Part shown: positions 1 through 42,845 of the stretch, one piece after another
Position numbering within the stretch: position 1 is the stretch's first letter
Layout: each line of letters starts with the position of its first letter
DNA from: Thermostichus vulcanus str. 'Rupite'
Lineage (GTDB): Bacteria > Cyanobacteriota > Cyanobacteriia > Thermostichales > Thermostichaceae
Length of the DNA stretch: 42,845 bases
Direction of reading: 5' to 3'
Assembly (NCBI RefSeq): GCF_022848905.1
Contig: NZ_JAFIRA010000035.1
Coordinates: 1 to 42,845, forward strand
Made by a program: the position numbers and the translations under genes
The notes under the pieces: model-generated
Told to the model about the DNA's origin: nothing
Seen by the model: only the letters and a program-made list of their open reading frames with translations
Database searches by the model: none

Positions 1-83
1 TGAGTGTGGTGGTGACCCGTTTCATGGGGACTATTGTATGTACTATTTCTGTTGCTGAATAAATTCAGCCTGTGCGCTTATAT

Positions 84-126
84 CCCCCGGTTAGAAACCG
101 GGGGCTTTACGCTGCTTTTCGTAAAG
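84..126 (+). repeat. Two adjacent hairpins at the left edge (terminator or insertion-sequence end)
   Basis: A perfect 9-bp stem, CCCCCGGTT at 84-92 and AACCGGGGG at 96-104 with a 3-base loop, is followed without a gap by a second stem, CTTTACG at 105-111 and CGTAAAG at 120-126. The first lacks a long T tract, so it is not a classic terminator. Tandem subterminal hairpins of this look occur at the ends of IS200/IS605-type elements, and the window starts just upstream, so an element or a gene may end here. The hairpins are seen; their role is inferred. Confidence 0.5.
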
Positions 127-196
127 GTTGGGTCGGCTCCTGTGGGATCCCTTTCTTTCTCCTAGAGTGGAATATTGGCATTCATCAAGTTCAGCC

Positions 197-1129
197 ATGA
201 AAGGTTTGCGTCCCGCCCTTGGCATCCCTATTGGCATCGGCTTTTCCTGGGGAGGAATTCCCAAAACCCTCAAGGGGATTCTGTTGATTTTAATCTCCGT
301 CAGTTGCTTTGCCACGATGGATGCCACGATCCGTCGCCTGTCGGGGGAGCTGCACCCGTTTGAGATCGCCTTTTTTCGCAATTTTTTCGGGTCATTGGCT
401 CTGCTACCGCTGTTGGTGCGAGAGGGCTTGGGATCCCTGCGTACGGAGCGGTTGGGGCTGTTTGCGTTGCGGGGTGTGCTGAATACCATCGCCATGCTGA
501 TGTTTTTCTGGGCTTTAAGTCGGATCCCTTTGGCGGAGGTGACAGCCCTTAGCTTTACGATTCCCCTGTTTGCGTCGCTGTTTGCCATCTGGCTGTTGCG
601 GGAACAGGTTTACCTACAGCGCTGGGTGGCTCTGGGGTTGGGTTTCGTCGGCATGATCGTATTGTTGCGACCGGGGTTTCAAGCAGTGACCGTAGGGGCA
701 ATAGCAGCGGTGGCGGCTTCTATTTTGTTGGCTTGGGTAACGATACTGATTAAGATTCTCTCCCGCACGGAGTCCAGCATCACGATTACCGCTTATATGG
801 GCTTGTTTCAGGCCCCTTTGTCGCTGTTGGCGGCGGTGTGGTTTTGGCAATGGCCGGGCGGGGAAGATTGGATGCCGTTGTTGGCGATTGGCTGCTTGGG
901 CACGCTGGGTCAGGTGATGATGATCCATGCTTTTGCCTATGCAGATGTCTCGACGCTGTTGCCCTTTCAGTTTTCGGCCTTGATTTGGGCGACGCTGTAC
1001 GGGTTTTTCTGGTTTGGGGAATGGCCGGATCTCTGGACTTGGGTGGGGGGTGCCATTATTTTTGGGAGTTCCCTGACGTTGGCCTATCGGGAATCTCGGC
1101 TGAAGGTGAGCAGTACCCTCAGTCAGTGA
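197..1129 (+). CDS. EamA/DMT-superfamily membrane transporter
   Basis: Encodes a hydrophobic protein of about 310 residues with roughly ten membrane segments arranged as two similar halves, the architecture of EamA-type drug/metabolite transporters in the inner membrane. The first half opens with a helix containing SVSCFATMDA followed by a charged loop, and the second half starts near the AIAAVAASILLAWVTILIK segment. The substrate cannot be read from sequence; members export amino acids, nucleosides or other small metabolites. I chose the ATG at 197 because the open frame upstream to 128 encodes a polar stretch unlike the family. It stands alone, with the lipoprotein gene about 100 bases downstream on the same strand. 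Confidence 0.85.
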   Translation: MKGLRPALGIPIGIGFSWGGIPKTLKGILLILISVSCFATMDATIRRLSGELHPFEIAFFRNFFGSLALLPLLVREGLGSLRTERLGLFALRGVLNTIAMLMFFWALSRIPLAEVTALSFTIPLFASLFAIWLLREQVYLQRWVALGLGFVGMIVLLRPGFQAVTVGAIAAVAASILLAWVTILIKILSRTESSITITAYMGLFQAPLSLLAAVWFWQWPGGEDWMPLLAIGCLGTLGQVMMIHAFAYADVSTLLPFQFSALIWATLYGFFWFGEWPDLWTWVGGAIIFGSSLTLAYRESRLKVSSTLSQ

Positions 1130-1196
1130 GGATCCCCGCAGAACTACGGTTGTTCATCACTCTGTTCGGAAGATAGCTTAGCTGTGTGAATAGATT

Positions 1197-1218
1197 TGAA
1201 ATTAATCTGAAATTAATC
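1197..1218 (+). repeat. 11-bp perfect tandem duplication before the lipoprotein gene
   Basis: TGAAATTAATC occurs twice head to tail (1197-1207 and 1208-1218), ending 10 bases before the ATG at 1229. It lies where a ribosome-binding site or operator would be and leaves no good purine-rich Shine-Dalgarno sequence. Confidence 0.75.
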
Positions 1219-1228
1219 GGCCAAGAAT

Positions 1229-1828
1229 ATGAGAAAACCAAAAATAGTGGCGCTGCTACTTGCCATTATTTGCCTATATGCTTGCGGATCTTCATCTTGG
1301 GTAACCCACAGCAGCCCAGGGATGAGGGGTGTTAAGGTGTCGGTTGCTGTACCCCTTTCTGTGCAAGAGGCTCGCCGCTCAAGTTTTCGGGATCCGCGCT
1401 CGTCTTCTGTGGTCAATCAGCTGGATCAATTCATGACTGTTACTCTTAGGTGTGATCCTGTCTTTACTGGCACAGGTGTTAATCCGCCAGAGGTGGATTC
1501 AGTCACGGTACAGTTTTCTGTTTCTTCTCCAAGTGCTCCGCTTATCTCTTTTACTGCGACTGCTCGGGGTTTTGAAGCAGATGAAACTTACTTGAGTGAT
1601 CAAGATTTGGTTATCAATGATGGAGTATCCCCAGGAGAAGATCCCATTCCTGATATTGTGATTCTTTTTCCAGGATCCTTTCCTCCCAGTGTGACAAGAG
1701 TTTGCTTAGATTTGTCCGGTGTCAGGTTGCGGCCGTTCCCTTTTGGTGGCCCTAGACCTTTCCCATTTTCGGTACAAGATCTCTGCACACCGCAAAATCT
1801 TGACTTGAACTTAGCCTGTAATACTTAG
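1229..1828 (+). CDS. Predicted lipoprotein of unknown function
   Basis: A 199-residue protein whose first 19 residues form a lipoprotein signal: basic MRKPK, a hydrophobic core, then a Leu-Tyr-Ala-Cys lipobox with the acylated cysteine at residue 19. It should be anchored to a membrane facing the periplasm. The mature part is rich in Ser, Val, Pro and Asp, is probably beta-rich and has no motif I recognise; the C-terminal third has a Pro/Phe/Gly-rich segment (RPFPFGGPRPFPF) and two Cys near the end (CTPQNLDLNLAC). Base composition is more AT-rich than its neighbours. It is preceded by a tandem 11-bp repeat. I cannot suggest a function. Confidence 0.7.
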   Translation: MRKPKIVALLLAIICLYACGSSSWVTHSSPGMRGVKVSVAVPLSVQEARRSSFRDPRSSSVVNQLDQFMTVTLRCDPVFTGTGVNPPEVDSVTVQFSVSSPSAPLISFTATARGFEADETYLSDQDLVINDGVSPGEDPIPDIVILFPGSFPPSVTRVCLDLSGVRLRPFPFGGPRPFPFSVQDLCTPQNLDLNLACNT

Positions 1829-1985
1829 TCAAAGTTTGTTCTTTTTTGAGCGGAGCTTTGTGGTTCATCGGATTCGATCCATTGGTTAGACTAAAAAACT
1901 TCTTGTGAAAGGGGAGCTGCCCCAACTCCAGCCTTTGTCCTTACCCATCTGCCTCACAAATCAGGGATCCTAATGAGAAGTACCT

Positions 1986-3209
1986 GTGAGGTTGGGGGTG
2001 CAAGAGCTGTCTTGGTTGGTGTTGGGCCTGAGCTATGTCGGGTTGGGTCTAGGATCCCTGCCCAGGTTGCGCATGAACCGAGCCACGATTGCCCTGGTGG
2101 GATCCGCCCTGTTGATCGGTTTGGGAACTTTGTCATTGCGGCAGGCTTGGGAAGCCATTGACCCGACCACGATTGTGTTTTTGCTGAGCATGATGGTGGT
2201 GAATGCCAGCTTGTCCTACGGGGGCGCATTTCAGGTGGCTTTGGTGGGGTTGATTCGGGCCAGCCGTAGCCCTTTTGGCCTGTTGATCATGCTGGTGTTT
2301 GGCAGCGGGTTGCTCTCGGCTTTTCTGCTCAACGATACCCTGGCGTTGGTGTTCACCCCCCTGACCTTACAGGTGACGACGGTGCTGGGGTTAAACTCGA
2401 TCCCCTACCTATTGGCATTGGCAGCGGCTACGAACCTGGGCTCGGTCGCTACCCTGAGCGGTAACCCCCAGAATATTTTGGTCGGCTCCTTTTCAGGGAT
2501 TGGCTACCTGGAGTTTGCCGGCAGGATGACCCCGATTGCGGTGGTGGGGCTGCTGGTGGAGGTGGGGTTACTGTGGCTCTACTATCCGCAGGTACGTTCG
2601 TTGAAACCCTTTGCAGAGGTGCCTTGGATCCCGCTGCGGCTCTATCCCCCCCTCTTGCGTAAGAGCGTGGTGATCACGGGAGGACTGTTTGTGGCGTTTG
2701 TGGCCGGGATCCCGTTGGCGGAATCGGCCTTGGTGGCGGCGGCCCTGTTGTTGATCACCCGCAGACTCAAACCAGAGCGATTTTTGGGGCAGGTGGACTG
2801 GAATTTGCTGGTGATGTTTTCGGGGTTGTTTATCCTGACGCGAGCAACACGGGAATTGGTAGCCGGTAGCCCCTGGGGGGCGAGCTTGTGGCCTTTGGCA
2901 GAAGGTCTGGCGGGATCCCCCCTCAGTTTGCTCGGCGGTGTGGCGTTGTTGTCCAATACCATTTCCAATGTGCCGGCAGTGTTGTTGTTGCAGCCGTTGA
3001 TCCCACAGCAGGATGCCACCGCATGGTTGCTGCTGGCTGCGGGATCCACTTTGGCGGGCAATCTCACCCTGTTTGGCGCAGTGGCCAATTTGATCACAGT
3101 CGAGGCAGCAGCCAAAAAAGGCTACACCCTCACGTTTGGAGAGCATCTCCGTTTTGGCTTGCCCTTGACGATGCTCACTCTTGGGTTCACCTGGCTGTGG
3201 TTGCGTTAA
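1986..3209 (+). CDS. ArsB/NhaD (ion transporter) superfamily membrane transporter
   Basis: A 407-residue polytopic protein with about ten to twelve membrane helices. Two segments are diagnostic of the ArsB/NhaD and SLC13-like superfamily: the first half has a re-entrant type sequence with LLNDTLALVFTPL, followed by AAATNLGSVATLSGNPQNI (the TNxGSxxTxxGNPQN type motif); the second half repeats it as SNTISNVPAVLLL and AAGSTLAGNLTLFGAVAN. Such proteins move anions, or antiport sodium against protons; the substrate here is unknown. The start is taken as the GTG at 1986; another initiation codon close by is possible. Transcribed alone, with a repeat-bearing gap before the next gene. Confidence 0.82.
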   Translation: MRLGVQELSWLVLGLSYVGLGLGSLPRLRMNRATIALVGSALLIGLGTLSLRQAWEAIDPTTIVFLLSMMVVNASLSYGGAFQVALVGLIRASRSPFGLLIMLVFGSGLLSAFLLNDTLALVFTPLTLQVTTVLGLNSIPYLLALAAATNLGSVATLSGNPQNILVGSFSGIGYLEFAGRMTPIAVVGLLVEVGLLWLYYPQVRSLKPFAEVPWIPLRLYPPLLRKSVVITGGLFVAFVAGIPLAESALVAAALLLITRRLKPERFLGQVDWNLLVMFSGLFILTRATRELVAGSPWGASLWPLAEGLAGSPLSLLGGVALLSNTISNVPAVLLLQPLIPQQDATAWLLLAAGSTLAGNLTLFGAVANLITVEAAAKKGYTLTFGEHLRFGLPLTMLTLGFTWLWLR

Positions 3210-3253
3210 CCTGGCTCTTTGGATGGGGCCAATCCTGGTACTGTCAATCGTAA

Positions 3254-3327
3254 GGGGCAACCCCTATCCCGTCAAGGTAAGGGCGATAGCAATGGCAATA
3301 GCAATGGCAATATAGAAAGGTTGCCCC
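3254..3327 (+). repeat. 9-bp inverted repeat enclosing a 12-bp tandem duplication
   Basis: GGGGCAACC at 3254-3262 is the exact reverse complement of GGTTGCCCC at 3319-3327. Between them TAGCAATGGCAA is repeated twice (3287-3298 and 3299-3310). The structure fills the gap between the transporter and the deoxyhypusine-synthase-like gene and could be a transcript-end or leader hairpin. Confidence 0.6.
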
Positions 3328-3376
3328 AACTCAGGGGTACCCATTCTCACCCAATCTACCGAAGGAGAGATCCAAG

Positions 3377-4510
3377 ATGTCTGCCAAGGATGAGGGTTCC
3401 TCAAAACGGTTTCTGCGTGGGCGTAAGATCGACCCCCAGCCAATTTATGCCGGGATCCCTCTTACCGACCTAATCGATCAAACCTTTCTCTCCTACAACT
3501 CCGGGCGCTTGCGAGAAGCCTGTCAGCTCTTGGTGGAGCGGATGTTGCAGCCGGGAGTAACGGTGGGGCTAAGCCTAACTGGGGCACTCACGCCGGCAGG
3601 ATTGGGCATTGCAGCTGTGATCCCTCTGATGCAGGCGGGCTTTGTCGACTGGATCGTCTCTACTGGGGCCAATCTCTATCACGATACCCACTTTGGCATT
3701 GGCCTGGATTTGCACCGCGGTCGCCCCGACATCAGTGACGTGGTGCTGCGGGAAGAGGGGGTGGTGCGCATCTACGATATTTTCTTCGACTATGATGTGC
3801 TGCTTTCTACGGATGCCTTCTTTCGCCAAGTCATGCAGGCACCGGAGTTCGACCGCCGCATGGGATCCGCTGAATTTCATCACCTCTGTGGCAAGTACAT
3901 CGCCGCTCGGGAAGAAGCCTTGGGCTTGAAGGATCGCTCCCTGCTGGCAGCAGCCTATCGGTATGGGGTACCCGTCTACACCTCCAGCCCTGGGGATAGC
4001 TCCATTGGTATGAATGTGGCGGCTTTGGCGTTGCAAGGGCGCGGGCCGGTGATCGATGTGTCTTTGGATGTGAATGAGACGGCGGCGATTGTACTGGAGG
4101 CAAAGCGCAGCGGAGGGGCCAGTGCCGTCTGGATCTTGGGTGGGGGATCCCCGAAGAACTTCATGCTGCAAACGGAGCCGCAAATTCAGGAGGTGCTGGG
4201 CATTGAAGAAAAGGGACACGACTTTTTCCTGCAAGTGACCGATGCACGACCGGATACGGGCGGTCTGTCTGGGGCAACCCCTTCTGAGGCAGTGTCTTGG
4301 GGCAAAGTCGATCCGGATAAGTTACCGGACACGATTGTGGTCTATAGCGATTCCACCATTGCCATGCCGCTACTGACCGCCTATGTCCTTTCCAAACGGG
4401 ATCCCCGCCCTTTGAAGCGCTTGTATGAGCGGCGAGCCGAGTTGGTGGAGCAGTTGCGGCAAGCCCACCTAGAAGCTCAGGCAGAGAAAGAAACCGTGGG
4501 TGCAGTTTAA
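3377..4510 (+). CDS. Deoxyhypusine-synthase-family protein
   Basis: A 377-residue protein spanning the whole deoxyhypusine synthase fold. Recognisable parts: [15 protein letters not shown] near 61-75 and the NAD-site type segment [11 protein letters not shown] at 95-105, the [15 protein letters not shown] stretch near 199-213, and the LGGGSPKNF segment carrying Lys260, at the place of the catalytic lysine that forms the enzyme-substrate imine in eukaryotic enzymes. In eukaryotes and archaea the enzyme moves the aminobutyl group of spermidine to a lysine of eIF5A. Bacteria lack eIF5A, and bacterial relatives are known to make homospermidine or have unknown targets, so a polyamine aminobutyl transferase is the best inference. 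A good AAGGAG lies about 10 bases before the ATG. Soluble, cytoplasmic. Confidence 0.88.
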
Positions 4511-4621
4511 TTCTCTTCTCCTTCTCAGACAATTCTCATCCGTTCTTCAGACAGAGATCCCTTTTCCCCTGATAGTCTGGATATTCATTCCAGTCTCCAG
4601 CAGTCTCAATGGGTTCTGGGT

Positions 4622-5713
4622 ATGAGCCATCTGGTTCTTCGTCATCTCAGCAAATGCTTCCACAGACAGGGGATCCCAGCCCTAAAGGATTTGTCTTTGA
4701 CGGTGGCAGCAGGGGAGATCTTCGCTTTGCTTGGGCCGTCTGGCTGCGGCAAATCCACGACCCTCAACCTAATTGCCGGGTTGTTGGAGCCGGATCCGGT
4801 TCCTTATCCTGGCGAGATTTGGCTGGATGGCATCCTGCTGAACCCCTTGCCGCCTGAACGGCGTGGCGTCACGTTGCTCTCTCAGTACAGTCGTCTATTT
4901 CCCCACATGAGTGTCGGAGAGAATGTTGCCTTTGGCCTAAAAATGCGCCGTATCCCCAAAGCAGAACGGGAAGCTCAGGCGTTACGCATGTTGGAACGGG
5001 TACAACTGGCCGGATTTGCCCACCGTCGTCCGGCCCAACTCTCAGGGGGACAGGCTCAACGGGTAGCCCTAGCCAGAGCCTTGGTGATCCAACCCAAACT
5101 GCTGCTTTTGGATGAGCCGCTTTCGGCGTTGGATGCCAACCTGCGCCAGGAGATGCAGAATCTCATTTTGGATTTGCAAGCAGAATCCGGTGTGACGACG
5201 GTGTTGGTGACCCACGACCAAGCCGAAGCCACTGCTATGGCCCAACGCATTGGGCTGATGTTTGAGGGACAACTGCACCAAGTGGGATCCCCGGCGGAGT
5301 TTTATCAGCAACCGGCCTCGGAACGCATTGCCCGCTTTTTTGGTGGGGTGAATTTCTTCGATGCCCAAGCGGATCACCATGAGCTATGGGTAGGGGAAGG
5401 GATCCGTCTTTTTTATGGGGCTGTGCCCCAACAGGGGAAGGTGCGGCTGACCATCCGGCCGGAACAGATCCAGGTGTTTTCTCATCCGCCCACTTTTCCC
5501 CACAATGTCTGCAGAGCTGAAGTGATCTCAGAACGCTTTACAGGTACTCAGCGGCGACTGACTGTGCAAACAGCCTTGGGATTACTTCAGGCATGGGTGG
5601 CTCCACATCAGGGGTTTGGGGTAGGGCAAGTGGTGTGGATCCATTTGCCCCCGGAGGCCTTGTGGTGTGTGGAGGGATCCCGATCTGTGCCAATACTTCC
5701 TCTGGCGGTGTAG
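4622..5713 (+). CDS. ABC transporter ATP-binding protein, CysA/PotA/sugar-importer (MalK-like) type
   Basis: A 363-residue ATPase with Walker A GPSGCGKST at 38-46, a Q-loop around Q88, signature LSGGQ at 140-144, Walker B LLLLDEP at 160-166 and switch His198. The C-terminal ~120 residues (from about 240, with VRLTIRPEQIQVF) form the OB-like TOBE domain typical of ATPases of importers for sulfate, spermidine, iron or sugars. Neither permease nor binding protein is adjacent, so it must serve a transporter encoded elsewhere and its substrate is open. The chosen ATG at 4622 puts the conserved HLSKCF strand at the usual distance from the N terminus. It follows the previous gene by about 110 bases. 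Confidence 0.85.
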   Translation: MSHLVLRHLSKCFHRQGIPALKDLSLTVAAGEIFALLGPSGCGKSTTLNLIAGLLEPDPVPYPGEIWLDGILLNPLPPERRGVTLLSQYSRLFPHMSVGENVAFGLKMRRIPKAEREAQALRMLERVQLAGFAHRRPAQLSGGQAQRVALARALVIQPKLLLLDEPLSALDANLRQEMQNLILDLQAESGVTTVLVTHDQAEATAMAQRIGLMFEGQLHQVGSPAEFYQQPASERIARFFGGVNFFDAQADHHELWVGEGIRLFYGAVPQQGKVRLTIRPEQIQVFSHPPTFPHNVCRAEVISERFTGTQRRLTVQTALGLLQAWVAPHQGFGVGQVVWIHLPPEALWCVEGSRSVPILPLAV

Positions 5714-5829
5714 GCAAGCGGAACCCAAATCAACCAAAATCAAAGGGACTCCGGCAATGGCAGCCTTGTAAGCCACAAAATGACCCTCTGGGTTGTGCAG
5801 AGCATGATAAAAGGCCCAGCTATTGGTTC

Positions 5830-5878
5830 TACAGCCCTTTAATGCTCCGCATCCCTAAAGTGAACGCAGGTTATCTAA
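5830..5878 (+). repeat. Left part of the dispersed MITE-like repeat (copy C, truncated)
   Basis: The stretch starts with TACAGCCCTTTAATGCTCCG, the same start as the copies at 36657 and 39872, and then has CCCTAAAGTGAACGCAGGTT, matching CCCCAAAAGTGAACGCGGGTT inside the 39872 copy. No matching right end follows, so this copy has lost its right half and an internal segment. It lies in the convergent gap between the ABC ATPase gene and panB (5714-5947), which otherwise holds nothing recognisable. Confidence 0.7.
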
Positions 5879-5947
5879 GTAGCTGGAAACCGATGGCCAT
5901 TGGCATACTCATTGATCAATTGCCCTGACTTTAAGGGGTGAAATTCT

Positions 5948-6733
5948 CTAGCTGGGAGGGAAAGCTCCTTTTTGCACCTCGACAACAAAAGCTTGCACCG
6001 CTTCCAAAATGGTTTGCCGCAAGTTGGTATAGGCTTTGGCAAAGGGTGGGATCCGCTCGCTCAGCCCCAGCAGATCGTGGGTAACCAGGATTTGTCCATC
6101 ACAATCTGGCCCAGCGCCAATTCCCAAGGTGGGGATCCCGACCTGTTCTGAAATTTGGGCAGCCAATTCCGCGGGCATGTGTTCCAAAACCAGGGCAAAT
6201 GCTCCCGCTTGTTCTAGGTTCAGGGCTTCCTGGCGCAATCGCTCTGCTTCTGGAGAGGTTTTCCCCTGCTGACGATAGCCCCCCAGTTGATGTTTGGCCT
6301 GTGGGGTGAGTCCAATATGCCCCAAGACCGGGATGCCCCGCTGCACCAAAAAGGCCACCGTTTCCACCATATCGGGGTAGCCCCCCTCCAGCTTGACTCC
6401 ATTCACCCCCGCCTCTTTCATCAACCGGCCTGCGGAGAGGAGGGCCTGTTCTTTTTGAACTTGGTAGGTCATGAAGGGCAAATCTGCCACCAAAAAAGCT
6501 CTCTCTACCCCACGGCGTACCGCCTGGGCATGGTGCAGCATCGCTTCCAGGGTGAGGGGTAAGGTGCTGGTATAGCCCAAACTGGTCATGGCTAGACTAT
6601 CACCCACCAGGATCAAGTCGATCCCTGCCTTATCCAAAATCTGAGCAGTAGCATAGTCGGCAGCCGTGAGGGCAACCAGAGGTTGGCCATCCTGTTTAGC
6701 CTGGCGGAAGTGGTGAATGGAAAGGGCAGCCAT
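5948..6733 (-). CDS. panB: 3-methyl-2-oxobutanoate hydroxymethyltransferase (ketopantoate hydroxymethyltransferase)
   Basis: Catalyses transfer of a hydroxymethyl group from 5,10-methylene-tetrahydrofolate to 2-oxoisovalerate, giving ketopantoate, the first committed step of pantothenate and CoA synthesis; cytoplasmic. The protein is about 261 residues, the usual length, and carries the family's [12 protein letters not shown] segment (metal-binding Asp) near residue 43, [18 protein letters not shown], the VKLEGG segment with substrate-site Lys and Glu, GHIGLTPQ and [11 protein letters not shown] with [10 protein letters not shown] use the ATG at 6733; an in-frame ATG at 6742 is equally possible. 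No other pantothenate gene is adjacent. It converges with the plus-strand ABC ATPase gene. Confidence 0.95.
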
Positions 6734-6830
6734 ACTTCCCATGATCTCATCAACTGGAACCCATAGGGGGGATTGTGACCAGACGGGAGACTCCCTTTAG
6801 CCTTAAAATCGGTTAGGCTGAGTTTGCCCT

Positions 6831-6917
6831 GGAAGGGTGGCAGAGTGGTTGATTGTGGCGCTCTCGAAAAGCGTTGTGGCTGCAAGGTCACCGTGGGTTC
6901 GAATCCCACCCCTTCCG
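6831..6917 (+). tRNA. tRNA-Ser (anticodon CGA)
   Basis: An 87-base cloverleaf with acceptor stem GGAAGGG / CCCTTCC and discriminator G, a long variable arm typical of class II tRNAs, and a T arm GTGGG-TTCGAAT-CCCAC. The anticodon loop reads CTCGAAA, so the anticodon is CGA (reads UCG serine codons). The CCA end is not encoded. It lies on the plus strand, just upstream of the divergently oriented panB. Confidence 0.95.
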
Positions 6918-7349
6918 TTTCTCATCAGTCCGAAAGTCCGAACGAAAAATCACGCCCTACTGAAAATATCTAGGACAGAGGGAGGAGCTTGGCCCCTTTT
7001 GATCTGCAACAAAGCCATTAATCAAAGTGCTCCCTTCTTTTGAAGACAGCGGCAAGAATGGGACACTATTGTATCATCGGGATCCGGTCACTGTGGGGCA
7101 GGAATTAACGATTCATAATCCATCTGTGATGAGACAGTCAAGAACACTCTTTATCCATCAAAACTCTGAGGCGGTTGAGTGACCCTAATTTTACAAGTCT
7201 TTGTCATTATTGATTTTCTTTTTCAGGATTTTGGATATAGTATTCTGAAATAGTCTTTGTGAAATTGTGGATTATTGGTCTCATGTTCATGGGCACTCAG
7301 TTGTCAGGCTCTAGGTGTCAAAGGGTAAGCAGCTTGGGGAAAGTAGAGT
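6918..7349. other. AT-rich gap with no recognised gene
   Basis: About 430 bases between the tRNA and the next gene. Short open frames here look non-coding. The last 150 bases are clearly AT-rich and could hold the promoter of the membrane-protein gene, but I see no convincing box pair, repeat or hairpin. Confidence 0.5.
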
Positions 7350-8297
7350 ATGAAAATCACAATTGATATCGACAAGCTCTTGGCGGAAGGTCGTATTGAC
7401 CAAGACGAATACAACCGTCTTAAATCTTTCGCAACTGAGGACACTGGCTCTCTGGCCTTTAATATTTTGATTAGTTTTGGTGTAATTGCAGCAACATTGG
7501 GAGCTATGGCTCTGTTGCCATCTACCGGGACAGCAATCACCCTTGGTTTGATATTGTCAGTCACGGGTGTTTTCTTTCAAACCAAATATACCAAAAATTG
7601 GGGTATATTGGGCACCATTTTATTGCTTGTTGGCACATTAATGGTGAGTGGCGGTATTTTAGCCATTACCCAGGGTAGTGTTGTCGGCTTTTTGCTGGTG
7701 ATGATATTTTGTGCGGTGGGGGGAATTTTGACAAAACGAACCCTACTAATTATCATCGCGACTCTGGCGCTTTCGGCAACGGTAGGGGCGATGGCAATGT
7801 ACGGCTATGCCAGCTATTTTCTCGTGATTCGCCAACCCTTGATTACGGTGATCCTGTTTAGTGCCTTGGGTTGGGGCGCTTATTTTTTCTCCTTCAGACT
7901 GCCCGCAGACTATTCCCACCTGGCGATCGCTGTTTCTCGGACTTCCTTATTTTTGGTCAACTTTGGCTTTTGGGTTGGATCCCTGTGGGGTGACTCTCTC
8001 TGGCTTCGAAACGAGAGCTGGAGCCTTGATGGTCCTAGTCTTATCCCCGATTGGTTTTTTGCTTGGGCTTGGGCTATTGCTTTGCTGGGAACAACGATTT
8101 GGGCAGCACGTCAAAACCGCCGCTGGGCAGTCAATGCCTTGTCTGTCTTTGGGGCGATCCATTTTTATACCCAGTATTTTGAAAACCTAGGAGCATCTCC
8201 TGCAACTCTGCTCGTTGCTGGTATTATCGCTTTGGGTATTGCAGTGGCCCTTGCCCGTTACAATCGCACCCCTTATACCCAGGCTCTCAGAAACTAG
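7350..8297 (+). CDS. Polytopic membrane protein of unknown function, DUF2157-like layout
   Basis: A 315-residue protein. Residues 1-30 are soluble and contain LLAEGRIDQDEYNRLKSF, a short helical motif of the kind seen at the N terminus of DUF2157 and similar bacterial membrane proteins (a few residues of 'dG-I-s-ee-f-rL' pattern). From about residue 35 to the end it is almost all hydrophobic, with around ten membrane helices separated by very short loops. No catalytic motif is visible and the function is unknown; placement in DUF2157 is a resemblance, not a proof. The sequence is somewhat AT-richer than flanking genes. The reading frame stays open for 48 codons past the TAG stop at 8295 (see the next entry). 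Confidence 0.7.
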   Translation: MKITIDIDKLLAEGRIDQDEYNRLKSFATEDTGSLAFNILISFGVIAATLGAMALLPSTGTAITLGLILSVTGVFFQTKYTKNWGILGTILLLVGTLMVSGGILAITQGSVVGFLLVMIFCAVGGILTKRTLLIIIATLALSATVGAMAMYGYASYFLVIRQPLITVILFSALGWGAYFFSFRLPADYSHLAIAVSRTSLFLVNFGFWVGSLWGDSLWLRNESWSLDGPSLIPDWFFAWAWAIALLGTTIWAARQNRRWAVNALSVFGAIHFYTQYFENLGASPATLLVAGIIALGIAVALARYNRTPYTQALRN

Positions 8298-8327
8298 AAC
8301 AGAAACTGGAAACTAAAGAAGGGGAGC

Positions 8328-8444
8328 TTGAGGCAGTGGTTTCGGGAAACTTTTTGGCGTCTGCCTGAAATCTACCGCTTAGTGGTTAGTCCTACCCATC
8401 CCTACTGTGAAGGCAAAAGCGCGGCAGTTCTAGGTTCTAAGTAA
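8328..8444 (+). CDS. Possible 38-residue small ORF or gene remnant
   Basis: Directly after the membrane-protein gene and in the same frame, the sequence can be read from a TTG at 8328 as a 38-residue peptide that includes LRQWFRETFWRLPEIYRL and ends with TAA at 8442. AAGGGGAG lies just before the TTG. The aromatic-rich, ordered composition looks coding. It could be a small protein, an extension lost to a stop codon, or the tail of a deleted gene. I do not recognise it. Confidence 0.3.
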   Translation: MRQWFRETFWRLPEIYRLVVSPTHPYCEGKSAAVLGSK

Positions 8445-8568
8445 TTTGACTTGATAATGGCTCAGCTGGCGACTGGTCCCATAGGTGCTAGAGGATACCA
8501 GAGCAAAACTTCCTTCAGGCAAGCGGCAAAGGTTGGGATAATAAAGTAGCGTTTTCTTCCCCAGAACC

Positions 8569-9534
8569 ATGATGCCAAACACGCCCTCTACCTGCCTCGA
8601 TCTCAGCCAAAAGCGAATTTTGCTCACCGGGGGTAGCGGCTTTTTGGGCAAACATGTGATGGAACAGTTGCAAGTGCTGGGGGTGAAGCCAGAACAGGTG
8701 CGGATCCCTCGCTCCCAAACCCATGACCTGCGCCGCTTAGAGGTGTGTCAGGAGGTGGTACGGGGACAAGACCTGGTGATCCATTTGGCAGCTCATGTGG
8801 GTGGGATTGGACTCAACCAAGCCAAGCCTGCCGAGCTGTTCTACGACAATTTGATCATGGGATCCCAGTTGATCCATGCTGCCTATCAGGCGGGGGTGGA
8901 GAAATTCGTGTGTGTCGGCACGATCTGCGCCTATCCCAAGTTCACATCCGTTCCCTTCAAAGAAGAAGACCTGTGGAACGGTTACCCAGAAGAGACCAAT
9001 GCTCCCTATGGAATCGCCAAAAAAGCCCTGCTGGTGCAGTTACAGGCTTATCGGCAGCAATACGGTTTCAACGGCATTTACCTGTTGCCGGTTAATCTCT
9101 ACGGCCCTATGGATAACTTTGACCCTGCCAGTTCCCACGTTATTCCGGCGTTGATTCGCAAAGTACATGAGGCGCAGGTGCAGGGGCGAGACTATGTCGA
9201 GGTGTGGGGAGATGGCAGCCCCACCCGCGAGTTTTTCTATGCCGAAGATGCCGCTCGTGGGATTGTCATGGCCAGTCAGCTCTACAACGGGGCGGATCCC
9301 CTGAATTTGGGTACTGGCGAGGAGATTTCCATTCGGGATCTGATTACCCTCATCTGTGAGTTGATGGGTTTTCAGGGGGAGATTCGCTGGCAACCCGATA
9401 AACCCAACGGTCAACCCCGCCGCTGTTTGGATGTGTCTAAGGCGCGCGAGGCGATGGGGTTTGTGGCCAAGGTCAGTCTGCGGGAGGGTCTGCAGCGCAC
9501 CATCGATTGGTACCGCCGACACTCAGGGTGTTGA
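8569..9534 (+). CDS. GDP-L-fucose synthase-like NAD-dependent epimerase/reductase
   Basis: An extended short-chain dehydrogenase of 321 residues. The Rossmann glycine motif GGSGFLG lies at 21-27, the catalytic YxxxK pair is Tyr147/Lys151 (YGIAKK), and GTICAYP at 117-123 aligns with the GSSCIYP active-site loop of GDP-fucose synthase, with Thr118 in place of the catalytic Ser and the Cys kept. Downstream NLYGP and [10 protein letters not shown] are also typical. Family members convert GDP-4-keto-6-deoxymannose to GDP-L-fucose with NADPH, for surface polysaccharide. No GDP-mannose dehydratase or glycosyltransferase is adjacent, so the exact sugar is an inference. The ATG is at 8569, in MMPNTP; the second ATG at 8572 is possible. 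Confidence 0.88.
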
Positions 9535-9553
9535 AGCCCTTGGGTCACTCAGG

Positions 9554-10291
9554 TCATGGAATTGAATGGCTCTCTAAGCGGCCATCTTCTAGGTGCAACA
9601 CCCGGTCTGCTATATCGAGAATGCGGTTATCGTGAGTCACCATTAAAATTGCACAACCTTGTTCCCGGGCCAGCCTCTCCATGAGAGTCACCACTTCTCG
9701 ACCGGATTTGCTATCCAGAGCTGCTGTGGGTTCATCGGCCAAGACCAATTTGGGGTGACTAACCAAAGCCCGGGCAATCGCCACCCGTTGTTTTTGCCCA
9801 CCCGAGAGCTTTTCTGGGTAGTAGTGAGTGCGATCTGCCAAGCCCACTGCCGCTAGCATCTCCTCCGCCCGTTGCCGGATCTGCTGGGGAGAGAGGCCGT
9901 TGTGTAGTTCCAGCGACATCTGCACATTTTGTACGGCCGTTAGGCATTTGAGCAGGTTATGGGCTTGAAAGATGTACCCAATCTGTTTGCGCACTTGAAC
10001 TAAGGTAGCCTGCTTCGCTCCCCGCAGCTCTTGCCCCATCACCCGCAGGCTGCCCTCTTGCACAGAACGCAAAGCCCCCACCAACGTCAGCAGAGTGCTT
10101 TTGCCGGATCCCGATGGGCCGGTCATCAGGACAATTTCCCCAGAGTGGAGGGTGAGATTGATGTCAAACAGGATTTGCTTGCGCAGGGATCCCTCCCCGA
10201 AATAGTGGTTCAACCCCTCCACCTGCAAAACAGGTTCGGTGGCGGAAATTAGGGTGGGGGTAGAGGGTTGAGTGAGCAAAGATGTGAGCAT
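9554..10291 (-). CDS. devA: DevA-type ABC exporter ATPase
   Basis: A 245-residue ATPase of the MacB/LolD type: Walker A GPSGSGKST at 58-66, signature LSGGQ at 162-166, Walker B VLADEP at 183-188, D-loop SALD equivalent (AALDSKSG) and switch His220. It energises the DevC permease encoded just upstream on the same strand. In heterocyst-forming cyanobacteria DevBCA with a TolC-like outer-membrane protein exports glycolipids; in unicellular cyanobacteria homologous sets export other lipophilic or toxic compounds, so the cargo here is unknown. It is the last gene of the devB-devC-devA operon, 54 bases after devC. Three genes in this order identify the family. Confidence 0.92.
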   Translation of the reverse strand: MLTSLLTQPSTPTLISATEPVLQVEGLNHYFGEGSLRKQILFDINLTLHSGEIVLMTGPSGSGKSTLLTLVGALRSVQEGSLRVMGQELRGAKQATLVQVRKQIGYIFQAHNLLKCLTAVQNVQMSLELHNGLSPQQIRQRAEEMLAAVGLADRTHYYPEKLSGGQKQRVAIARALVSHPKLVLADEPTAALDSKSGREVVTLMERLAREQGCAILMVTHDNRILDIADRVLHLEDGRLESHSIP

Positions 10292-10345
10292 AGTTAAACA
10301 GGGATCCCTCTCGATAACACAACAAAAAACAACCCGGAGAATCTG

Positions 10346-11530
10346 TCAAAAAATATCTGCTGGATCCGCCGCTCGCAATCGCCGCACTGCAATGGCCCCC
10401 GAAATAAAACACATCGTCACCGCCAAACCTAGCACCAACGCAGCACGATTCAGGCTCATGGCAACCGGTAGCAACGTGGCATTGGCCGTCAAATCGTAGA
10501 GCAAAATCGACAGGGCAAACGCTGGAATGTACCCTAAGCCCGCCAAGAAGAGGGCCTCTTGAAACACCACCCCCAGCAGATAGCCATCGGTGTAGCCCAT
10601 CGCCTTGAGGGTGGCATATTCCGCCAGATGATCCGACACATCGGTATAGAGGATCTGATAAACGATGACAATACCGACGATGAACCCCATACCCACACCG
10701 AGGCCGAAAATGAAGCCAATCGCCGTGCCTTCCTCCCAGTAGGTTTTCTCCATGTCGATAAACTCAGTCCGCGAGAGCACCCGCACATCCTCCGGCAGCA
10801 GAGCCCGCATCTGTTGCAAAATTGGCTCCGGATCCACCCCTGGTTGCAACTGCACCACGCCAATATCCACCAAGCCCCGTGCTCGACTGGGAAAAAGACG
10901 TAAGAAATTCAGGTCGCTGGTGAGGATGGTGCCATCGGCTCCAAAGGTTGCCCCCATCTGAAACAAGCCGCCCACAGTGACCCGCCGATTGCCCACTTCG
11001 GTAATGACCTCTCGCCCGGCCTCAAACCACTCTGCAATCGGGCCAAATTCTGTCCGAGAGCTGCGATCAAACAGCACGACATCGGCTTTTTTAATCTCCT
11101 CCAGCTTGGCGGGGGTTAGTTGCGGCAAATCCAGTAAATCCGCGGAGGGATCCACTCCCACCACAAAGATGCTGCGAGTACGACGGGTTTCCGGGTTTTT
11201 CCAAAGGGCAAAACTGACATAGACCGGTGAGACAGACTGGACCCCCTCAAAGCCAAGCGCTTGATAGAGCCGCCGCTGCGAAAAGGTGTTCATAGCAATC
11301 AGGGCATTGGATTGGGGACTGACCAAGAAAATGTCGCCCCGCAAGGCCACATGAAAGCGAATAGCACTTTCTAGCAAGCTATCCCGAAAACCCAGCTGCA
11401 TGAACATCAAAATGCAGGCAAAGGCAATTCCAGCCAAAGCAACTAGAAGGCGGATCTTTTCCCGCGTCAGTTGTAGCCAAGCCAGAGGGATTTTGGGGCG
11501 AATGAAAGCAAGACTTAAAAGGGAGTACAT
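10346..11530 (-). CDS. devC: DevC-type ABC exporter permease
   Basis: A 394-residue inner-membrane protein with one membrane helix near residues 25-45 (LLVALAGIAFACILMFMQLG), a large periplasmic domain of about 220 residues, and three C-terminal helices with the FtsX-like permease core (GVGMGFIVGIVIVYQILYTDVSDHLAEYATLKAMGY). The sequence FRDSLLESA just after the first helix is typical of DevC. It forms the transmembrane part of a DevBCA tripartite exporter. It starts 9 bases after the devB stop, consistent with co-transcription and probably coupled translation. Confidence 0.93.
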   Translation of the reverse strand: MYSLLSLAFIRPKIPLAWLQLTREKIRLLVALAGIAFACILMFMQLGFRDSLLESAIRFHVALRGDIFLVSPQSNALIAMNTFSQRRLYQALGFEGVQSVSPVYVSFALWKNPETRRTRSIFVVGVDPSADLLDLPQLTPAKLEEIKKADVVLFDRSSRTEFGPIAEWFEAGREVITEVGNRRVTVGGLFQMGATFGADGTILTSDLNFLRLFPSRARGLVDIGVVQLQPGVDPEPILQQMRALLPEDVRVLSRTEFIDMEKTYWEEGTAIGFIFGLGVGMGFIVGIVIVYQILYTDVSDHLAEYATLKAMGYTDGYLLGVVFQEALFLAGLGYIPAFALSILLYDLTANATLLPVAMSLNRAALVLGLAVTMCFISGAIAVRRLRAADPADIF

Positions 11531-11539
11531 CTATTGTGT

Positions 11540-12700
11540 TTACCCCTCCACGTCAATTGCTACATCCACCTGCAGGTTGGTCAGCCCTGCCACCCGCTCG
11601 CTACTTTGCGGGTCGAGACGAATGTGCACCTCCACCACACGAGCATCCACATCAGCAGCCGGATCGGTATTTAAGACATCCTTTTTGCGGATTTGCAGCC
11701 CAACGCGCTCCACCTGACCCCGCAGTTCTTCCGTTAAGGCGCGGTTGCGAATGGTGGCCTGTTGCCCCGATTGAATGCGCAAAATGTCGGTTTCGTAGAC
11801 TTCTGCCACCACCATCATCTGGTCAGTATTACCCAGGTCGAGGATGCCATCATTGCCAATTGCCTCTCCAGGGCGGGTATGGATTCTCAGCACTTGGCCA
11901 TCTCGGGGGGAACGGATCAGGGTGCGTTCTAGGCGGGCCTCGGCCAACTCCAGGTTACGGGCCAGGGATCCCAGTTGCACTTGGGCTTGGGCCAAGTTGA
12001 GTTGGGCTTCGGCGGCTTGGACGTGGGCCTGAGCATTAAGCAGATCTTGGGTGCGAGCCGTTTGCAGTTGAGTCAGGGTGGCCTGAGCTGAGCGCAGTTC
12101 CTCCTGTCGTTGTCGTAGGACTAGAGAGCGCTGGTCTAGCTCCTGCTGGGAGACCGCTCCCTCCTGCCAAAGGGCTTGGAAGCGGGCCAGGTTGGCCTCT
12201 GCATCCGCCAGTTCAGCCTGAATCCGTTCCACAACAGCCTCTTGGGCGCGAATCTGCATCAGTTGGGGTTGATCCAGCTGGCTGACTCGGGTGCGAGCCT
12301 CTTGGATTTGGGCCTGACTAAAACGGGTCTCCGCCTCCAGTCGGGTACGGGCCTCCTGCAATTGGGCTGCTGCGTACTCTCGTTCGGCTGCCCGCTCCGC
12401 ATAACTCTCCAGACGGGCCACCACCTGTCCTGCAACCACCTTATCCCCTTCCGCCACCAACAGCTCCCCCACCCGCTCTCCAGGAGGGCCAGCAATGCGC
12501 AAGACCTCCCCTTCTGGCTCGATCCGACCCAAGGCACCGATGCGGGGGGGTAAGGGGGGTTCTACAGCCGCCTCGGCACGCTCTGCTGATGGAGCTGATG
12601 TGGATTGTGGGGTACCCTGTTGACCCAGGCCCAACCCTGCCAACGTTGCTGACCCGAGAATCCCAGCCACCACCATTGAGCAAAGCACCTGTAGTTTCAT
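11540..12700 (-). CDS. devB: DevB-type membrane fusion (HlyD-family) adaptor
   Basis: A 386-residue periplasmic adaptor linking the DevC permease to an outer-membrane channel. It begins with an uncleaved-type signal anchor (KLQVLCSMVVAGILGSATLAG), then a Pro/Ala-rich linker, a lipoyl/barrel segment with GRIEPEGEVLRIAGP, a long alpha-helical hairpin rich in Ala, Gln, Glu and Arg from about 125 to 270 (coiled coil), then the returning barrel strand RSPRDGQVLRIHTRPGE. It is the first gene of the operon. No TolC-like gene is in the window. The upstream gap to 12834 shows no clear operator. Confidence 0.92.
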   Translation of the reverse strand: MKLQVLCSMVVAGILGSATLAGLGLGQQGTPQSTSAPSAERAEAAVEPPLPPRIGALGRIEPEGEVLRIAGPPGERVGELLVAEGDKVVAGQVVARLESYAERAAEREYAAAQLQEARTRLEAETRFSQAQIQEARTRVSQLDQPQLMQIRAQEAVVERIQAELADAEANLARFQALWQEGAVSQQELDQRSLVLRQRQEELRSAQATLTQLQTARTQDLLNAQAHVQAAEAQLNLAQAQVQLGSLARNLELAEARLERTLIRSPRDGQVLRIHTRPGEAIGNDGILDLGNTDQMMVVAEVYETDILRIQSGQQATIRNRALTEELRGQVERVGLQIRKKDVLNTDPAADVDARVVEVHIRLDPQSSERVAGLTNLQVDVAIDVEG

Positions 12701-12834
12701 CGGAATCCCGTTGATGTTCTGCGAGCAGAGTATTCATTAAACAAATGTAAAATTTGTTGAGTCAGGATGTCCAGTTGTATCCTTTGCGTTCTGGCTTCAC
12801 CGTATTTTCGCTTCCTTAATTGCGCCCAGCTACT

Positions 12835-14004
12835 TTAGTATTTCGGAATGGAAGGATCATAGGCTTCTGCCCAGGCGAGGATTCCTCCCTTGAGGTTTTT
12901 CCCTTGGATCCCAGCGGCTTGCAAAATCCCTAAGGCTTTGGCGGAGCGCATCCCACTCTTACAGTGGACAATCAACTCCGAGCCGTTTACCAGTTGTCGC
13001 ACTTGTTCTACTCCATCGCCATTTTCAATTTGGGGTAACGGAATTAACTGGGCACCTGGAATACGGCCAATCTCCCATTCATTAGGGTTACGCACATCGA
13101 TCAACACAAAATCCTTTTGAGCATCGATGCGAGCCTTGAGCTCAGCAACCGTAATCTCGACTATTTCCGATTGGTTGGCCTGTTCTGCTGCCTGGGCCTG
13201 CGGGATCCCGCAGAATTGCTCGTAATCGATCAGTTCTGTGATCGGGGGAGTGGCCGGATTTTTGCGCAGCTTCAGCTCCCGGAAGCTCATTTTCAGAGCA
13301 TCGTAGAGCAGCAAACGTCCGCTCAGGGTATTGCCAACACCAAGGAGGATCTTCACCGTTTCCGTGGCTTGGATCACACCAATAATGCCGGGGAGGATCC
13401 CTAAGACGCCCCCCTCAGCGCAGGAGGGCACCAATCCCGGTGGAGGTGGCTCAGGGTAGAGATCGCGGTAATTAGGGCCATCTTCGTAGTTAAAGACGGT
13501 GGCCTGTCCCTCAAAGCGGAAGATTGAGCCATAAACATTGGGTTTGCCCGTCAAGACACAGGCATCATTGACCAAATAACGGGTGGGGAAGTTATCGGTA
13601 CCATCCACAATCACATCGTAGTCAGCAAAGAGCTCCAAGGCATTGTGAGACTTGAGGGCGGTTTCGTGTACATCCACCTGGCAATAGGGATTGATCTCCA
13701 GGATGCGGTTCTTAGCCGATTCCACCTTTGGCTTGCCCACCCAGGAAGTGCCATGGATCACCTGCCGCTGCAGGTTGGACACATCCACCACATCAAAATC
13801 CACGAGGCCAATCCGCCCAACTCCAGCCGCCGCTAGGTAGAGCAACAATGGGGATCCCAATCCACCGGTGCCAATGCAGAGAACTTTGCCCGCCTTGAGC
13901 CTCTTCTGTCCTTCCAAACCCACCTCTGGCAGAATCAAATGCCGAGAGAAGCGCTCCATTTCCTCGCGGGAAAGGCTAACTTGGCTGGTGTCTAGGTTCA
14001 ACAT
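12835..14004 (-). CDS. moeB: MoeB/ThiF-type E1 adenylyltransferase-sulfurtransferase with C-terminal rhodanese domain
   Basis: A 389-residue E1-like enzyme. It activates the C-terminal glycine of a ubiquitin-like sulfur carrier with ATP and then supplies sulfur. The nucleotide-binding GTGGLGSP is at 45-52, the N-L-Q-R-Q motif lies in the following strand, and D-G-T-D-N-F is present. Residues ~285-389 are a rhodanese domain with the active-site loop CKSGMR (Cys348). Unlike E. coli MoeB, the two Cys-X-X-Cys zinc pairs are absent: NYRDLYPEPPPP stands where CxxC is expected. The frame begins with TTG at 14010 but ATG 14004 is preferred; it lies 2 bases past the stop of the carrier gene, so the pair is translationally linked. 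It probably serves that carrier; molybdopterin or thiamin roles are alternatives. Confidence 0.9.
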   Translation of the reverse strand: MLNLDTSQVSLSREEMERFSRHLILPEVGLEGQKRLKAGKVLCIGTGGLGSPLLLYLAAAGVGRIGLVDFDVVDVSNLQRQVIHGTSWVGKPKVESAKNRILEINPYCQVDVHETALKSHNALELFADYDVIVDGTDNFPTRYLVNDACVLTGKPNVYGSIFRFEGQATVFNYEDGPNYRDLYPEPPPPGLVPSCAEGGVLGILPGIIGVIQATETVKILLGVGNTLSGRLLLYDALKMSFRELKLRKNPATPPITELIDYEQFCGIPQAQAAEQANQSEIVEITVAELKARIDAQKDFVLIDVRNPNEWEIGRIPGAQLIPLPQIENGDGVEQVRQLVNGSELIVHCKSGMRSAKALGILQAAGIQGKNLKGGILAWAEAYDPSIPKY

Positions 14005-14006
14005 GC

Positions 14007-14288
14007 TCAAAACCCTCCGGCGATAGCAGGAACAATGCTAATGGTGGCTTTTTCTCCAACGGGAGTGTTGTCTCCTTCGGCCAAATCCCGCACATCTTCG
14101 TCATTCAAATAAACATTGACGAAATTGCGTAGCTTGCCATCTTCGGTGTAAAGGTGGCGCTTGAGATCGGCATAGCGAGCAATGAGATTGCTCATCACTT
14201 CACCAACGTTGCTGCCGTCGATCTCGACAGCTTCCTGATTGTCGGTATAAGGCCGCAAGGGGGAGGGGATGAGAATTTTGGTTGCCAT
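14007..14288 (-). CDS. MoaD/ThiS/CysO-like ubiquitin-fold sulfur carrier with Gly-Gly-Phe end
   Basis: A 93-residue small protein of the beta-grasp MoaD/ThiS family. Typical features are the FVNVYLNDEDVRDL strand-helix and the closing KATISIVPAIAGG. Sulfur carriers end in Gly-Gly, which is adenylated and thiocarboxylated; here the end is Ala-Gly-Gly-Phe, one residue too long. A JAMM peptidase gene lies next to it on the same strand, and such enzymes are known to trim or release this kind of carrier (QbsD on QbsE, Mec+ on CysO). The product is therefore likely a precursor for cysteine-type sulfur transfer. It precedes the E1 gene with which it is coupled. Length matches mycobacterial CysO. Confidence 0.88.
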   Translation of the reverse strand: MATKILIPSPLRPYTDNQEAVEIDGSNVGEVMSNLIARYADLKRHLYTEDGKLRNFVNVYLNDEDVRDLAEGDNTPVGEKATISIVPAIAGGF

Positions 14289-14364
14289 AGGTAGGTAAGG
14301 ATCTCAATTCATCTTCAGAGGCCAAGATTCAGAAAATACAGCTCTTGCGCGGGTTCTTTACTAC

Positions 14365-14401
14365 AGTACTTGTGTTCTTGTCAAGATTGTAGAACAGTAC
14401 T
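14365..14401. promoter_or_regulatory. Interrupted inverted repeat upstream of the sulfur-carrier gene
   Basis: AGTACT at 14365 and GTTCT at 14374 face AGAAC at 14391 and AGTACT at 14396, i.e. two paired blocks with a 3-base bulge and a 12-base loop. It sits about 75-110 bases upstream of the carrier gene's start, between it and the JAMM peptidase gene. It may be a terminator-like hairpin or an operator. It does not fit the NtcA pattern GTA-N8-TAC. Confidence 0.4.
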
Positions 14402-14430
14402 CTAGCCTGCCCTGGAGGCAAAGGGCTGTA
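14402..14430 (+). repeat. Right-end fragment of the dispersed MITE-like repeat (copy D)
   Basis: These 29 bases match the right end of the copy at 36784-36812 in 25 positions, including the terminal AAAGGGCTGTA that is the reverse complement of the left-end TACAGCCCTTT. No left end lies near, so this is a solo end. Confidence 0.6.
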
Positions 14431-14451
14431 GTTCCTGAATTCGAAAGGGAG

Positions 14452-14940
14452 CTATCCAGCAAAAGCCGGGATCGAGGGGAGCTGAACTTGCTCTAACACT
14501 TGCATCGGCTCCCGTTGCGGTTGATCCTGTTCATCCAGGATCCAACTGACCACCTCTTCTGCCTTACCATTTTGAACACTGACGATCACACAGGAAAACC
14601 CCCAGGGAAAAGCATGTTGCCGATCAAATTCGGAGGGGACAGCTGGATGGTTGGGGTGGGAGTGGTAGGTACCGAGGATCCCTAGGCCCTTGCGCACCGC
14701 ATGGTCGTTGGCCCGCTTAAAATCCGCCGGATCAATTAAAAAGCGGCGGTTGCTAGATTCCCCATCGGCCAAGGGATTTTCCGCCTGATCCCAGGTGTTG
14801 GTCACTGACCACAGCTCATGAATGAGCTTGTCGCCCGCTTGGATCTCGCCGATCAAAATCCCACAGCCCTCGTAGGGAAAGGCTTGCTCGCCGTGCTGGC
14901 GAATGGTGCGAATGTGTTCTGCCAGGAGATGAAGGACCAT
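14452..14940 (-). CDS. JAMM/MPN+ (Mec+-like, M67) metallopeptidase
   Basis: About 162 residues from the ATG at 14938-14940, the complete JAMM domain. The zinc-site pattern is visible: Glu24 (PYEGCGIL), His93 and His95 (YHSHPNHP), Ser103 and Asp106 (SEFD). Small bacterial JAMM proteins act on sulfur-carrier conjugates: mycobacterial Mec+ releases cysteine from CysO, and QbsD removes the dipeptide from QbsE. Here it lies upstream, on the same strand, of a carrier ending Gly-Gly-Phe, so processing of that carrier is the likely role. A longer frame open to 15147 has an unrelated polar N terminus and is not favoured. A purine-rich AGGCGAG precedes the chosen ATG. Confidence 0.85.
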   Translation of the reverse strand: MVLHLLAEHIRTIRQHGEQAFPYEGCGILIGEIQAGDKLIHELWSVTNTWDQAENPLADGESSNRRFLIDPADFKRANDHAVRKGLGILGTYHSHPNHPAVPSEFDRQHAFPWGFSCVIVSVQNGKAEEVVSWILDEQDQPQREPMQVLEQVQLPSIPAFAG

Positions 14941-15062
14941 CAATCTCGCCTTTGCCGATGGAATTACCGTTCTTTCATTCTGACACAAATTGGTCTGGGA
15001 TCCGCCATTCTCCATCACTTGGCCGGATGACCCATTACAGGTTCTCCCCCGATTTGAGGGGG

Positions 15063-15329
15063 TCAATCGGGTTCTTTTGGGATCCTTGAGAGGTAATGGA
15101 TGCAGCCCTGGCAGGGCCCCTGAGGGTTGACTGCACAGCGCAACCAAACGGATTGGGCACTAAATGTACAGGAGGGATCCCCTAGGGGTGGGCCAAATTC
15201 CCCCGCTCGTTGTCGTCTGAGCAGCACCACCTGCCGGCGCCAGTCTTGTAAAAAACGACTGTAGGCTCGTTCCCGCCACCGACGCTTGGCAGCATTTTCT
15301 AGAACGCGGGTGGTGAGGTTATCCAACAT
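15063..15329 (-). CDS. Small conserved cyanobacterial protein with four cysteines (DUF6464-like)
   Basis: An 88-residue basic protein. The first 45 residues are a highly charged Arg-rich helix (RRWRERAYSRFLQDWRRQ), and the last 35 contain four cysteines spaced C-X10-C-X7-C-X2-C, with LRCAVNPQGPCQGC, a likely zinc or iron-sulfur site. This arrangement resembles the cyanobacterial family DUF6464, whose function is unknown. The ATG at 15327-15329 is used; a GTG five codons upstream (15344) would also work. It lies between the JAMM peptidase gene and argH, on the same strand. Confidence 0.65.
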   Translation of the reverse strand: MLDNLTTRVLENAAKRRWRERAYSRFLQDWRRQVVLLRRQRAGEFGPPLGDPSCTFSAQSVWLRCAVNPQGPCQGCIHYLSRIPKEPD

Positions 15330-15452
15330 GGGAGGAGCACCCACAGCGTAAGGACAACTCAGCTAAACTTTCGCAGTTGCGCTGAATCCGCGGATCTTCA
15401 GGATGGCACACTCTATCGTGAAGATTCCAAGGGTCAGAGATCTCCTTACCGT

Positions 15453-16913
15453 TCAGCTTTCTCCAGGTTCATCGGACTGTTCTGGATGTTCGTGTCGAGC
15501 CTGAGCCTGCTGCAAAGCCTGGCGCACAACCGCAAACCCGGTTCCTCCGGTACTGAGACGGGCCGCCACCACCTGTTGCGGATCGATAGCGGCGAAAATA
15601 TCCTCCTCAAAGGCCGGGTGAAACTGCTTCCACCGCTCCAGGTTCAAATCCCGCAGGACAATCCCTTCCGCCAAACAAACGCGCACAATCTGGCCCACCA
15701 AATCATGAGCAGTTCGAAAGGGGATCCCTCGGCGCACCAAGTAATCCGCCACGTCGGTAGCATTGGAGAAATCTTCCCCAACCGCTTCTGCCATCCGTTG
15801 CGGCTGAAATTGGATCCCTTCCTGCAGCAGGATCGTCATTGCCTCCAAACAGGATCCCAGGGTATCAACGGTGTCGAACAGCCCCTCTTTGTCTTCTTGT
15901 AAATCCTTGTTATAGGCCAGTGGCAGACCTTTCAGGGTGACCAACAGCGCCTGCAAATGGCCAAACACCCGCCCTGCTTTCCCCCGCACCAACTCCGGCA
16001 CATCGGGGTTTTTCTTCTGGGGCATGAGGCTGGAGCCGGTAGCACAGGCATCGGTGAGGGTGACAAAGCGAAACTCCTGGGAAGCCCACAGCACCATTTC
16101 TTCGGAGAGGCGGCTGAGGTGAACCAGAATCAAGCTGGCCGCTGCGTGAAACTCCACCAGATAATCTCGGTCGCTGACCGCATCCAAGCTGTTGGCGCTA
16201 ATCCGCTCAAATCCCAGCAGATGAGCTGTTAGCTGCCGATCGATGGGCAAAGGGGTACCCGCTAAGGCCCCCGATCCGAGAGGACAGACATTCACCTGCT
16301 CCCGCACCCGGCCTAGGCGTTGCCAGTCTCTCCAGAGCATTTCTTCGTAAGCCAGGAGGTGGTGGGCCAGGCTGACGGGTTGGGCCCGTTGCAAGTGGGT
16401 GTATCCCGGTAGGATCGTCTCGATGTGTTGGCCGGCCAAGTGCAGCAGCACCCCCCGCAACTGCCAGAGGGATGTGCGGATGCGATCGATCTGATCCCGC
16501 AGATAAAGGCGCAGATCGGTAGCCACTTGGTCATTGCGTGACCGTCCTGTGTGCAGTTTTTTCCCCACCTCCCCCACAAGGGCCACCAGGCGATGCTCCA
16601 CGGCGTAGTGGACATCCTCCGCATCGGGATCCGGCTGAAAGGTTCCGGCTTCCACTTCCTGGCGGATCTGTTCCAACCCCCGCCGAATTTGCTCAGCTTC
16701 CTGCGGGGTCAAAATGCCACAAGCCCCCAACATCTGCACATGGGCTAGGGATCCGGCCAAGTCGTAGGGGAGCAGACGGATATCGAAGCCAATACTGGCA
16801 TTGAAGCGGGCGATGGCAGGGTGCAGGGATCCCTCAAAGCGCTGGCTCCAGGGACGGGGGGCAGGAGTGGGAGTCGAATCGGAAATCGACGCATTCGGGG
16901 AAATATTGGTCAC
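15453..16913 (-). CDS. argH: Argininosuccinate lyase
   Basis: Cleaves argininosuccinate to arginine and fumarate, the last step of arginine synthesis; cytoplasmic homotetramer. The fumarase/aspartase-superfamily signature [11 protein letters not shown] is at 293-303, the catalytic-region THLQ at 172-175, and the substrate loop HTGRSRNDQ at 121-129. The protein is 486 residues against about 460 for the family; the extra length is an N-terminal Ser/Pro-rich tail, and the start at 16913 is a GTG, so a shorter start inside is possible. It is a stand-alone gene; no other arginine gene is adjacent. Confidence 0.96.
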
Positions 16914-17081
16914 CAGGCAAAAGACCTATTGGGATAAAAGCAAGAACAAGAGCCCCAAGACTCGATGACAGTCTCAGAAGAATTTAAGCAAACCCAAAAC
17001 AACACAAACCGGGCATGATGCTACCACACCCCGATGCCCCTCTAGGGCTCGATACCCGACAAACTCTTTCCCGATAGGGAC

Positions 17082-17300
17082 TTAGTGGGAACTGGTAATG
17101 CTCTTAAGCATATAGCCCACGACAATCCCAATCAGGGCTGCCCAGATTTGCCCCGATTCGACAAAATGGTTCCAGCCTTTACTGATATCTCCCAGGACAT
17201 CTTGGCGAAACACCTGACCCACCACCATTTCCGTTTGTAGGGTGGCAGGCGCGGGCAGCAAAGCAGAGTGGGTCTCAGAAAAAGCAGAGGAGGAATTCAT
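17082..17300 (-). CDS. Small tail-anchored membrane protein, unknown function
   Basis: A 72-residue protein with a soluble N-terminal half and one C-terminal membrane helix (WAALIGIVVGYMLKSI, about 52-68) close to the end, a tail-anchor layout. The ATG at 17300 is preceded on its strand by a purine-poor leader, so expression signals are weak. It stands alone between the phosphatase gene and argH. I do not recognise it; the clear helix, proper start and isolation suggest it is real. Confidence 0.55.
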   Translation of the reverse strand: MNSSSAFSETHSALLPAPATLQTEMVVGQVFRQDVLGDISKGWNHFVESGQIWAALIGIVVGYMLKSITSSH

Positions 17301-17370
17301 GGTTGTGCCTCGCGGAGTAAATTAGACAGCCATACTAGCTAGAGCGTACCCTCAGTTTCGCAATTCGTAG

Positions 17371-19119
17371 CTAATTTTCAGCGGGATCCGGCAGTAACTT
17401 CAACACCACCAAAGTTGTATCGTCCACAGACTCCGGCCGCATATAAATGTCCTCTTGCAGAATGTCCCCTTGCAGCAGCAGTTCAGGATCTTGGGGGGGG
17501 ATCCGAGCAAGGCGGGATCCCTGACGGCCTCGGAAGGCATCCATTTGCTCAAATAGGCTTTCCAGGATGTCTTGGGGAGAGTCGTAGCGGCGGGCTGCCC
17601 GCTGGATGGCTTCCATCAGTCCAGTGGTTTCCAGACGTTCGCCGCGGGTATTGGCCGCCTCCGTGTAGCCATCGGTGTAGTAGACTACCACATCTCCCGG
17701 TTGCAGTTGCACACAGCTTTCGGAGTAGTGGCTGTGGCTTTCCAATCCAATCAAAGCCCCCTCTGTGTCGAGGGCCTGAATTTGCTGAGTACGGGCCTGC
17801 CACCACAGGGTGGGGTTGTGGGCAGCGTTACTAAAACAGAGGCGATGGGAACGGGGATCGTACTCAGAGTAGAACAGGCTGATGAAACGATTGGAGTTTT
17901 CCAGATCGCTAAACATGGCTCGATTGAGGCGTTGGAGCACCCGCGCCGGTGAATGCCGGTTCAGGGCCTCAGCCCGCACCATCGCTCGGGTCATGCTCAT
18001 TAACATGCCAGCCGGTACCCCTTTGCCCATGACATCCCCAATGACAATGGCCAGGCGAAACGCTTCTGTCTCTTCGGGAGATCGAGATCCGGTTTGAGAA
18101 CCCGTCTCGGGGTTTGCCGGGGATCCCTCGGTGGGAATGAGAATGAAATCGTAGTAATCTCCCCCCACCTTGCTGGCAACACGGCAACGGGCCGCCAATT
18201 GAAGACCCTCCACCTGTGGGTATTTGCGGGGTAACAACTGCGTTTGGATGTAGGAGCCAATCTCCATTTCTTTTTCCAGGGCCACTTTGCGGCGGAGGGC
18301 CGCTGTCAGTTCAGCATTCTCGATTCCCACTGCCGCTTGGTCGGCGATCACCCGTAGCATCTGTTGACGACGCTCATCCCAGTGATAATCCGGCTGGCAA
18401 CTAAACACGTATAAACGTCCCCGCACCGAGTTGCGAATTAACAGAGGAGTGCCAAACAACTGCACGTCTGGCCCCAGCTTCTGCCGCAACCGCTCATCCA
18501 AAAGGTGCTCTAGAGCAGGGATTTTAACCGATAAAGGCAGGGATCCCTCTGTTGGGGTGGCACGTTCCTGGGCGGAGAGGGTTTGGGTAATCCGCTCCAT
18601 TTCGGCCCGGATCTGCTCGCGGCGATTCAGGTCAGAACAATGCAGTTGCTCCAGTTGAATGGTGCCATTTGGGTTAAACAGCACCAGCGCTCCCCCTTCT
18701 GCATCCGTCAGGTGGCTGGCTACAAAAGCCGTCAGCTCCAGAATTTGGTTCAGGTTGTTAAAAGAACGCAGCGCAAAGGCCAAGGCTCCAAACAAATTCT
18801 GCAACCGCTGTTGCTCTTTCCCCAGCTCCGCGATCCGCTCCCGCAGGGTTGGAGCAGGAACAATTGCCGGATTTACCTCCGGCAGTTCAATCACATCAGG
18901 GGAAATGCCCGGTGGGCAGGTGGGATCCTCTTCCGGGCCAACCTGAGCAGACCGCAGATCCCCGAGGTCGTCTTCCGGTGTCAATGGCTGGGAAGTCGGG
19001 CCTACAGAAAACAAGTCTGAATCAGAACCTTGAGCGGATACCTTTTCTGCCCAAGGGGATTCTGACAGCCCAACATGGGGTTGTGAGGGAGGAGCCTGTT
19101 TGGGGCTGTGATCATCCAT
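17371..19119 (-). CDS. GAF-domain PP2C-type (SpoIIE/RsbU) serine phosphatase
   Basis: About 582 residues in three parts: a Pro/Ser-rich acidic tail (1-90), a GAF sensor domain (about 105-270, after a short coiled coil RIAELGKEQQRLQNLF), and a C-terminal SpoIIE-type PP2C domain from about 285. The phosphatase has KVGGDYYD at 318-325 and VIGDVMGKG near 368, supplying the metal-binding Asp residues, and a later DVVVYYTDGYTEA. Such proteins dephosphorylate an anti-sigma-factor antagonist in partner-switching pathways in response to a ligand or redox signal in GAF. No kinase or STAS gene is adjacent. The frame extends to 19242, but ATG 19119 (MDDHSPKQ) fits better because upstream residues look membrane-like and unrelated. 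Confidence 0.88.
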   Translation of the reverse strand: MDDHSPKQAPPSQPHVGLSESPWAEKVSAQGSDSDLFSVGPTSQPLTPEDDLGDLRSAQVGPEEDPTCPPGISPDVIELPEVNPAIVPAPTLRERIAELGKEQQRLQNLFGALAFALRSFNNLNQILELTAFVASHLTDAEGGALVLFNPNGTIQLEQLHCSDLNRREQIRAEMERITQTLSAQERATPTEGSLPLSVKIPALEHLLDERLRQKLGPDVQLFGTPLLIRNSVRGRLYVFSCQPDYHWDERRQQMLRVIADQAAVGIENAELTAALRRKVALEKEMEIGSYIQTQLLPRKYPQVEGLQLAARCRVASKVGGDYYDFILIPTEGSPANPETGSQTGSRSPEETEAFRLAIVIGDVMGKGVPAGMLMSMTRAMVRAEALNRHSPARVLQRLNRAMFSDLENSNRFISLFYSEYDPRSHRLCFSNAAHNPTLWWQARTQQIQALDTEGALIGLESHSHYSESCVQLQPGDVVVYYTDGYTEAANTRGERLETTGLMEAIQRAARRYDSPQDILESLFEQMDAFRGRQGSRLARIPPQDPELLLQGDILQEDIYMRPESVDDTTLVVLKLLPDPAEN

Positions 19120-19314
19120 GTGAGATCCGCGTTGGGGAAAAATGGCCCTGAGGATCCAGGAGGGTAGGATCCCGCTCAGCCGGGGGTGACCCCTTGAAAA
19201 CATAACGACACAGCTTAGCAAAGATACCACAAGCTTTGTCACAGAACTTGCCGAACGACAGCTATCAGTTAAGGGGGTGTCCGCTGCAAGGCTTTGCTGG
19301 CAGCCTTTTCCTCC

Positions 19315-19342
19315 CTAGATAGATATAGAGATCTAGATAGAT
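19315..19342. repeat. 10-bp direct repeat near the glycosyltransferase 3' end
   Basis: CTAGATAGAT at 19315-19324 recurs at 19333-19342, 8 bases apart, in the 240-base region between the glycosyltransferase and phosphatase genes. A weak AAGGCT/AGCCTT hairpin (19288-19307) lies beside it. Confidence 0.5.
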
Positions 19343-19362
19343 TCGCTTGGCTCTGGGAAGGG

Positions 19363-20535
19363 TCATAGTCGCTGACGGGATCCCTGGCAAAGCTGCCGGT
19401 AGAGGTGTTCCACCTGACTAATGTTGTGGCTAAGGGTATAGCGCTCCAGTACCCGTTGACGAGCTTTCATCCCCAGGAGCTGGGTAAATTCCCGTTGATC
19501 CCGCAACAAAGGTAGCAACGTTTGCAGATCAGAGGTCACTCGCGCGGGATCAAGCAGGATCCCGGCCCCATCCGCCAAAACCTCACCATCCGCCCCTACA
19601 TCGGTGGCCACAGGAGCTAGCCCACAGGCCATGGCCTCCAACAGAGATAAGGATAGCCCCTCGATCAAAGAGGGCAAAATAAATACATCGGCCCCGCGCA
19701 AGATCTCGATACGCTGTTGATCCTCAGCCACATACCCCAGCCAGTGGATCCCGTGCTGAGCGTTGTAAAAGGGCTTGAGGCTGTTGACCAGCGGCCCATC
19801 CCCCAAGATCAACAGACCGCAGTTTTCCCCCAGTTGTGATTGCTTCCAGGCTTTGAGCAGAGCTTCAAGGTTTTTCTCCGGGGAAACCCGCCCTTGATAG
19901 ACAAAAATCCGCTGCAAACCCAGCCGCTGTTTCAAGCTAGAAGGGCCGGGAGCATATTTGTCCACATCGACCCCATTGGGAATGACCACCACCTGTTCAC
20001 CCCTCACCCCCAGCTTGATTAAAATCTCCCGTTGGGTTTCAGAGAAAACAATGGTGCGATCGTAGTTGGCCAGGGAGGGCGCATAGATCTGATAAGCCAG
20101 GTGTTGGGTGCGGGAGGCAATGTTGCGTCGCCGCCGGTCGAAGGCGGGATGGAAAGTAGCCACCAGAGGTTGCTGCAGCTCTGCACAGATCTCCGGCAGC
20201 ACAAAATCGATTGGAGAAATCGTCAAGGAGGCATGTACCAGATCGGGCTTGAGCTCCTGCAGAGCCTGGGTAAGCACCCGGGTCGCGTTAGGGGCTGGAA
20301 TCGTATAAATCTGGGACTTGTACAAGCACGGCAGGGAAACATCCCGTCCATCCAATTCCGCCCGCCAATCCCCACTGGATCCCTTCCCTTTATCGGGTTC
20401 AGAGGATTGGCCTTCATGGGTGAAGTGAAAAAAGCTCACCTGGTGCCCCCGATCCAGGAGGCCGTTGGTCACCTCGCGGCTGTAGGTGACATTGCCACAA
20501 AAGGGGTTTTTCTTGCCTATCCAGGCGATGTGCAT
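19363..20535 (-). CDS. Glycosyltransferase family 4 (GT-B) enzyme
   Basis: A 390-residue GT-B enzyme. The N-terminal Rossmann half begins MHIAWIGKKNPFCGNVTYSREV, and contains ATFHPAFDRRRR. The C-terminal half carries the GT4 donor-binding features: FVYQGRVSPEKNLEALL, LILGDGPL and SLIEGLSLSLLEAMACG, the E-X7-E motif in which the two Glu bind the nucleotide sugar. It transfers a sugar to a lipid, polysaccharide or small acceptor at the cytoplasmic face; the sugar is unknown. It differs from SqdX and no dedicated polysaccharide cluster surrounds it, though a GDP-fucose-type enzyme is encoded at 8.6 kb. Confidence 0.88.
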   Translation of the reverse strand: MHIAWIGKKNPFCGNVTYSREVTNGLLDRGHQVSFFHFTHEGQSSEPDKGKGSSGDWRAELDGRDVSLPCLYKSQIYTIPAPNATRVLTQALQELKPDLVHASLTISPIDFVLPEICAELQQPLVATFHPAFDRRRRNIASRTQHLAYQIYAPSLANYDRTIVFSETQREILIKLGVRGEQVVVIPNGVDVDKYAPGPSSLKQRLGLQRIFVYQGRVSPEKNLEALLKAWKQSQLGENCGLLILGDGPLVNSLKPFYNAQHGIHWLGYVAEDQQRIEILRGADVFILPSLIEGLSLSLLEAMACGLAPVATDVGADGEVLADGAGILLDPARVTSDLQTLLPLLRDQREFTQLLGMKARQRVLERYTLSHNISQVEHLYRQLCQGSRQRL

Positions 20536-20705
20536 GGGTCTATCCCTATATCCCTATTGAGCTAAGCGGGAGAAGCTGCAAGGGGAGGCTCGATTCTGAA
20601 GCCTTTCTTAAGGCTAGCAGAGTCGGATCCCACTCCAGACCATAACCCCAAAAAGGGATCCCTGCCCCCCTGCCCTAACTTGTTTTACGGGTGTTCAAGC
20701 TTGAT

Positions 20706-22259
20706 TTATGGGTCAAGAACGTGTTCTTTTTCATTCCGACCCAACAGGCCCCAAGTGTAGAGGCCAGCCAGACCTGCTACAATCGCTAGCCCGAGAAACA
20801 CCCAGGATAGTCCCAAATAGGTCTCCGCTACCCCTGTCAACACCAGCGGCAAGCTGAGGGCGATATTGGCCACGTTGTTCTGTAATCCAAAGACCTTCCC
20901 CCGCAGCTGTTCGGGAGTTTCTTCCTGGATCAAGGTTTGCATTGGCACTGCCACCAGGGCTCCGGCACAGCCCAGTAGGGCAATCAATCCCAAGCTGGGG
21001 AACAACCAGTCCGTCGTCCAAGCAAGGGCTCCCAAGGTCCCACAAAGCAACGCCGATCCCAGCCCAATCCAAGCACGGCGACTCACCTGTCGGCCCGTAT
21101 GCCCCACCCAAAAGGCTCCGATTCCCATGCCCAACCCGGCGGCAGCCAGCAACACCCCGAACTGATCCGGATCCAGCTCCACCATCACCTCCGCCATGCG
21201 TACTGCCAAAACCGCCAGTGCTGCAAACAGAGAGTAAAGCACCACCACCTGTACCAAAGCCGCTTTAATGGCTGGCATTTGCCCGATGTATTGCAGCCCC
21301 AGTTTTAAGTCTTCCCAAACATGAGGAGCCTCCCGACTGTGAGGTTCCAACTTCTCGTGGGGCTGGAGGAGCAACAACAGGAATCCCGCTAACAGATAAG
21401 CGGCTCCCACCAGCAATTCAGGCCCTACCTCCAAGTTCGGCAGCCAAGCGCGCACCCAATGATCCGCCAAAGTTAGCAAGGGTTCCCCAATCGCAAACCC
21501 GACGATCACCGAAGCCATCATTGTGGTGGTGTAGAGGGAGTTGGCCGCCAACAGATCCCGTTTCGGCAGGATCAAGGGCAGAGTCGCCTGTTCCGCTGGG
21601 GCAAAAAACTGAGTCAGGGTGGAAACAGCAAAACTCACCAGCAAAAGTCCAGCAAATCCCAAGGGGATCCCTGGCCAAAGCTGATGATTGGCGGTGAACC
21701 ACAGTAGGGGTGGCAACAGCAGCACCAGGATCCCGCGCACCAGGTTGGAGCAAACCAGCACCCCTTTTTTCAGCCAGCGATCGACAAACACCCCCGCCAC
21801 GCTGCCCAACAACATCGCCGGCAAGGTAAAGGCCAGCATGATCGCCGACACCCAACCACTGATGGAGGCCCCTTGCGGCTGAAATTGATTGGAAGTCAAC
21901 CCGATCAACAACACCAACAACACCTTATCGGCCAACTGGGAGCACACCTGCCCCATCCACAGCAACAGAAAATTGCGTTGGCGCAAGACGGCCAAAAAAT
22001 TCTCCACCCCCGGCCTAGAAAACCCCTTTGCCGTATCCCCATCTTTCTCTTCAGACTGTTCTTCAGACAGAGGTTCTGGTGCGGGATCCCTGGGTTCCAG
22101 AGAACGGGACATCGGAGCGGTGTCGGGCTCAGCAGGAGTATCTTCTAGTTCTGAACTCGGCTCTAGGGTCTGGAGATGAGGGAAATCCTCTGGATCAGGA
22201 TACAAGGGGTGGGAATCCTGCTCCCTATCCGACCCATCCCATCGTTGCTCCAAGGTCAT
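20706..22259 (-). CDS. Major facilitator superfamily transporter with long acidic N terminus
   Basis: A 517-residue protein: the first ~85 residues are soluble, Pro/Glu/Ser/Asp-rich and probably disordered, and the remainder has about twelve membrane helices. MFS-type features include the loop VDRWLKKGVLV after helix 2 (a motif-A-like Asp-Arg), FAPAEQATLPLIL and the helix-11 region. The pattern resembles MFS carriers of the MdfA/Bcr-like or enterobactin-exporter (EntS-like) type, but the substrate is unknown. It starts with ATG at 22259. Neighbours give no clue. Confidence 0.83.
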   Translation of the reverse strand: MTLEQRWDGSDREQDSHPLYPDPEDFPHLQTLEPSSELEDTPAEPDTAPMSRSLEPRDPAPEPLSEEQSEEKDGDTAKGFSRPGVENFLAVLRQRNFLLLWMGQVCSQLADKVLLVLLIGLTSNQFQPQGASISGWVSAIMLAFTLPAMLLGSVAGVFVDRWLKKGVLVCSNLVRGILVLLLPPLLWFTANHQLWPGIPLGFAGLLLVSFAVSTLTQFFAPAEQATLPLILPKRDLLAANSLYTTTMMASVIVGFAIGEPLLTLADHWVRAWLPNLEVGPELLVGAAYLLAGFLLLLLQPHEKLEPHSREAPHVWEDLKLGLQYIGQMPAIKAALVQVVVLYSLFAALAVLAVRMAEVMVELDPDQFGVLLAAAGLGMGIGAFWVGHTGRQVSRRAWIGLGSALLCGTLGALAWTTDWLFPSLGLIALLGCAGALVAVPMQTLIQEETPEQLRGKVFGLQNNVANIALSLPLVLTGVAETYLGLSWVFLGLAIVAGLAGLYTWGLLGRNEKEHVLDP

Positions 22260-22409
22260 AGTGCTCCCGCCGCGACTCGCCCATCTCTTCAGCCTTTACC
22301 CCAAGATGGAAACCCAATCCATCACCAACGATCAGCCAAGGCTGAAGATGAGGTGCCCCGATCTTATCTCCTCAGCAGGTTCCGCAAACAAAATCCAGAA
22401 ACCGAAGGT

Positions 22410-22754
22410 TTAACCTTCTGCTGGGGCCAAGGAGCGTAAGGGATCCGGAATAGACTCGCTCGGAGCCTCAAAACAACCCCTCTCTACAAAAGTGAGGCGC
22501 AGACTCAACCAGCGAATGAAATCGGCATCCGTGGAAATCACCGCCCCCACAGCCCCGCTCAGCTTGGCTCGTACCGGCTCCAGAGCTTGAGTCTCCAGAA
22601 AAGCAGGTTCCGGTACCCAAAAGAAATCGATGGGACGGTTGTGCTCTGCGTAGTACCGACGGCGCTCTTCTAGCACTTCCTCTAACGGTTCAGAACGCAA
22701 AAAAGATAGGCTGGCAGCCACAAAATGGTAGGTGACAGGTTCGGCAGCGGACAT
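22410..22754 (-). CDS. ycf54: Ycf54-like subunit of the Mg-protoporphyrin monomethyl ester cyclase
   Basis: A 114-residue protein matching the Ycf54 (DUF2488) family in length and key segments: TYHFVAASLSFLRSEPLEEVLEERR, the IDFFWVPEPAFLE strand, STDADFIRWLSLRL and FEAPSESIPDPLRSL at the end. It is a required accessory factor of the oxygen-dependent cyclase (AcsF/CycI) that forms ring E of chlorophyll; membrane-associated through its partner. I use the ATG at 22752-22754; upstream MPFTCTES is not family-like. Of all genes here it is one of the clearest chloroplast/cyanobacterial markers. The acsF gene is not in the window. Confidence 0.92.
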   Translation of the reverse strand: MSAAEPVTYHFVAASLSFLRSEPLEEVLEERRRYYAEHNRPIDFFWVPEPAFLETQALEPVRAKLSGAVGAVISTDADFIRWLSLRLTFVERGCFEAPSESIPDPLRSLAPAEG

Positions 22755-22841
22755 ACTTTCTGTGCAGGTAAAGGGCATACGAAAGCAAATAGGGCTGGGA
22801 TCCCCCGACCAAAGCGCATCATACCCCGAATGCCATAGAGC

Positions 22842-23303
22842 CTAGAAATTGGCGGATTTAAGCAGGTGTAGCGCTGGATCCCGGGAGCTGCAGAGAGCCT
22901 GACATTCCTCTAACTGCTGCACAGTGGGCAAGCGGGTCATGAGCTCTTCAGGGGGCATGTAGTGTTCGGCGGCTTGCCTCAGGGTGGGAAGAGCCTGTGC
23001 GGCCCATTCCTGTGCCCAGAGATCCGCTTCACTGCTCCCCCCCTGCTCCAGCAGTTCCTGGCAAAGGGCAGTAGAGCGCTCCAAGTCACCGCTGCGCTGG
23101 TAGGCCATCACCAGGGCAACCTGGGCCAAAGTACACTCCGAGGGATCCATGCGAGAGCCATTTCGCTCACTCAAGCGGCGAGGAGCGCTCTCTTGAATCG
23201 AACAGCAATAACAGAAAGATTCGAGAAGATTAATCGCCTCCAGGTAGCGCTCCTGCTTCAGGGCAGTGATGCCAGCGCGGAGGGATCCAGTTGAGTAGGA
23301 CAT
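22842..23303 (-). CDS. Tetratricopeptide-like protein
   Basis: About 153 residues from the ATG at 23301-23303. Predicted all-helical, with two or three TPR-like helix pairs: LRAGITALKQERYLEAINLLESF near 8-30 and AQVALVMAYQRSGDLERSTALCQELLEQG near 59-87. It ends with two further helices and has several cysteines, including CYCC in the first repeat. It may act as a protein-interaction factor; the partner is unknown. It lies on the same strand as ycf54, about 90 bases upstream, so they may be transcribed together. Confidence 0.6.
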   Translation of the reverse strand: MSYSTGSLRAGITALKQERYLEAINLLESFCYCCSIQESAPRRLSERNGSRMDPSECTLAQVALVMAYQRSGDLERSTALCQELLEQGGSSEADLWAQEWAAQALPTLRQAAEHYMPPEELMTRLPTVQQLEECQALCSSRDPALHLLKSANF

Positions 23304-23482
23304 GAGCCTAAGCACAAGAAAAGGTTCTGACAGCCTTGCACCCAAGGGTTATCAAATCAGGGTATGACCCGGCTTTGTATCCAAATTTCGCGTCTAACAC
23401 TACTATACATCCTCTGGACAAATGGCTGTGGATCGGATCCCCTTGCTTGCAGTCCGACAGAGCCCCTTGTCTAGATTGGCTC

Positions 23483-24601
23483 TTACCGTTTGCGGGCCAG
23501 GGTGTAAGTGCTCACATAATGGGTTTCTCGCCGCAACACCTCACAACCCGCCTGTTGCAGCCGTTCACCTAAATCATCGCGGATGTAGTCGCGGTAGTAG
23601 GGCTCATGGAACGTGTGCATAAAGGCTTCCATCGTCTCCTCTAGCTCCGGGGAGTCGAGCAATTGCACCGAGTCACAGATCACAAGCCATCCACCCGGCT
23701 TCACCACCCGGCTCATCTCGTGAATAACATTTTGGCGGGCTGGGCCGGGCAACTCATGAAACAGAAAAACGCTGGTCACTGCCTCGAAGGTGGCATCCGC
23801 GTAAGGCATGGCCTCCGCATTGGCCCGCAACAGTTGGGGCAGTTCTCCCGGCAACTCCTGTAAAAGCTGGTTGGCTTTGCGTAGATAGGCAGCAGAAAGA
23901 TCCAACCCATAGAGGGCGGCTTTGGGCAGGGATCCCCGTAACATGCGCAGCGTTCGTCCTGTGCCGCAGGCTACATCGAGGATATGGGGGCTGGTTAAAG
24001 TGGGATCCAGAGCATCTTTCAGTAGCCGAATGATCCGACGGCGCATCGCATCCGCTGTGCCGCCAAACAACAACTCCACCTGCAGGTCGTACAGCTCAGC
24101 CGAGTCATCGCTCAAGTAGCCATTGGTTTGGTAGTGGAAATTCTGGAGGTAGTACTTCGGGTAACCTTCGGTGGAAATATCCTCAGAAAACTCTTGATAG
24201 CGCTTGCCATGAACCCGCCGGGCAATTTGCGGCAGATCCAACCACACTTCCGGGTAGTGGCGGGCAAAATCTAGCCAAGGGTTGTCAAACAATAGAGCAT
24301 GCGGGTAATACCCTGCTTCGGCATCTTGCCAATCGGCCTGCAGAAGTTGCTCGTATCGAGCCCGCAAAATCTGCAACGTGGCAGCACTAACCCCGACTCG
24401 TGCCCGTGGGGGGATAGATTTTCCTGATGAGAGAGCTTGCAGGTCACTGAGCAAGGAGAGCATTAGCTCAGAAGCCTGGGTGGAGAGAGCTTTATGAGCG
24501 AAGCCAAAGATGTTTTTGCTCCACTGAAAAGCGCGATAGGCCGCCTCCCCAAGGGGAGAGGGAATCGGCAGTGACAGCTCGGGGCTCAGTTGCATGCTCA
24601 T
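23483..24601 (-). CDS. Class I SAM-dependent methyltransferase with a cyanobacterial N-terminal extension
   Basis: A 372-residue protein. The C-terminal half is a Rossmann-type methyltransferase: glycine motif I LDVACGTGRTLR, acidic motif II with GLDLSAAY, EAMPYADATFEAVTSVFLFHEL and VVKPGGWLVICDS. The N-terminal ~170 residues are all-helical and not a methyltransferase part; they may bind the substrate. Similar proteins are widespread in cyanobacteria with no proven target. The ATG at 24601 is chosen (MSMQLSPEL); the frame to 24724 lacks good signals. The substrate (lipid, quinone or other small molecule) is not evident. Confidence 0.8.
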   Translation of the reverse strand: MSMQLSPELSLPIPSPLGEAAYRAFQWSKNIFGFAHKALSTQASELMLSLLSDLQALSSGKSIPPRARVGVSAATLQILRARYEQLLQADWQDAEAGYYPHALLFDNPWLDFARHYPEVWLDLPQIARRVHGKRYQEFSEDISTEGYPKYYLQNFHYQTNGYLSDDSAELYDLQVELLFGGTADAMRRRIIRLLKDALDPTLTSPHILDVACGTGRTLRMLRGSLPKAALYGLDLSAAYLRKANQLLQELPGELPQLLRANAEAMPYADATFEAVTSVFLFHELPGPARQNVIHEMSRVVKPGGWLVICDSVQLLDSPELEETMEAFMHTFHEPYYRDYIRDDLGERLQQAGCEVLRRETHYVSTYTLARKR

Positions 24602-24749
24602 ACCCTGCAAATTGCGAATGCTTAACGTTTGTTTACATCGATTATAGCGAGGGCTTTCTCCACAAGGAGTAACCGTTGGGGGCGCAAGAGCGCAACAACC
24701 GCCACAAAAATCTGTGTAGCCCAAGCATGATCCACACCCATCTACCCAA

Positions 24750-24787
24750 ACGGGAGAGTACCCTAATGACGGGAGAGTAGCCTAATG
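24750..24787 (+). repeat. 19-bp tandem duplication upstream of the response regulator
   Basis: ACGGGAGAGTACCCTAATG at 24750-24768 is followed by ACGGGAGAGTAGCCTAATG at 24769-24787, identical but for one base. It lies 74 bases before the chosen start of the response-regulator gene and may be a duplicated operator. Confidence 0.65.
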
Positions 24788-24861
24788 ATCGACCTTGGTT
24801 TTCGGGGTTCATCAGGAAGGCTATGTGGGTTCAGCAACTGGGAGGATGGAGCACCCCTGGC

Positions 24862-25512
24862 ATGACAACCAAAACGGTGTTGGTGATCGACGATAGCATC
24901 ATGATCCGTAAGATGGTGGCCAGCATTCTGGCCGATCAGTTTGAGGTGCTAGAGGCCAAAGACGGCATGATGGGCATAGAAACCGCTAAAAAGCATCATC
25001 CCGATCTCATCTTGCTGGATTTTGTCATGCCGAAGATGGATGGCTACGATACGTTACAGGCCATTCGCCGCGAAGACAGCCTGAAAAACACTCCTGTGAT
25101 CATGATGTCGGGGTTGAAAGAACAGGTGACCTCCCGCATTCCGGAGCCCTTCATTGGCTTTGATTTCATCGAAAAACCGTTTGAGGCGGATGCCCTGCTC
25201 TCGCAAATTCGCAAGGCCCTGCAGGTTACTCCGAAGGCTGCACCAGAGCCAGGATCCGAAAGCAACACCCAACTGGTACTGAATAAGCTGACTGCAATCG
25301 AAACTCTGCTGATTCAGGGCACGGAGAACTTAATCCAACGGGAGGTGGTGACGCGGCTCTCCAGCATCAACCAGCGCATAGTCCGGCAAGAGGCCCGCAA
25401 TGCGAATCTGGAGGCGCGGATTGATAAGCTGACCACTGAAGTAGAGCGGCATACGCGCGGATTGGCTCTGATCATCAATGAGCTGCGACAAATTCGCAAA
25501 CTGTTGGGGTGA
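24862..25512 (+). CDS. CheY-like response regulator with C-terminal helical domain
   Basis: A 216-residue protein. Residues 1-120 are a receiver domain: acidic pair IDDS near the N terminus, phospho-acceptor Asp in LILLDFVMPKMDGYD, Ser in MMSG and Lys in FIEKPF. Instead of a DNA-binding domain it has a ~90-residue tail that is helical and coiled-coil like (LTAIETLLIQGTENLIQREVVTRLSSINQRI...), suggesting a protein partner or oligomerisation. It may act as a PatA/CheY-type output module. The start at 24862 has GGAG 10 bases upstream; an ATG at 24823 has AGGAAGG only 2 bases before it. No kinase gene is adjacent. Confidence 0.8.
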   Translation: MTTKTVLVIDDSIMIRKMVASILADQFEVLEAKDGMMGIETAKKHHPDLILLDFVMPKMDGYDTLQAIRREDSLKNTPVIMMSGLKEQVTSRIPEPFIGFDFIEKPFEADALLSQIRKALQVTPKAAPEPGSESNTQLVLNKLTAIETLLIQGTENLIQREVVTRLSSINQRIVRQEARNANLEARIDKLTTEVERHTRGLALIINELRQIRKLLG

Positions 25513-25554
25513 TCACGATGATTTTTAAGGGTCAGCTTTAGAGAGTTTGTGAAG

Positions 25555-26235
25555 ATGACTGAGCGTGCCTATCGCCATTTGGATGCGGTAACTGCCCTGT
25601 TTGTAGCAGTGTTGCTCATTTCTAATGTGGCCTCCAGCAAAATTGTAATCTTGGGGCCATTCACCTTCGATGGGGGCACCATCCTGTTCCCCCTCAGCTA
25701 CATTTTTGGCGACATTCTCACAGAAGTGTACGGCTATGCCCGCTCGCGGCGGGTGATCTGGTTGGGCTTTATCGCGGCAGCTCTGATGTCGGTCACCTTC
25801 ATGGTTGTGGGATCCCTGCCGGCTGCCCCCGACTGGCCCTATCAAGAAGCCTACGATCAAATCTTGGGCTTAACACCTCGCATTGTCTTGGCCAGCTTAA
25901 TCGCCTACTGGGCAGGAAGTTTTGCCAATGCCTATGTACTAGCACGTATGAAGGTGTTTACCCAGGGGCGATGGCTGTGGACACGAACCATCGGCTCCAC
26001 CTTAGTTGGGCAAGCAGTGGATACCGGATTGTTTGTGGTCATCGCTTTTTGGGGGGTGTTTCCTGGGCTGCTGGGCTTGATCCTTTCCAATTACCTGTTT
26101 AAGTGTGGGGTTGAGGCTCTGTGTACCCCCCTGACCTATACCATCACCGGCTGGCTCAAGCGGCAAGAAGGAGAAGACTGCTTTGATGTGGCCACTGATT
26201 TCAATCCTTTCCGCATCCAGTCTGCAGCTGAGTAA
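25555..26235 (+). CDS. Queuosine-precursor transporter (YhhQ/DUF165)
   Basis: A 226-residue inner-membrane protein with about six helices and the family's signature segments: LLISNVASSKIV, FPLSYIFGDILTEVYGYARSR and VYLKMKV-like YVLARMKV, then WTRTIGSTLVGQAVDTGLF. Proteins of this family import preQ0/preQ1 for tRNA queuosine synthesis. The cyanobacterium could need it if it lacks part of the de novo path; this is not testable here. The ATG at 25555 is preferred; a GTG at 25549 is possible. It lies 42 bases after the response-regulator gene, the two perhaps co-transcribed by chance of position. Confidence 0.88.
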   Translation: MTERAYRHLDAVTALFVAVLLISNVASSKIVILGPFTFDGGTILFPLSYIFGDILTEVYGYARSRRVIWLGFIAAALMSVTFMVVGSLPAAPDWPYQEAYDQILGLTPRIVLASLIAYWAGSFANAYVLARMKVFTQGRWLWTRTIGSTLVGQAVDTGLFVVIAFWGVFPGLLGLILSNYLFKCGVEALCTPLTYTITGWLKRQEGEDCFDVATDFNPFRIQSAAE

Positions 26236-26389
26236 ATTCATCGAGAGGGATCCCGATTTTGGTATAGTCAGAGCATTATCACATCCTGCTTCTGACGCAC
26301 GCTTGGCTGGGTCTGACTAAGCCATAAAGACTAGGGGCTGCCAGAAGTTTTTATCCAAGACTGAAAATTGCAATAGGGGGATCCGACTG

Positions 26390-26578
26390 ATGATGATGAT
26401 CATTTTCCAAATTGCCCTGCTGGTGCTCGTGCTATACAGTTTGCTGTTGTTGGTGGTGGTACCTGTGCTTTACAGCTCCTCGAGCGACTGGGGGCGGGGC
26501 AAAAACGTGATTTTGGTGGGATCCCTCCTCTGGGTGCTGATGGTGATCGGGGTGGGGCTGCTGAATTTCCTCAAGTGA
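26390..26578 (+). CDS. psbZ: Photosystem II protein PsbZ (Ycf9)
   Basis: A 62-residue protein of two membrane helices, exactly the usual length. The N-terminal helix follows a short MMMIIFQ start, the loop carries [11 protein letters not shown], and the second helix ends [20 protein letters not shown]. PsbZ stabilises the PSII core and its contact with light-harvesting antenna in the thylakoid. The run of three ATG codons (26390-26398) leaves the precise first residue uncertain. It stands alone, 155 bases after the queuosine transporter gene. A photosystem II subunit shows the host is an oxygenic phototroph. Confidence 0.9.
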
Positions 26579-26721
26579 TTCGGGACGGATCCCAGCGAAG
26601 ACTAATTTAGTCTCTCTGGCAGGGATCCCTGTGCCCTTGACCGGGTATCTCCCAGCGGAGAGTAGGAGAAAGTGGGAGGGCTTAGGCTATGCTTTGAGTA
26701 TTCACCCGCCTGCGACACGGC

Positions 26722-27957
26722 ATGGATAACACCCCGGTTAAATCTGATGGGGATCCCAAAACCCCCGAGCTGATTCTTCGTCCCGCCCAACTGGGGGATC
26801 TGGAGGCGGTGGAGGAGATTTTTGCCGAAGCCTTCGATGCAGAGTACGGCAGCCGCTCGGTAGACATCCGTCGGCAGGTACGACGGTTGCGCCAGTGGTA
26901 TGGGCCACTGAAAACCCTTAGCCTGTTCCCGAATCGCTTCCAGCACATGTTTACGGTGCATGTGGCGGAGTTGGAGGGGAAAATTTTAGGGGTGATCCAG
27001 GTGTCTCCCTTTAATCATTCCCGCAGCACCTGGCGGGTCGATCACATTGCGGTGGCTCGCTCTGCCCAGCGGCAAGGGGTGGGATCCCGGTTGCTTAAAC
27101 ACTGTATGGAACACTTCCGTGAGGCCCATACCTGGATCCTGGAGGTGAACATCCACAACAAGGGGGCGATGGCCCTTTATCGACGCAATGGCTTTCAGCC
27201 CCTAGCCCAGATCACCTACTGGTCGATCCCGCCCGAGATTTTAGCGGCCCTGAGTCAGCACGAGCCCAAGTTGCCCAACTTGGTGCCCGTGACCAATCGG
27301 GATGCCTACGCCATCTACCAGTTGGATACGGGATCCATGCCCGCCAACGTGCGACAGGTCTACGACCGCGAAGTGAGTGATTTTCGCACCAACCCCTTGG
27401 ATTGGGCCTTGGAACGAGCCAAACGCTCCATTAGCCACACAGAGCGGGTGGAAGTCTGTGTCTACGAACCGGAGCGCAAAACGGCCATCGGCTACTTCAA
27501 TCTGAAGCTGGATCGCACCGGGCAGCAACCCCATGTGGCCAAACTGACGGTTCACCCTGCCTACACTTGGCTTTACCCCGAGTTAATGGCCAAAATGGCC
27601 CAGCTGACTCAAGCCTATCCACCGCAATCTCTAGCCTTGGCCTCCACCGATTACCAACCGGAGCGGGAGGAGTTTTTGCTGAAGCTCGGGGCACAGGATT
27701 TGGAGCGGACGCTGTTGATGTCCCGTTCGGTGTGGCATAAAATCCGCGAGAGCCGTTTCAGCTGGGATAATGCCTATATCAACGCCATGTTGCACGGGTT
27801 ACAGGTGAAACAACCGGTGCCGGAACGGTTTGAGGGGCCACCAGAGGGCTGGCTGGAGCACTATTTCCATCCCATCAATCCGACCGAGCCGGATCCCAAC
27901 TCTGAATCAGGGTGCTCTTCGGATGCTCCTCCACCCCCCAATCAAACCTCTGGCTAG
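26722..27957 (+). CDS. GNAT-family N-acetyltransferase with C-terminal extension
   Basis: A 411-residue protein. Residues about 15-180 form a GNAT domain: acetyl-CoA motif A in VDHIAVARSAQRQGVGSRLL (Q/R-x-x-G-x-G) and motif B with NIHNKGAMALYRRNGFQPL. The C-terminal half (about 200-380) looks like a second, degenerate GNAT-like fold, with IGYFNLKLDR and LASTDYQPEREEFLLKLGAQ, as in two-domain acetyltransferases. The acceptor is unknown; protein N-terminal or small-molecule amines are options. Its 3' end lies 32 bases before the next gene, so they are probably one transcript. Confidence 0.78.
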   Translation: MDNTPVKSDGDPKTPELILRPAQLGDLEAVEEIFAEAFDAEYGSRSVDIRRQVRRLRQWYGPLKTLSLFPNRFQHMFTVHVAELEGKILGVIQVSPFNHSRSTWRVDHIAVARSAQRQGVGSRLLKHCMEHFREAHTWILEVNIHNKGAMALYRRNGFQPLAQITYWSIPPEILAALSQHEPKLPNLVPVTNRDAYAIYQLDTGSMPANVRQVYDREVSDFRTNPLDWALERAKRSISHTERVEVCVYEPERKTAIGYFNLKLDRTGQQPHVAKLTVHPAYTWLYPELMAKMAQLTQAYPPQSLALASTDYQPEREEFLLKLGAQDLERTLLMSRSVWHKIRESRFSWDNAYINAMLHGLQVKQPVPERFEGPPEGWLEHYFHPINPTEPDPNSESGCSSDAPPPPNQTSG

Positions 27958-27989
27958 CCCCTGTGGAAGATTGGAAGGATAACCCTGTC

Positions 27990-28580
27990 GTGACTCCCTC
28001 GTGGCGGGCCCTGCTCCAGGCAGCCCTGCATCGCAATCGTAGCGATCCCAGTGTGCGGTACATTCAATTGGCTACAGTGGATCCCGAGGGCCATCCGCGT
28101 AACCGCACGGTGGTGTTTCGCGGCTTCTTGGGGAATACCGAGCGAATCCAGATGGCGGTGGATAGCCGCAGTGAAAAGATCCTCCACATCGCCCACCGAC
28201 CCCAAGCCCAAATCTGTTGGTACTTCTCCAAAACCCGTGAGCAATTTCGGATTGCCGGTACCCTGCAGGCTATTGCTGCCGATCACCCGGATCCCCAAGC
28301 CTTAAACCAGCGGCTACAGCTGTGGCAACAGATCTCAGAAAAGGGGCGATTGCTGTGGTTTTGGCCGGAACCTAAGGCTCACCTTGCGCCGCCGGAAGCT
28401 TTTGTACAAGAGTTGCTGCCGGAAAAGGTCACTGTACCTCCGGATACCTTTGTGGCGTTGCTGCTGGAGCCAACGGAGGTGGATCATTTGCAACTCAAGG
28501 GGGATCCGATCTATCCGCAGTTGCGAACGATATATGAACGGTGGGAAACCGGGTGGCAGCAGCGGAAAGTGAATCCCTGA
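27990..28580 (+). CDS. Pyridoxamine 5'-phosphate oxidase-like FMN flavoprotein
   Basis: About 196 residues of the PPOX split-barrel fold, close to a cyanobacterial PPOX subfamily I associate with the Nostoc protein Npun_F5749. Typical are WRALLQAALHRNRS at the start, RYIQLATVDPEGHPRNRTVVFRGF, then KILHIAHRPQAQICWYFSKTREQFRI and the closing LKGDPIYPQLRTIYERWETGWQQRKVNP. It is expected to bind FMN and oxidise or detoxify a small molecule; the substrate is unknown and it need not be the vitamin B6 enzyme PdxH. The frame is open from 27912 but GTG 27990 is preferred: GGAAGGA lies 10 bases upstream and the family begins here. Confidence 0.85.
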   Translation: MTPSWRALLQAALHRNRSDPSVRYIQLATVDPEGHPRNRTVVFRGFLGNTERIQMAVDSRSEKILHIAHRPQAQICWYFSKTREQFRIAGTLQAIAADHPDPQALNQRLQLWQQISEKGRLLWFWPEPKAHLAPPEAFVQELLPEKVTVPPDTFVALLLEPTEVDHLQLKGDPIYPQLRTIYERWETGWQQRKVNP

Positions 28581-28620
28581 AACGACTCTGTCAAGGATTC
28601 TCTGGGGGATGCGGTCACAT

Positions 28621-28636
28621 CTCAGGAGTTCCTGAG
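28621..28636. promoter_or_regulatory. 7-bp palindrome downstream of the flavoprotein gene
   Basis: CTCAGGA-GT-TCCTGAG is a perfect inverted repeat at 28621-28636 in the 319-base gap between the flavoprotein and exported-protein genes. It is a candidate operator or weak stem; the rest of the gap (28581-28899) shows no gene I support. Confidence 0.3.
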
Positions 28637-28899
28637 AGTGAGGGAGAGTTCTCTTCTTTTTCTGACTTTCTGCTGAACATAGACGTGTTAACGTAGCTGA
28701 ACGATCCGTTAGTGCTAGATGCCTTCGGCAGGCAAATGCCAGCCTATCAGCAATGTGTAAATGGTAAATGTGTAGCCTTGTTGTTGCAGTAGCCCCAATG
28801 TCCGCCTTGGTTCGTGCGTTTTCGGTTTCTGTTGCTCAATCGGTCGCGTCTTTTCGGGTATCTCCTTTACTTGTGTGTCTACCTGGGTTGCTGAAAACC

Positions 28900-29442
28900 A
28901 TGACATTGTGGCATCGCTTGTGCCAGGGATCCCTGCTATTGGCCACTACCCTGGTTGTGCTGGGTGGCAATGCCCACCGGCTGGAGGCACAAACTCTGGA
29001 TGAGCCAGGGCCAGAAACTGTAGAGGATGTAGAGGGGCAGCTGGAAGATCCGCAACAGCCGCTGGAATTAGAAGGGGAGCTTCCTCCCCCGTTGGATCCG
29101 AGTTTTCCCCCCCTACCCACTACCCCTGCCGCCCGCACGGGATCCTTTCGGGTAGGCAATCGCACACCTTATCCGATTCGGCTGGTGATTCTGTTGCGGG
29201 GAGGTGAACGGCTGCTGAATCCGGAAACCGCCCATTGGGATTTTGCTCCAGGGGAAGGGGGGAGTGAGGGATTGGTGCTCAGCTTAGGGGAGGAACCGTT
29301 GCAAATCAGCCCTGGCGACATTGTGGTGGCTTTTACCTTGGATGGAAGCCGCCGTTACTGGGGACCGAATGTGGTGGGAGAATCTCTGGCCCCCTTTTGG
29401 AATGGGGAGAGCAGTTCGTGGTCAATGATTCTGCAGCCCTGA
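28900..29442 (+). CDS. Exported protein of unknown function
   Basis: About 180 residues. Residues 1-31 form a Sec signal peptide: MTLWHRLCQ, a hydrophobic core GSLLLATTLVVLGG, and a likely cleavage after LEAQ. A Glu/Pro-rich linker (DEPGPETVEDVEGQLEDPQQ...) leads to a ~90-residue C-terminal domain with FRVGNRTPYPIRLVILLRGG and DIVVAFTLDGSRRYWG, probably beta-sheet. I do not recognise this domain; it should lie in the periplasm or outside. The frame is open from 28768 but ATG 28900 with its signal peptide is clearly better. The next gene starts 23 bases further on. Confidence 0.65.
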   Translation: MTLWHRLCQGSLLLATTLVVLGGNAHRLEAQTLDEPGPETVEDVEGQLEDPQQPLELEGELPPPLDPSFPPLPTTPAARTGSFRVGNRTPYPIRLVILLRGGERLLNPETAHWDFAPGEGGSEGLVLSLGEEPLQISPGDIVVAFTLDGSRRYWGPNVVGESLAPFWNGESSSWSMILQP

Positions 29443-29465
29443 ACGATTCTGTACAGCAGATCCCG

Positions 29466-30590
29466 ATGATTTACCGTCGGTTTGGGCGCACCGAACAGCG
29501 GATCTCCGTTTTTTCTCTGGGCAGTATGCGCTTGGTGAATGTGCCCCCTGCTCAGGCCCAAGCTACGGTCGAGGCCGCCGTGGCTGCCGGGATCAATCAC
29601 ATCGAAACGGCACAAGCCTATGGTCATGCGGAGTCCCTCTTGGGAGAGATCCTCCAGACTCTGCCTGTACCCCGTCAGCAGTTGATCCTAACAACCAAAC
29701 TCACCCCCCAGCCTCAAGACCAACTGAGGGAAAGTCTTCAGGGATCCCTGACCCGTCTGCGGGTGGATTACCTGGATCAATTGGCCTTTCATGGCATTAA
29801 CCTACCGGAACATCTGCAGTGGGTGTTGCAGGAGGGGTTACCCGTTCTACGACAGGCCCAAAAGGAGGGTTGGGTAGGGCACATCGGCTTTTCCACCCAT
29901 GGATCCCTGGATTTGATTCTGGAAGCTATCCAAACGGGATCCTTTGACTTTGTTAATTTGCACTATCACTTTTTTCAACAGCGTAATCGGTCCGCATTGG
30001 AGGCAGCCGCTCAGCAGGATATGGGGGTTTTCATCATTTCCCCTGCTGACAAAGGGGGGATGCTCTATCACCCGCCGCAGCGCCTGCAAGAGGTCTGCCA
30101 GCCCTTTAGCCCCTTAGAATTTGCCTACCGTTTCTTGCTGGCGGATCCCCGCATCCATACTCTCAGTTTGGGCATAACCCAGCCACAGGAGTTGCAGACG
30201 GCTTGGGCCGCTTTACGGGATCCCGAAGGTGGGTGGGGGAATGTCCTTCGGCAGGTTCAGCAGCGGTTGCAGGAAAGAGAACAGGAACACCTGGGAACCA
30301 CCCGCTGTGCACAGTGTTACGCCTGTTTACCTTGCCCGGAAGGGATCCACATTCCTGAGGTTCTGCGCCTGCGGAATTTGGCTCTTGCCCACGACATGAC
30401 GGAATTTGGCCAGTACCGGTACAACATGTTTGGTCAGGCCGGACACTGGTTTCCGGGAGTGACGGCGGATTGCTGTACGGAGTGTGGAGACTGTCTGCCC
30501 CGCTGCCCAGAGCAGTTGCAGATCCCGGACTTATTGAGGGAAACTCACCAGCTCTTGCACCGCTCCCCGATTCGGCGGCTATGGGAGTGA
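29466..30590 (+). CDS. Aldo/keto reductase with C-terminal ferredoxin-like 4Fe-4S motifs
   Basis: A 374-residue protein. The first ~265 residues form the AKR TIM barrel: FSLGSMRL, GINHIETAQAYGHAESLLGE, the DYLDQLAFHGIN strand and HIGFSTHG, then FNLHYHF-like FVNLHYHFFQ. The last ~90 residues are a cysteine-rich domain with CAQCYACLPCPEGI and CTECGDCLPRCPEQL, i.e. two CxxCxxC(x2-3)CP clusters that would hold 4Fe-4S centres. Such fusions are common in anaerobes and cyanobacteria and transfer electrons to or from an unknown carbonyl compound. The ATG at 29466 is used (MIYRRFGRTE); the upstream open part overlaps the preceding gene. Confidence 0.87.
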   Translation: MIYRRFGRTEQRISVFSLGSMRLVNVPPAQAQATVEAAVAAGINHIETAQAYGHAESLLGEILQTLPVPRQQLILTTKLTPQPQDQLRESLQGSLTRLRVDYLDQLAFHGINLPEHLQWVLQEGLPVLRQAQKEGWVGHIGFSTHGSLDLILEAIQTGSFDFVNLHYHFFQQRNRSALEAAAQQDMGVFIISPADKGGMLYHPPQRLQEVCQPFSPLEFAYRFLLADPRIHTLSLGITQPQELQTAWAALRDPEGGWGNVLRQVQQRLQEREQEHLGTTRCAQCYACLPCPEGIHIPEVLRLRNLALAHDMTEFGQYRYNMFGQAGHWFPGVTADCCTECGDCLPRCPEQLQIPDLLRETHQLLHRSPIRRLWE

Positions 30591-30595
30591 GGGAT

Positions 30596-31618
30596 TTAAC
30601 TTAGGGATCCCATCCAGATGGTGTAAATCCCCTGCAGGGATGCCATGGCTTGCCCCCAGAGGGTATGGGTCAACGACCAGCTATCCAAGCCCATGGCCCC
30701 ACACAGCAACAGCAAATACAGATTGGCAAACACAAACAGCGACCCGGCCCGCTCCCGGCTTTGCGGATCCTGAAGCAACTGCACTGCTTTCCAAACCAGC
30801 AGGGATCCGAGCAGAAAAGCCGCCCCCAAGTAAAAGGATCCCAACACCTGCAAAGGGTAAACCAGCAACAGGCTCACCGGCACAATCAACAGAGCATAGA
30901 ACAGAATCTGGAGAGCCGTGCGCGTTTCTCCGGCCACCACCGGCAACATTGGCACCCTCGCGCGGGCATAGTCCTCTTGCTTCAACAGAGCCAAGGCCCA
31001 GAAGTGGGGCGGTGTCCACAAAAAGATAATGGCAAACATCACCCAAGCGGCCCAGCTCAGTTCACCCGTGGCTGCCGCCCAGCCCACCAAGGGGGGAATG
31101 GCACCCGCCGCACCCCCAATGACAATGTTCTGGGTACTAGAACGCTTCAACCAGTGGGTGTAGACCCCCACATACACTAGGATCCCGGACATGGCCAAAC
31201 CAGCAGCCAGCAGATTGGTAAACAGAGCCAGCAGCCCAAACGAAAGGAAAGCGAGGATCCCGGCAAAGATCAGCGCATCGCGGGCTTGAATGCGACCGGA
31301 GGGCAAGGGGCGGTGGCGAGTTCGCTCCATCACCTGATCAATATCCGCGTCGTACACCATATTGATGGCGTTGGCAGCCGCAGCCGCCATTCCTCCTCCC
31401 AGAAGCGTGACGACAAACTTGACCGGGTCGGTATTGCCCGCCATCCACATTGCCCCCGCTGTGGTCATCAGCAACAGGGCAATGATTTTCGGTTTGATCA
31501 GCTGACTGTAGCTGCGAAAAACCTGAGATACTGTTTGGTGATGGCGAGTTTGGCAAGGGATCTGAGTCGATTGAGTCGATTGATGATCGTGAAAAGAGTC
31601 TTGGAAAACATCCTGCAT
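30596..31618 (-). CDS. ctaB: Protoheme IX farnesyltransferase (heme O synthase)
   Basis: A 340-residue UbiA-type membrane prenyltransferase with about nine helices. The first conserved loop has the metal-binding [23 protein letters not shown] (Asp-rich), and a second contains [14 protein letters not shown]. It converts heme B to heme O with farnesyl diphosphate for cytochrome oxidase. It is encoded 5 bases after ctaA on the same strand and faces the ctaC-D-E operon, giving a complete oxidase maturation set. About 30 N-terminal residues ([17 protein letters not shown]) precede the conserved part and may be a non-conserved extension. Confidence 0.95.
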
Positions 31619-31623
31619 GGAAC

Positions 31624-32655
31624 TTACTCGCTGGTAATTTCTGCTGTCACGGCCACCCGCTTCTGACTTACCGGAGAAAATCTCTCTCCGTCAGCGCTGC
31701 GCTGCATCCGCCAGGCCAGCACCGTAAACCCCACCAGGCAGCCCAGCAAAGCCGCCCCGATCATCTGATGGGCTACCGTCAACGGTTCCACCTGCAGCCG
31801 GTAACGATAGGTGAGAATGCCGATCCCCACCTGAGCCAACAAAATCACCAGGGCAGAGTGACCCAACCCTTTCAGGCGTTTTGGGATCCGGTTGCGCATC
31901 AGCCCGGTACCCACCGCAACCGCCAACACCGCGATCGTGGCCGGGGCTACCCCCAGCAGATGGCTATTCATCACGCCGCACAAGTCCCCAGAAGCAAAGC
32001 ATTGATGCAAAGCCCATTGGGAAGCCACCAACGCCCCCAAGAGGCTCTGGCCATACACCAGCAACACAGCCCCCAAGCCAAGCCAAGCCAAATACCCCAT
32101 CGAGCCCCGTTCTTTCGGCCCTTCAAGTTCCACAGAATCAGAAGGAGACAGAGAGCCAGAGCCAGGCAATGCCAACAAACCTAAGGTGAGCAGCGTGGCA
32201 AAAAACAACAGACCTGTGCCCAAATGAGCCGTGACAATGTCGAAGCGCAACAGCTCGGTCACCGTCAGCCCGCCGAGGATCCCTTGTACCAAAACTAAGC
32301 CGAAGGCAAAACTCAAGCCCCAGGGCAGCCAGCTGGGCAAAGAGCGACGCTTCAGCCAAGCAAACCCCATGAGCGTCAACGTCGCCAGTCCCACCCCGGC
32401 AGCCACCATGCGGTGAAACCATTCCAGAAACACCTGCAGGTTCATCTGTTGGCTGGGCACAATTTCCCCATAGCAAAGGGGCCAATCGGGACAGGACAAA
32501 CCGGCATTCATGACGCGGGTGGCGCTGCCCAAGCCCATCAGCAGCCAGGTGGTGGCTGCCAACCCCAGCAACCCTTGACCCATTCGCAGAGAAAGCAAGC
32601 CAGAGGGCAAGGGATCCCGGTGGGCAGGTTGAGATTGAGAAATTAAAGAATCCAT
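31624..32655 (-). CDS. ctaA: Heme A synthase (CtaA/COX15 family)
   Basis: About 343 residues with eight predicted membrane helices. It oxidises the methyl group of heme O to a formyl group to give heme A. Visible family features: [19 protein letters not shown] early in the protein, the heme-ligand region [24 protein letters not shown], then NSHLLGV and [12 protein letters not shown], the His residues expected for heme binding. The ATG at 32653-32655 is chosen; the frame continues to a TTG at 32685 that lacks a ribosome-binding site. Divergent from ctaC, so control elements should lie in the 379-base gap between them. Confidence 0.94.
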
Positions 32656-32850
32656 CACAGAAAAAAAGGAGGTTGTTAAACCCAAAAATCAGTCAACAGA
32701 AGGGGTTAGATGAGTTTCGCAAGAGCCGACTGCGGGTGATCAGTGGCCATTTTATGGGGGATGACCCTGTAACGAATCCTAAAAGCGGTTTTGCGGGGAA
32801 CGAAGGCTTTTTAAGAATTTCTTTGAGCCACTCCGCTCCAAGTCCACAGG

Positions 32851-32900
32851 AGTTTGGTATTCCAGTGTCACCAATAGTTTGGTATTCCAGTGTCACCAAT
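32851..32900 (+). repeat. 25-bp perfect tandem duplication in the cta intergenic region
   Basis: A 25-base unit (TTGGTATTCCAGTGTCACCAA core) at 32851-32875 recurs exactly at 32876-32900. Each unit has TTGGT and ACCAA as inverted arms, like an operator half pair. It lies in the gap between the divergent ctaA and ctaC (32656-33034), which otherwise shows nothing I recognise. Confidence 0.8.
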
Positions 32901-33034
32901 CCTGAAGAGATCTATAAGTCTATCCAACCGCCTGCAGCCCCTATGAGCTAAATGAAAAAGTCGTACCCAGGTAGGTCAGGCTCCGTTTGGGAACTTGTTA
33001 GGGTGGACATACTTTGCATTGGGGAAGAGCAGTC

Positions 33035-34000
33035 GTGAGCGCGCTCAACAACATTATCTTGGTTGCTGTCGGGATCCTTCTGACCGTCGCCAGTATTTGG
33101 TACGGGCAAAACCACCATCTTCTGCCCGCATCAGCTGCCGATTCCGCTCCTCTGTTCGACAGCCTGTTCAACAGCACCATCACCGTTGCTACCGGCATTT
33201 TTCTGATTGTGCAGGGGGTCTTGATCTACAGTGCTATTCGTTACCGCAAACGGCGGGGTGACGAAGGAGATGGAGCACCGGACCACGGCAATGTGTTGCT
33301 GGAAATTGTCTGGACGGCAGTACCGGCTATTATCATCCTCTGGCTAGGGGTGGCCAGTTTGGATGTCTATCAGGCGATCAATAGCGGTGTCGATGCTGGC
33401 GGACATGCCCACTCTGGAATGGCGATGGCGATGGAAGAATCTTCCTACGAAGCGAAGGATCCCAGCTATGCCTATACACCTGTGGTGGTTTCCGGTGGAG
33501 AGGTGGGCCAGCCCGACTTGGTTGTGCAAGTCCAGGGGATGCAATACGCTTGGGTGTTTACCTATCCTGAATCGGGGTTGGTCGCCAGTGAATTGCACCT
33601 TCCCCTCAACAAGCGGGTTCGGCTGGATATGACAGCCCTGGATGTGAACCATGCCTTCTGGGTACCCCAGTTTCGCCTCAAGCAGGATGTCATTCCTGGA
33701 CGGGAAACCCACCTGGAGTTTGTGCCAAGCAAATTGGGTGAGTATCCGATTGTCTGCGCCGAGTTGTGCGGCCCTTATCACGGGGTGATGGGCGGGCAAC
33801 TGTTTGTGGATACTCCAGAAGCCTTTGCCAGTTGGCAGGAAGAACAAATTTTGGCCGCTCGTTCTGACGGCAGCACTCTGGCTCTAGCTCCAGAGGTTCA
33901 ACCTGAGTCCGCCTTTGCCAAAGCACAACACCACCGGCTCGGGATCCCAGAGGATATCCACGTCCTGCACCGACAGTTCGGATCCCAGTCTTCTGGTTAG
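33035..34000 (+). CDS. ctaC: Cytochrome c oxidase subunit II (Cu-A subunit)
   Basis: About 321 residues: two N-terminal membrane helices, then a periplasmic/lumenal cupredoxin domain holding the binuclear Cu-A centre. The ligands are seen as the His in NHAFWVPQF and as CAELCGPYHGVMG (Cys-X3-Cys, His, Met). It receives electrons from cytochrome c6 or plastocyanin. No fused cytochrome c domain is present; the C-terminal 50 residues are a low-complexity tail. The GTG at 33035 is chosen; a TTG at 33014 would add seven residues. First gene of ctaC-ctaD-ctaE. Confidence 0.95.
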   Translation: MSALNNIILVAVGILLTVASIWYGQNHHLLPASAADSAPLFDSLFNSTITVATGIFLIVQGVLIYSAIRYRKRRGDEGDGAPDHGNVLLEIVWTAVPAIIILWLGVASLDVYQAINSGVDAGGHAHSGMAMAMEESSYEAKDPSYAYTPVVVSGGEVGQPDLVVQVQGMQYAWVFTYPESGLVASELHLPLNKRVRLDMTALDVNHAFWVPQFRLKQDVIPGRETHLEFVPSKLGEYPIVCAELCGPYHGVMGGQLFVDTPEAFASWQEEQILAARSDGSTLALAPEVQPESAFAKAQHHRLGIPEDIHVLHRQFGSQSSG

Positions 34001-34091
34001 GTGGAACTGCAGACAATGAGTTGTTTTGGTTGTTTTTGAGTGAGGGATTTCTTCCCAATGTTGGTCTCCGCCCTTTAGGAGCGTGTTTGCC

Positions 34092-35798
34092 ATGACCCAG
34101 CTACAAGAAAATCCAAACCTTACTTCCACGCCCCCAGCCAAGATGGAGTTGCCCTCTGAACCCTGGTGGCGTTTTTTTACCTTCTCCACCGACCATAAGG
34201 TGATTGGGATCCAATACTTGGTCACCACCTTCTTCTTCTACTTAGTGGGAGGAGCGTTAGCGACGGCAGTCCGAGCGGAACTGGCCACCCCTGAGGCGGA
34301 CTTTCTGGGGTTTGAGCGCTACAACGGGGCATTTACCGTTCATGCCACGATCATGATCTTTTTATGGATCGTGCCTGCTTTGGTGGGGGGCTTCGGCAAC
34401 TACCTGGTCCCCCTGATGATTGGGGCGCGGGACATGGCCTTTCCCAAGTTAAATGCCGTGGCCTTTTGGATGATTCCCCCCACAGGGATCCTGTTGCTGG
34501 TCAGTTTGCTGGTGGAGGCTCCGGCAGCAGGGTGGACTTCCTATCCTCCCTTGAGCTTGATCAGCGGCAAGGTGGGTGAAGAGCTGTGGATCCTGAGCAT
34601 TTTGCTGGGAGGAACCTCTTCGATTTTGGCGGCGGTGAATTTCTTCGTCACCATCCTCAAAATGCGGATGCCGGGGATGAAGCTGGAAGATATGCCCCTT
34701 TTCTGTTGGGCGATGCTTGCCACTTCGGTGTTGACGCTCATCGCTACTCCCGTTTTGGCTGGGGCTTTGATCCTGCTCAGCTTTGACCTCCTGGCTGGAA
34801 CAGCCTTTTTTAACCCCAGCGGCGGCGGGGATCCGGTGGTGTACCAGCACATGTTCTGGTTTTACTCCCATCCAGCGGTTTACATTATGATCCTGCCAGT
34901 TTTTGGCATGATCTCCGAGATTTTGCCGGTACACGCCCGCAAGCCGATTTTTGCCTACAAAGCGATTGCCTACTCCAGCTTGGCCATCTGTTTTTTGGGG
35001 TTAATCGTCTGGGCGCACCACATGTTCACCAGCGGTACCCCGGATTGGATGCGGGTATTTTTTATGATTGCTACCATGGCCATTGCCGTGCCGACGGGGA
35101 TTAAGGTGTTTAGCTGGCTGGCTACCCTGTGGGGGGGCAAGATTCGCTTTACCTCCGCCATGTTGTTTGGCATGGGTTTCGTTTCCATGTTCGTGATTGG
35201 AGGCTTGAGTGGCATCATCCTTGCTTCGGTGCCTTTAGATATTCATGTCCACGACACCTACTTTGTGGTGGCTCACCTGCACTACGTGTTGTTTGGCGGC
35301 AGTGTCTTTGGAATTTATGCTGGCCTTTACCATTGGTTCCCGAAGATGACGGGGCGGATGCTGAACGAATTCTGGGGACGGGTGCATTTTCTGCTTACTT
35401 TTGTCGGCTTTAATATGTGCTTTTTGCCGATGCACAAGCTGGGCCTGATGGGCATGCCCCGTCGTGTCGCCCAGTATGATCCGCAATTTGCTGACCTGAA
35501 CTGGATTAGCTCTGTGGGGGCCTTCATCTTGGCTATTTCCACTTTGCCCTTCCTGTTCAATGCCATTTACTCTTGGGTAGCGGGTCGCAAGGCTGGAGAT
35601 AACCCCTGGGAAGCCCTGAGCCTGGAGTGGATGACCACCTCTCCCCCACCCCACCAAAACTTTTATGGAGAGCCAATTTTGCTCACCGGCCCCTATGACT
35701 ATGGCACTCACAGCAAGGAAACCCTGGACTATTTCGCCGCTCAACTGCAAACACTGCGGGAACTGGCGCTGATGGAAACGGAAGCTCCCCACTCTTAG
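34092..35798 (+). CDS. ctaD: Cytochrome c oxidase subunit I, aa3-type with a YSHP motif
   Basis: A 568-residue heme-copper oxidase subunit I with twelve membrane helices. Heme a and a3-CuB ligands are visible: FTVHATIMIFLW, FWFYSHPAVYI (with the cross-linked His-Tyr region), the HHMFTSG pair for CuB and YFVVAHLHYVLFGG for heme a3 and a. The segment YSHPAVYIM replaces the HPEVYI glutamate of A1-type oxidases with the YS pair of A2-type proton channels. It reduces oxygen to water while pumping protons. The TAGGAG at 34075 precedes the ATG at 34092; the frame is open nine bases further upstream. Confidence 0.97.
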   Translation: MTQLQENPNLTSTPPAKMELPSEPWWRFFTFSTDHKVIGIQYLVTTFFFYLVGGALATAVRAELATPEADFLGFERYNGAFTVHATIMIFLWIVPALVGGFGNYLVPLMIGARDMAFPKLNAVAFWMIPPTGILLLVSLLVEAPAAGWTSYPPLSLISGKVGEELWILSILLGGTSSILAAVNFFVTILKMRMPGMKLEDMPLFCWAMLATSVLTLIATPVLAGALILLSFDLLAGTAFFNPSGGGDPVVYQHMFWFYSHPAVYIMILPVFGMISEILPVHARKPIFAYKAIAYSSLAICFLGLIVWAHHMFTSGTPDWMRVFFMIATMAIAVPTGIKVFSWLATLWGGKIRFTSAMLFGMGFVSMFVIGGLSGIILASVPLDIHVHDTYFVVAHLHYVLFGGSVFGIYAGLYHWFPKMTGRMLNEFWGRVHFLLTFVGFNMCFLPMHKLGLMGMPRRVAQYDPQFADLNWISSVGAFILAISTLPFLFNAIYSWVAGRKAGDNPWEALSLEWMTTSPPPHQNFYGEPILLTGPYDYGTHSKETLDYFAAQLQTLRELALMETEAPHS

Positions 35799-35864
35799 CG
35801 AGATGGGATCTCTGAACTTTTGATGGTGTTTGGTAACCCTTTTTGAACCGAATGGATACGGACT

Positions 35865-36476
35865 ATGCAAGGATCCCTCGCCCCTGACACGGTGCTGACT
35901 GAACATATTCAGGCCAATGCTGCCCATGCTGATCACCCCGATCATCGTGTATTCGGTATCTTGGTGTTTTTGGTGGCAGAAGCCTGTCTGTTTTTGGGGC
36001 TGTTTATGGCCTACCTAACCTATAGCCTCACCGCCCCAGTTTGGCCTCCGGAAGGCACACCCGAGAGAGAATTGCTCTTGCCCGGCATCAACACTTTGAT
36101 TTTGATCTCCAGCAGTTTCGTCATTCACAAGGCTAAGCCTGCCATCAAGGCCAATGATGTCAAAGGCCTGCGGCTGTGGTTTGCCCTTACAGCCCTAATG
36201 GGGGCGATTTTCTTGGCAGGGCAAATCTATGAGTACAGCAATCTGGAGTTTGGCCTAACCACGAACCTGTTTGCCAGCACCTTCTATGTCCTGACCGGGT
36301 TTCACGGTTTGCACGTGGCAGCAGGGCTGTTGTTTATTCTGGCGGTGCTGTGGCGCTCTTTTCAACCCGGCCACTACAGTGCTCAGCATCACTTTGGTGT
36401 GGAGGCTGCCGAGCTGTATTGGCACTTTGTCGATGTGGTTTGGATCGTGCTGTTTATTTTGCTCTACCTGCTTTAG
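35865..36476 (+). CDS. ctaE: Cytochrome c oxidase subunit III
   Basis: A 203-residue protein with about five membrane helices of the subunit III family. Characteristic are FLVAEACLFLGLFMAYLTY, the helix 3-4 region SSSFVIHKAKPAIKAND and FYVLTGFHGLHVAAGLLFIL, and the final EAAELYWHFVDVVWIVLFILLYLL. It stabilises subunit I and its proton uptake. Third gene of the cta operon, 66 bases after ctaD. The five-helix form (lacking the first two helices of the mitochondrial protein) is normal for bacteria. Confidence 0.95.
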   Translation: MQGSLAPDTVLTEHIQANAAHADHPDHRVFGILVFLVAEACLFLGLFMAYLTYSLTAPVWPPEGTPERELLLPGINTLILISSSFVIHKAKPAIKANDVKGLRLWFALTALMGAIFLAGQIYEYSNLEFGLTTNLFASTFYVLTGFHGLHVAAGLLFILAVLWRSFQPGHYSAQHHFGVEAAELYWHFVDVVWIVLFILLYLL

Positions 36477-36597
36477 CAGCGACTGACCTCGACTTCTTAT
36501 TACTGATCCAGTGACATCACTTAATTTTTAATATTTTTAATTGCTACGCAACGCTGATGCGATCGATGCAGTTCGCGTATGCCCTATGCTGAAGTAG

Positions 36598-36651
36598 GAG
36601 CCTGCGAAGATTTGTACTCGCAGGCTCACCTATTTGTATCCTATTTGTATC
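36598..36651 (+). terminator. 10-bp perfect hairpin and 11-bp tandem repeat after ctaE
   Basis: GAGCCTGCGA at 36598-36607 pairs with TCGCAGGCTC at 36618-36627 across a 10-base loop; the 11-base unit CTATTTGTATC then recurs at 36630-36640 and 36641-36651. The hairpin is strong but lacks a T tract, so I rate it a possible transcript-end structure for the cta operon. It adjoins the MITE-like copy starting at 36657. Confidence 0.5.
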
Positions 36652-36656
36652 CAAAA

Positions 36657-36812
36657 TACAGCCCTTTAATGCTCCGCTTTGCTACAACAACAGTTGTGTC
36701 CCTACCCTATTTTGAAAGCGCTAGAGTGCTCCGCACCGCTGTCGCGAAGGGGATTCCCCCGTGCTAGGTGACTAACAGTCGTGCTAGCGTGCCCTTGGCG
36801 CAAAGGGCTGTA
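36657..36812 (+). repeat. Dispersed MITE-like repeat, complete copy A (156 bp)
   Basis: Bounded by TACAGCCCTTT (36657-36667) and its exact reverse complement AAAGGGCTGTA (36802-36812), an 11-bp terminal inverted repeat. Inside, GTTGTGTCCCTA, GGGGATTCCCCC and GTGCTAGGTGACTA are shared with the copy at 39872. It has no coding potential. No clear target-site duplication is seen at its edges. The whole gap 36477-36824 holds this, the hairpin above and nothing else I can name. Confidence 0.75.
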
Positions 36813-36824
36813 ATCAAGAGAAGA

Positions 36825-38066
36825 TTAGCTTTCCGGCTCAAACACCTCTAAGTCCACCACCGTTCCTCCTTGGAAAGTCCAGCGGGCAAAGGTCCCAGCC
36901 ACATCACCATTCTCGTCGAAGTTGATCGAGCCAGAAGCCCCGGTGTAGAAGATATCTTCCCCTTTGCTAATTAGATCCACAGCTTTTTCCCACTCGCCTG
37001 CGAGAATCTCGGTTCCAGGGGGGTTGGCCACCTCCCGCAGAGCATCACGGATAGCAGTTCCATCGGTACTACCGGCTTTTTGAATGGCTAGAGCCAGTAC
37101 GAAGGCAGCATCGTAGGAGGTGTCGATGTAGGGAGTAGGGGGCAATTCGCCAAAGGCTGCTTTGTAGGATTCAGCAAAGAACTGGTAGGTTTTGCTGTCG
37201 GTGAGGGCTTGCGGAGAAACGCCAATGGATCCCTCCAGCAGATCAGCTCCCACTTGGGTGGCCACATCGGGAGAGCGCATCCCATCCGTGAAGACGAATC
37301 GGTCAAACAAGCCCTCCTCCAGTGCTTGCCGCAGGATGACCACACCATTTTCTGGGTAACCGATCAACACCAAGGCCTCAGGATCCCCCTCGGTCAATTG
37401 TGAGAGTTCACCCCGATAAGAGGCTTGGCCGGGTTCGTAGGGGACGGCCTTGGTAATGGTTCCACCCCGAGCTTCAAAGGCTTCCGTGAAGCTGTCGGCA
37501 AGCCCCTGGCCATAGTCGTTGTTGATGAAAATAATGGCTAGCCGCTCCAAATTCTCCTGCCGAGTTACCTGGGCCAATGCTACCCCTTGGTAGGCATCAG
37601 AAGGAACGGTGCGGAACAGGAAGTCATCATCGTCGAGGGTACTGATGGCAGGAGCTGTAGAGGCTGGAGAAATTTGTGGGATCCGGTTGGGGGCGGAAAC
37701 CGTGGTGGCCACCGGGATGGTGTTACCACTCCCCAAAGCACCGATGATCCCGGCCACTCCTTCAATGGTCACCAGACGCTGGGCCGCATCAATGGCCGGT
37801 TGGGCGGCAGTTTGATCGTCAGCTACCACCAATTCTGCAGGAGCACCCAGGATCCCTCCGGCGGCGTTGATCTGCTCAATCGCCAGTTTCACACCATTCA
37901 GGCAATTTTCACCGAAGACCTGCAGGTCGCCGGTCAGGGGCATCAAAGCCCCAATCTTGACAGCTTGTTGGGCTGCACTGGGAAACAGGGTGGTAGTCAG
38001 GGCAGCAGCAGTAAGAGCGGCGGCAGCGGCAAAGGCACGCCGAGTCAGTTTGCTCACGCGGGACAT
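36825..38066 (-). CDS. ABC transporter substrate-binding protein, branched-chain/neutral amino-acid type (LivJ/K-like)
   Basis: About 413 residues starting at the ATG 38064-38066, with a perfect AGGAGG a few bases upstream. The N terminus is a twin-arginine-like signal (SRVSKLTRRAFAAAAALTAAALTTTLF) and cleavage after SAA is likely. The mature part is a two-lobe periplasmic-binding fold of the Leu/Ile/Val family: VKIGALMPLTGDLQVFG, AAQPAIDAAQRLV, GALGSGNTIPVA and SPASTAPAIS, YGQGLADSFTEAF. It binds an amino acid or short amide in the periplasm; the ligand is unknown. It is divergent from the two ATPase genes that follow, and no permease is adjacent. Confidence 0.92.
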   Translation of the reverse strand: MSRVSKLTRRAFAAAAALTAAALTTTLFPSAAQQAVKIGALMPLTGDLQVFGENCLNGVKLAIEQINAAGGILGAPAELVVADDQTAAQPAIDAAQRLVTIEGVAGIIGALGSGNTIPVATTVSAPNRIPQISPASTAPAISTLDDDDFLFRTVPSDAYQGVALAQVTRQENLERLAIIFINNDYGQGLADSFTEAFEARGGTITKAVPYEPGQASYRGELSQLTEGDPEALVLIGYPENGVVILRQALEEGLFDRFVFTDGMRSPDVATQVGADLLEGSIGVSPQALTDSKTYQFFAESYKAAFGELPPTPYIDTSYDAAFVLALAIQKAGSTDGTAIRDALREVANPPGTEILAGEWEKAVDLISKGEDIFYTGASGSINFDENGDVAGTFARWTFQGGTVVDLEVFEPES

Positions 38067-38317
38067 AACAAACAACCTCCTGTGAGGGAAGAAAACAATA
38101 GGGATCCCTAAAGCCGAGTGTGAATTGTACAAACTAGACGCTTCCTCACCTCAAAGCGTTCCCCACTCCTTCAACAAAAATTGATACGCCAGATCCCAAC
38201 AACCTTTGTAGAGTTGGCTGCGGAATCCAAGAGCAGTTGCTCCCAAAGGGATCTGAGAAGGATAATAGGCGAACTCGGCAACTTCATTATGTAGCGTGCT
38301 TTTCCCAGGGCAGTAGC

Positions 38318-39142
38318 GTGATCGTTATCGATGACATCTCTAAACGGTTTGGCGGCATTAATGCAGTGGATCACTGTTCTTTCCGAATCGAGACCGGTCA
38401 GGTGACAGGGTTGATTGGCCCCAATGGTGCTGGCAAAACCACGCTTTTCAACATCATTGCTGGATTTATCCGACCGAGCTCTGGGCGGATCTGGCTGGAT
38501 GGAGAAGATATTACCGGCTTAGCGCCACATCAGTTGTTTCATCGCGGCTTGGTGCGCACCTTTCAAATCCCACGGGAATTTGGCCGCATGACCGTTCTGG
38601 AAAATCTGATGGTTGTACCCCCAGAGCAGGTGGGGGAAAATCTATTCACCACCTGGTTTGGCTGGCACCGAGTCAGGCGACAGGAAAGTGAGCTTCAAGC
38701 CCGTGCGGAAGAAGTTTTGGAACGGCTGAAACTGATCCATCTGCGGGATCAACTGGCGGTTACCCTTTCTGGTGGGCAAAAAAAGCTACTGGAACTGGGG
38801 CGAACACTGATGACGGATGCGCGGGTGATTTTGCTGGATGAGCCAGGCGCTGGGGTGAATCGTACCCTGCTTGGAGATTTGATGAGCTTCATTGAATATC
38901 TCAACCGGGAGCGTGGTTGCACCTTCTGCATCATCGAGCATGACCTGGATCTGGTGACTCGCCTTTGTAACCATGTGGTGGTGATGGCAGCAGGTCAGGT
39001 CCTCACCCAGGGATCCATGCAGGACATCAAACAAAACCCGGAAGTGCGAGAAGCTTATCTGGGATCCATGACTGCTGCTGAACGAACTGGCCAGCCGCAA
39101 CCCTCCACCTCTGCCGTGTCCTCGGAGGGATCCCCGCCATGA
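38318..39142 (+). CDS. Branched-chain amino-acid ABC transporter ATPase, LivG type
   Basis: About 274 residues. Walker A GPNGAGKTT, signature LSGGQ in TLSGGQKKLLELGR, Walker B VILLDEP, and IEHD with the switch His. The extra sequence EPGAGVNRTLL and the loop with FQIPREFGRMTVLEN are typical of LivG-like ATPases. It energises amino-acid import together with the LivF-type ATPase encoded next. The start is taken as GTG 38318; the frame continues upstream to a TTG at 38237. It overlaps the LivF gene by four bases (ATGA), so the two are co-translated. Membrane subunits are elsewhere, as in the scattered Nat systems of cyanobacteria. Confidence 0.9.
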   Translation: MIVIDDISKRFGGINAVDHCSFRIETGQVTGLIGPNGAGKTTLFNIIAGFIRPSSGRIWLDGEDITGLAPHQLFHRGLVRTFQIPREFGRMTVLENLMVVPPEQVGENLFTTWFGWHRVRRQESELQARAEEVLERLKLIHLRDQLAVTLSGGQKKLLELGRTLMTDARVILLDEPGAGVNRTLLGDLMSFIEYLNRERGCTFCIIEHDLDLVTRLCNHVVVMAAGQVLTQGSMQDIKQNPEVREAYLGSMTAAERTGQPQPSTSAVSSEGSPP

Positions 39143-39843
39143 CCTTGCTGCAACTGCAGAATCTCTACAGTGGCTATCGCGGTGTGGACATCCTGAAAGG
39201 GATCCACCTGGAGGTAAAACAGGGGCAAATCGTGGTGATCATCGGCCCCAACGGTGCAGGCAAATCGACGGTGTTGAAATCCCTGTTTGGCTTAGCCACC
39301 ATCCGAGCGGGTAAGGTGCTGTTTCAGGGATCCGACATCACGCATTTGCCAGCCGAGCAATTGGTGCGGCGGGGGATTTGTTTTGTGCCCCAAACTAACA
39401 ATGTCTTTCCTTCCCTTTCGGTGCAAGAAAACCTGGAGATGGGAGCCTTCACTCGGCGGGATAACTACGCCAGTCAATTGGAGCGGGTTTACGAATTATT
39501 TCCTCCCCTGAAAGAGAAACGGCGACAAGCGGCGGGATCCCTGTCGGGAGGGCAGCGGCAAATGGTGGCAATAGGGCGAGCCTTGATGGTGGAGCCGCAG
39601 TTGTTGTTGTTGGATGAGCCGACAGCTGGACTATCCCCGCTGTTTATTGAGCAAACCTTTGCCCTTCTGCAGGATATCAACCGGCTCGGCATCAGTATCT
39701 TGATGGTAGAGCAAAATGCCAAGCAAGCCCTGAGTATGGCAGACTGGGGCTATGTGTTGTCGATGGGGGAAAACCGTTTTGAGGATACCGGCCCCAATCT
39801 GTTAACCAACCCTGAGGTTCTAGAGCTGTTTTTGGGCGGGTGA
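39139..39843 (+). CDS. Branched-chain amino-acid ABC transporter ATPase, LivF type
   Basis: A 234-residue ATPase with Walker A GPNGAGKST, signature LSGGQRQ, Walker B LLLLDEP and the closing MVEQNAK switch region where LivF proteins have a Gln rather than His. The segment FVPQTNNVFPSLSVQENL is typical. It pairs with the upstream LivG-type ATPase (ATGA overlap) as a heterodimer for amino-acid uptake at the inner membrane. The gene ends 29 bases before a MITE-like repeat that leads into the AT-rich region. Confidence 0.92.
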   Translation: MTLLQLQNLYSGYRGVDILKGIHLEVKQGQIVVIIGPNGAGKSTVLKSLFGLATIRAGKVLFQGSDITHLPAEQLVRRGICFVPQTNNVFPSLSVQENLEMGAFTRRDNYASQLERVYELFPPLKEKRRQAAGSLSGGQRQMVAIGRALMVEPQLLLLDEPTAGLSPLFIEQTFALLQDINRLGISILMVEQNAKQALSMADWGYVLSMGENRFEDTGPNLLTNPEVLELFLGG

Positions 39844-39871
39844 TCCCGTTGCTCTGAATTACTCAGCAACT

Positions 39872-40059
39872 TACAGCCCTTTAATGCTCCGCAGTCACGT
39901 GTCGCGTAGCATTAGCGTTGCGTAGCAACAATGCCTACGGCAGGCTGCGCCACCCCAAAAGTGAACGCGGGTTTGTTACAAAACCGGTTGTGTCCCTAGC
40001 CCATTTCGAAAGGGTTCTGGGGATTACCCCTGTGCTAGGTGACTAGCAAAAGAGCTGTA
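39872..40059 (+). repeat. Dispersed MITE-like repeat, copy B (188 bp)
   Basis: Begins with the same TACAGCCCTTTAATGCTCCG as the copies at 5830 and 36657, and ends in AAAGAGCTGTA, one mismatch from its inverted end. It shares GTTGTGTCCCTA, GGGGATTACCCC and GTGCTAGGTGACTA with copy A and GTGAACGCGGGTT with copy C. An internal GC-rich palindromic segment (GTCGCGTAGC...GCGTAGCAAC) is only here. It is noncoding. Confidence 0.75.
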
Positions 40060-40215
40060 AGCCTAACTTTCTTTAACACTGCAACTCCGCTGCTGTAAGT
40101 ATTTGTGGCTTTAATCGATTGTACTTTATGGACAAACATTGACTACTCGGAACTCTTTCACATCCAACTCCAGTAGATGATCTAGTCTAATGATATAAAC
40201 ATAGTTCTCAGGGTA

Positions 40216-40819
40216 TTGATCGTATTCGAGATGAAGACATGTACAATGTTGCTCATTCAGAATCTTGAGGAAAGTATTGAGATAAGCATGCGAAAAGGGC
40301 ATAATCAATATGTGACAGTTATCAGCAATCTAGAGAATCATTGCCTCATTGAGGTGATTGATGCTCACAAGGCGGAAGAGCTTACTGAATACCTAGAAAG
40401 CCTATGGACAGAGGAAGAGAGGCCGAATATCGAAAAGGTTAGCATCGATATTTGGGCTGGATTTGCCAGGGTAGTCAAGCCGGTATTTCCCAAAGCACAT
40501 ATTGTCTATGACAGATTTCATGTGATGCAGAAAGCTGTCAAAGAATTAGACAAACTTAGACGACAGTCTCGACTCATAGAAAAAGGCTCAAGAGGTTCAA
40601 ATAGTTGCATGGATGAAAGATGCTCGGAGAGTCTACACCGATGTGGTGAAAACAATCCAGAATCATCTTCAGGGAATCTGTCAGTATTTTGCCAATCGTG
40701 TGACCAGTGGCATTATGGAGGGAATCAACAACCGGATCAAGGTAATCAAGCGACAAGGGTATGGGTTTACCAACATGACTAACTTCAGAGCTAGATTATT
40801 AGCAGCTTTCTGGCCTTAG
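40216..40819 (+). pseudogene. Decayed ISL3-family transposase
   Basis: Two overlapping frames together encode parts of an ISL3-type DDE transposase. The first (to about 40600) has SMRKGHNQYVTVI, VSIDIWAGFARVVK with a catalytic Asp, and VYDRFHVMQKAVKELDK with the second Asp. After a frameshift near 40600, the second (from about 40613) has VYTDVVKTIQNHLQGICQYF and SGIMEGINNRIKVIKRQGYGF, with the catalytic Glu and the family-typical end. About 100 residues between the two and the N-terminal zinc finger are missing compared with a ~400-residue enzyme, so it is broken and inactive. Upstream bases 40060-40215 hold only traces. Confidence 0.78.
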
Positions 40820-40908
40820 TAATCCTTGATCACCATAAGTCCGGGAGAGCCTCACCCTTGAAGATGAATATGTCAGACATTTGTGCTGTCATGGTTCCTT
40901 CCTTCTAT

Positions 40909-40994
40909 GCCCAACGGTAAAGTTGTGCGGCGGCAAATAACCTTTGCAACACCACCAAGATCTTTCGCCCGTCCGCACTAACGCAGTGTTAGAC
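40909..40994 (-). other. attC-like recombination site after the MtrA-like gene
   Basis: An 86-bp imperfect palindrome on the minus strand, starting 17 bases after the MtrA-like stop. Its outer boxes are GTCTAAC (40994-40988) and GTTGGGC (40915-40909), matching the RYYYAAC and GTTRRRY attC boxes. Inside, the arms GTGCGG-A-CGG and CCGCCGCAC pair, with one extra unpaired base in the left arm (plus-strand T at 40972), the hallmark that sets attC orientation. The orientation fits the gene. No integrase gene is in the window. The sequence features are seen; site function is inferred. Confidence 0.72.
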
Positions 40995-41010
40995 TGCCGT
41001 ACATATATAA

Positions 41011-42141
41011 TTACAAGTCGTGAGAATATGTCTGATCTTGAACATACCTAAATCCCAGTTTCATCGACAGTTCTGCTTTTGCCAACTCCTCACCAAGATA
41101 GGCGGAATGATCTAGCTGAGTCACCCAACCATTTTCAATGATTGCCCAATAAATGCTTCTAGCATTTTTCCCTTCAATCGCCCTCAAGAGTGCGTTGTCG
41201 TATGAATAGTGTTCGACAAGAATGTTGCCCTTGTCAGGTTGTGGAAGAATTACGAAGTAACCTGTTTTATCCATCCGGAACTTTACAGGCTCCTTGGCTT
41301 GAAGGATAGTTGTGCTCGACGACTGTATTGCATCACTCTTACCCTGCTTTGTACAACCACAGGATGAGGATTGTGTTTGTGAGAGTGCTTGCATTTTCTC
41401 AATAATTTTCTCTGTATCTTCACAGCCAATTAGATCGACAACTTGTACCTGCTTCTGAAAAGCTTCTACCTCTTCGTAAGTGACATTCTTTAATAATGGT
41501 CGCTTACCAGGAGAACCAATCACTTTCATGCGATCATCTACTCCATTTTCAGCAAGCGCAAGTAGAGTTTTTCCGCTATAGTGCCCCTCTGAGTCTTTCC
41601 CTGTTAGTAACAAAAAACGAATCGTTGGGTTACTCACAACATTTTTGATAACCTTATCAACTCCAATGTTTTCTGTCTCAGTTTTCCCTACCACACAAAG
41701 TTCTTTAGGTTTAATATTTGCAAGTTGCTCAGCTAGCTCAACGCTAGCAAGTGTTGAAATTGCGACTGGGCAATCTTCACCGTGACAAAGCGCAAAGTAC
41801 TCTCCGGCAACTGGAAAGAGAACATTTTCTCGTACCTCGAAGCCACATCCTGATAAGTGGCTTTGAACAGATTCAGGGAAGGCTTGGTGGAACGAGTTAG
41901 TTGCTACGGCAGGAAAACAATGAGCGCAGCCAATACAGGGATACTGAATTGGCTCCATCTGATTTAACCAATGCTGAGTATCTCTAAGTAAATTCGAGGT
42001 AGTATCAGTCAGATTTGCGGATAGGGTCGTTTCCAAATTTTCTAGCATTTCCTTCATGCAGCCGCATTTCCGACATTTAGCAAAAGACATACCCTCCTGA
42101 AGTTCGGAGTGGATGTGGCTAATATGATTATCTTCTAGCAT
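41011..42141 (-). CDS. MtrA-like corrinoid domain fused to a DUF4346-like domain, with N-terminal cysteine cluster
   Basis: A 376-residue soluble protein in three parts. Residues 15-80 hold two cysteine clusters, C-X2-C-X-C at 23-28 and C-X2-C-X2-C at 69-75 (iron-sulfur or zinc). Residues about 105-250 match MtrA, the corrinoid subunit of methanogen methyl-tetrahydromethanopterin:coenzyme M methyltransferase: TLASVELAEQL, KTETENIGVDKVIKN, NPTIRFLLLTG and EGHYSGKTLLALAENG. His187 in EGHYSG falls at the place of the His that ligates cobalt in MtrA. Residues about 283-372 resemble DUF4346 (GYFVILPQPDKGN, ARSIYWAIIENGW, LGEELAKAE). Cyanobacteria lack this methanogen pathway, so a corrinoid methyl-transfer role in another pathway is the best inference. 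AGGAGGG precedes the ATG. AT-rich; an attC-like site follows. Confidence 0.85.
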   Translation of the reverse strand: MLEDNHISHIHSELQEGMSFAKCRKCGCMKEMLENLETTLSANLTDTTSNLLRDTQHWLNQMEPIQYPCIGCAHCFPAVATNSFHQAFPESVQSHLSGCGFEVRENVLFPVAGEYFALCHGEDCPVAISTLASVELAEQLANIKPKELCVVGKTETENIGVDKVIKNVVSNPTIRFLLLTGKDSEGHYSGKTLLALAENGVDDRMKVIGSPGKRPLLKNVTYEEVEAFQKQVQVVDLIGCEDTEKIIEKMQALSQTQSSSCGCTKQGKSDAIQSSSTTILQAKEPVKFRMDKTGYFVILPQPDKGNILVEHYSYDNALLRAIEGKNARSIYWAIIENGWVTQLDHSAYLGEELAKAELSMKLGFRYVQDQTYSHDL

Positions 42142-42164
42142 CGTTCCCTCCTGTTTTGTTACCC

Positions 42165-42186
42165 ACCACTATTTTGCAATAGTGGT
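42165..42186 (-). promoter_or_regulatory. 9-bp inverted repeat in front of the MtrA-like gene
   Basis: ACCACTATT at 42165-42173 pairs with AATAGTGGT at 42178-42186 across a 4-base centre. It lies about 12 bases upstream of the AGGAGGG ribosome-binding site of the MtrA-like gene, where a repressor operator or leader hairpin would act. AT-rich sequence further upstream could provide a promoter. Confidence 0.5.
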
Positions 42187-42219
42187 CAGACTTCAAGGAT
42201 ATAGGCTGTACAAATCAAT

Positions 42220-42384
42220 TTAACGCTGAACGCATAATATAAAGCCTTCACACCTCCACTGATAATCTTTAAGTTCCTTAATGCTGAACTCTGGCAGATA
42301 GTTTTGAAGCTGCGCCCCTACTGATAACTTAGGCGGTCTAACGTCTGAACTCACCTGCCACCAGGGATCCCTCACCACCGGCAA
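42220..42384 (-). CDS. Possible 54-residue small ORF
   Basis: Read from a TTG at 42384 to TAA at 42220-42222, with PWWQVSSDVRPPK and YLPEFSIKELKDYQWRC. Its ordered, mixed composition looks coding, and it lies between an attC-like palindrome and the MtrA-like gene. It has no recognisable ribosome-binding site and no family I know. It could be the remnant of a cassette gene. It contains one GGGATCCC copy, unlike the gene after it. Confidence 0.3.
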   Translation of the reverse strand: MPVVRDPWWQVSSDVRPPKLSVGAQLQNYLPEFSIKELKDYQWRCEGFILCVQR

Positions 42385-42436
42385 AAATCTAGCACAAGGT
42401 CAGCTGCAGTGACTTGTTATGTTGTGTCCCTACTCT

Positions 42437-42452
42437 CCCGATAATCATCGGG
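42437..42452. other. Small hairpin in the cassette region
   Basis: TCCCGAT-AATC-ATCGGGA is a perfect stem at 42436-42453. It lies in a stretch (42385-42516) that holds no supported gene and carries two GGATCC copies and the short GTTGTGTCCCTA motif also found in the dispersed repeat. Confidence 0.4.
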
Positions 42453-42516
42453 ATCCTCACTGACCAGCCCCCAGGGATCCCTTGCCCCAAAAGCCAGATA
42501 TTGACCGGGGCTGGCA

Positions 42517-42603
42517 ACATAACGGTTCGGGTCAGCGGTTGCCGTGATCTTTGCGTCCAACCCAAGCGGCTGCGGTCAATCCGCTGCACCCGAATTGTTA
42601 GCT
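42517..42603 (-). other. attC-like recombination site overlapping the HNH fragment
   Basis: An 87-bp imperfect palindrome. On the minus strand it runs AGCTAAC (42603-42597), a 2-base unpaired spacer AA, left arm TTCGGGTGCAGCGG, central 42 bases, right arm CCGCTGACCCGAA, spacer CC, and GTTATGT (42523-42517). The arms pair over 13 bases with one extra unpaired G in the left arm (plus-strand C at 42587). Paired boxes, unequal spacers and one extrahelical base are the attC plan. The end boxes are near but not exact matches to RYYYAAC and GTTRRRY. Confidence 0.75.
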
Positions 42604-42818
42604 GGCGGTTGAATCTTAGACCTACTCAACAAAACCTGAAGCTCTTCAATGCTCAACGGAGGAGAACGGCGATGAATCATGGCATGACAGTTAGGGCACA
42701 CAGGACGTAAATCTTTGAGGCTCTCCTGACATTTTGGTGTCGATAGTATAATGAGATACTGAGTTCCATGACGAACATTGGTTCCTCTTGATAAGTTATT
42801 GGGTCTTGCTGGAGTCAA
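42576..42818 (-). pseudogene. HNH endonuclease C-terminal fragment
   Basis: An open frame of about 80 residues whose middle, DLRPVCPNCHAMIHRRSPPLSIEEL, is the C-terminal part of an HNH nuclease (Cys-X2-Cys zinc site and the final His). The central His-His metal-binding part that should precede it is missing: the upstream residues (TPARPNNLSRGTNVRHGTQYLII) do not look like the family. The frame is open to the window edge at 42845, so the gene may be frameshifted, rearranged, or continue outside. Its last codons run into the attC-like site. Confidence 0.6.
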
Positions 42819-42845
42819 AATCCAAGAGTTTGTAGAGTTAGAACA

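Follow-up and report, generated by a model that had tools for sequence, protein, structure and literature searches.

The window, that is, the whole stretch of 42,845 nucleotides analysed, carries towards its end three consecutive attC sites, all on the same strand and within 1.7 kb, which bound two complete cassettes. The order of the array is a truncated HNH-like ORF, attC, a 181-bp gene-less cassette, attC, the MtrA/DUF4346 gene, attC, and a next cassette that is broken by an ISL3-type transposase remnant. The features are as follows, with bit scores and E values from the covariance model R1 described below:

42576-42845, minus strand: C-terminal part of an HNH-like ORF (cassette gene), with its stop codon inside attC-A and its 5' part cut by the repeat at the contig end
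42517-42603, minus strand: attC-A, with R'' AGCTAAC and R' GTTATGT; 72.4 bits, E 3e-17
42342-42522, minus strand: gene-less cassette of 181 bp, without evident gene; its ends match at 9/9 positions, and it recurs on contigs C2 and C1 and partly on C94
42336-42422, minus strand: attC-B, the attC of the gene-less cassette, with R'' ACATAAC and R' GTTAGAC; 39.1 bits, E 3e-8
40915-42341, minus strand: mtrA gene cassette, 1427 bp long and bounded by the G/T crossover points of attC-B and attC-1
42165-42186, no strand: 22-bp palindrome ACCACTATT-TTGC-AATAGTGGT, within the 200-bp mtrA leader
41011-42141, minus strand: coding sequence of 376 aa, with a Cys-rich N terminus, an MtrA corrinoid-type domain (PF04208) and a PterinBD-DUF4346 domain (PF14251)
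40909-40994, minus strand: attC-1, the attC of the mtrA cassette, with R'' GTCTAAC and R' GTTGGGC; 66.5 bits, E 1.2e-15; 14/14 motif positions and 7/7 core pairs
40853-40914, minus strand: start of the next cassette, which begins GTTGGGC and has an ATG at 40892 behind AAGGAAGG; cut by the transposase remnant after about 60 bp
40216-40852, plus strand: remnant of an ISL3-family transposase in two ORF pieces

Two of the three sites, attC-A and attC-B, are absent from the earlier sequence-only reading of this DNA. The HNH-like fragment matched PF01844 weakly (E 0.034), and the motif GGCTCTCCCGGA at 40841-40852 is, as judged by eye, what we take to be an ISL3-like end. The contig ends in a repeat (42719-42845) that is present at 13 other places. 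These recurrences of the last 127 bases lie mostly at contig ends, and their common length points to a k-mer of 127 in the assembly, at the end of an insertion element that is repeated.

The site directly behind the MtrA-like gene, at 40909-40994 on the minus strand, is a true attC. Its R'' (40994-40988) and R' (40915-40909) boxes fit the motif RYYYAAC/GTTRRRY at all 14 positions, as compared with 12/14 for attC-A and 13/14 for attC-B, and its core pairs throughout when G-U is allowed; the R' box is a property of the next cassette. The inner arms GTGCGG (40978-40973) and CCGCAC (40930-40925) are paired, and past them a TT/AA pair follows beyond one unpaired base of the 5' arm, A 40979, which occupies the same place as the extra G in related attCs. 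The loop is GAAAGATCTTGGTG.TGTTGCAAAG-like and is common to attCs of other genomes. The sequence-only reading had described exact outer boxes, arms that pair with a single extra base as in true sites and an orientation that agrees with the gene, and each of these points, including the exact coordinates and the strand, was borne out. A strict pattern GTCTAAC...GTTGGGC gave its sole match in the genome on contig C16, at an unrelated place, the gap limit of the pattern being too short for attC-1.

Because Rfam, searched at gathering scores over the whole window, matched a tRNA alone and no attC, we built a covariance model of our own. To this end, attCs were gathered near the intI genes of related genomes, and 13 of them, none from the studied genome, were aligned (alignment A3) and used to construct model R1. 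The paired columns of A3 had 87.6% of their cells paired, against 72.9% in shuffles, both sides had changed in 13 of the 22 pairs, the covariation was 0.414 as opposed to 0.148 in shuffles, and the pairing signal was lost when the partners were slid by one column. When applied to the window, R1 recognized three sites, all on the minus strand (72.4, 66.5 and 39.1 bits), and nothing besides these three attCs up to an E value of 10. The A3 covariation and the R1 alignments revealed in the window sites the imperfectly paired L''/L' arms with extra base(s) on L''. Genome-wide, attC-1 was matched with an E value of 1.0e-13, and seven sites were found at E < 1e-4, located on contigs C35 (three), C33, C94, C2 and C1. 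Thus, both the covariance-model match and the further attCs outside the window that the sequence-only reading had proposed to look for were obtained. The congeners G386 and G387, which gave zero R1 matches at E <= 0.001, served as a natural negative control, and this result argues against a composition artefact. A weak point of the integron reading is the low score of attC-B (39.1 bits).

In a true cassette, the start and R'' are complementary to each other, since the two meet in the circle. In the mtrA cassette, whose R'' is (GGCA)GTCTAAC, the start GTTAGACCGCC and the reverse complement GTTAGACTGCC of the R'' region agree at 10 of 11 positions, and in the gene-less cassette the start GTTATGTTG and the R'' region CAACATAAC are exactly complementary. 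This complementarity of the cassette ends therefore defines 40915-42341 and 42342-42522 as one cassette each. The stop codon of the mtrA gene (41011-41013) and the R'' box, which runs from 40994, are separated by a gap of 16 bp, as expected. The leader before the start codon, 200 bp, is long for a cassette, and the 22-bp palindrome within it is a possible candidate operator. The unit consists, hence, of a gene with one attC in the same orientation and a start complementary to its own R'', and because mtrA has an attC on either side, is in the right orientation and has matching cassette ends, it is a cassette.

The 181-bp cassette and its attC recur, whole or in part, on contigs C2, C1 and C94 and in the congener G177, with copies at L082:707-891, L083:4446-4652, L020:3097-3161 and L058:12868-13014. 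In the C1 copy, the match to the congener G388 ends where a chromosomal gene joins the 181-bp cassette. Near-copies of attC-B are present on C2 (95%) and C1 (83%), and attC-A is 82% identical to the attC of C33.

A search of the 120-contig assembly with TIGR02249 detected no intI, so the integrase sought after the sequence-only reading was not found, and none lies beside the array in this assembly. The best-scoring frame, on contig C24, was rejected as intI, with 38.5 bits against the TIGR02249 cut-off of 265, and is a Xer-like recombinase. Taking as CALIN at least two attCs that are less than 4 kb apart and have no adjacent intI, the three attCs of the window, with intI not detected in the assembly, constitute a CALIN. 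Above the curated cut-off, intI was present in 22 of 59 relatives, including the congener G388 (374.5 bits), whose gene is intact (1945610-1946542) and has a row of attCs on its divergent side. Two other congeners have kept remnants, a broken gene or pseudogene in G332 and a fragment in G177, and both adjoin chlH (a gene read by eye). In the studied genome, the contig with chlH stops about 320 bp upstream of this gene, in a repeat that recurs at the end of C94, another piece of the array. These data suggest that the platform was here disrupted by insertion sequences or is unassembled.

All of these results indicate that the locus is almost certainly the downstream portion of a chromosomal cyanobacterial integron that has been broken up, with the mtrA gene in a cassette of an attC cluster that lacks an integrase. 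As integron biology suggests, each attC would fold as a single-stranded hairpin and IntI would cut at G/TT of R'. An ancestor that had intI would have acquired the circular mtrA cassette through recombination of attC with attI (or with another attC), and insertion sequences would later have scattered and truncated the array to leave the present CALIN.

As a refinement of this explanation rather than an alternative to it, we give slightly better than even chances to the site being true but dead, i.e. to an old CALIN whose cassettes became immobile after the lineage lost intI. The assembly without a detected intI, the decay of intI in G332 and G177, the chlH contig ending in a repeat so close to this gene and the cutting of the array by transposase remnants are all in agreement with such a loss, whereas the draft assembly may miss intI, the attCs are still structured, and the start and R'' of both complete cassettes still match. 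The cassettes may no longer be mobile, with intI undetected in the assembly and the platform locus cut by repeats. From the proposal of the sequence-only reading that the MtrA-like gene is carried as a mobile integron cassette, the cassette was therefore retained, on the two attCs and the matching ends, and its current mobility was not, no intI having been detected.

It is very unlikely that the mtrA gene reached its place between two attCs, the attC itself being real, through another element and not by cassette capture. The transposase remnants near the gene, its long 5' leader and the close Pleurocapsales homologue without an attC would fit such an event, but a single circular unit should show the observed 10/11 match between start and R'', which a gene dropped between unrelated sites should not, and no transposase ends were observed on either side of the gene. 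Finally, the reading as an inverted repeat that resembles the attC boxes by chance, or as an ordinary hairpin between genes (e.g. a terminator) that does so, has practically no probability left, because, although attC-1 folded no better than shuffles (z -1.1, not significant, as its loop is long), minimum free-energy folding singled out neither attC-1 nor attC-B, and loose NNNNAAC/GTTNNNN boxes with pairing arms are frequent in the window, this reading is already refuted by the independent model, whose E value of 1.2e-15 was obtained without any sequence of this genome, and by two more serial sites with matching cassette ends, besides the 60 dinucleotide shuffles of the window, in which two scorers found no site equal to attC-1, and the conservation of the attC-1 loop in other genomes.

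The product of the mtrA gene scored 123.6 bits with PF04208 (gathering cut-off 25) and 79.4 bits with DUF4346 (PF14251; cut-off 29.6), and reached 117.6 of the 249.15 bits set as the cut-off of the mtrA equivalog TIGR01111. Chain position 84 of 5laa corresponds in the alignment to a His that four of the five sequences share, and the region around this cobalt-ligand His is conserved as GKDSEGHYSGKTLLAL. His84 is the lower cobalt ligand in the MtrA structure (PMC4915002). The protein therefore resembles the methanogen MtrA (PF04208; 5l8x, 5laa and 8q3v) in the sequence of the corrinoid domain and in the His84 region, and differs from it in scoring below the equivalog cut-off, in its DUF4346 fusion and Cys-rich N terminus, and in being encoded by a single cassette gene of a bacterium.

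In the mtrA coding sequence, the GC content is lower (0.424) than in the first 39.8 kb of the window (0.546), and only two of the 386 sampled genomes of the phylum, this one and the distant G343, where the copy lies among ordinary genes, contained a homologue at E <= 1e-20. A close homologue, 76% identical, is from Pleurocapsales cyanobacterium LEGE 06147, and the neighbours of its gene, read by eye, are two metal P-type ATPases, an ArsR-type regulator and a multicopper oxidase. Homologues with the same two domains and 35-37% identity are encoded on mobile or accessory replicons, i.e. Planococcus plasmids and a plasmid of Paraburkholderia sp. PGU19; unlike the gene studied here, they are not integron cassettes, the Planococcus one following ArsR/SmtB, a cation transporter gene and a heavy-metal P-type ATPase and the Paraburkholderia one being divergent from a MerR-type regulator (by eye). 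Beside the Pleurocapsales, plasmid and G343 homologues, R1 found no attC. The mtrA gene may thus have come from outside the lineage, and its product, instead of being a subunit of the Mtr complex as in methanogens, may be a soluble corrinoid protein with a link to heavy-metal stress. Judging from few neighbourhoods, a metal-stress role of the MtrA/DUF4346 protein is plausible. A more specific proposal, which we regard as speculative and rather improbable, is that of a metal-stress methyl carrier in which the fused corrinoid, pterin-type (methyl-folate) and Cys-rich parts would methylate or otherwise handle a heavy metal or metalloid. Such a carrier would spread between phyla on plasmids, next to regulators and pumps for metals, and within cyanobacteria as a cassette of an integron, equipped with an operator of its own.

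Integrons have been reported in Cyanobacteria since at least 2008 (PMC2426708), cyanobacterial integrons and CALINs have also been described in PMC8618304 and PMC9668308, and a Cyanobacteria-specific attC covariance model exists (PMC8352920). The array shares with these chromosomal integrons and CALINs the attCs of the 87-bp class with R''/L''/L'/R' and an extra base in L'', the serial cassettes in one orientation and, in a congener, the divergent intI; it differs from them in that intI was not found and in that its pieces are on several contigs and cut by insertion sequences. Loss of intI with retention of attC remnants is known from Treponema (PMC3607928). The gene content of the genome, with ndhI, ndhA, ndhH and chlH as read by eye, places the host in the Cyanobacteria. 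The integron is, hence, ordinary for Cyanobacteria, and only its cargo is unusual. In the literature searched, no MtrA or DUF4346 gene was found as integron cargo. The sequence-only reading had called the cassette a delivery route unfamiliar to it for this protein family; the family also has other routes, such as the Planococcus and Paraburkholderia plasmids. The cassette extends the known cargo of integrons by a corrinoid/pterin protein and shows one entry route of a rare family gene into a cyanobacterial genus, and its boundaries provide a clean gene unit for testing.

Other pieces of the arrays carry different genes. On C33 (L018:13451-13537), the lone attC (47.3 bits) behind a glyoxalase-like ORF has R' GATCGG instead of GTTRRRY, as though a secondary G(A/T)T site had received the cassette. 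On C94 (L020:68-2926), a 952-aa helicase-like ORF (Helicase_C; weak match to the Zn-binding domain of MrfA), cut at its 5' end by the repeat that ends the window, precedes an attC and is probably a defence gene. The array adjoining intI in G388 encodes a 714-aa Piwi-domain protein (G388:C1, minus strand, L054:11664-13808; 63.9 bits) and also holds HerA/NurA-like genes and a DNA methylase, and this integron seems to carry defence genes. In the window itself, the palindrome GGGATCCC is strikingly frequent over the whole length, within genes and between them.

Follow-up and report, generated by a model that had tools for sequence, protein, structure and literature searches.

The Mtr complex and the HgcA/HgcB system are among the described systems closest to the locus studied here. 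In the Mtr complex, complex-bound MtrA has a C-terminal membrane part, and its residues Tyr18, Glu54, Asn64 and His84 were named as cobamide contacts, with His84 as the cobalt ligand (PMC4915002). In the HgcA/HgcB system, HgcA uses a corrinoid to methylate a metal (PMC11588087); hgcAB was found under ArsR control in a bacterium (PMC10349881), and selenoprotein variants of the system are on record (PMC13188914). Regarding arsenic, incubations of human faecal microbiota methylated it only when methylcobalamin was added, and heat-sterilised microbiota was inactive (PMC2920899).

The window (the whole stretch of 42,845 nucleotides that was analysed, contig NZ_JAFIRA010000035.1 of Thermostichus vulcanus str. 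'Rupite') encodes a predicted corrinoid protein whose features are collected in Table 1. An earlier note on this DNA had read the protein as an MtrA core with a DUF4346 tail and had proposed profile searches for the two families. Both were matched, and no other Pfam family was found in the protein. Over the whole chain, positions 12-370 of 390 of the NCBIfam profile NF002128 (PRK00964.1-6, named 'tetrahydromethanopterin S-methyltransferase subunit A') were aligned to residues 6-371. Since this match is nearly full-length, the MtrA-DUF4346 architecture is that of a named family and no one-off new fusion. The window gene is one member of this already named family, although its score of 423 bits lies under the curated NF002128 cut-off of 568. 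The family name was inherited from MtrA, and NCBI names the family only as 'MtrA'; against the MtrA equivalog TIGR01111 itself the window protein scored 117.6, compared with a cut-off of 249.15. For the analyses below, the wider family was defined by the homologues aligned with the window protein, 65 sequences in total.

Table 1. Predicted features of the corrinoid-protein locus, in coordinates of the window
Feature	Position	Strand	Remarks
MtrA-DUF4346 corrinoid protein (predicted)	41011..42141	-	376 aa, ATG start, intact
Pfam PF04208 MtrA			residues 112-257, E 8.9e-36
PterinBD-DUF4346 (Pfam PF14251)	41035..41274	-	residues 290-369, E 3.5e-22
MtrA-type B12-binding Rossmann domain (predicted)	41332..41826	-	residues 106-270, structure match
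E157, equivalent to MtrA Glu54, which is hydrogen-bonded to the cobalt-ligand His	41671..41673	-	
H187, equivalent to MtrA His84, lower axial cobalt ligand	41581..41583	-	
Cys cluster 1, K22-C28, KCRKCGC (C23, C26, C28)	42058..42078	-	Cys invariant in 65/65
Cys cluster 2, C69-C75, CIGCAHC (C69, C72, C75)	41917..41937	-	Cys invariant in 65/65
Linker CGC motif, C261-C263	41353..41361	-	
AT-rich insert without GGATCC	39844..42364	.	right border approximate
ISL3-family transposase remnant	40216..40782	+	PF01610, E 5.5e-25

The DUF4346 domain was predicted as three strands followed by two helices, with a model pLDDT of 89.8. When this model was compared with the PDB no convincing match was obtained, the best one being a ribosomal protein (Z 6.1). 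The Pfam label 'PterinBD' is therefore unsupported here, and DUF4346 as a proven pterin-binding fold was rejected. Nearly all cyanobacterial relatives searched encode DUF4346 as a separate protein of about 130-180 aa (e.g. L008 1504-1902, minus strand; G000:C62:9843-10022). A role in phage defence was discarded, as PADLOC gave no match, and no riboswitch or other known RNA was detected upstream in the window region or in nine homologous loci.

The AlphaFold2 model of the window protein had a mean pLDDT of 79.8, and the relative placement of its domains was poorly predicted (pTM 0.51). Structure prediction, which the earlier note had suggested, supported the corrinoid-binding fold: residues 106-270 superposed on cobalamin-bound MtrA (5LAA) with Z 22.1 and an rmsd of 1.9 over 149 residues, and the next unrelated fold after MtrA reached Z 8.3. 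By alignment, Y115, E157, N167 and H187 correspond to the four cobamide-contact residues of MtrA, and they were identical in all 65 homologues. The histidine that had been claimed at the cobalt-ligand position is thus confirmed in all aligned homologues. At the position of MtrA Val61 (V164), the aligned sequences displayed I, V or L. The fold match together with the fully conserved contacts makes it very likely that the protein binds a corrinoid, and residues and fold suggest that it may carry out methyl transfer on the cobamide. One match from the cyanobacterial phylum (L003 1477-2298, minus strand) was found without the N-terminal Cys region and seemingly with Trp (GWLPG) at the position of the cobalt-ligand His.

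The host genome was searched for the partners of such a carrier. MtrH (PF02007) was not found in it and was present in both control methanogens, in line with the view that this is a corrinoid carrier in a cyanobacterium devoid of the Mtr complex. A role as a predicted soluble corrinoid carrier working without that complex is therefore supported. PF03599 (CdhD/HgcA) did not match the window protein, and its sole match in the host genome was located inside metH, below the cut-off. A complete MetH was detected by profile search with 1497 bits.

The cysteines of both clusters described in the earlier note proved to be invariant in the 65 homologues. Outside of them, C99 was kept in 60 of 65 homologues and a CxC or CC pair occurred in the linker of 48 of 65. 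An in-frame UGA was found exactly at the codon of C69, the first Cys of CxGCxxC, in six homologues (L064, L085, L088, L090, L091 and L095), and the window copy has TGT at this codon. Five of these copies (L085, L088, L090, L091 and L095) form one clade with Bacillota, and L064 is from a separate deltaproteobacterium. The selB gene was above cut-off in all six genomes with the UGA form and in 8 of 14 tested genomes with the Cys form. The five clade members share GCUGGUCAGC at a distance of 17 nt downstream of the UGA, a place at which the protein has changed to CWSA; this element was not present in L064. In a test for a SECIS hairpin, the folding energy downstream of the UGA was not unusual (z-scores about 0). 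Judging from these sequences, UGA is likely to encode selenocysteine in the five clade members and plausibly does so in L064. The L088 copy belongs to the isolate Sedimentibacter saalensis DSM 13558, and its putative Sec is at codon 67. Further Sec forms were sought in the class of L088, and among 391 genomes only the query genome displayed one.

Substitution by Sec is usually the mark of a reactive thiol. The UGA at the C69 codon suggests a reactive or metal-binding thiol or selenol rather than an ordinary cluster ligand, and this disfavours a purely structural Fe-S role. The earlier note had assigned the N-terminus to an iron-sulfur reactivation domain. This assignment found no support, with no Fe-S family matched there in the Pfam search and a probable Sec at C69 in six homologues; an Fe-S cluster is still conceivable.

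The gene is located in an insert of about 42% GC, against about 55% elsewhere in the window. The sequence GGATCC occurred 134 times in the window (15.3 expected by chance) and was distributed throughout except in the insert, with zero occurrences between 39541 and 42364, so the reported absence of this site was reproduced. The similarity to the syntenic region of five congeneric genomes broke off right at 39843, where an ABC transporter gene ends, or only slightly earlier, and no match to the window gene was found in that region. The congeners searched had no such gene, only the stand-alone DUF4346 protein. The five congeners without the gene, the ISL3 remnant and the AT-rich composition agree with the recent acquisition that had been proposed. 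The right border of the insert could be placed only approximately due to the contig end. The last 126 bases (42720-42845) were found repeated at about a dozen other places of the same genome, mostly contig ends, and this probably accounts for the end of the contig.

In the tree, the window gene grouped with L017 (a Synechococcales MAG, 83% identity) and L018 (Pleurocapsales, 76%) with 100/100 support, inside a family of many phyla. This placement indicates that the source was probably another cyanobacterium or a shared donor. The methanogen origin implied in the earlier note was rejected, since the gene nests with these two cyanobacterial copies within a bacterial and archaeal family. Viral carriage was also rejected, as nothing was found in IMG/VR. 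Among 386 cyanobacterial genomes sampled, a homologue was present in only one further genome and was divergent, and relatives were found dispersed among about twenty phyla of Bacteria and Archaea. On the basis of these sequences, the family is horizontally spread with a patchy distribution.

The survey of genomic neighbours that the earlier note had called for brought out a metal-resistance context of the family. It comprised 80 loci from one genome scan plus two plasmid loci, 27 of them of Nitrospirota type and 55 others; genes were called by a basic ORF-finding rule, and the same loci supplied the seed proteins. Of the 55 loci outside the Nitrospirota-type set, 21 had a recognised metal-resistance gene no more than three ORFs away; the remaining 34, several of which are cut by contig ends, had none within this distance. 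Metal genes accounted for 30 of 280 near ORFs and 6 of 286 far ORFs in the 55 loci (Fisher p=1.6e-5, an optimistic value because the ORFs share loci and phylogeny). They included ArsR, CadC-like, CsoR and CadR/PbrR-like regulators, P1B ATPases, RND pumps and ArsP-like permeases, and the association was seen repeatedly, in phyla and with gene types that are not related to one another.

Regarding the regulators, an ArsR with the motif ELCVCE was located beside the homologue in L033, L044, L074 and L080, a CadC-like regulator with CKVICFN plus CVCD in L043, L048 and L092, and a CsoR-type protein (PF02583) in L038. A CadR-PbrR-like MerR regulator is divergent from the Paraburkholderia copy (148.5 bits, cut-off 151.45). 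The neighbouring regulators point to several metals and to no single one. In L018 the homologue is followed after 46 bp by a co-oriented gene for a heavy-metal P-type ATPase, and DUF305, DUF302 and multicopper oxidase genes are in the vicinity. In Planococcus plasmids, genes for ArsR, an HMA protein and a P-type ATPase lie directly upstream of the homologue, and L033 is flanked by an ArsP_1 permease, a DsbD-like protein and a weak, sub-threshold ArsD-like protein. The adjoining P1B ATPases displayed APC, CSC or CPS in TM6 and not CPC (L015, L018, L020, L070, L074, L080 and L096). By eye, LspA (signal-peptidase-II-like) proteins two genes upstream in L063 and L070 recall PbrC of lead-resistance operons.

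In the Nitrospirota-type set, no recognised metal gene was close by in any of 27 loci. There, parA follows the homologue in 25 of 27 loci and parB in 26 of 27 (among loci L045-L086); this ParA/ParB link was set aside as functional evidence, being probably the inherited synteny of one clade. In three of these loci (L055, L058 and L066) the Wood-Ljungdahl genes for AcsE, AcsD and AcsC lie divergently upstream. No metal gene was found near L017, nor near the window copy on the short flank before the contig end, and a metal role in the window cyanobacterium is therefore carried over from the family. For the family as a whole, the gene contexts point to a probable role in metal(loid) stress.

A membrane protein with a GCCGSP motif and about four spans predicted by eye, mostly with a Cys-rich tail, adjoins the homologue in eight loci (L031, L036, L038, L040, L057, L080, L089 and L094). 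In six others (L037, L043, L044, L048, L050 and L092) it is fused N-terminally to the corrinoid protein, which suggests that the latter works at the membrane in those organisms. In addition, a small protein with LGC..AC was found beside nine homologues. Representatives of both proteins gave no Pfam family match and no convincing NCBIfam match.

Taken together, we tentatively propose, at somewhat less than an even chance, that the protein is a soluble methyl carrier with a His-ligated corrinoid (B12), that it belongs to a family which has spread horizontally and has metal(loid) resistance as its usual setting, and that it would transfer methyl groups between B12 and a metal(loid). For methyl transfer involving a metal(loid) as such, the chance may come close to even. 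In the proposed mechanism, the gene would be induced by a soft metal(loid), for example As(III), Pb, Cd or Hg, which would enter or be passed on through the membrane Cys protein in the manner of mer operons. The metal(loid) would then be captured by the Cys/Sec cluster, with C69 as the most reactive residue, and a methyl group would be exchanged between the metal(loid) and cobalt. The methyl donor to cobalt would probably be methyl-tetrahydrofolate, with SAM as an alternative, given that AcsE, AcsD and AcsC flank three homologues and that the host has MetH and neither MtrH nor a CdhD/HgcA-type protein. The favoured direction would be methylation of the metal(loid) by CH3-Co(III), with export of the product by the neighbouring pumps, but methylation rather than demethylation is a rather unlikely assignment on its own. 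Corrinoids with a His ligand usually transfer CH3+ to a nucleophile, so that a metal-bound thiolate or As(III) would be a better acceptor than Hg(II). This chemistry also counts against the proposal, since it is more fitting for thiols and As(III) than for Hg(II) or Cd(II).

The anatomy of the protein is nearly as compatible with demethylation. An organometal demethylase would capture a methylated metal(loid) at the Cys/Sec site, Co(I) would take the methyl group, and a pterin would deliver it to C1 metabolism. Anatomy and neighbours are the same for this reading, the conserved thiol or selenol suits metal capture, and the AcsE, AcsD and AcsC proteins beside three homologues could take up the methyl groups. 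However, the neighbouring regulators resemble sensors of inorganic metals, and a non-systematic look recognised no merB/arsI-type organometal gene beside the homologues; such a demethylase is considered unlikely. An equally improbable explanation is a general C1 or methionine methyl carrier, which would act in the way predicted for MtrA as a supplier of core methionine synthases; the metal genes would then be nearby by coincidence or as a sign that a metal-sensitive methyl pathway is being protected. This would account for the three Nitrospirota-type copies next to AcsE, AcsD and AcsC, and MtrA has been predicted as the methyl donor to MesA (PMC7857596). Nevertheless, the complete MetH makes a second route unneeded in the host, no core methionine synthase was recognised beside the homologues in an inspection made without a profile, and metal genes are enriched near the gene. 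A metal-binding chaperone, sensor or sink would have metal bound to the Cys clusters and a corrinoid domain with a redox or structural part to play, but no methyl transfer. It would fit the Cys-rich N-terminus and linker and the metallothionein-like Cys-rich insert of the Planococcus copy, but is quite improbable: all 65 sequences retain the cobalt-ligand His, the Glu paired with it and the other B12 contacts, which favours a working corrinoid chemistry.

No paper on a bacterial MtrA-DUF4346 protein was found in the literature searched, where the link of the family to metal(loid) resistance, the membrane fusion and the Sec variants appear to be undescribed. The main text of a 2026 review on prokaryotic selenoproteins contains no PF04208/PF14251 entry (PMC13188914). 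A possible, decidedly tentative conclusion is that the family represents a widespread, unrecognised B12-dependent system for metal(loid) methylation or demethylation, with a mer-like layout, a corrinoid enzyme, a partly fused membrane protein for metal handling and Sec variants, and with no sequence relationship to HgcAB. The B12 enzyme known for methylating a metal is HgcA. If the proposal is true, there would be a second corrinoid family, unrelated to HgcA, which occurs in aerobes, in cyanobacteria and on plasmids and is associated with resistance to arsenic and heavy metals. It would open a genetic approach to B12-dependent metal(loid) transformations, about whose genes little is known, and would correct a misleading 'methanogenesis' annotation that can be read as a sign of methane metabolism in metagenomes.

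Compared with the known systems, the protein resembles MtrA of the Mtr complex (PF04208, TIGR01111; 5LAA, 5L8X) in its fold and cobalamin ligands. It differs from it in that the C-terminal membrane part is replaced by the soluble DUF4346 domain and N-terminal Cys clusters are added. With HgcA/HgcB the family shares the combination of a corrinoid protein and a Cys-rich metal-handling part, the ArsR-linked regulation and the probable selenoprotein variants, as well as a membrane domain, fused in some MtrA-DUF4346 homologues. In contrast, the cobalt ligand is Cys in HgcA and His here in 65 of 65 sequences, and no HgcB was recognised beside the homologues. In several loci the gene order of regulator, small exported-looking LGC..AC protein, Cys membrane protein and cytoplasmic enzyme is analogous to that of mer operons, in which the regulator is joined by a periplasmic carrier, a Cys membrane protein of MerT/MerC type and a cytoplasmic enzyme. 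Unlike there, neither the small protein nor the membrane protein has a Pfam match, and the cytoplasmic enzyme, a flavin reductase in Mer, is here the corrinoid protein.

Follow-up and report, generated by a model that had tools for sequence, protein, structure and literature searches.

In integrons, the bottom strand of an attC site folds into a hairpin, and the integrase IntI binds its R and L boxes and cuts at G/TTA of the R' box. Integrons, clusters of attC sites lacking an integrase (CALINs), and integrons in Cyanobacteria are already known: Cyanobacteria are among the phyla listed with integrons in PMC8618304 and PMC2426708, an attC covariance model for Cyanobacteria appears in PMC8352920, and the description of IntegronFinder 2.0 (PMC9024848) states that CALINs are reported from two attC sites on and gives their average as almost six.

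The window analysed here is a stretch of 42,845 nucleotides that makes up the entire contig C35 of the Thermostichus vulcanus str. 'Rupite' genome (3.72 Mb in 120 contigs), whose two full-length core genes of photosystem I (PF00223) mark it as that of a cyanobacterium. At the Rfam gathering threshold, a tRNA is the sole match in the window. Comparison within a sample of 96 cyanobacterial genomes, this one included, indicates that a palindrome near the end of the contig is very probably an attC, the 3' end of an integron cassette, within an integrase-less array of three attC sites (CALIN), the remainder of a chromosomal integron of Cyanobacteria. The features of the array and its borders are as follows.

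40216-40854, plus strand: ISL3-family transposase gene remnant and its terminal repeat (40831-40854).
40909-40994, minus strand: attC site D (R'' GTCTAAC, R' GTTGGGC), which closes the MtrA/DUF4346 cassette.
40915-42341, minus strand: MtrA/DUF4346 cassette, 1,427 bp from crossover to crossover, holding a single gene, which runs in the cassette sense.
41011-42141, minus strand: cassette gene of 376 aa, MtrA (PF04208) plus pterin-binding DUF4346 (PF14251), its stop 16 nt before attC D.
42336-42422, minus strand: attC site B (R'' ACATAAC, R' GTTAGAC), which closes the gene-less cassette and fits the model less well.
42342-42522, minus strand: gene-less cassette closed by attC B, 181 bp from crossover to crossover, with copies in its own genome and in relatives.
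42517-42603, minus strand: attC site A (R'' AGCTAAC at 42603-42597, R' GTTATGT at 42523-42517).
Within 42517-42603, minus strand: arms L''/L' of site A, TTCGGGT(G)CAGCGG / CCGCTGACCCGAA.
42576-42719, minus strand: HNH nuclease gene carried by the cassette that attC A terminates; its 3' end is present, and an insertion sequence cuts off the 5' part.
42720-42845, no strand assigned: insertion sequence end at the contig edge, 126 bp, bordered by GTCAGGAGAGCC.

The sites resemble those of cyanobacterial chromosomal integrons, which have the R''/L''/L'/R' plan, an extrahelical base and an unpaired spacer and form one-strand arrays beside intI, whereas the window array is broken by insertion sequences and its genome has no integrase over cut-off. 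With CALINs the array shares at least two neighbouring attC sites, in a genome where no intI over cut-off was found; three sites are visible here, where the contig ends beside the array, against the average given in PMC9024848. Plasmid pB of Kovacikia minuta CCNUW1 (NZ_CP083584.1) carries five one-strand sites of the same attC family divergent from an annotated integrase; unlike the window array, it is a plasmid, has other cargo and retains the integrase. The class 3 integron of E. coli plasmid pQ7 (NC_014356.1) is the same general system, with an integrase 42.4% identical to that of a same-genus relative of the window genome (G003), but its attC sequence family is different.

Site A reads AGC-TAAC-AA-TTCGGGT-G-CAGCGG ... 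CCGCTG-ACCCGAA-CC-GTTA-TGT on the minus strand, with 7+6 = 13 paired bases, a single extrahelical G, the spacers AA/CC and the ends TAAC/GTTA; this is precisely the anatomy that the first-pass annotation had ascribed to it. Its crossover is predicted between G42523 and T42522. The folding check proposed there bears it out: the DNA fold lies well below shuffled sequences on either strand (z -3.55 and -3.43), none of 200 shuffles being as stable. Measured against the attC box consensus (R'' = RYYYAAC, R' = GTTRRRY), the boxes of site A deviate once each, those of site D match throughout, and site B deviates at one base in R''. The box core is unbroken TAAC/GTTA in sites A and B and TAAC/GTTG in site D.

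Related sites of about 80 nt were found by BLAST in 36 of the 96 genomes, the window genome included. In their alignment, the conserved letters span TAAC to GTTA and end there, and the flanks are unrelated. Over 36 family sites, AAC and GTT are invariant in 36/36, but the collecting pattern itself held those letters. The proposed pairs are formed in 88.1% of alignment cells versus 78.4% after shuffling, with compensatory changes in 80 cells versus 31.1 (0/500 shuffles), and structures slid along the alignment pair in 21-44%. These changes touch 11 pairs, the extrahelical G is kept, the spacer is unpaired, and RNAalifold recovers identical arms unaided.

The covariance model R1, whose training set includes site A and excludes sites B and D, was run unfiltered over the window and scored site A at 95.2 bits (E 3e-21), site D at 57.1 bits and site B, which fits with several unpaired positions, at 29.9 bits. 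The runner-up, besides the plus-strand palindromic echo of site A, reached 10.1 bits (E 3.2). A degenerate fourth site suspected by eye between site B and the MtrA gene (about 42333-42215) was rejected, the same scan being empty there. Across the sample, with at most 46 candidates scored per genome, R1 sites occur in at least 72 of the 96 cyanobacterial genomes, this one included, often tens per genome; such counts, here and in the own-genome scan (150 of 1624 candidates scored), are lower bounds because only part of the candidates was scored. R1 gave no hit at the cassette sites of pQ7, the class 3 integron plasmid that served as a control, and none in a Thiodictyon plasmid stretch; it is lineage-specific, and a match to it is no proof that a site belongs to attC in general.

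Position relative to genes is consistent with the cassette plan. Among 48 of the 55 R1 matches (the seven with E above 0.003 having been dropped), 36/48 sites have, between -100 and +40 of the R'' start, the end of an ORF on the same strand that is at least 60 aa long, versus 14 in the mirrored arrangement and 22% of random places; for ORFs of at least 120 aa the figures are 26/48 versus 6 and 9%. In the window, the stop codon of the HNH ORF (42576) lies inside site A, that of the MtrA/DUF4346 gene just precedes site D, and site B closes the gene-less cassette. The first-pass annotation placed site A over the 3' end of an HNH-type fragment; the overlap stands, but the reading frame is chimeric, its first ~42 residues being insertion sequence end.

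Linkage to integron integrases was observed in relatives. Integron-integrase matches over cut-off are present in 32 of the 96 genomes, and when intI and R1 matches sharing a contig are paired (on the R1 side, the best ~150), 17 of the 18 nearest pairs within 10 kb among the matches listed are canonical, with the site 5' of intI on the opposite strand; in the lone exception (G041) the site lies between two intI fragments. On Kovacikia minuta pB, 5/5 R1 sites are on the expected strand and side of the integrase, four of the five just beyond annotated CDS ends. The same-genus genome G003 encodes an intI of 421 aa (TIGR02249, 373.6 bits; cut-off 265) whose adjacent 27 kb holds 16/16 R1 sites on the minus strand. 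An R1 site lies within ~1.5 kb of just 4 of the 20 best intI loci, a count beside which it should be noted that first cassettes can exceed 1.5 kb and that R1 is specific to one attC family. The per-genome association (R1 sites in 45 of 47 genomes with intI-like matches versus 27 of 49 without) was set aside as evidence, since genome size and kinship confound it. At its N-terminus, the G003 integrase (L068 10284-11549) carries ~100 additional residues; its full-length identity to the integrase of G095, a genome of another family, is 72.5%, a sequence resemblance that suggests transfer.

If cassettes move as circles, the start of a cassette should pair with its own R'', unlike the bases that follow its attC. 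This circle test was applied to 63 cassettes (neighbouring same-strand pairs within 4 kb, from 84 R1 matches). The own start complements the own R'' at 2.68 of 3 variable bases; the following bases reach 1.40 and random starts 1.38 (sd 0.11), with 1.76 as the best of 2000 draws; 46 of the 63 favour the own start, 4 contradict it and 13 tie. Both complete cassettes of the window score 3 of 3 (5 of 6 over six bases) with their own start, versus 0 and 2 with the following bases, and by eye the start of the 1,427-bp cassette, GTTAGACCGCC, complements its own R'' region, GGCAGTCTAAC, at 10 of 11 bases. Thus, 42342-42522 and 40915-42341 are real cassettes by this test.

In sequence, structure, covariation, orientation, position after genes, intI linkage and cassette boundaries alike, the sites behave as attC, and the identification of site A as an attC site is strongly supported.

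In the cassette sense (minus strand), the order is an HNH cassette truncated by an insertion sequence, attC A, the gene-less cassette, attC B, the MtrA/DUF4346 cassette, attC D and the ISL3 remnant. Where the first-pass annotation had counted two same-oriented sites within 1.7 kb, the strand and the spacing hold and the number becomes three, site B having been added by R1. In the whole genome, R1 finds at least five sites at E <= 1, three of them the same-strand neighbours of this array; when five sites were placed at random, a span of 1.7 kb held three of them in 2 of 200,000 draws.

An integron integrase (TIGR02249) over cut-off is lacking from the whole 3.72 Mb assembly, rated 99.99% complete by the tool used, the best match being a 38.5-bit recombinase; together with the three-site array, this fits a CALIN, for which at least two nearby same-strand attC sites are expected. 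The CALIN interpretation of the first-pass annotation is thereby supported, for an array that runs into an insertion sequence at the contig end. That insertion sequence, with which the contig terminates 242 bp past site A, means that the full length of the array and the lack of an adjacent integrase are not directly readable. Alternatively, intI might lie past the insertion sequence, beyond the contig end, so that the array would belong to a complete integron: the window is a whole contig whose closing insertion sequence end recurs at many contig ends, intI stands beside such an array in a same-genus genome, and draft genomes inflate CALIN counts, according to a statement in PMC9024848. The assembly-wide result for TIGR02249 stands against this, and we consider a complete integron here rather unlikely.

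The array is best read as a decaying CALIN interrupted by insertion sequences. The insertion sequence end at the contig edge also opens contigs C94 and C2, in nearly identical form and with the same bordering sequence, has protein-level matches at further contig ends, and contains an inverted repeat common to the ISL3-type remnant (I1). At the other side, the ISL3 terminal repeat lies ~55 bp past site D, and ABC-transporter-like genes lie farther on, outside the array. Insertion sequence ends were seen within roughly 55-130 bp of an attC in three places, two in the window and one in G003 (L109), possibly a preference for attC surroundings. Elsewhere in the genome, contig C33 has a solitary attC of the family in which R' has changed from GTTA to GATC; by eye, this site (L002 1139-1579) is preceded by an ORF piece resembling a glyoxalase/VOC protein.

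Such changes bear on the alternative that the sites are attC by origin and now serve another role, for example putative transcription termination between cassette genes, and persist without an integrase for that reason. Stable hairpins at or just past stop codons, in a genome with no integrase over cut-off, would suit such a role, but the visible decay (insertion sequences; the altered R' of C33) fits neutral loss instead, and a new role seems improbable.

The gene-less cassette has no sizeable ORF confined inside it in any of six frames, although short open stretches traverse it. In a genome of another genus (G007:C66) it recurs at 88% identity with both edges at the G/TTA crossover and with different neighbours, and on contig C94 of the window genome its head follows a different attC. 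Four copies, on C2 and C1 of the window genome and in G005 and G067, have no recognisable attC directly in front by eye; thus the unit can also occur alone. BLAST revealed two further B-type copies in the window genome beyond the R1 sites, and R1 failed to pick up the copy on C2. Altogether, at least six full or near-full copies of this ~185-bp unit, with nested inverted repeats, were noted in four genomes, some outside arrays (window; L096, L102, L088, L089, L090). Runs of attC ~179-214 bp apart in G067, a genome with an intI fragment, are tandem gene-less cassettes (C1 ~11.7-13.6 kb, L104; ~946-948 kb, L098). A conserved RNA within the cassette was considered and rejected, the consensus fold of six copies having an unfavourable covariation term and just three doubly changed pairs. 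As a doubtful but conceivable extension, the gene-less cassette may itself be a mobile noncoding cassette, carried by integrons and also settling alone, that spreads through this cyanobacterial family and beyond and may act on its neighbours as promoter, terminator or small RNA.

Copies outside arrays, and the many related sites in the sample, might also suggest a mere likeness to attC, the palindromes being intergenic repeats of an ordinary kind (MITE or REP type) or transcription terminators. This is highly implausible and was rejected: same-strand arrays, canonical intI placement, same-strand ORF ends, conserved letters that stop at TAAC and GTTA between unrelated flanks, and the circle signature are all unexpected of terminators or MITEs. 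The refuting case named in the first-pass annotation, the same palindrome as an ordinary repeat genome-wide, was sought: the window genome holds the R1 sites and two B-type copies counted above, and relatives have many sites per genome, yet as same-strand arrays and beside integrases.

At E <= 1e-30, the MtrA/DUF4346 gene was found in no genome of the 96 other than its own, and its candidacy as a widespread cassette was therefore dropped; a relative 76% identical is encoded in a Pleurocapsales genome, in a stretch with metal-type transporters where no attC was seen by eye. The HNH piece of the window falls below the Pfam cut-off (E 0.034), and two relatives are above it. Relatives of this cassette gene (L115, L108) weakly resemble methyl-directed restriction enzymes of type IV; an EVE-HNH protein is among them, and G013 has the HNH gene flanked by two attC sites. 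Contig C94 of the window genome (G000; L013) contains at 68-2926 a 952-aa ORF matching the C-terminal half of Druantia DruE (PADLOC, E 1e-229), located 92 bp before a family attC at 3019-3104, its start fused to the insertion sequence end seen in the window.

The five other same-genus genomes differ in what they retain. G003 has intI and a long array; G004 has a broken intI and few sites; G005 has an intI fragment with a copy of the gene-less cassette 1.7 kb away; and G001 and G002 have neither intI nor sites. With the window genome included, this pattern has the look of ongoing loss, although the succession of steps is a reconstruction. The lineage would once have had an IntI that built the array and was later lost. 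The attC bottom strand of the array would fold into a hairpin bound by IntI at the R and L boxes, IntI would cut between G and TTA of R', and cassettes would leave and enter as circles; at present they would be immobile unless IntI came in trans.

The cargo near these sites includes defence-type genes, namely the Druantia DruE-like piece and the HNH gene, whose relatives are weakly type IV restriction-like. The circle test provides a simple sequence check of cassette boundaries where the integrase is absent. With a decaying integron here, and an integrase and long array in a same-genus genome, close relatives can be compared to trace how the system is lost and what becomes of its cassettes.
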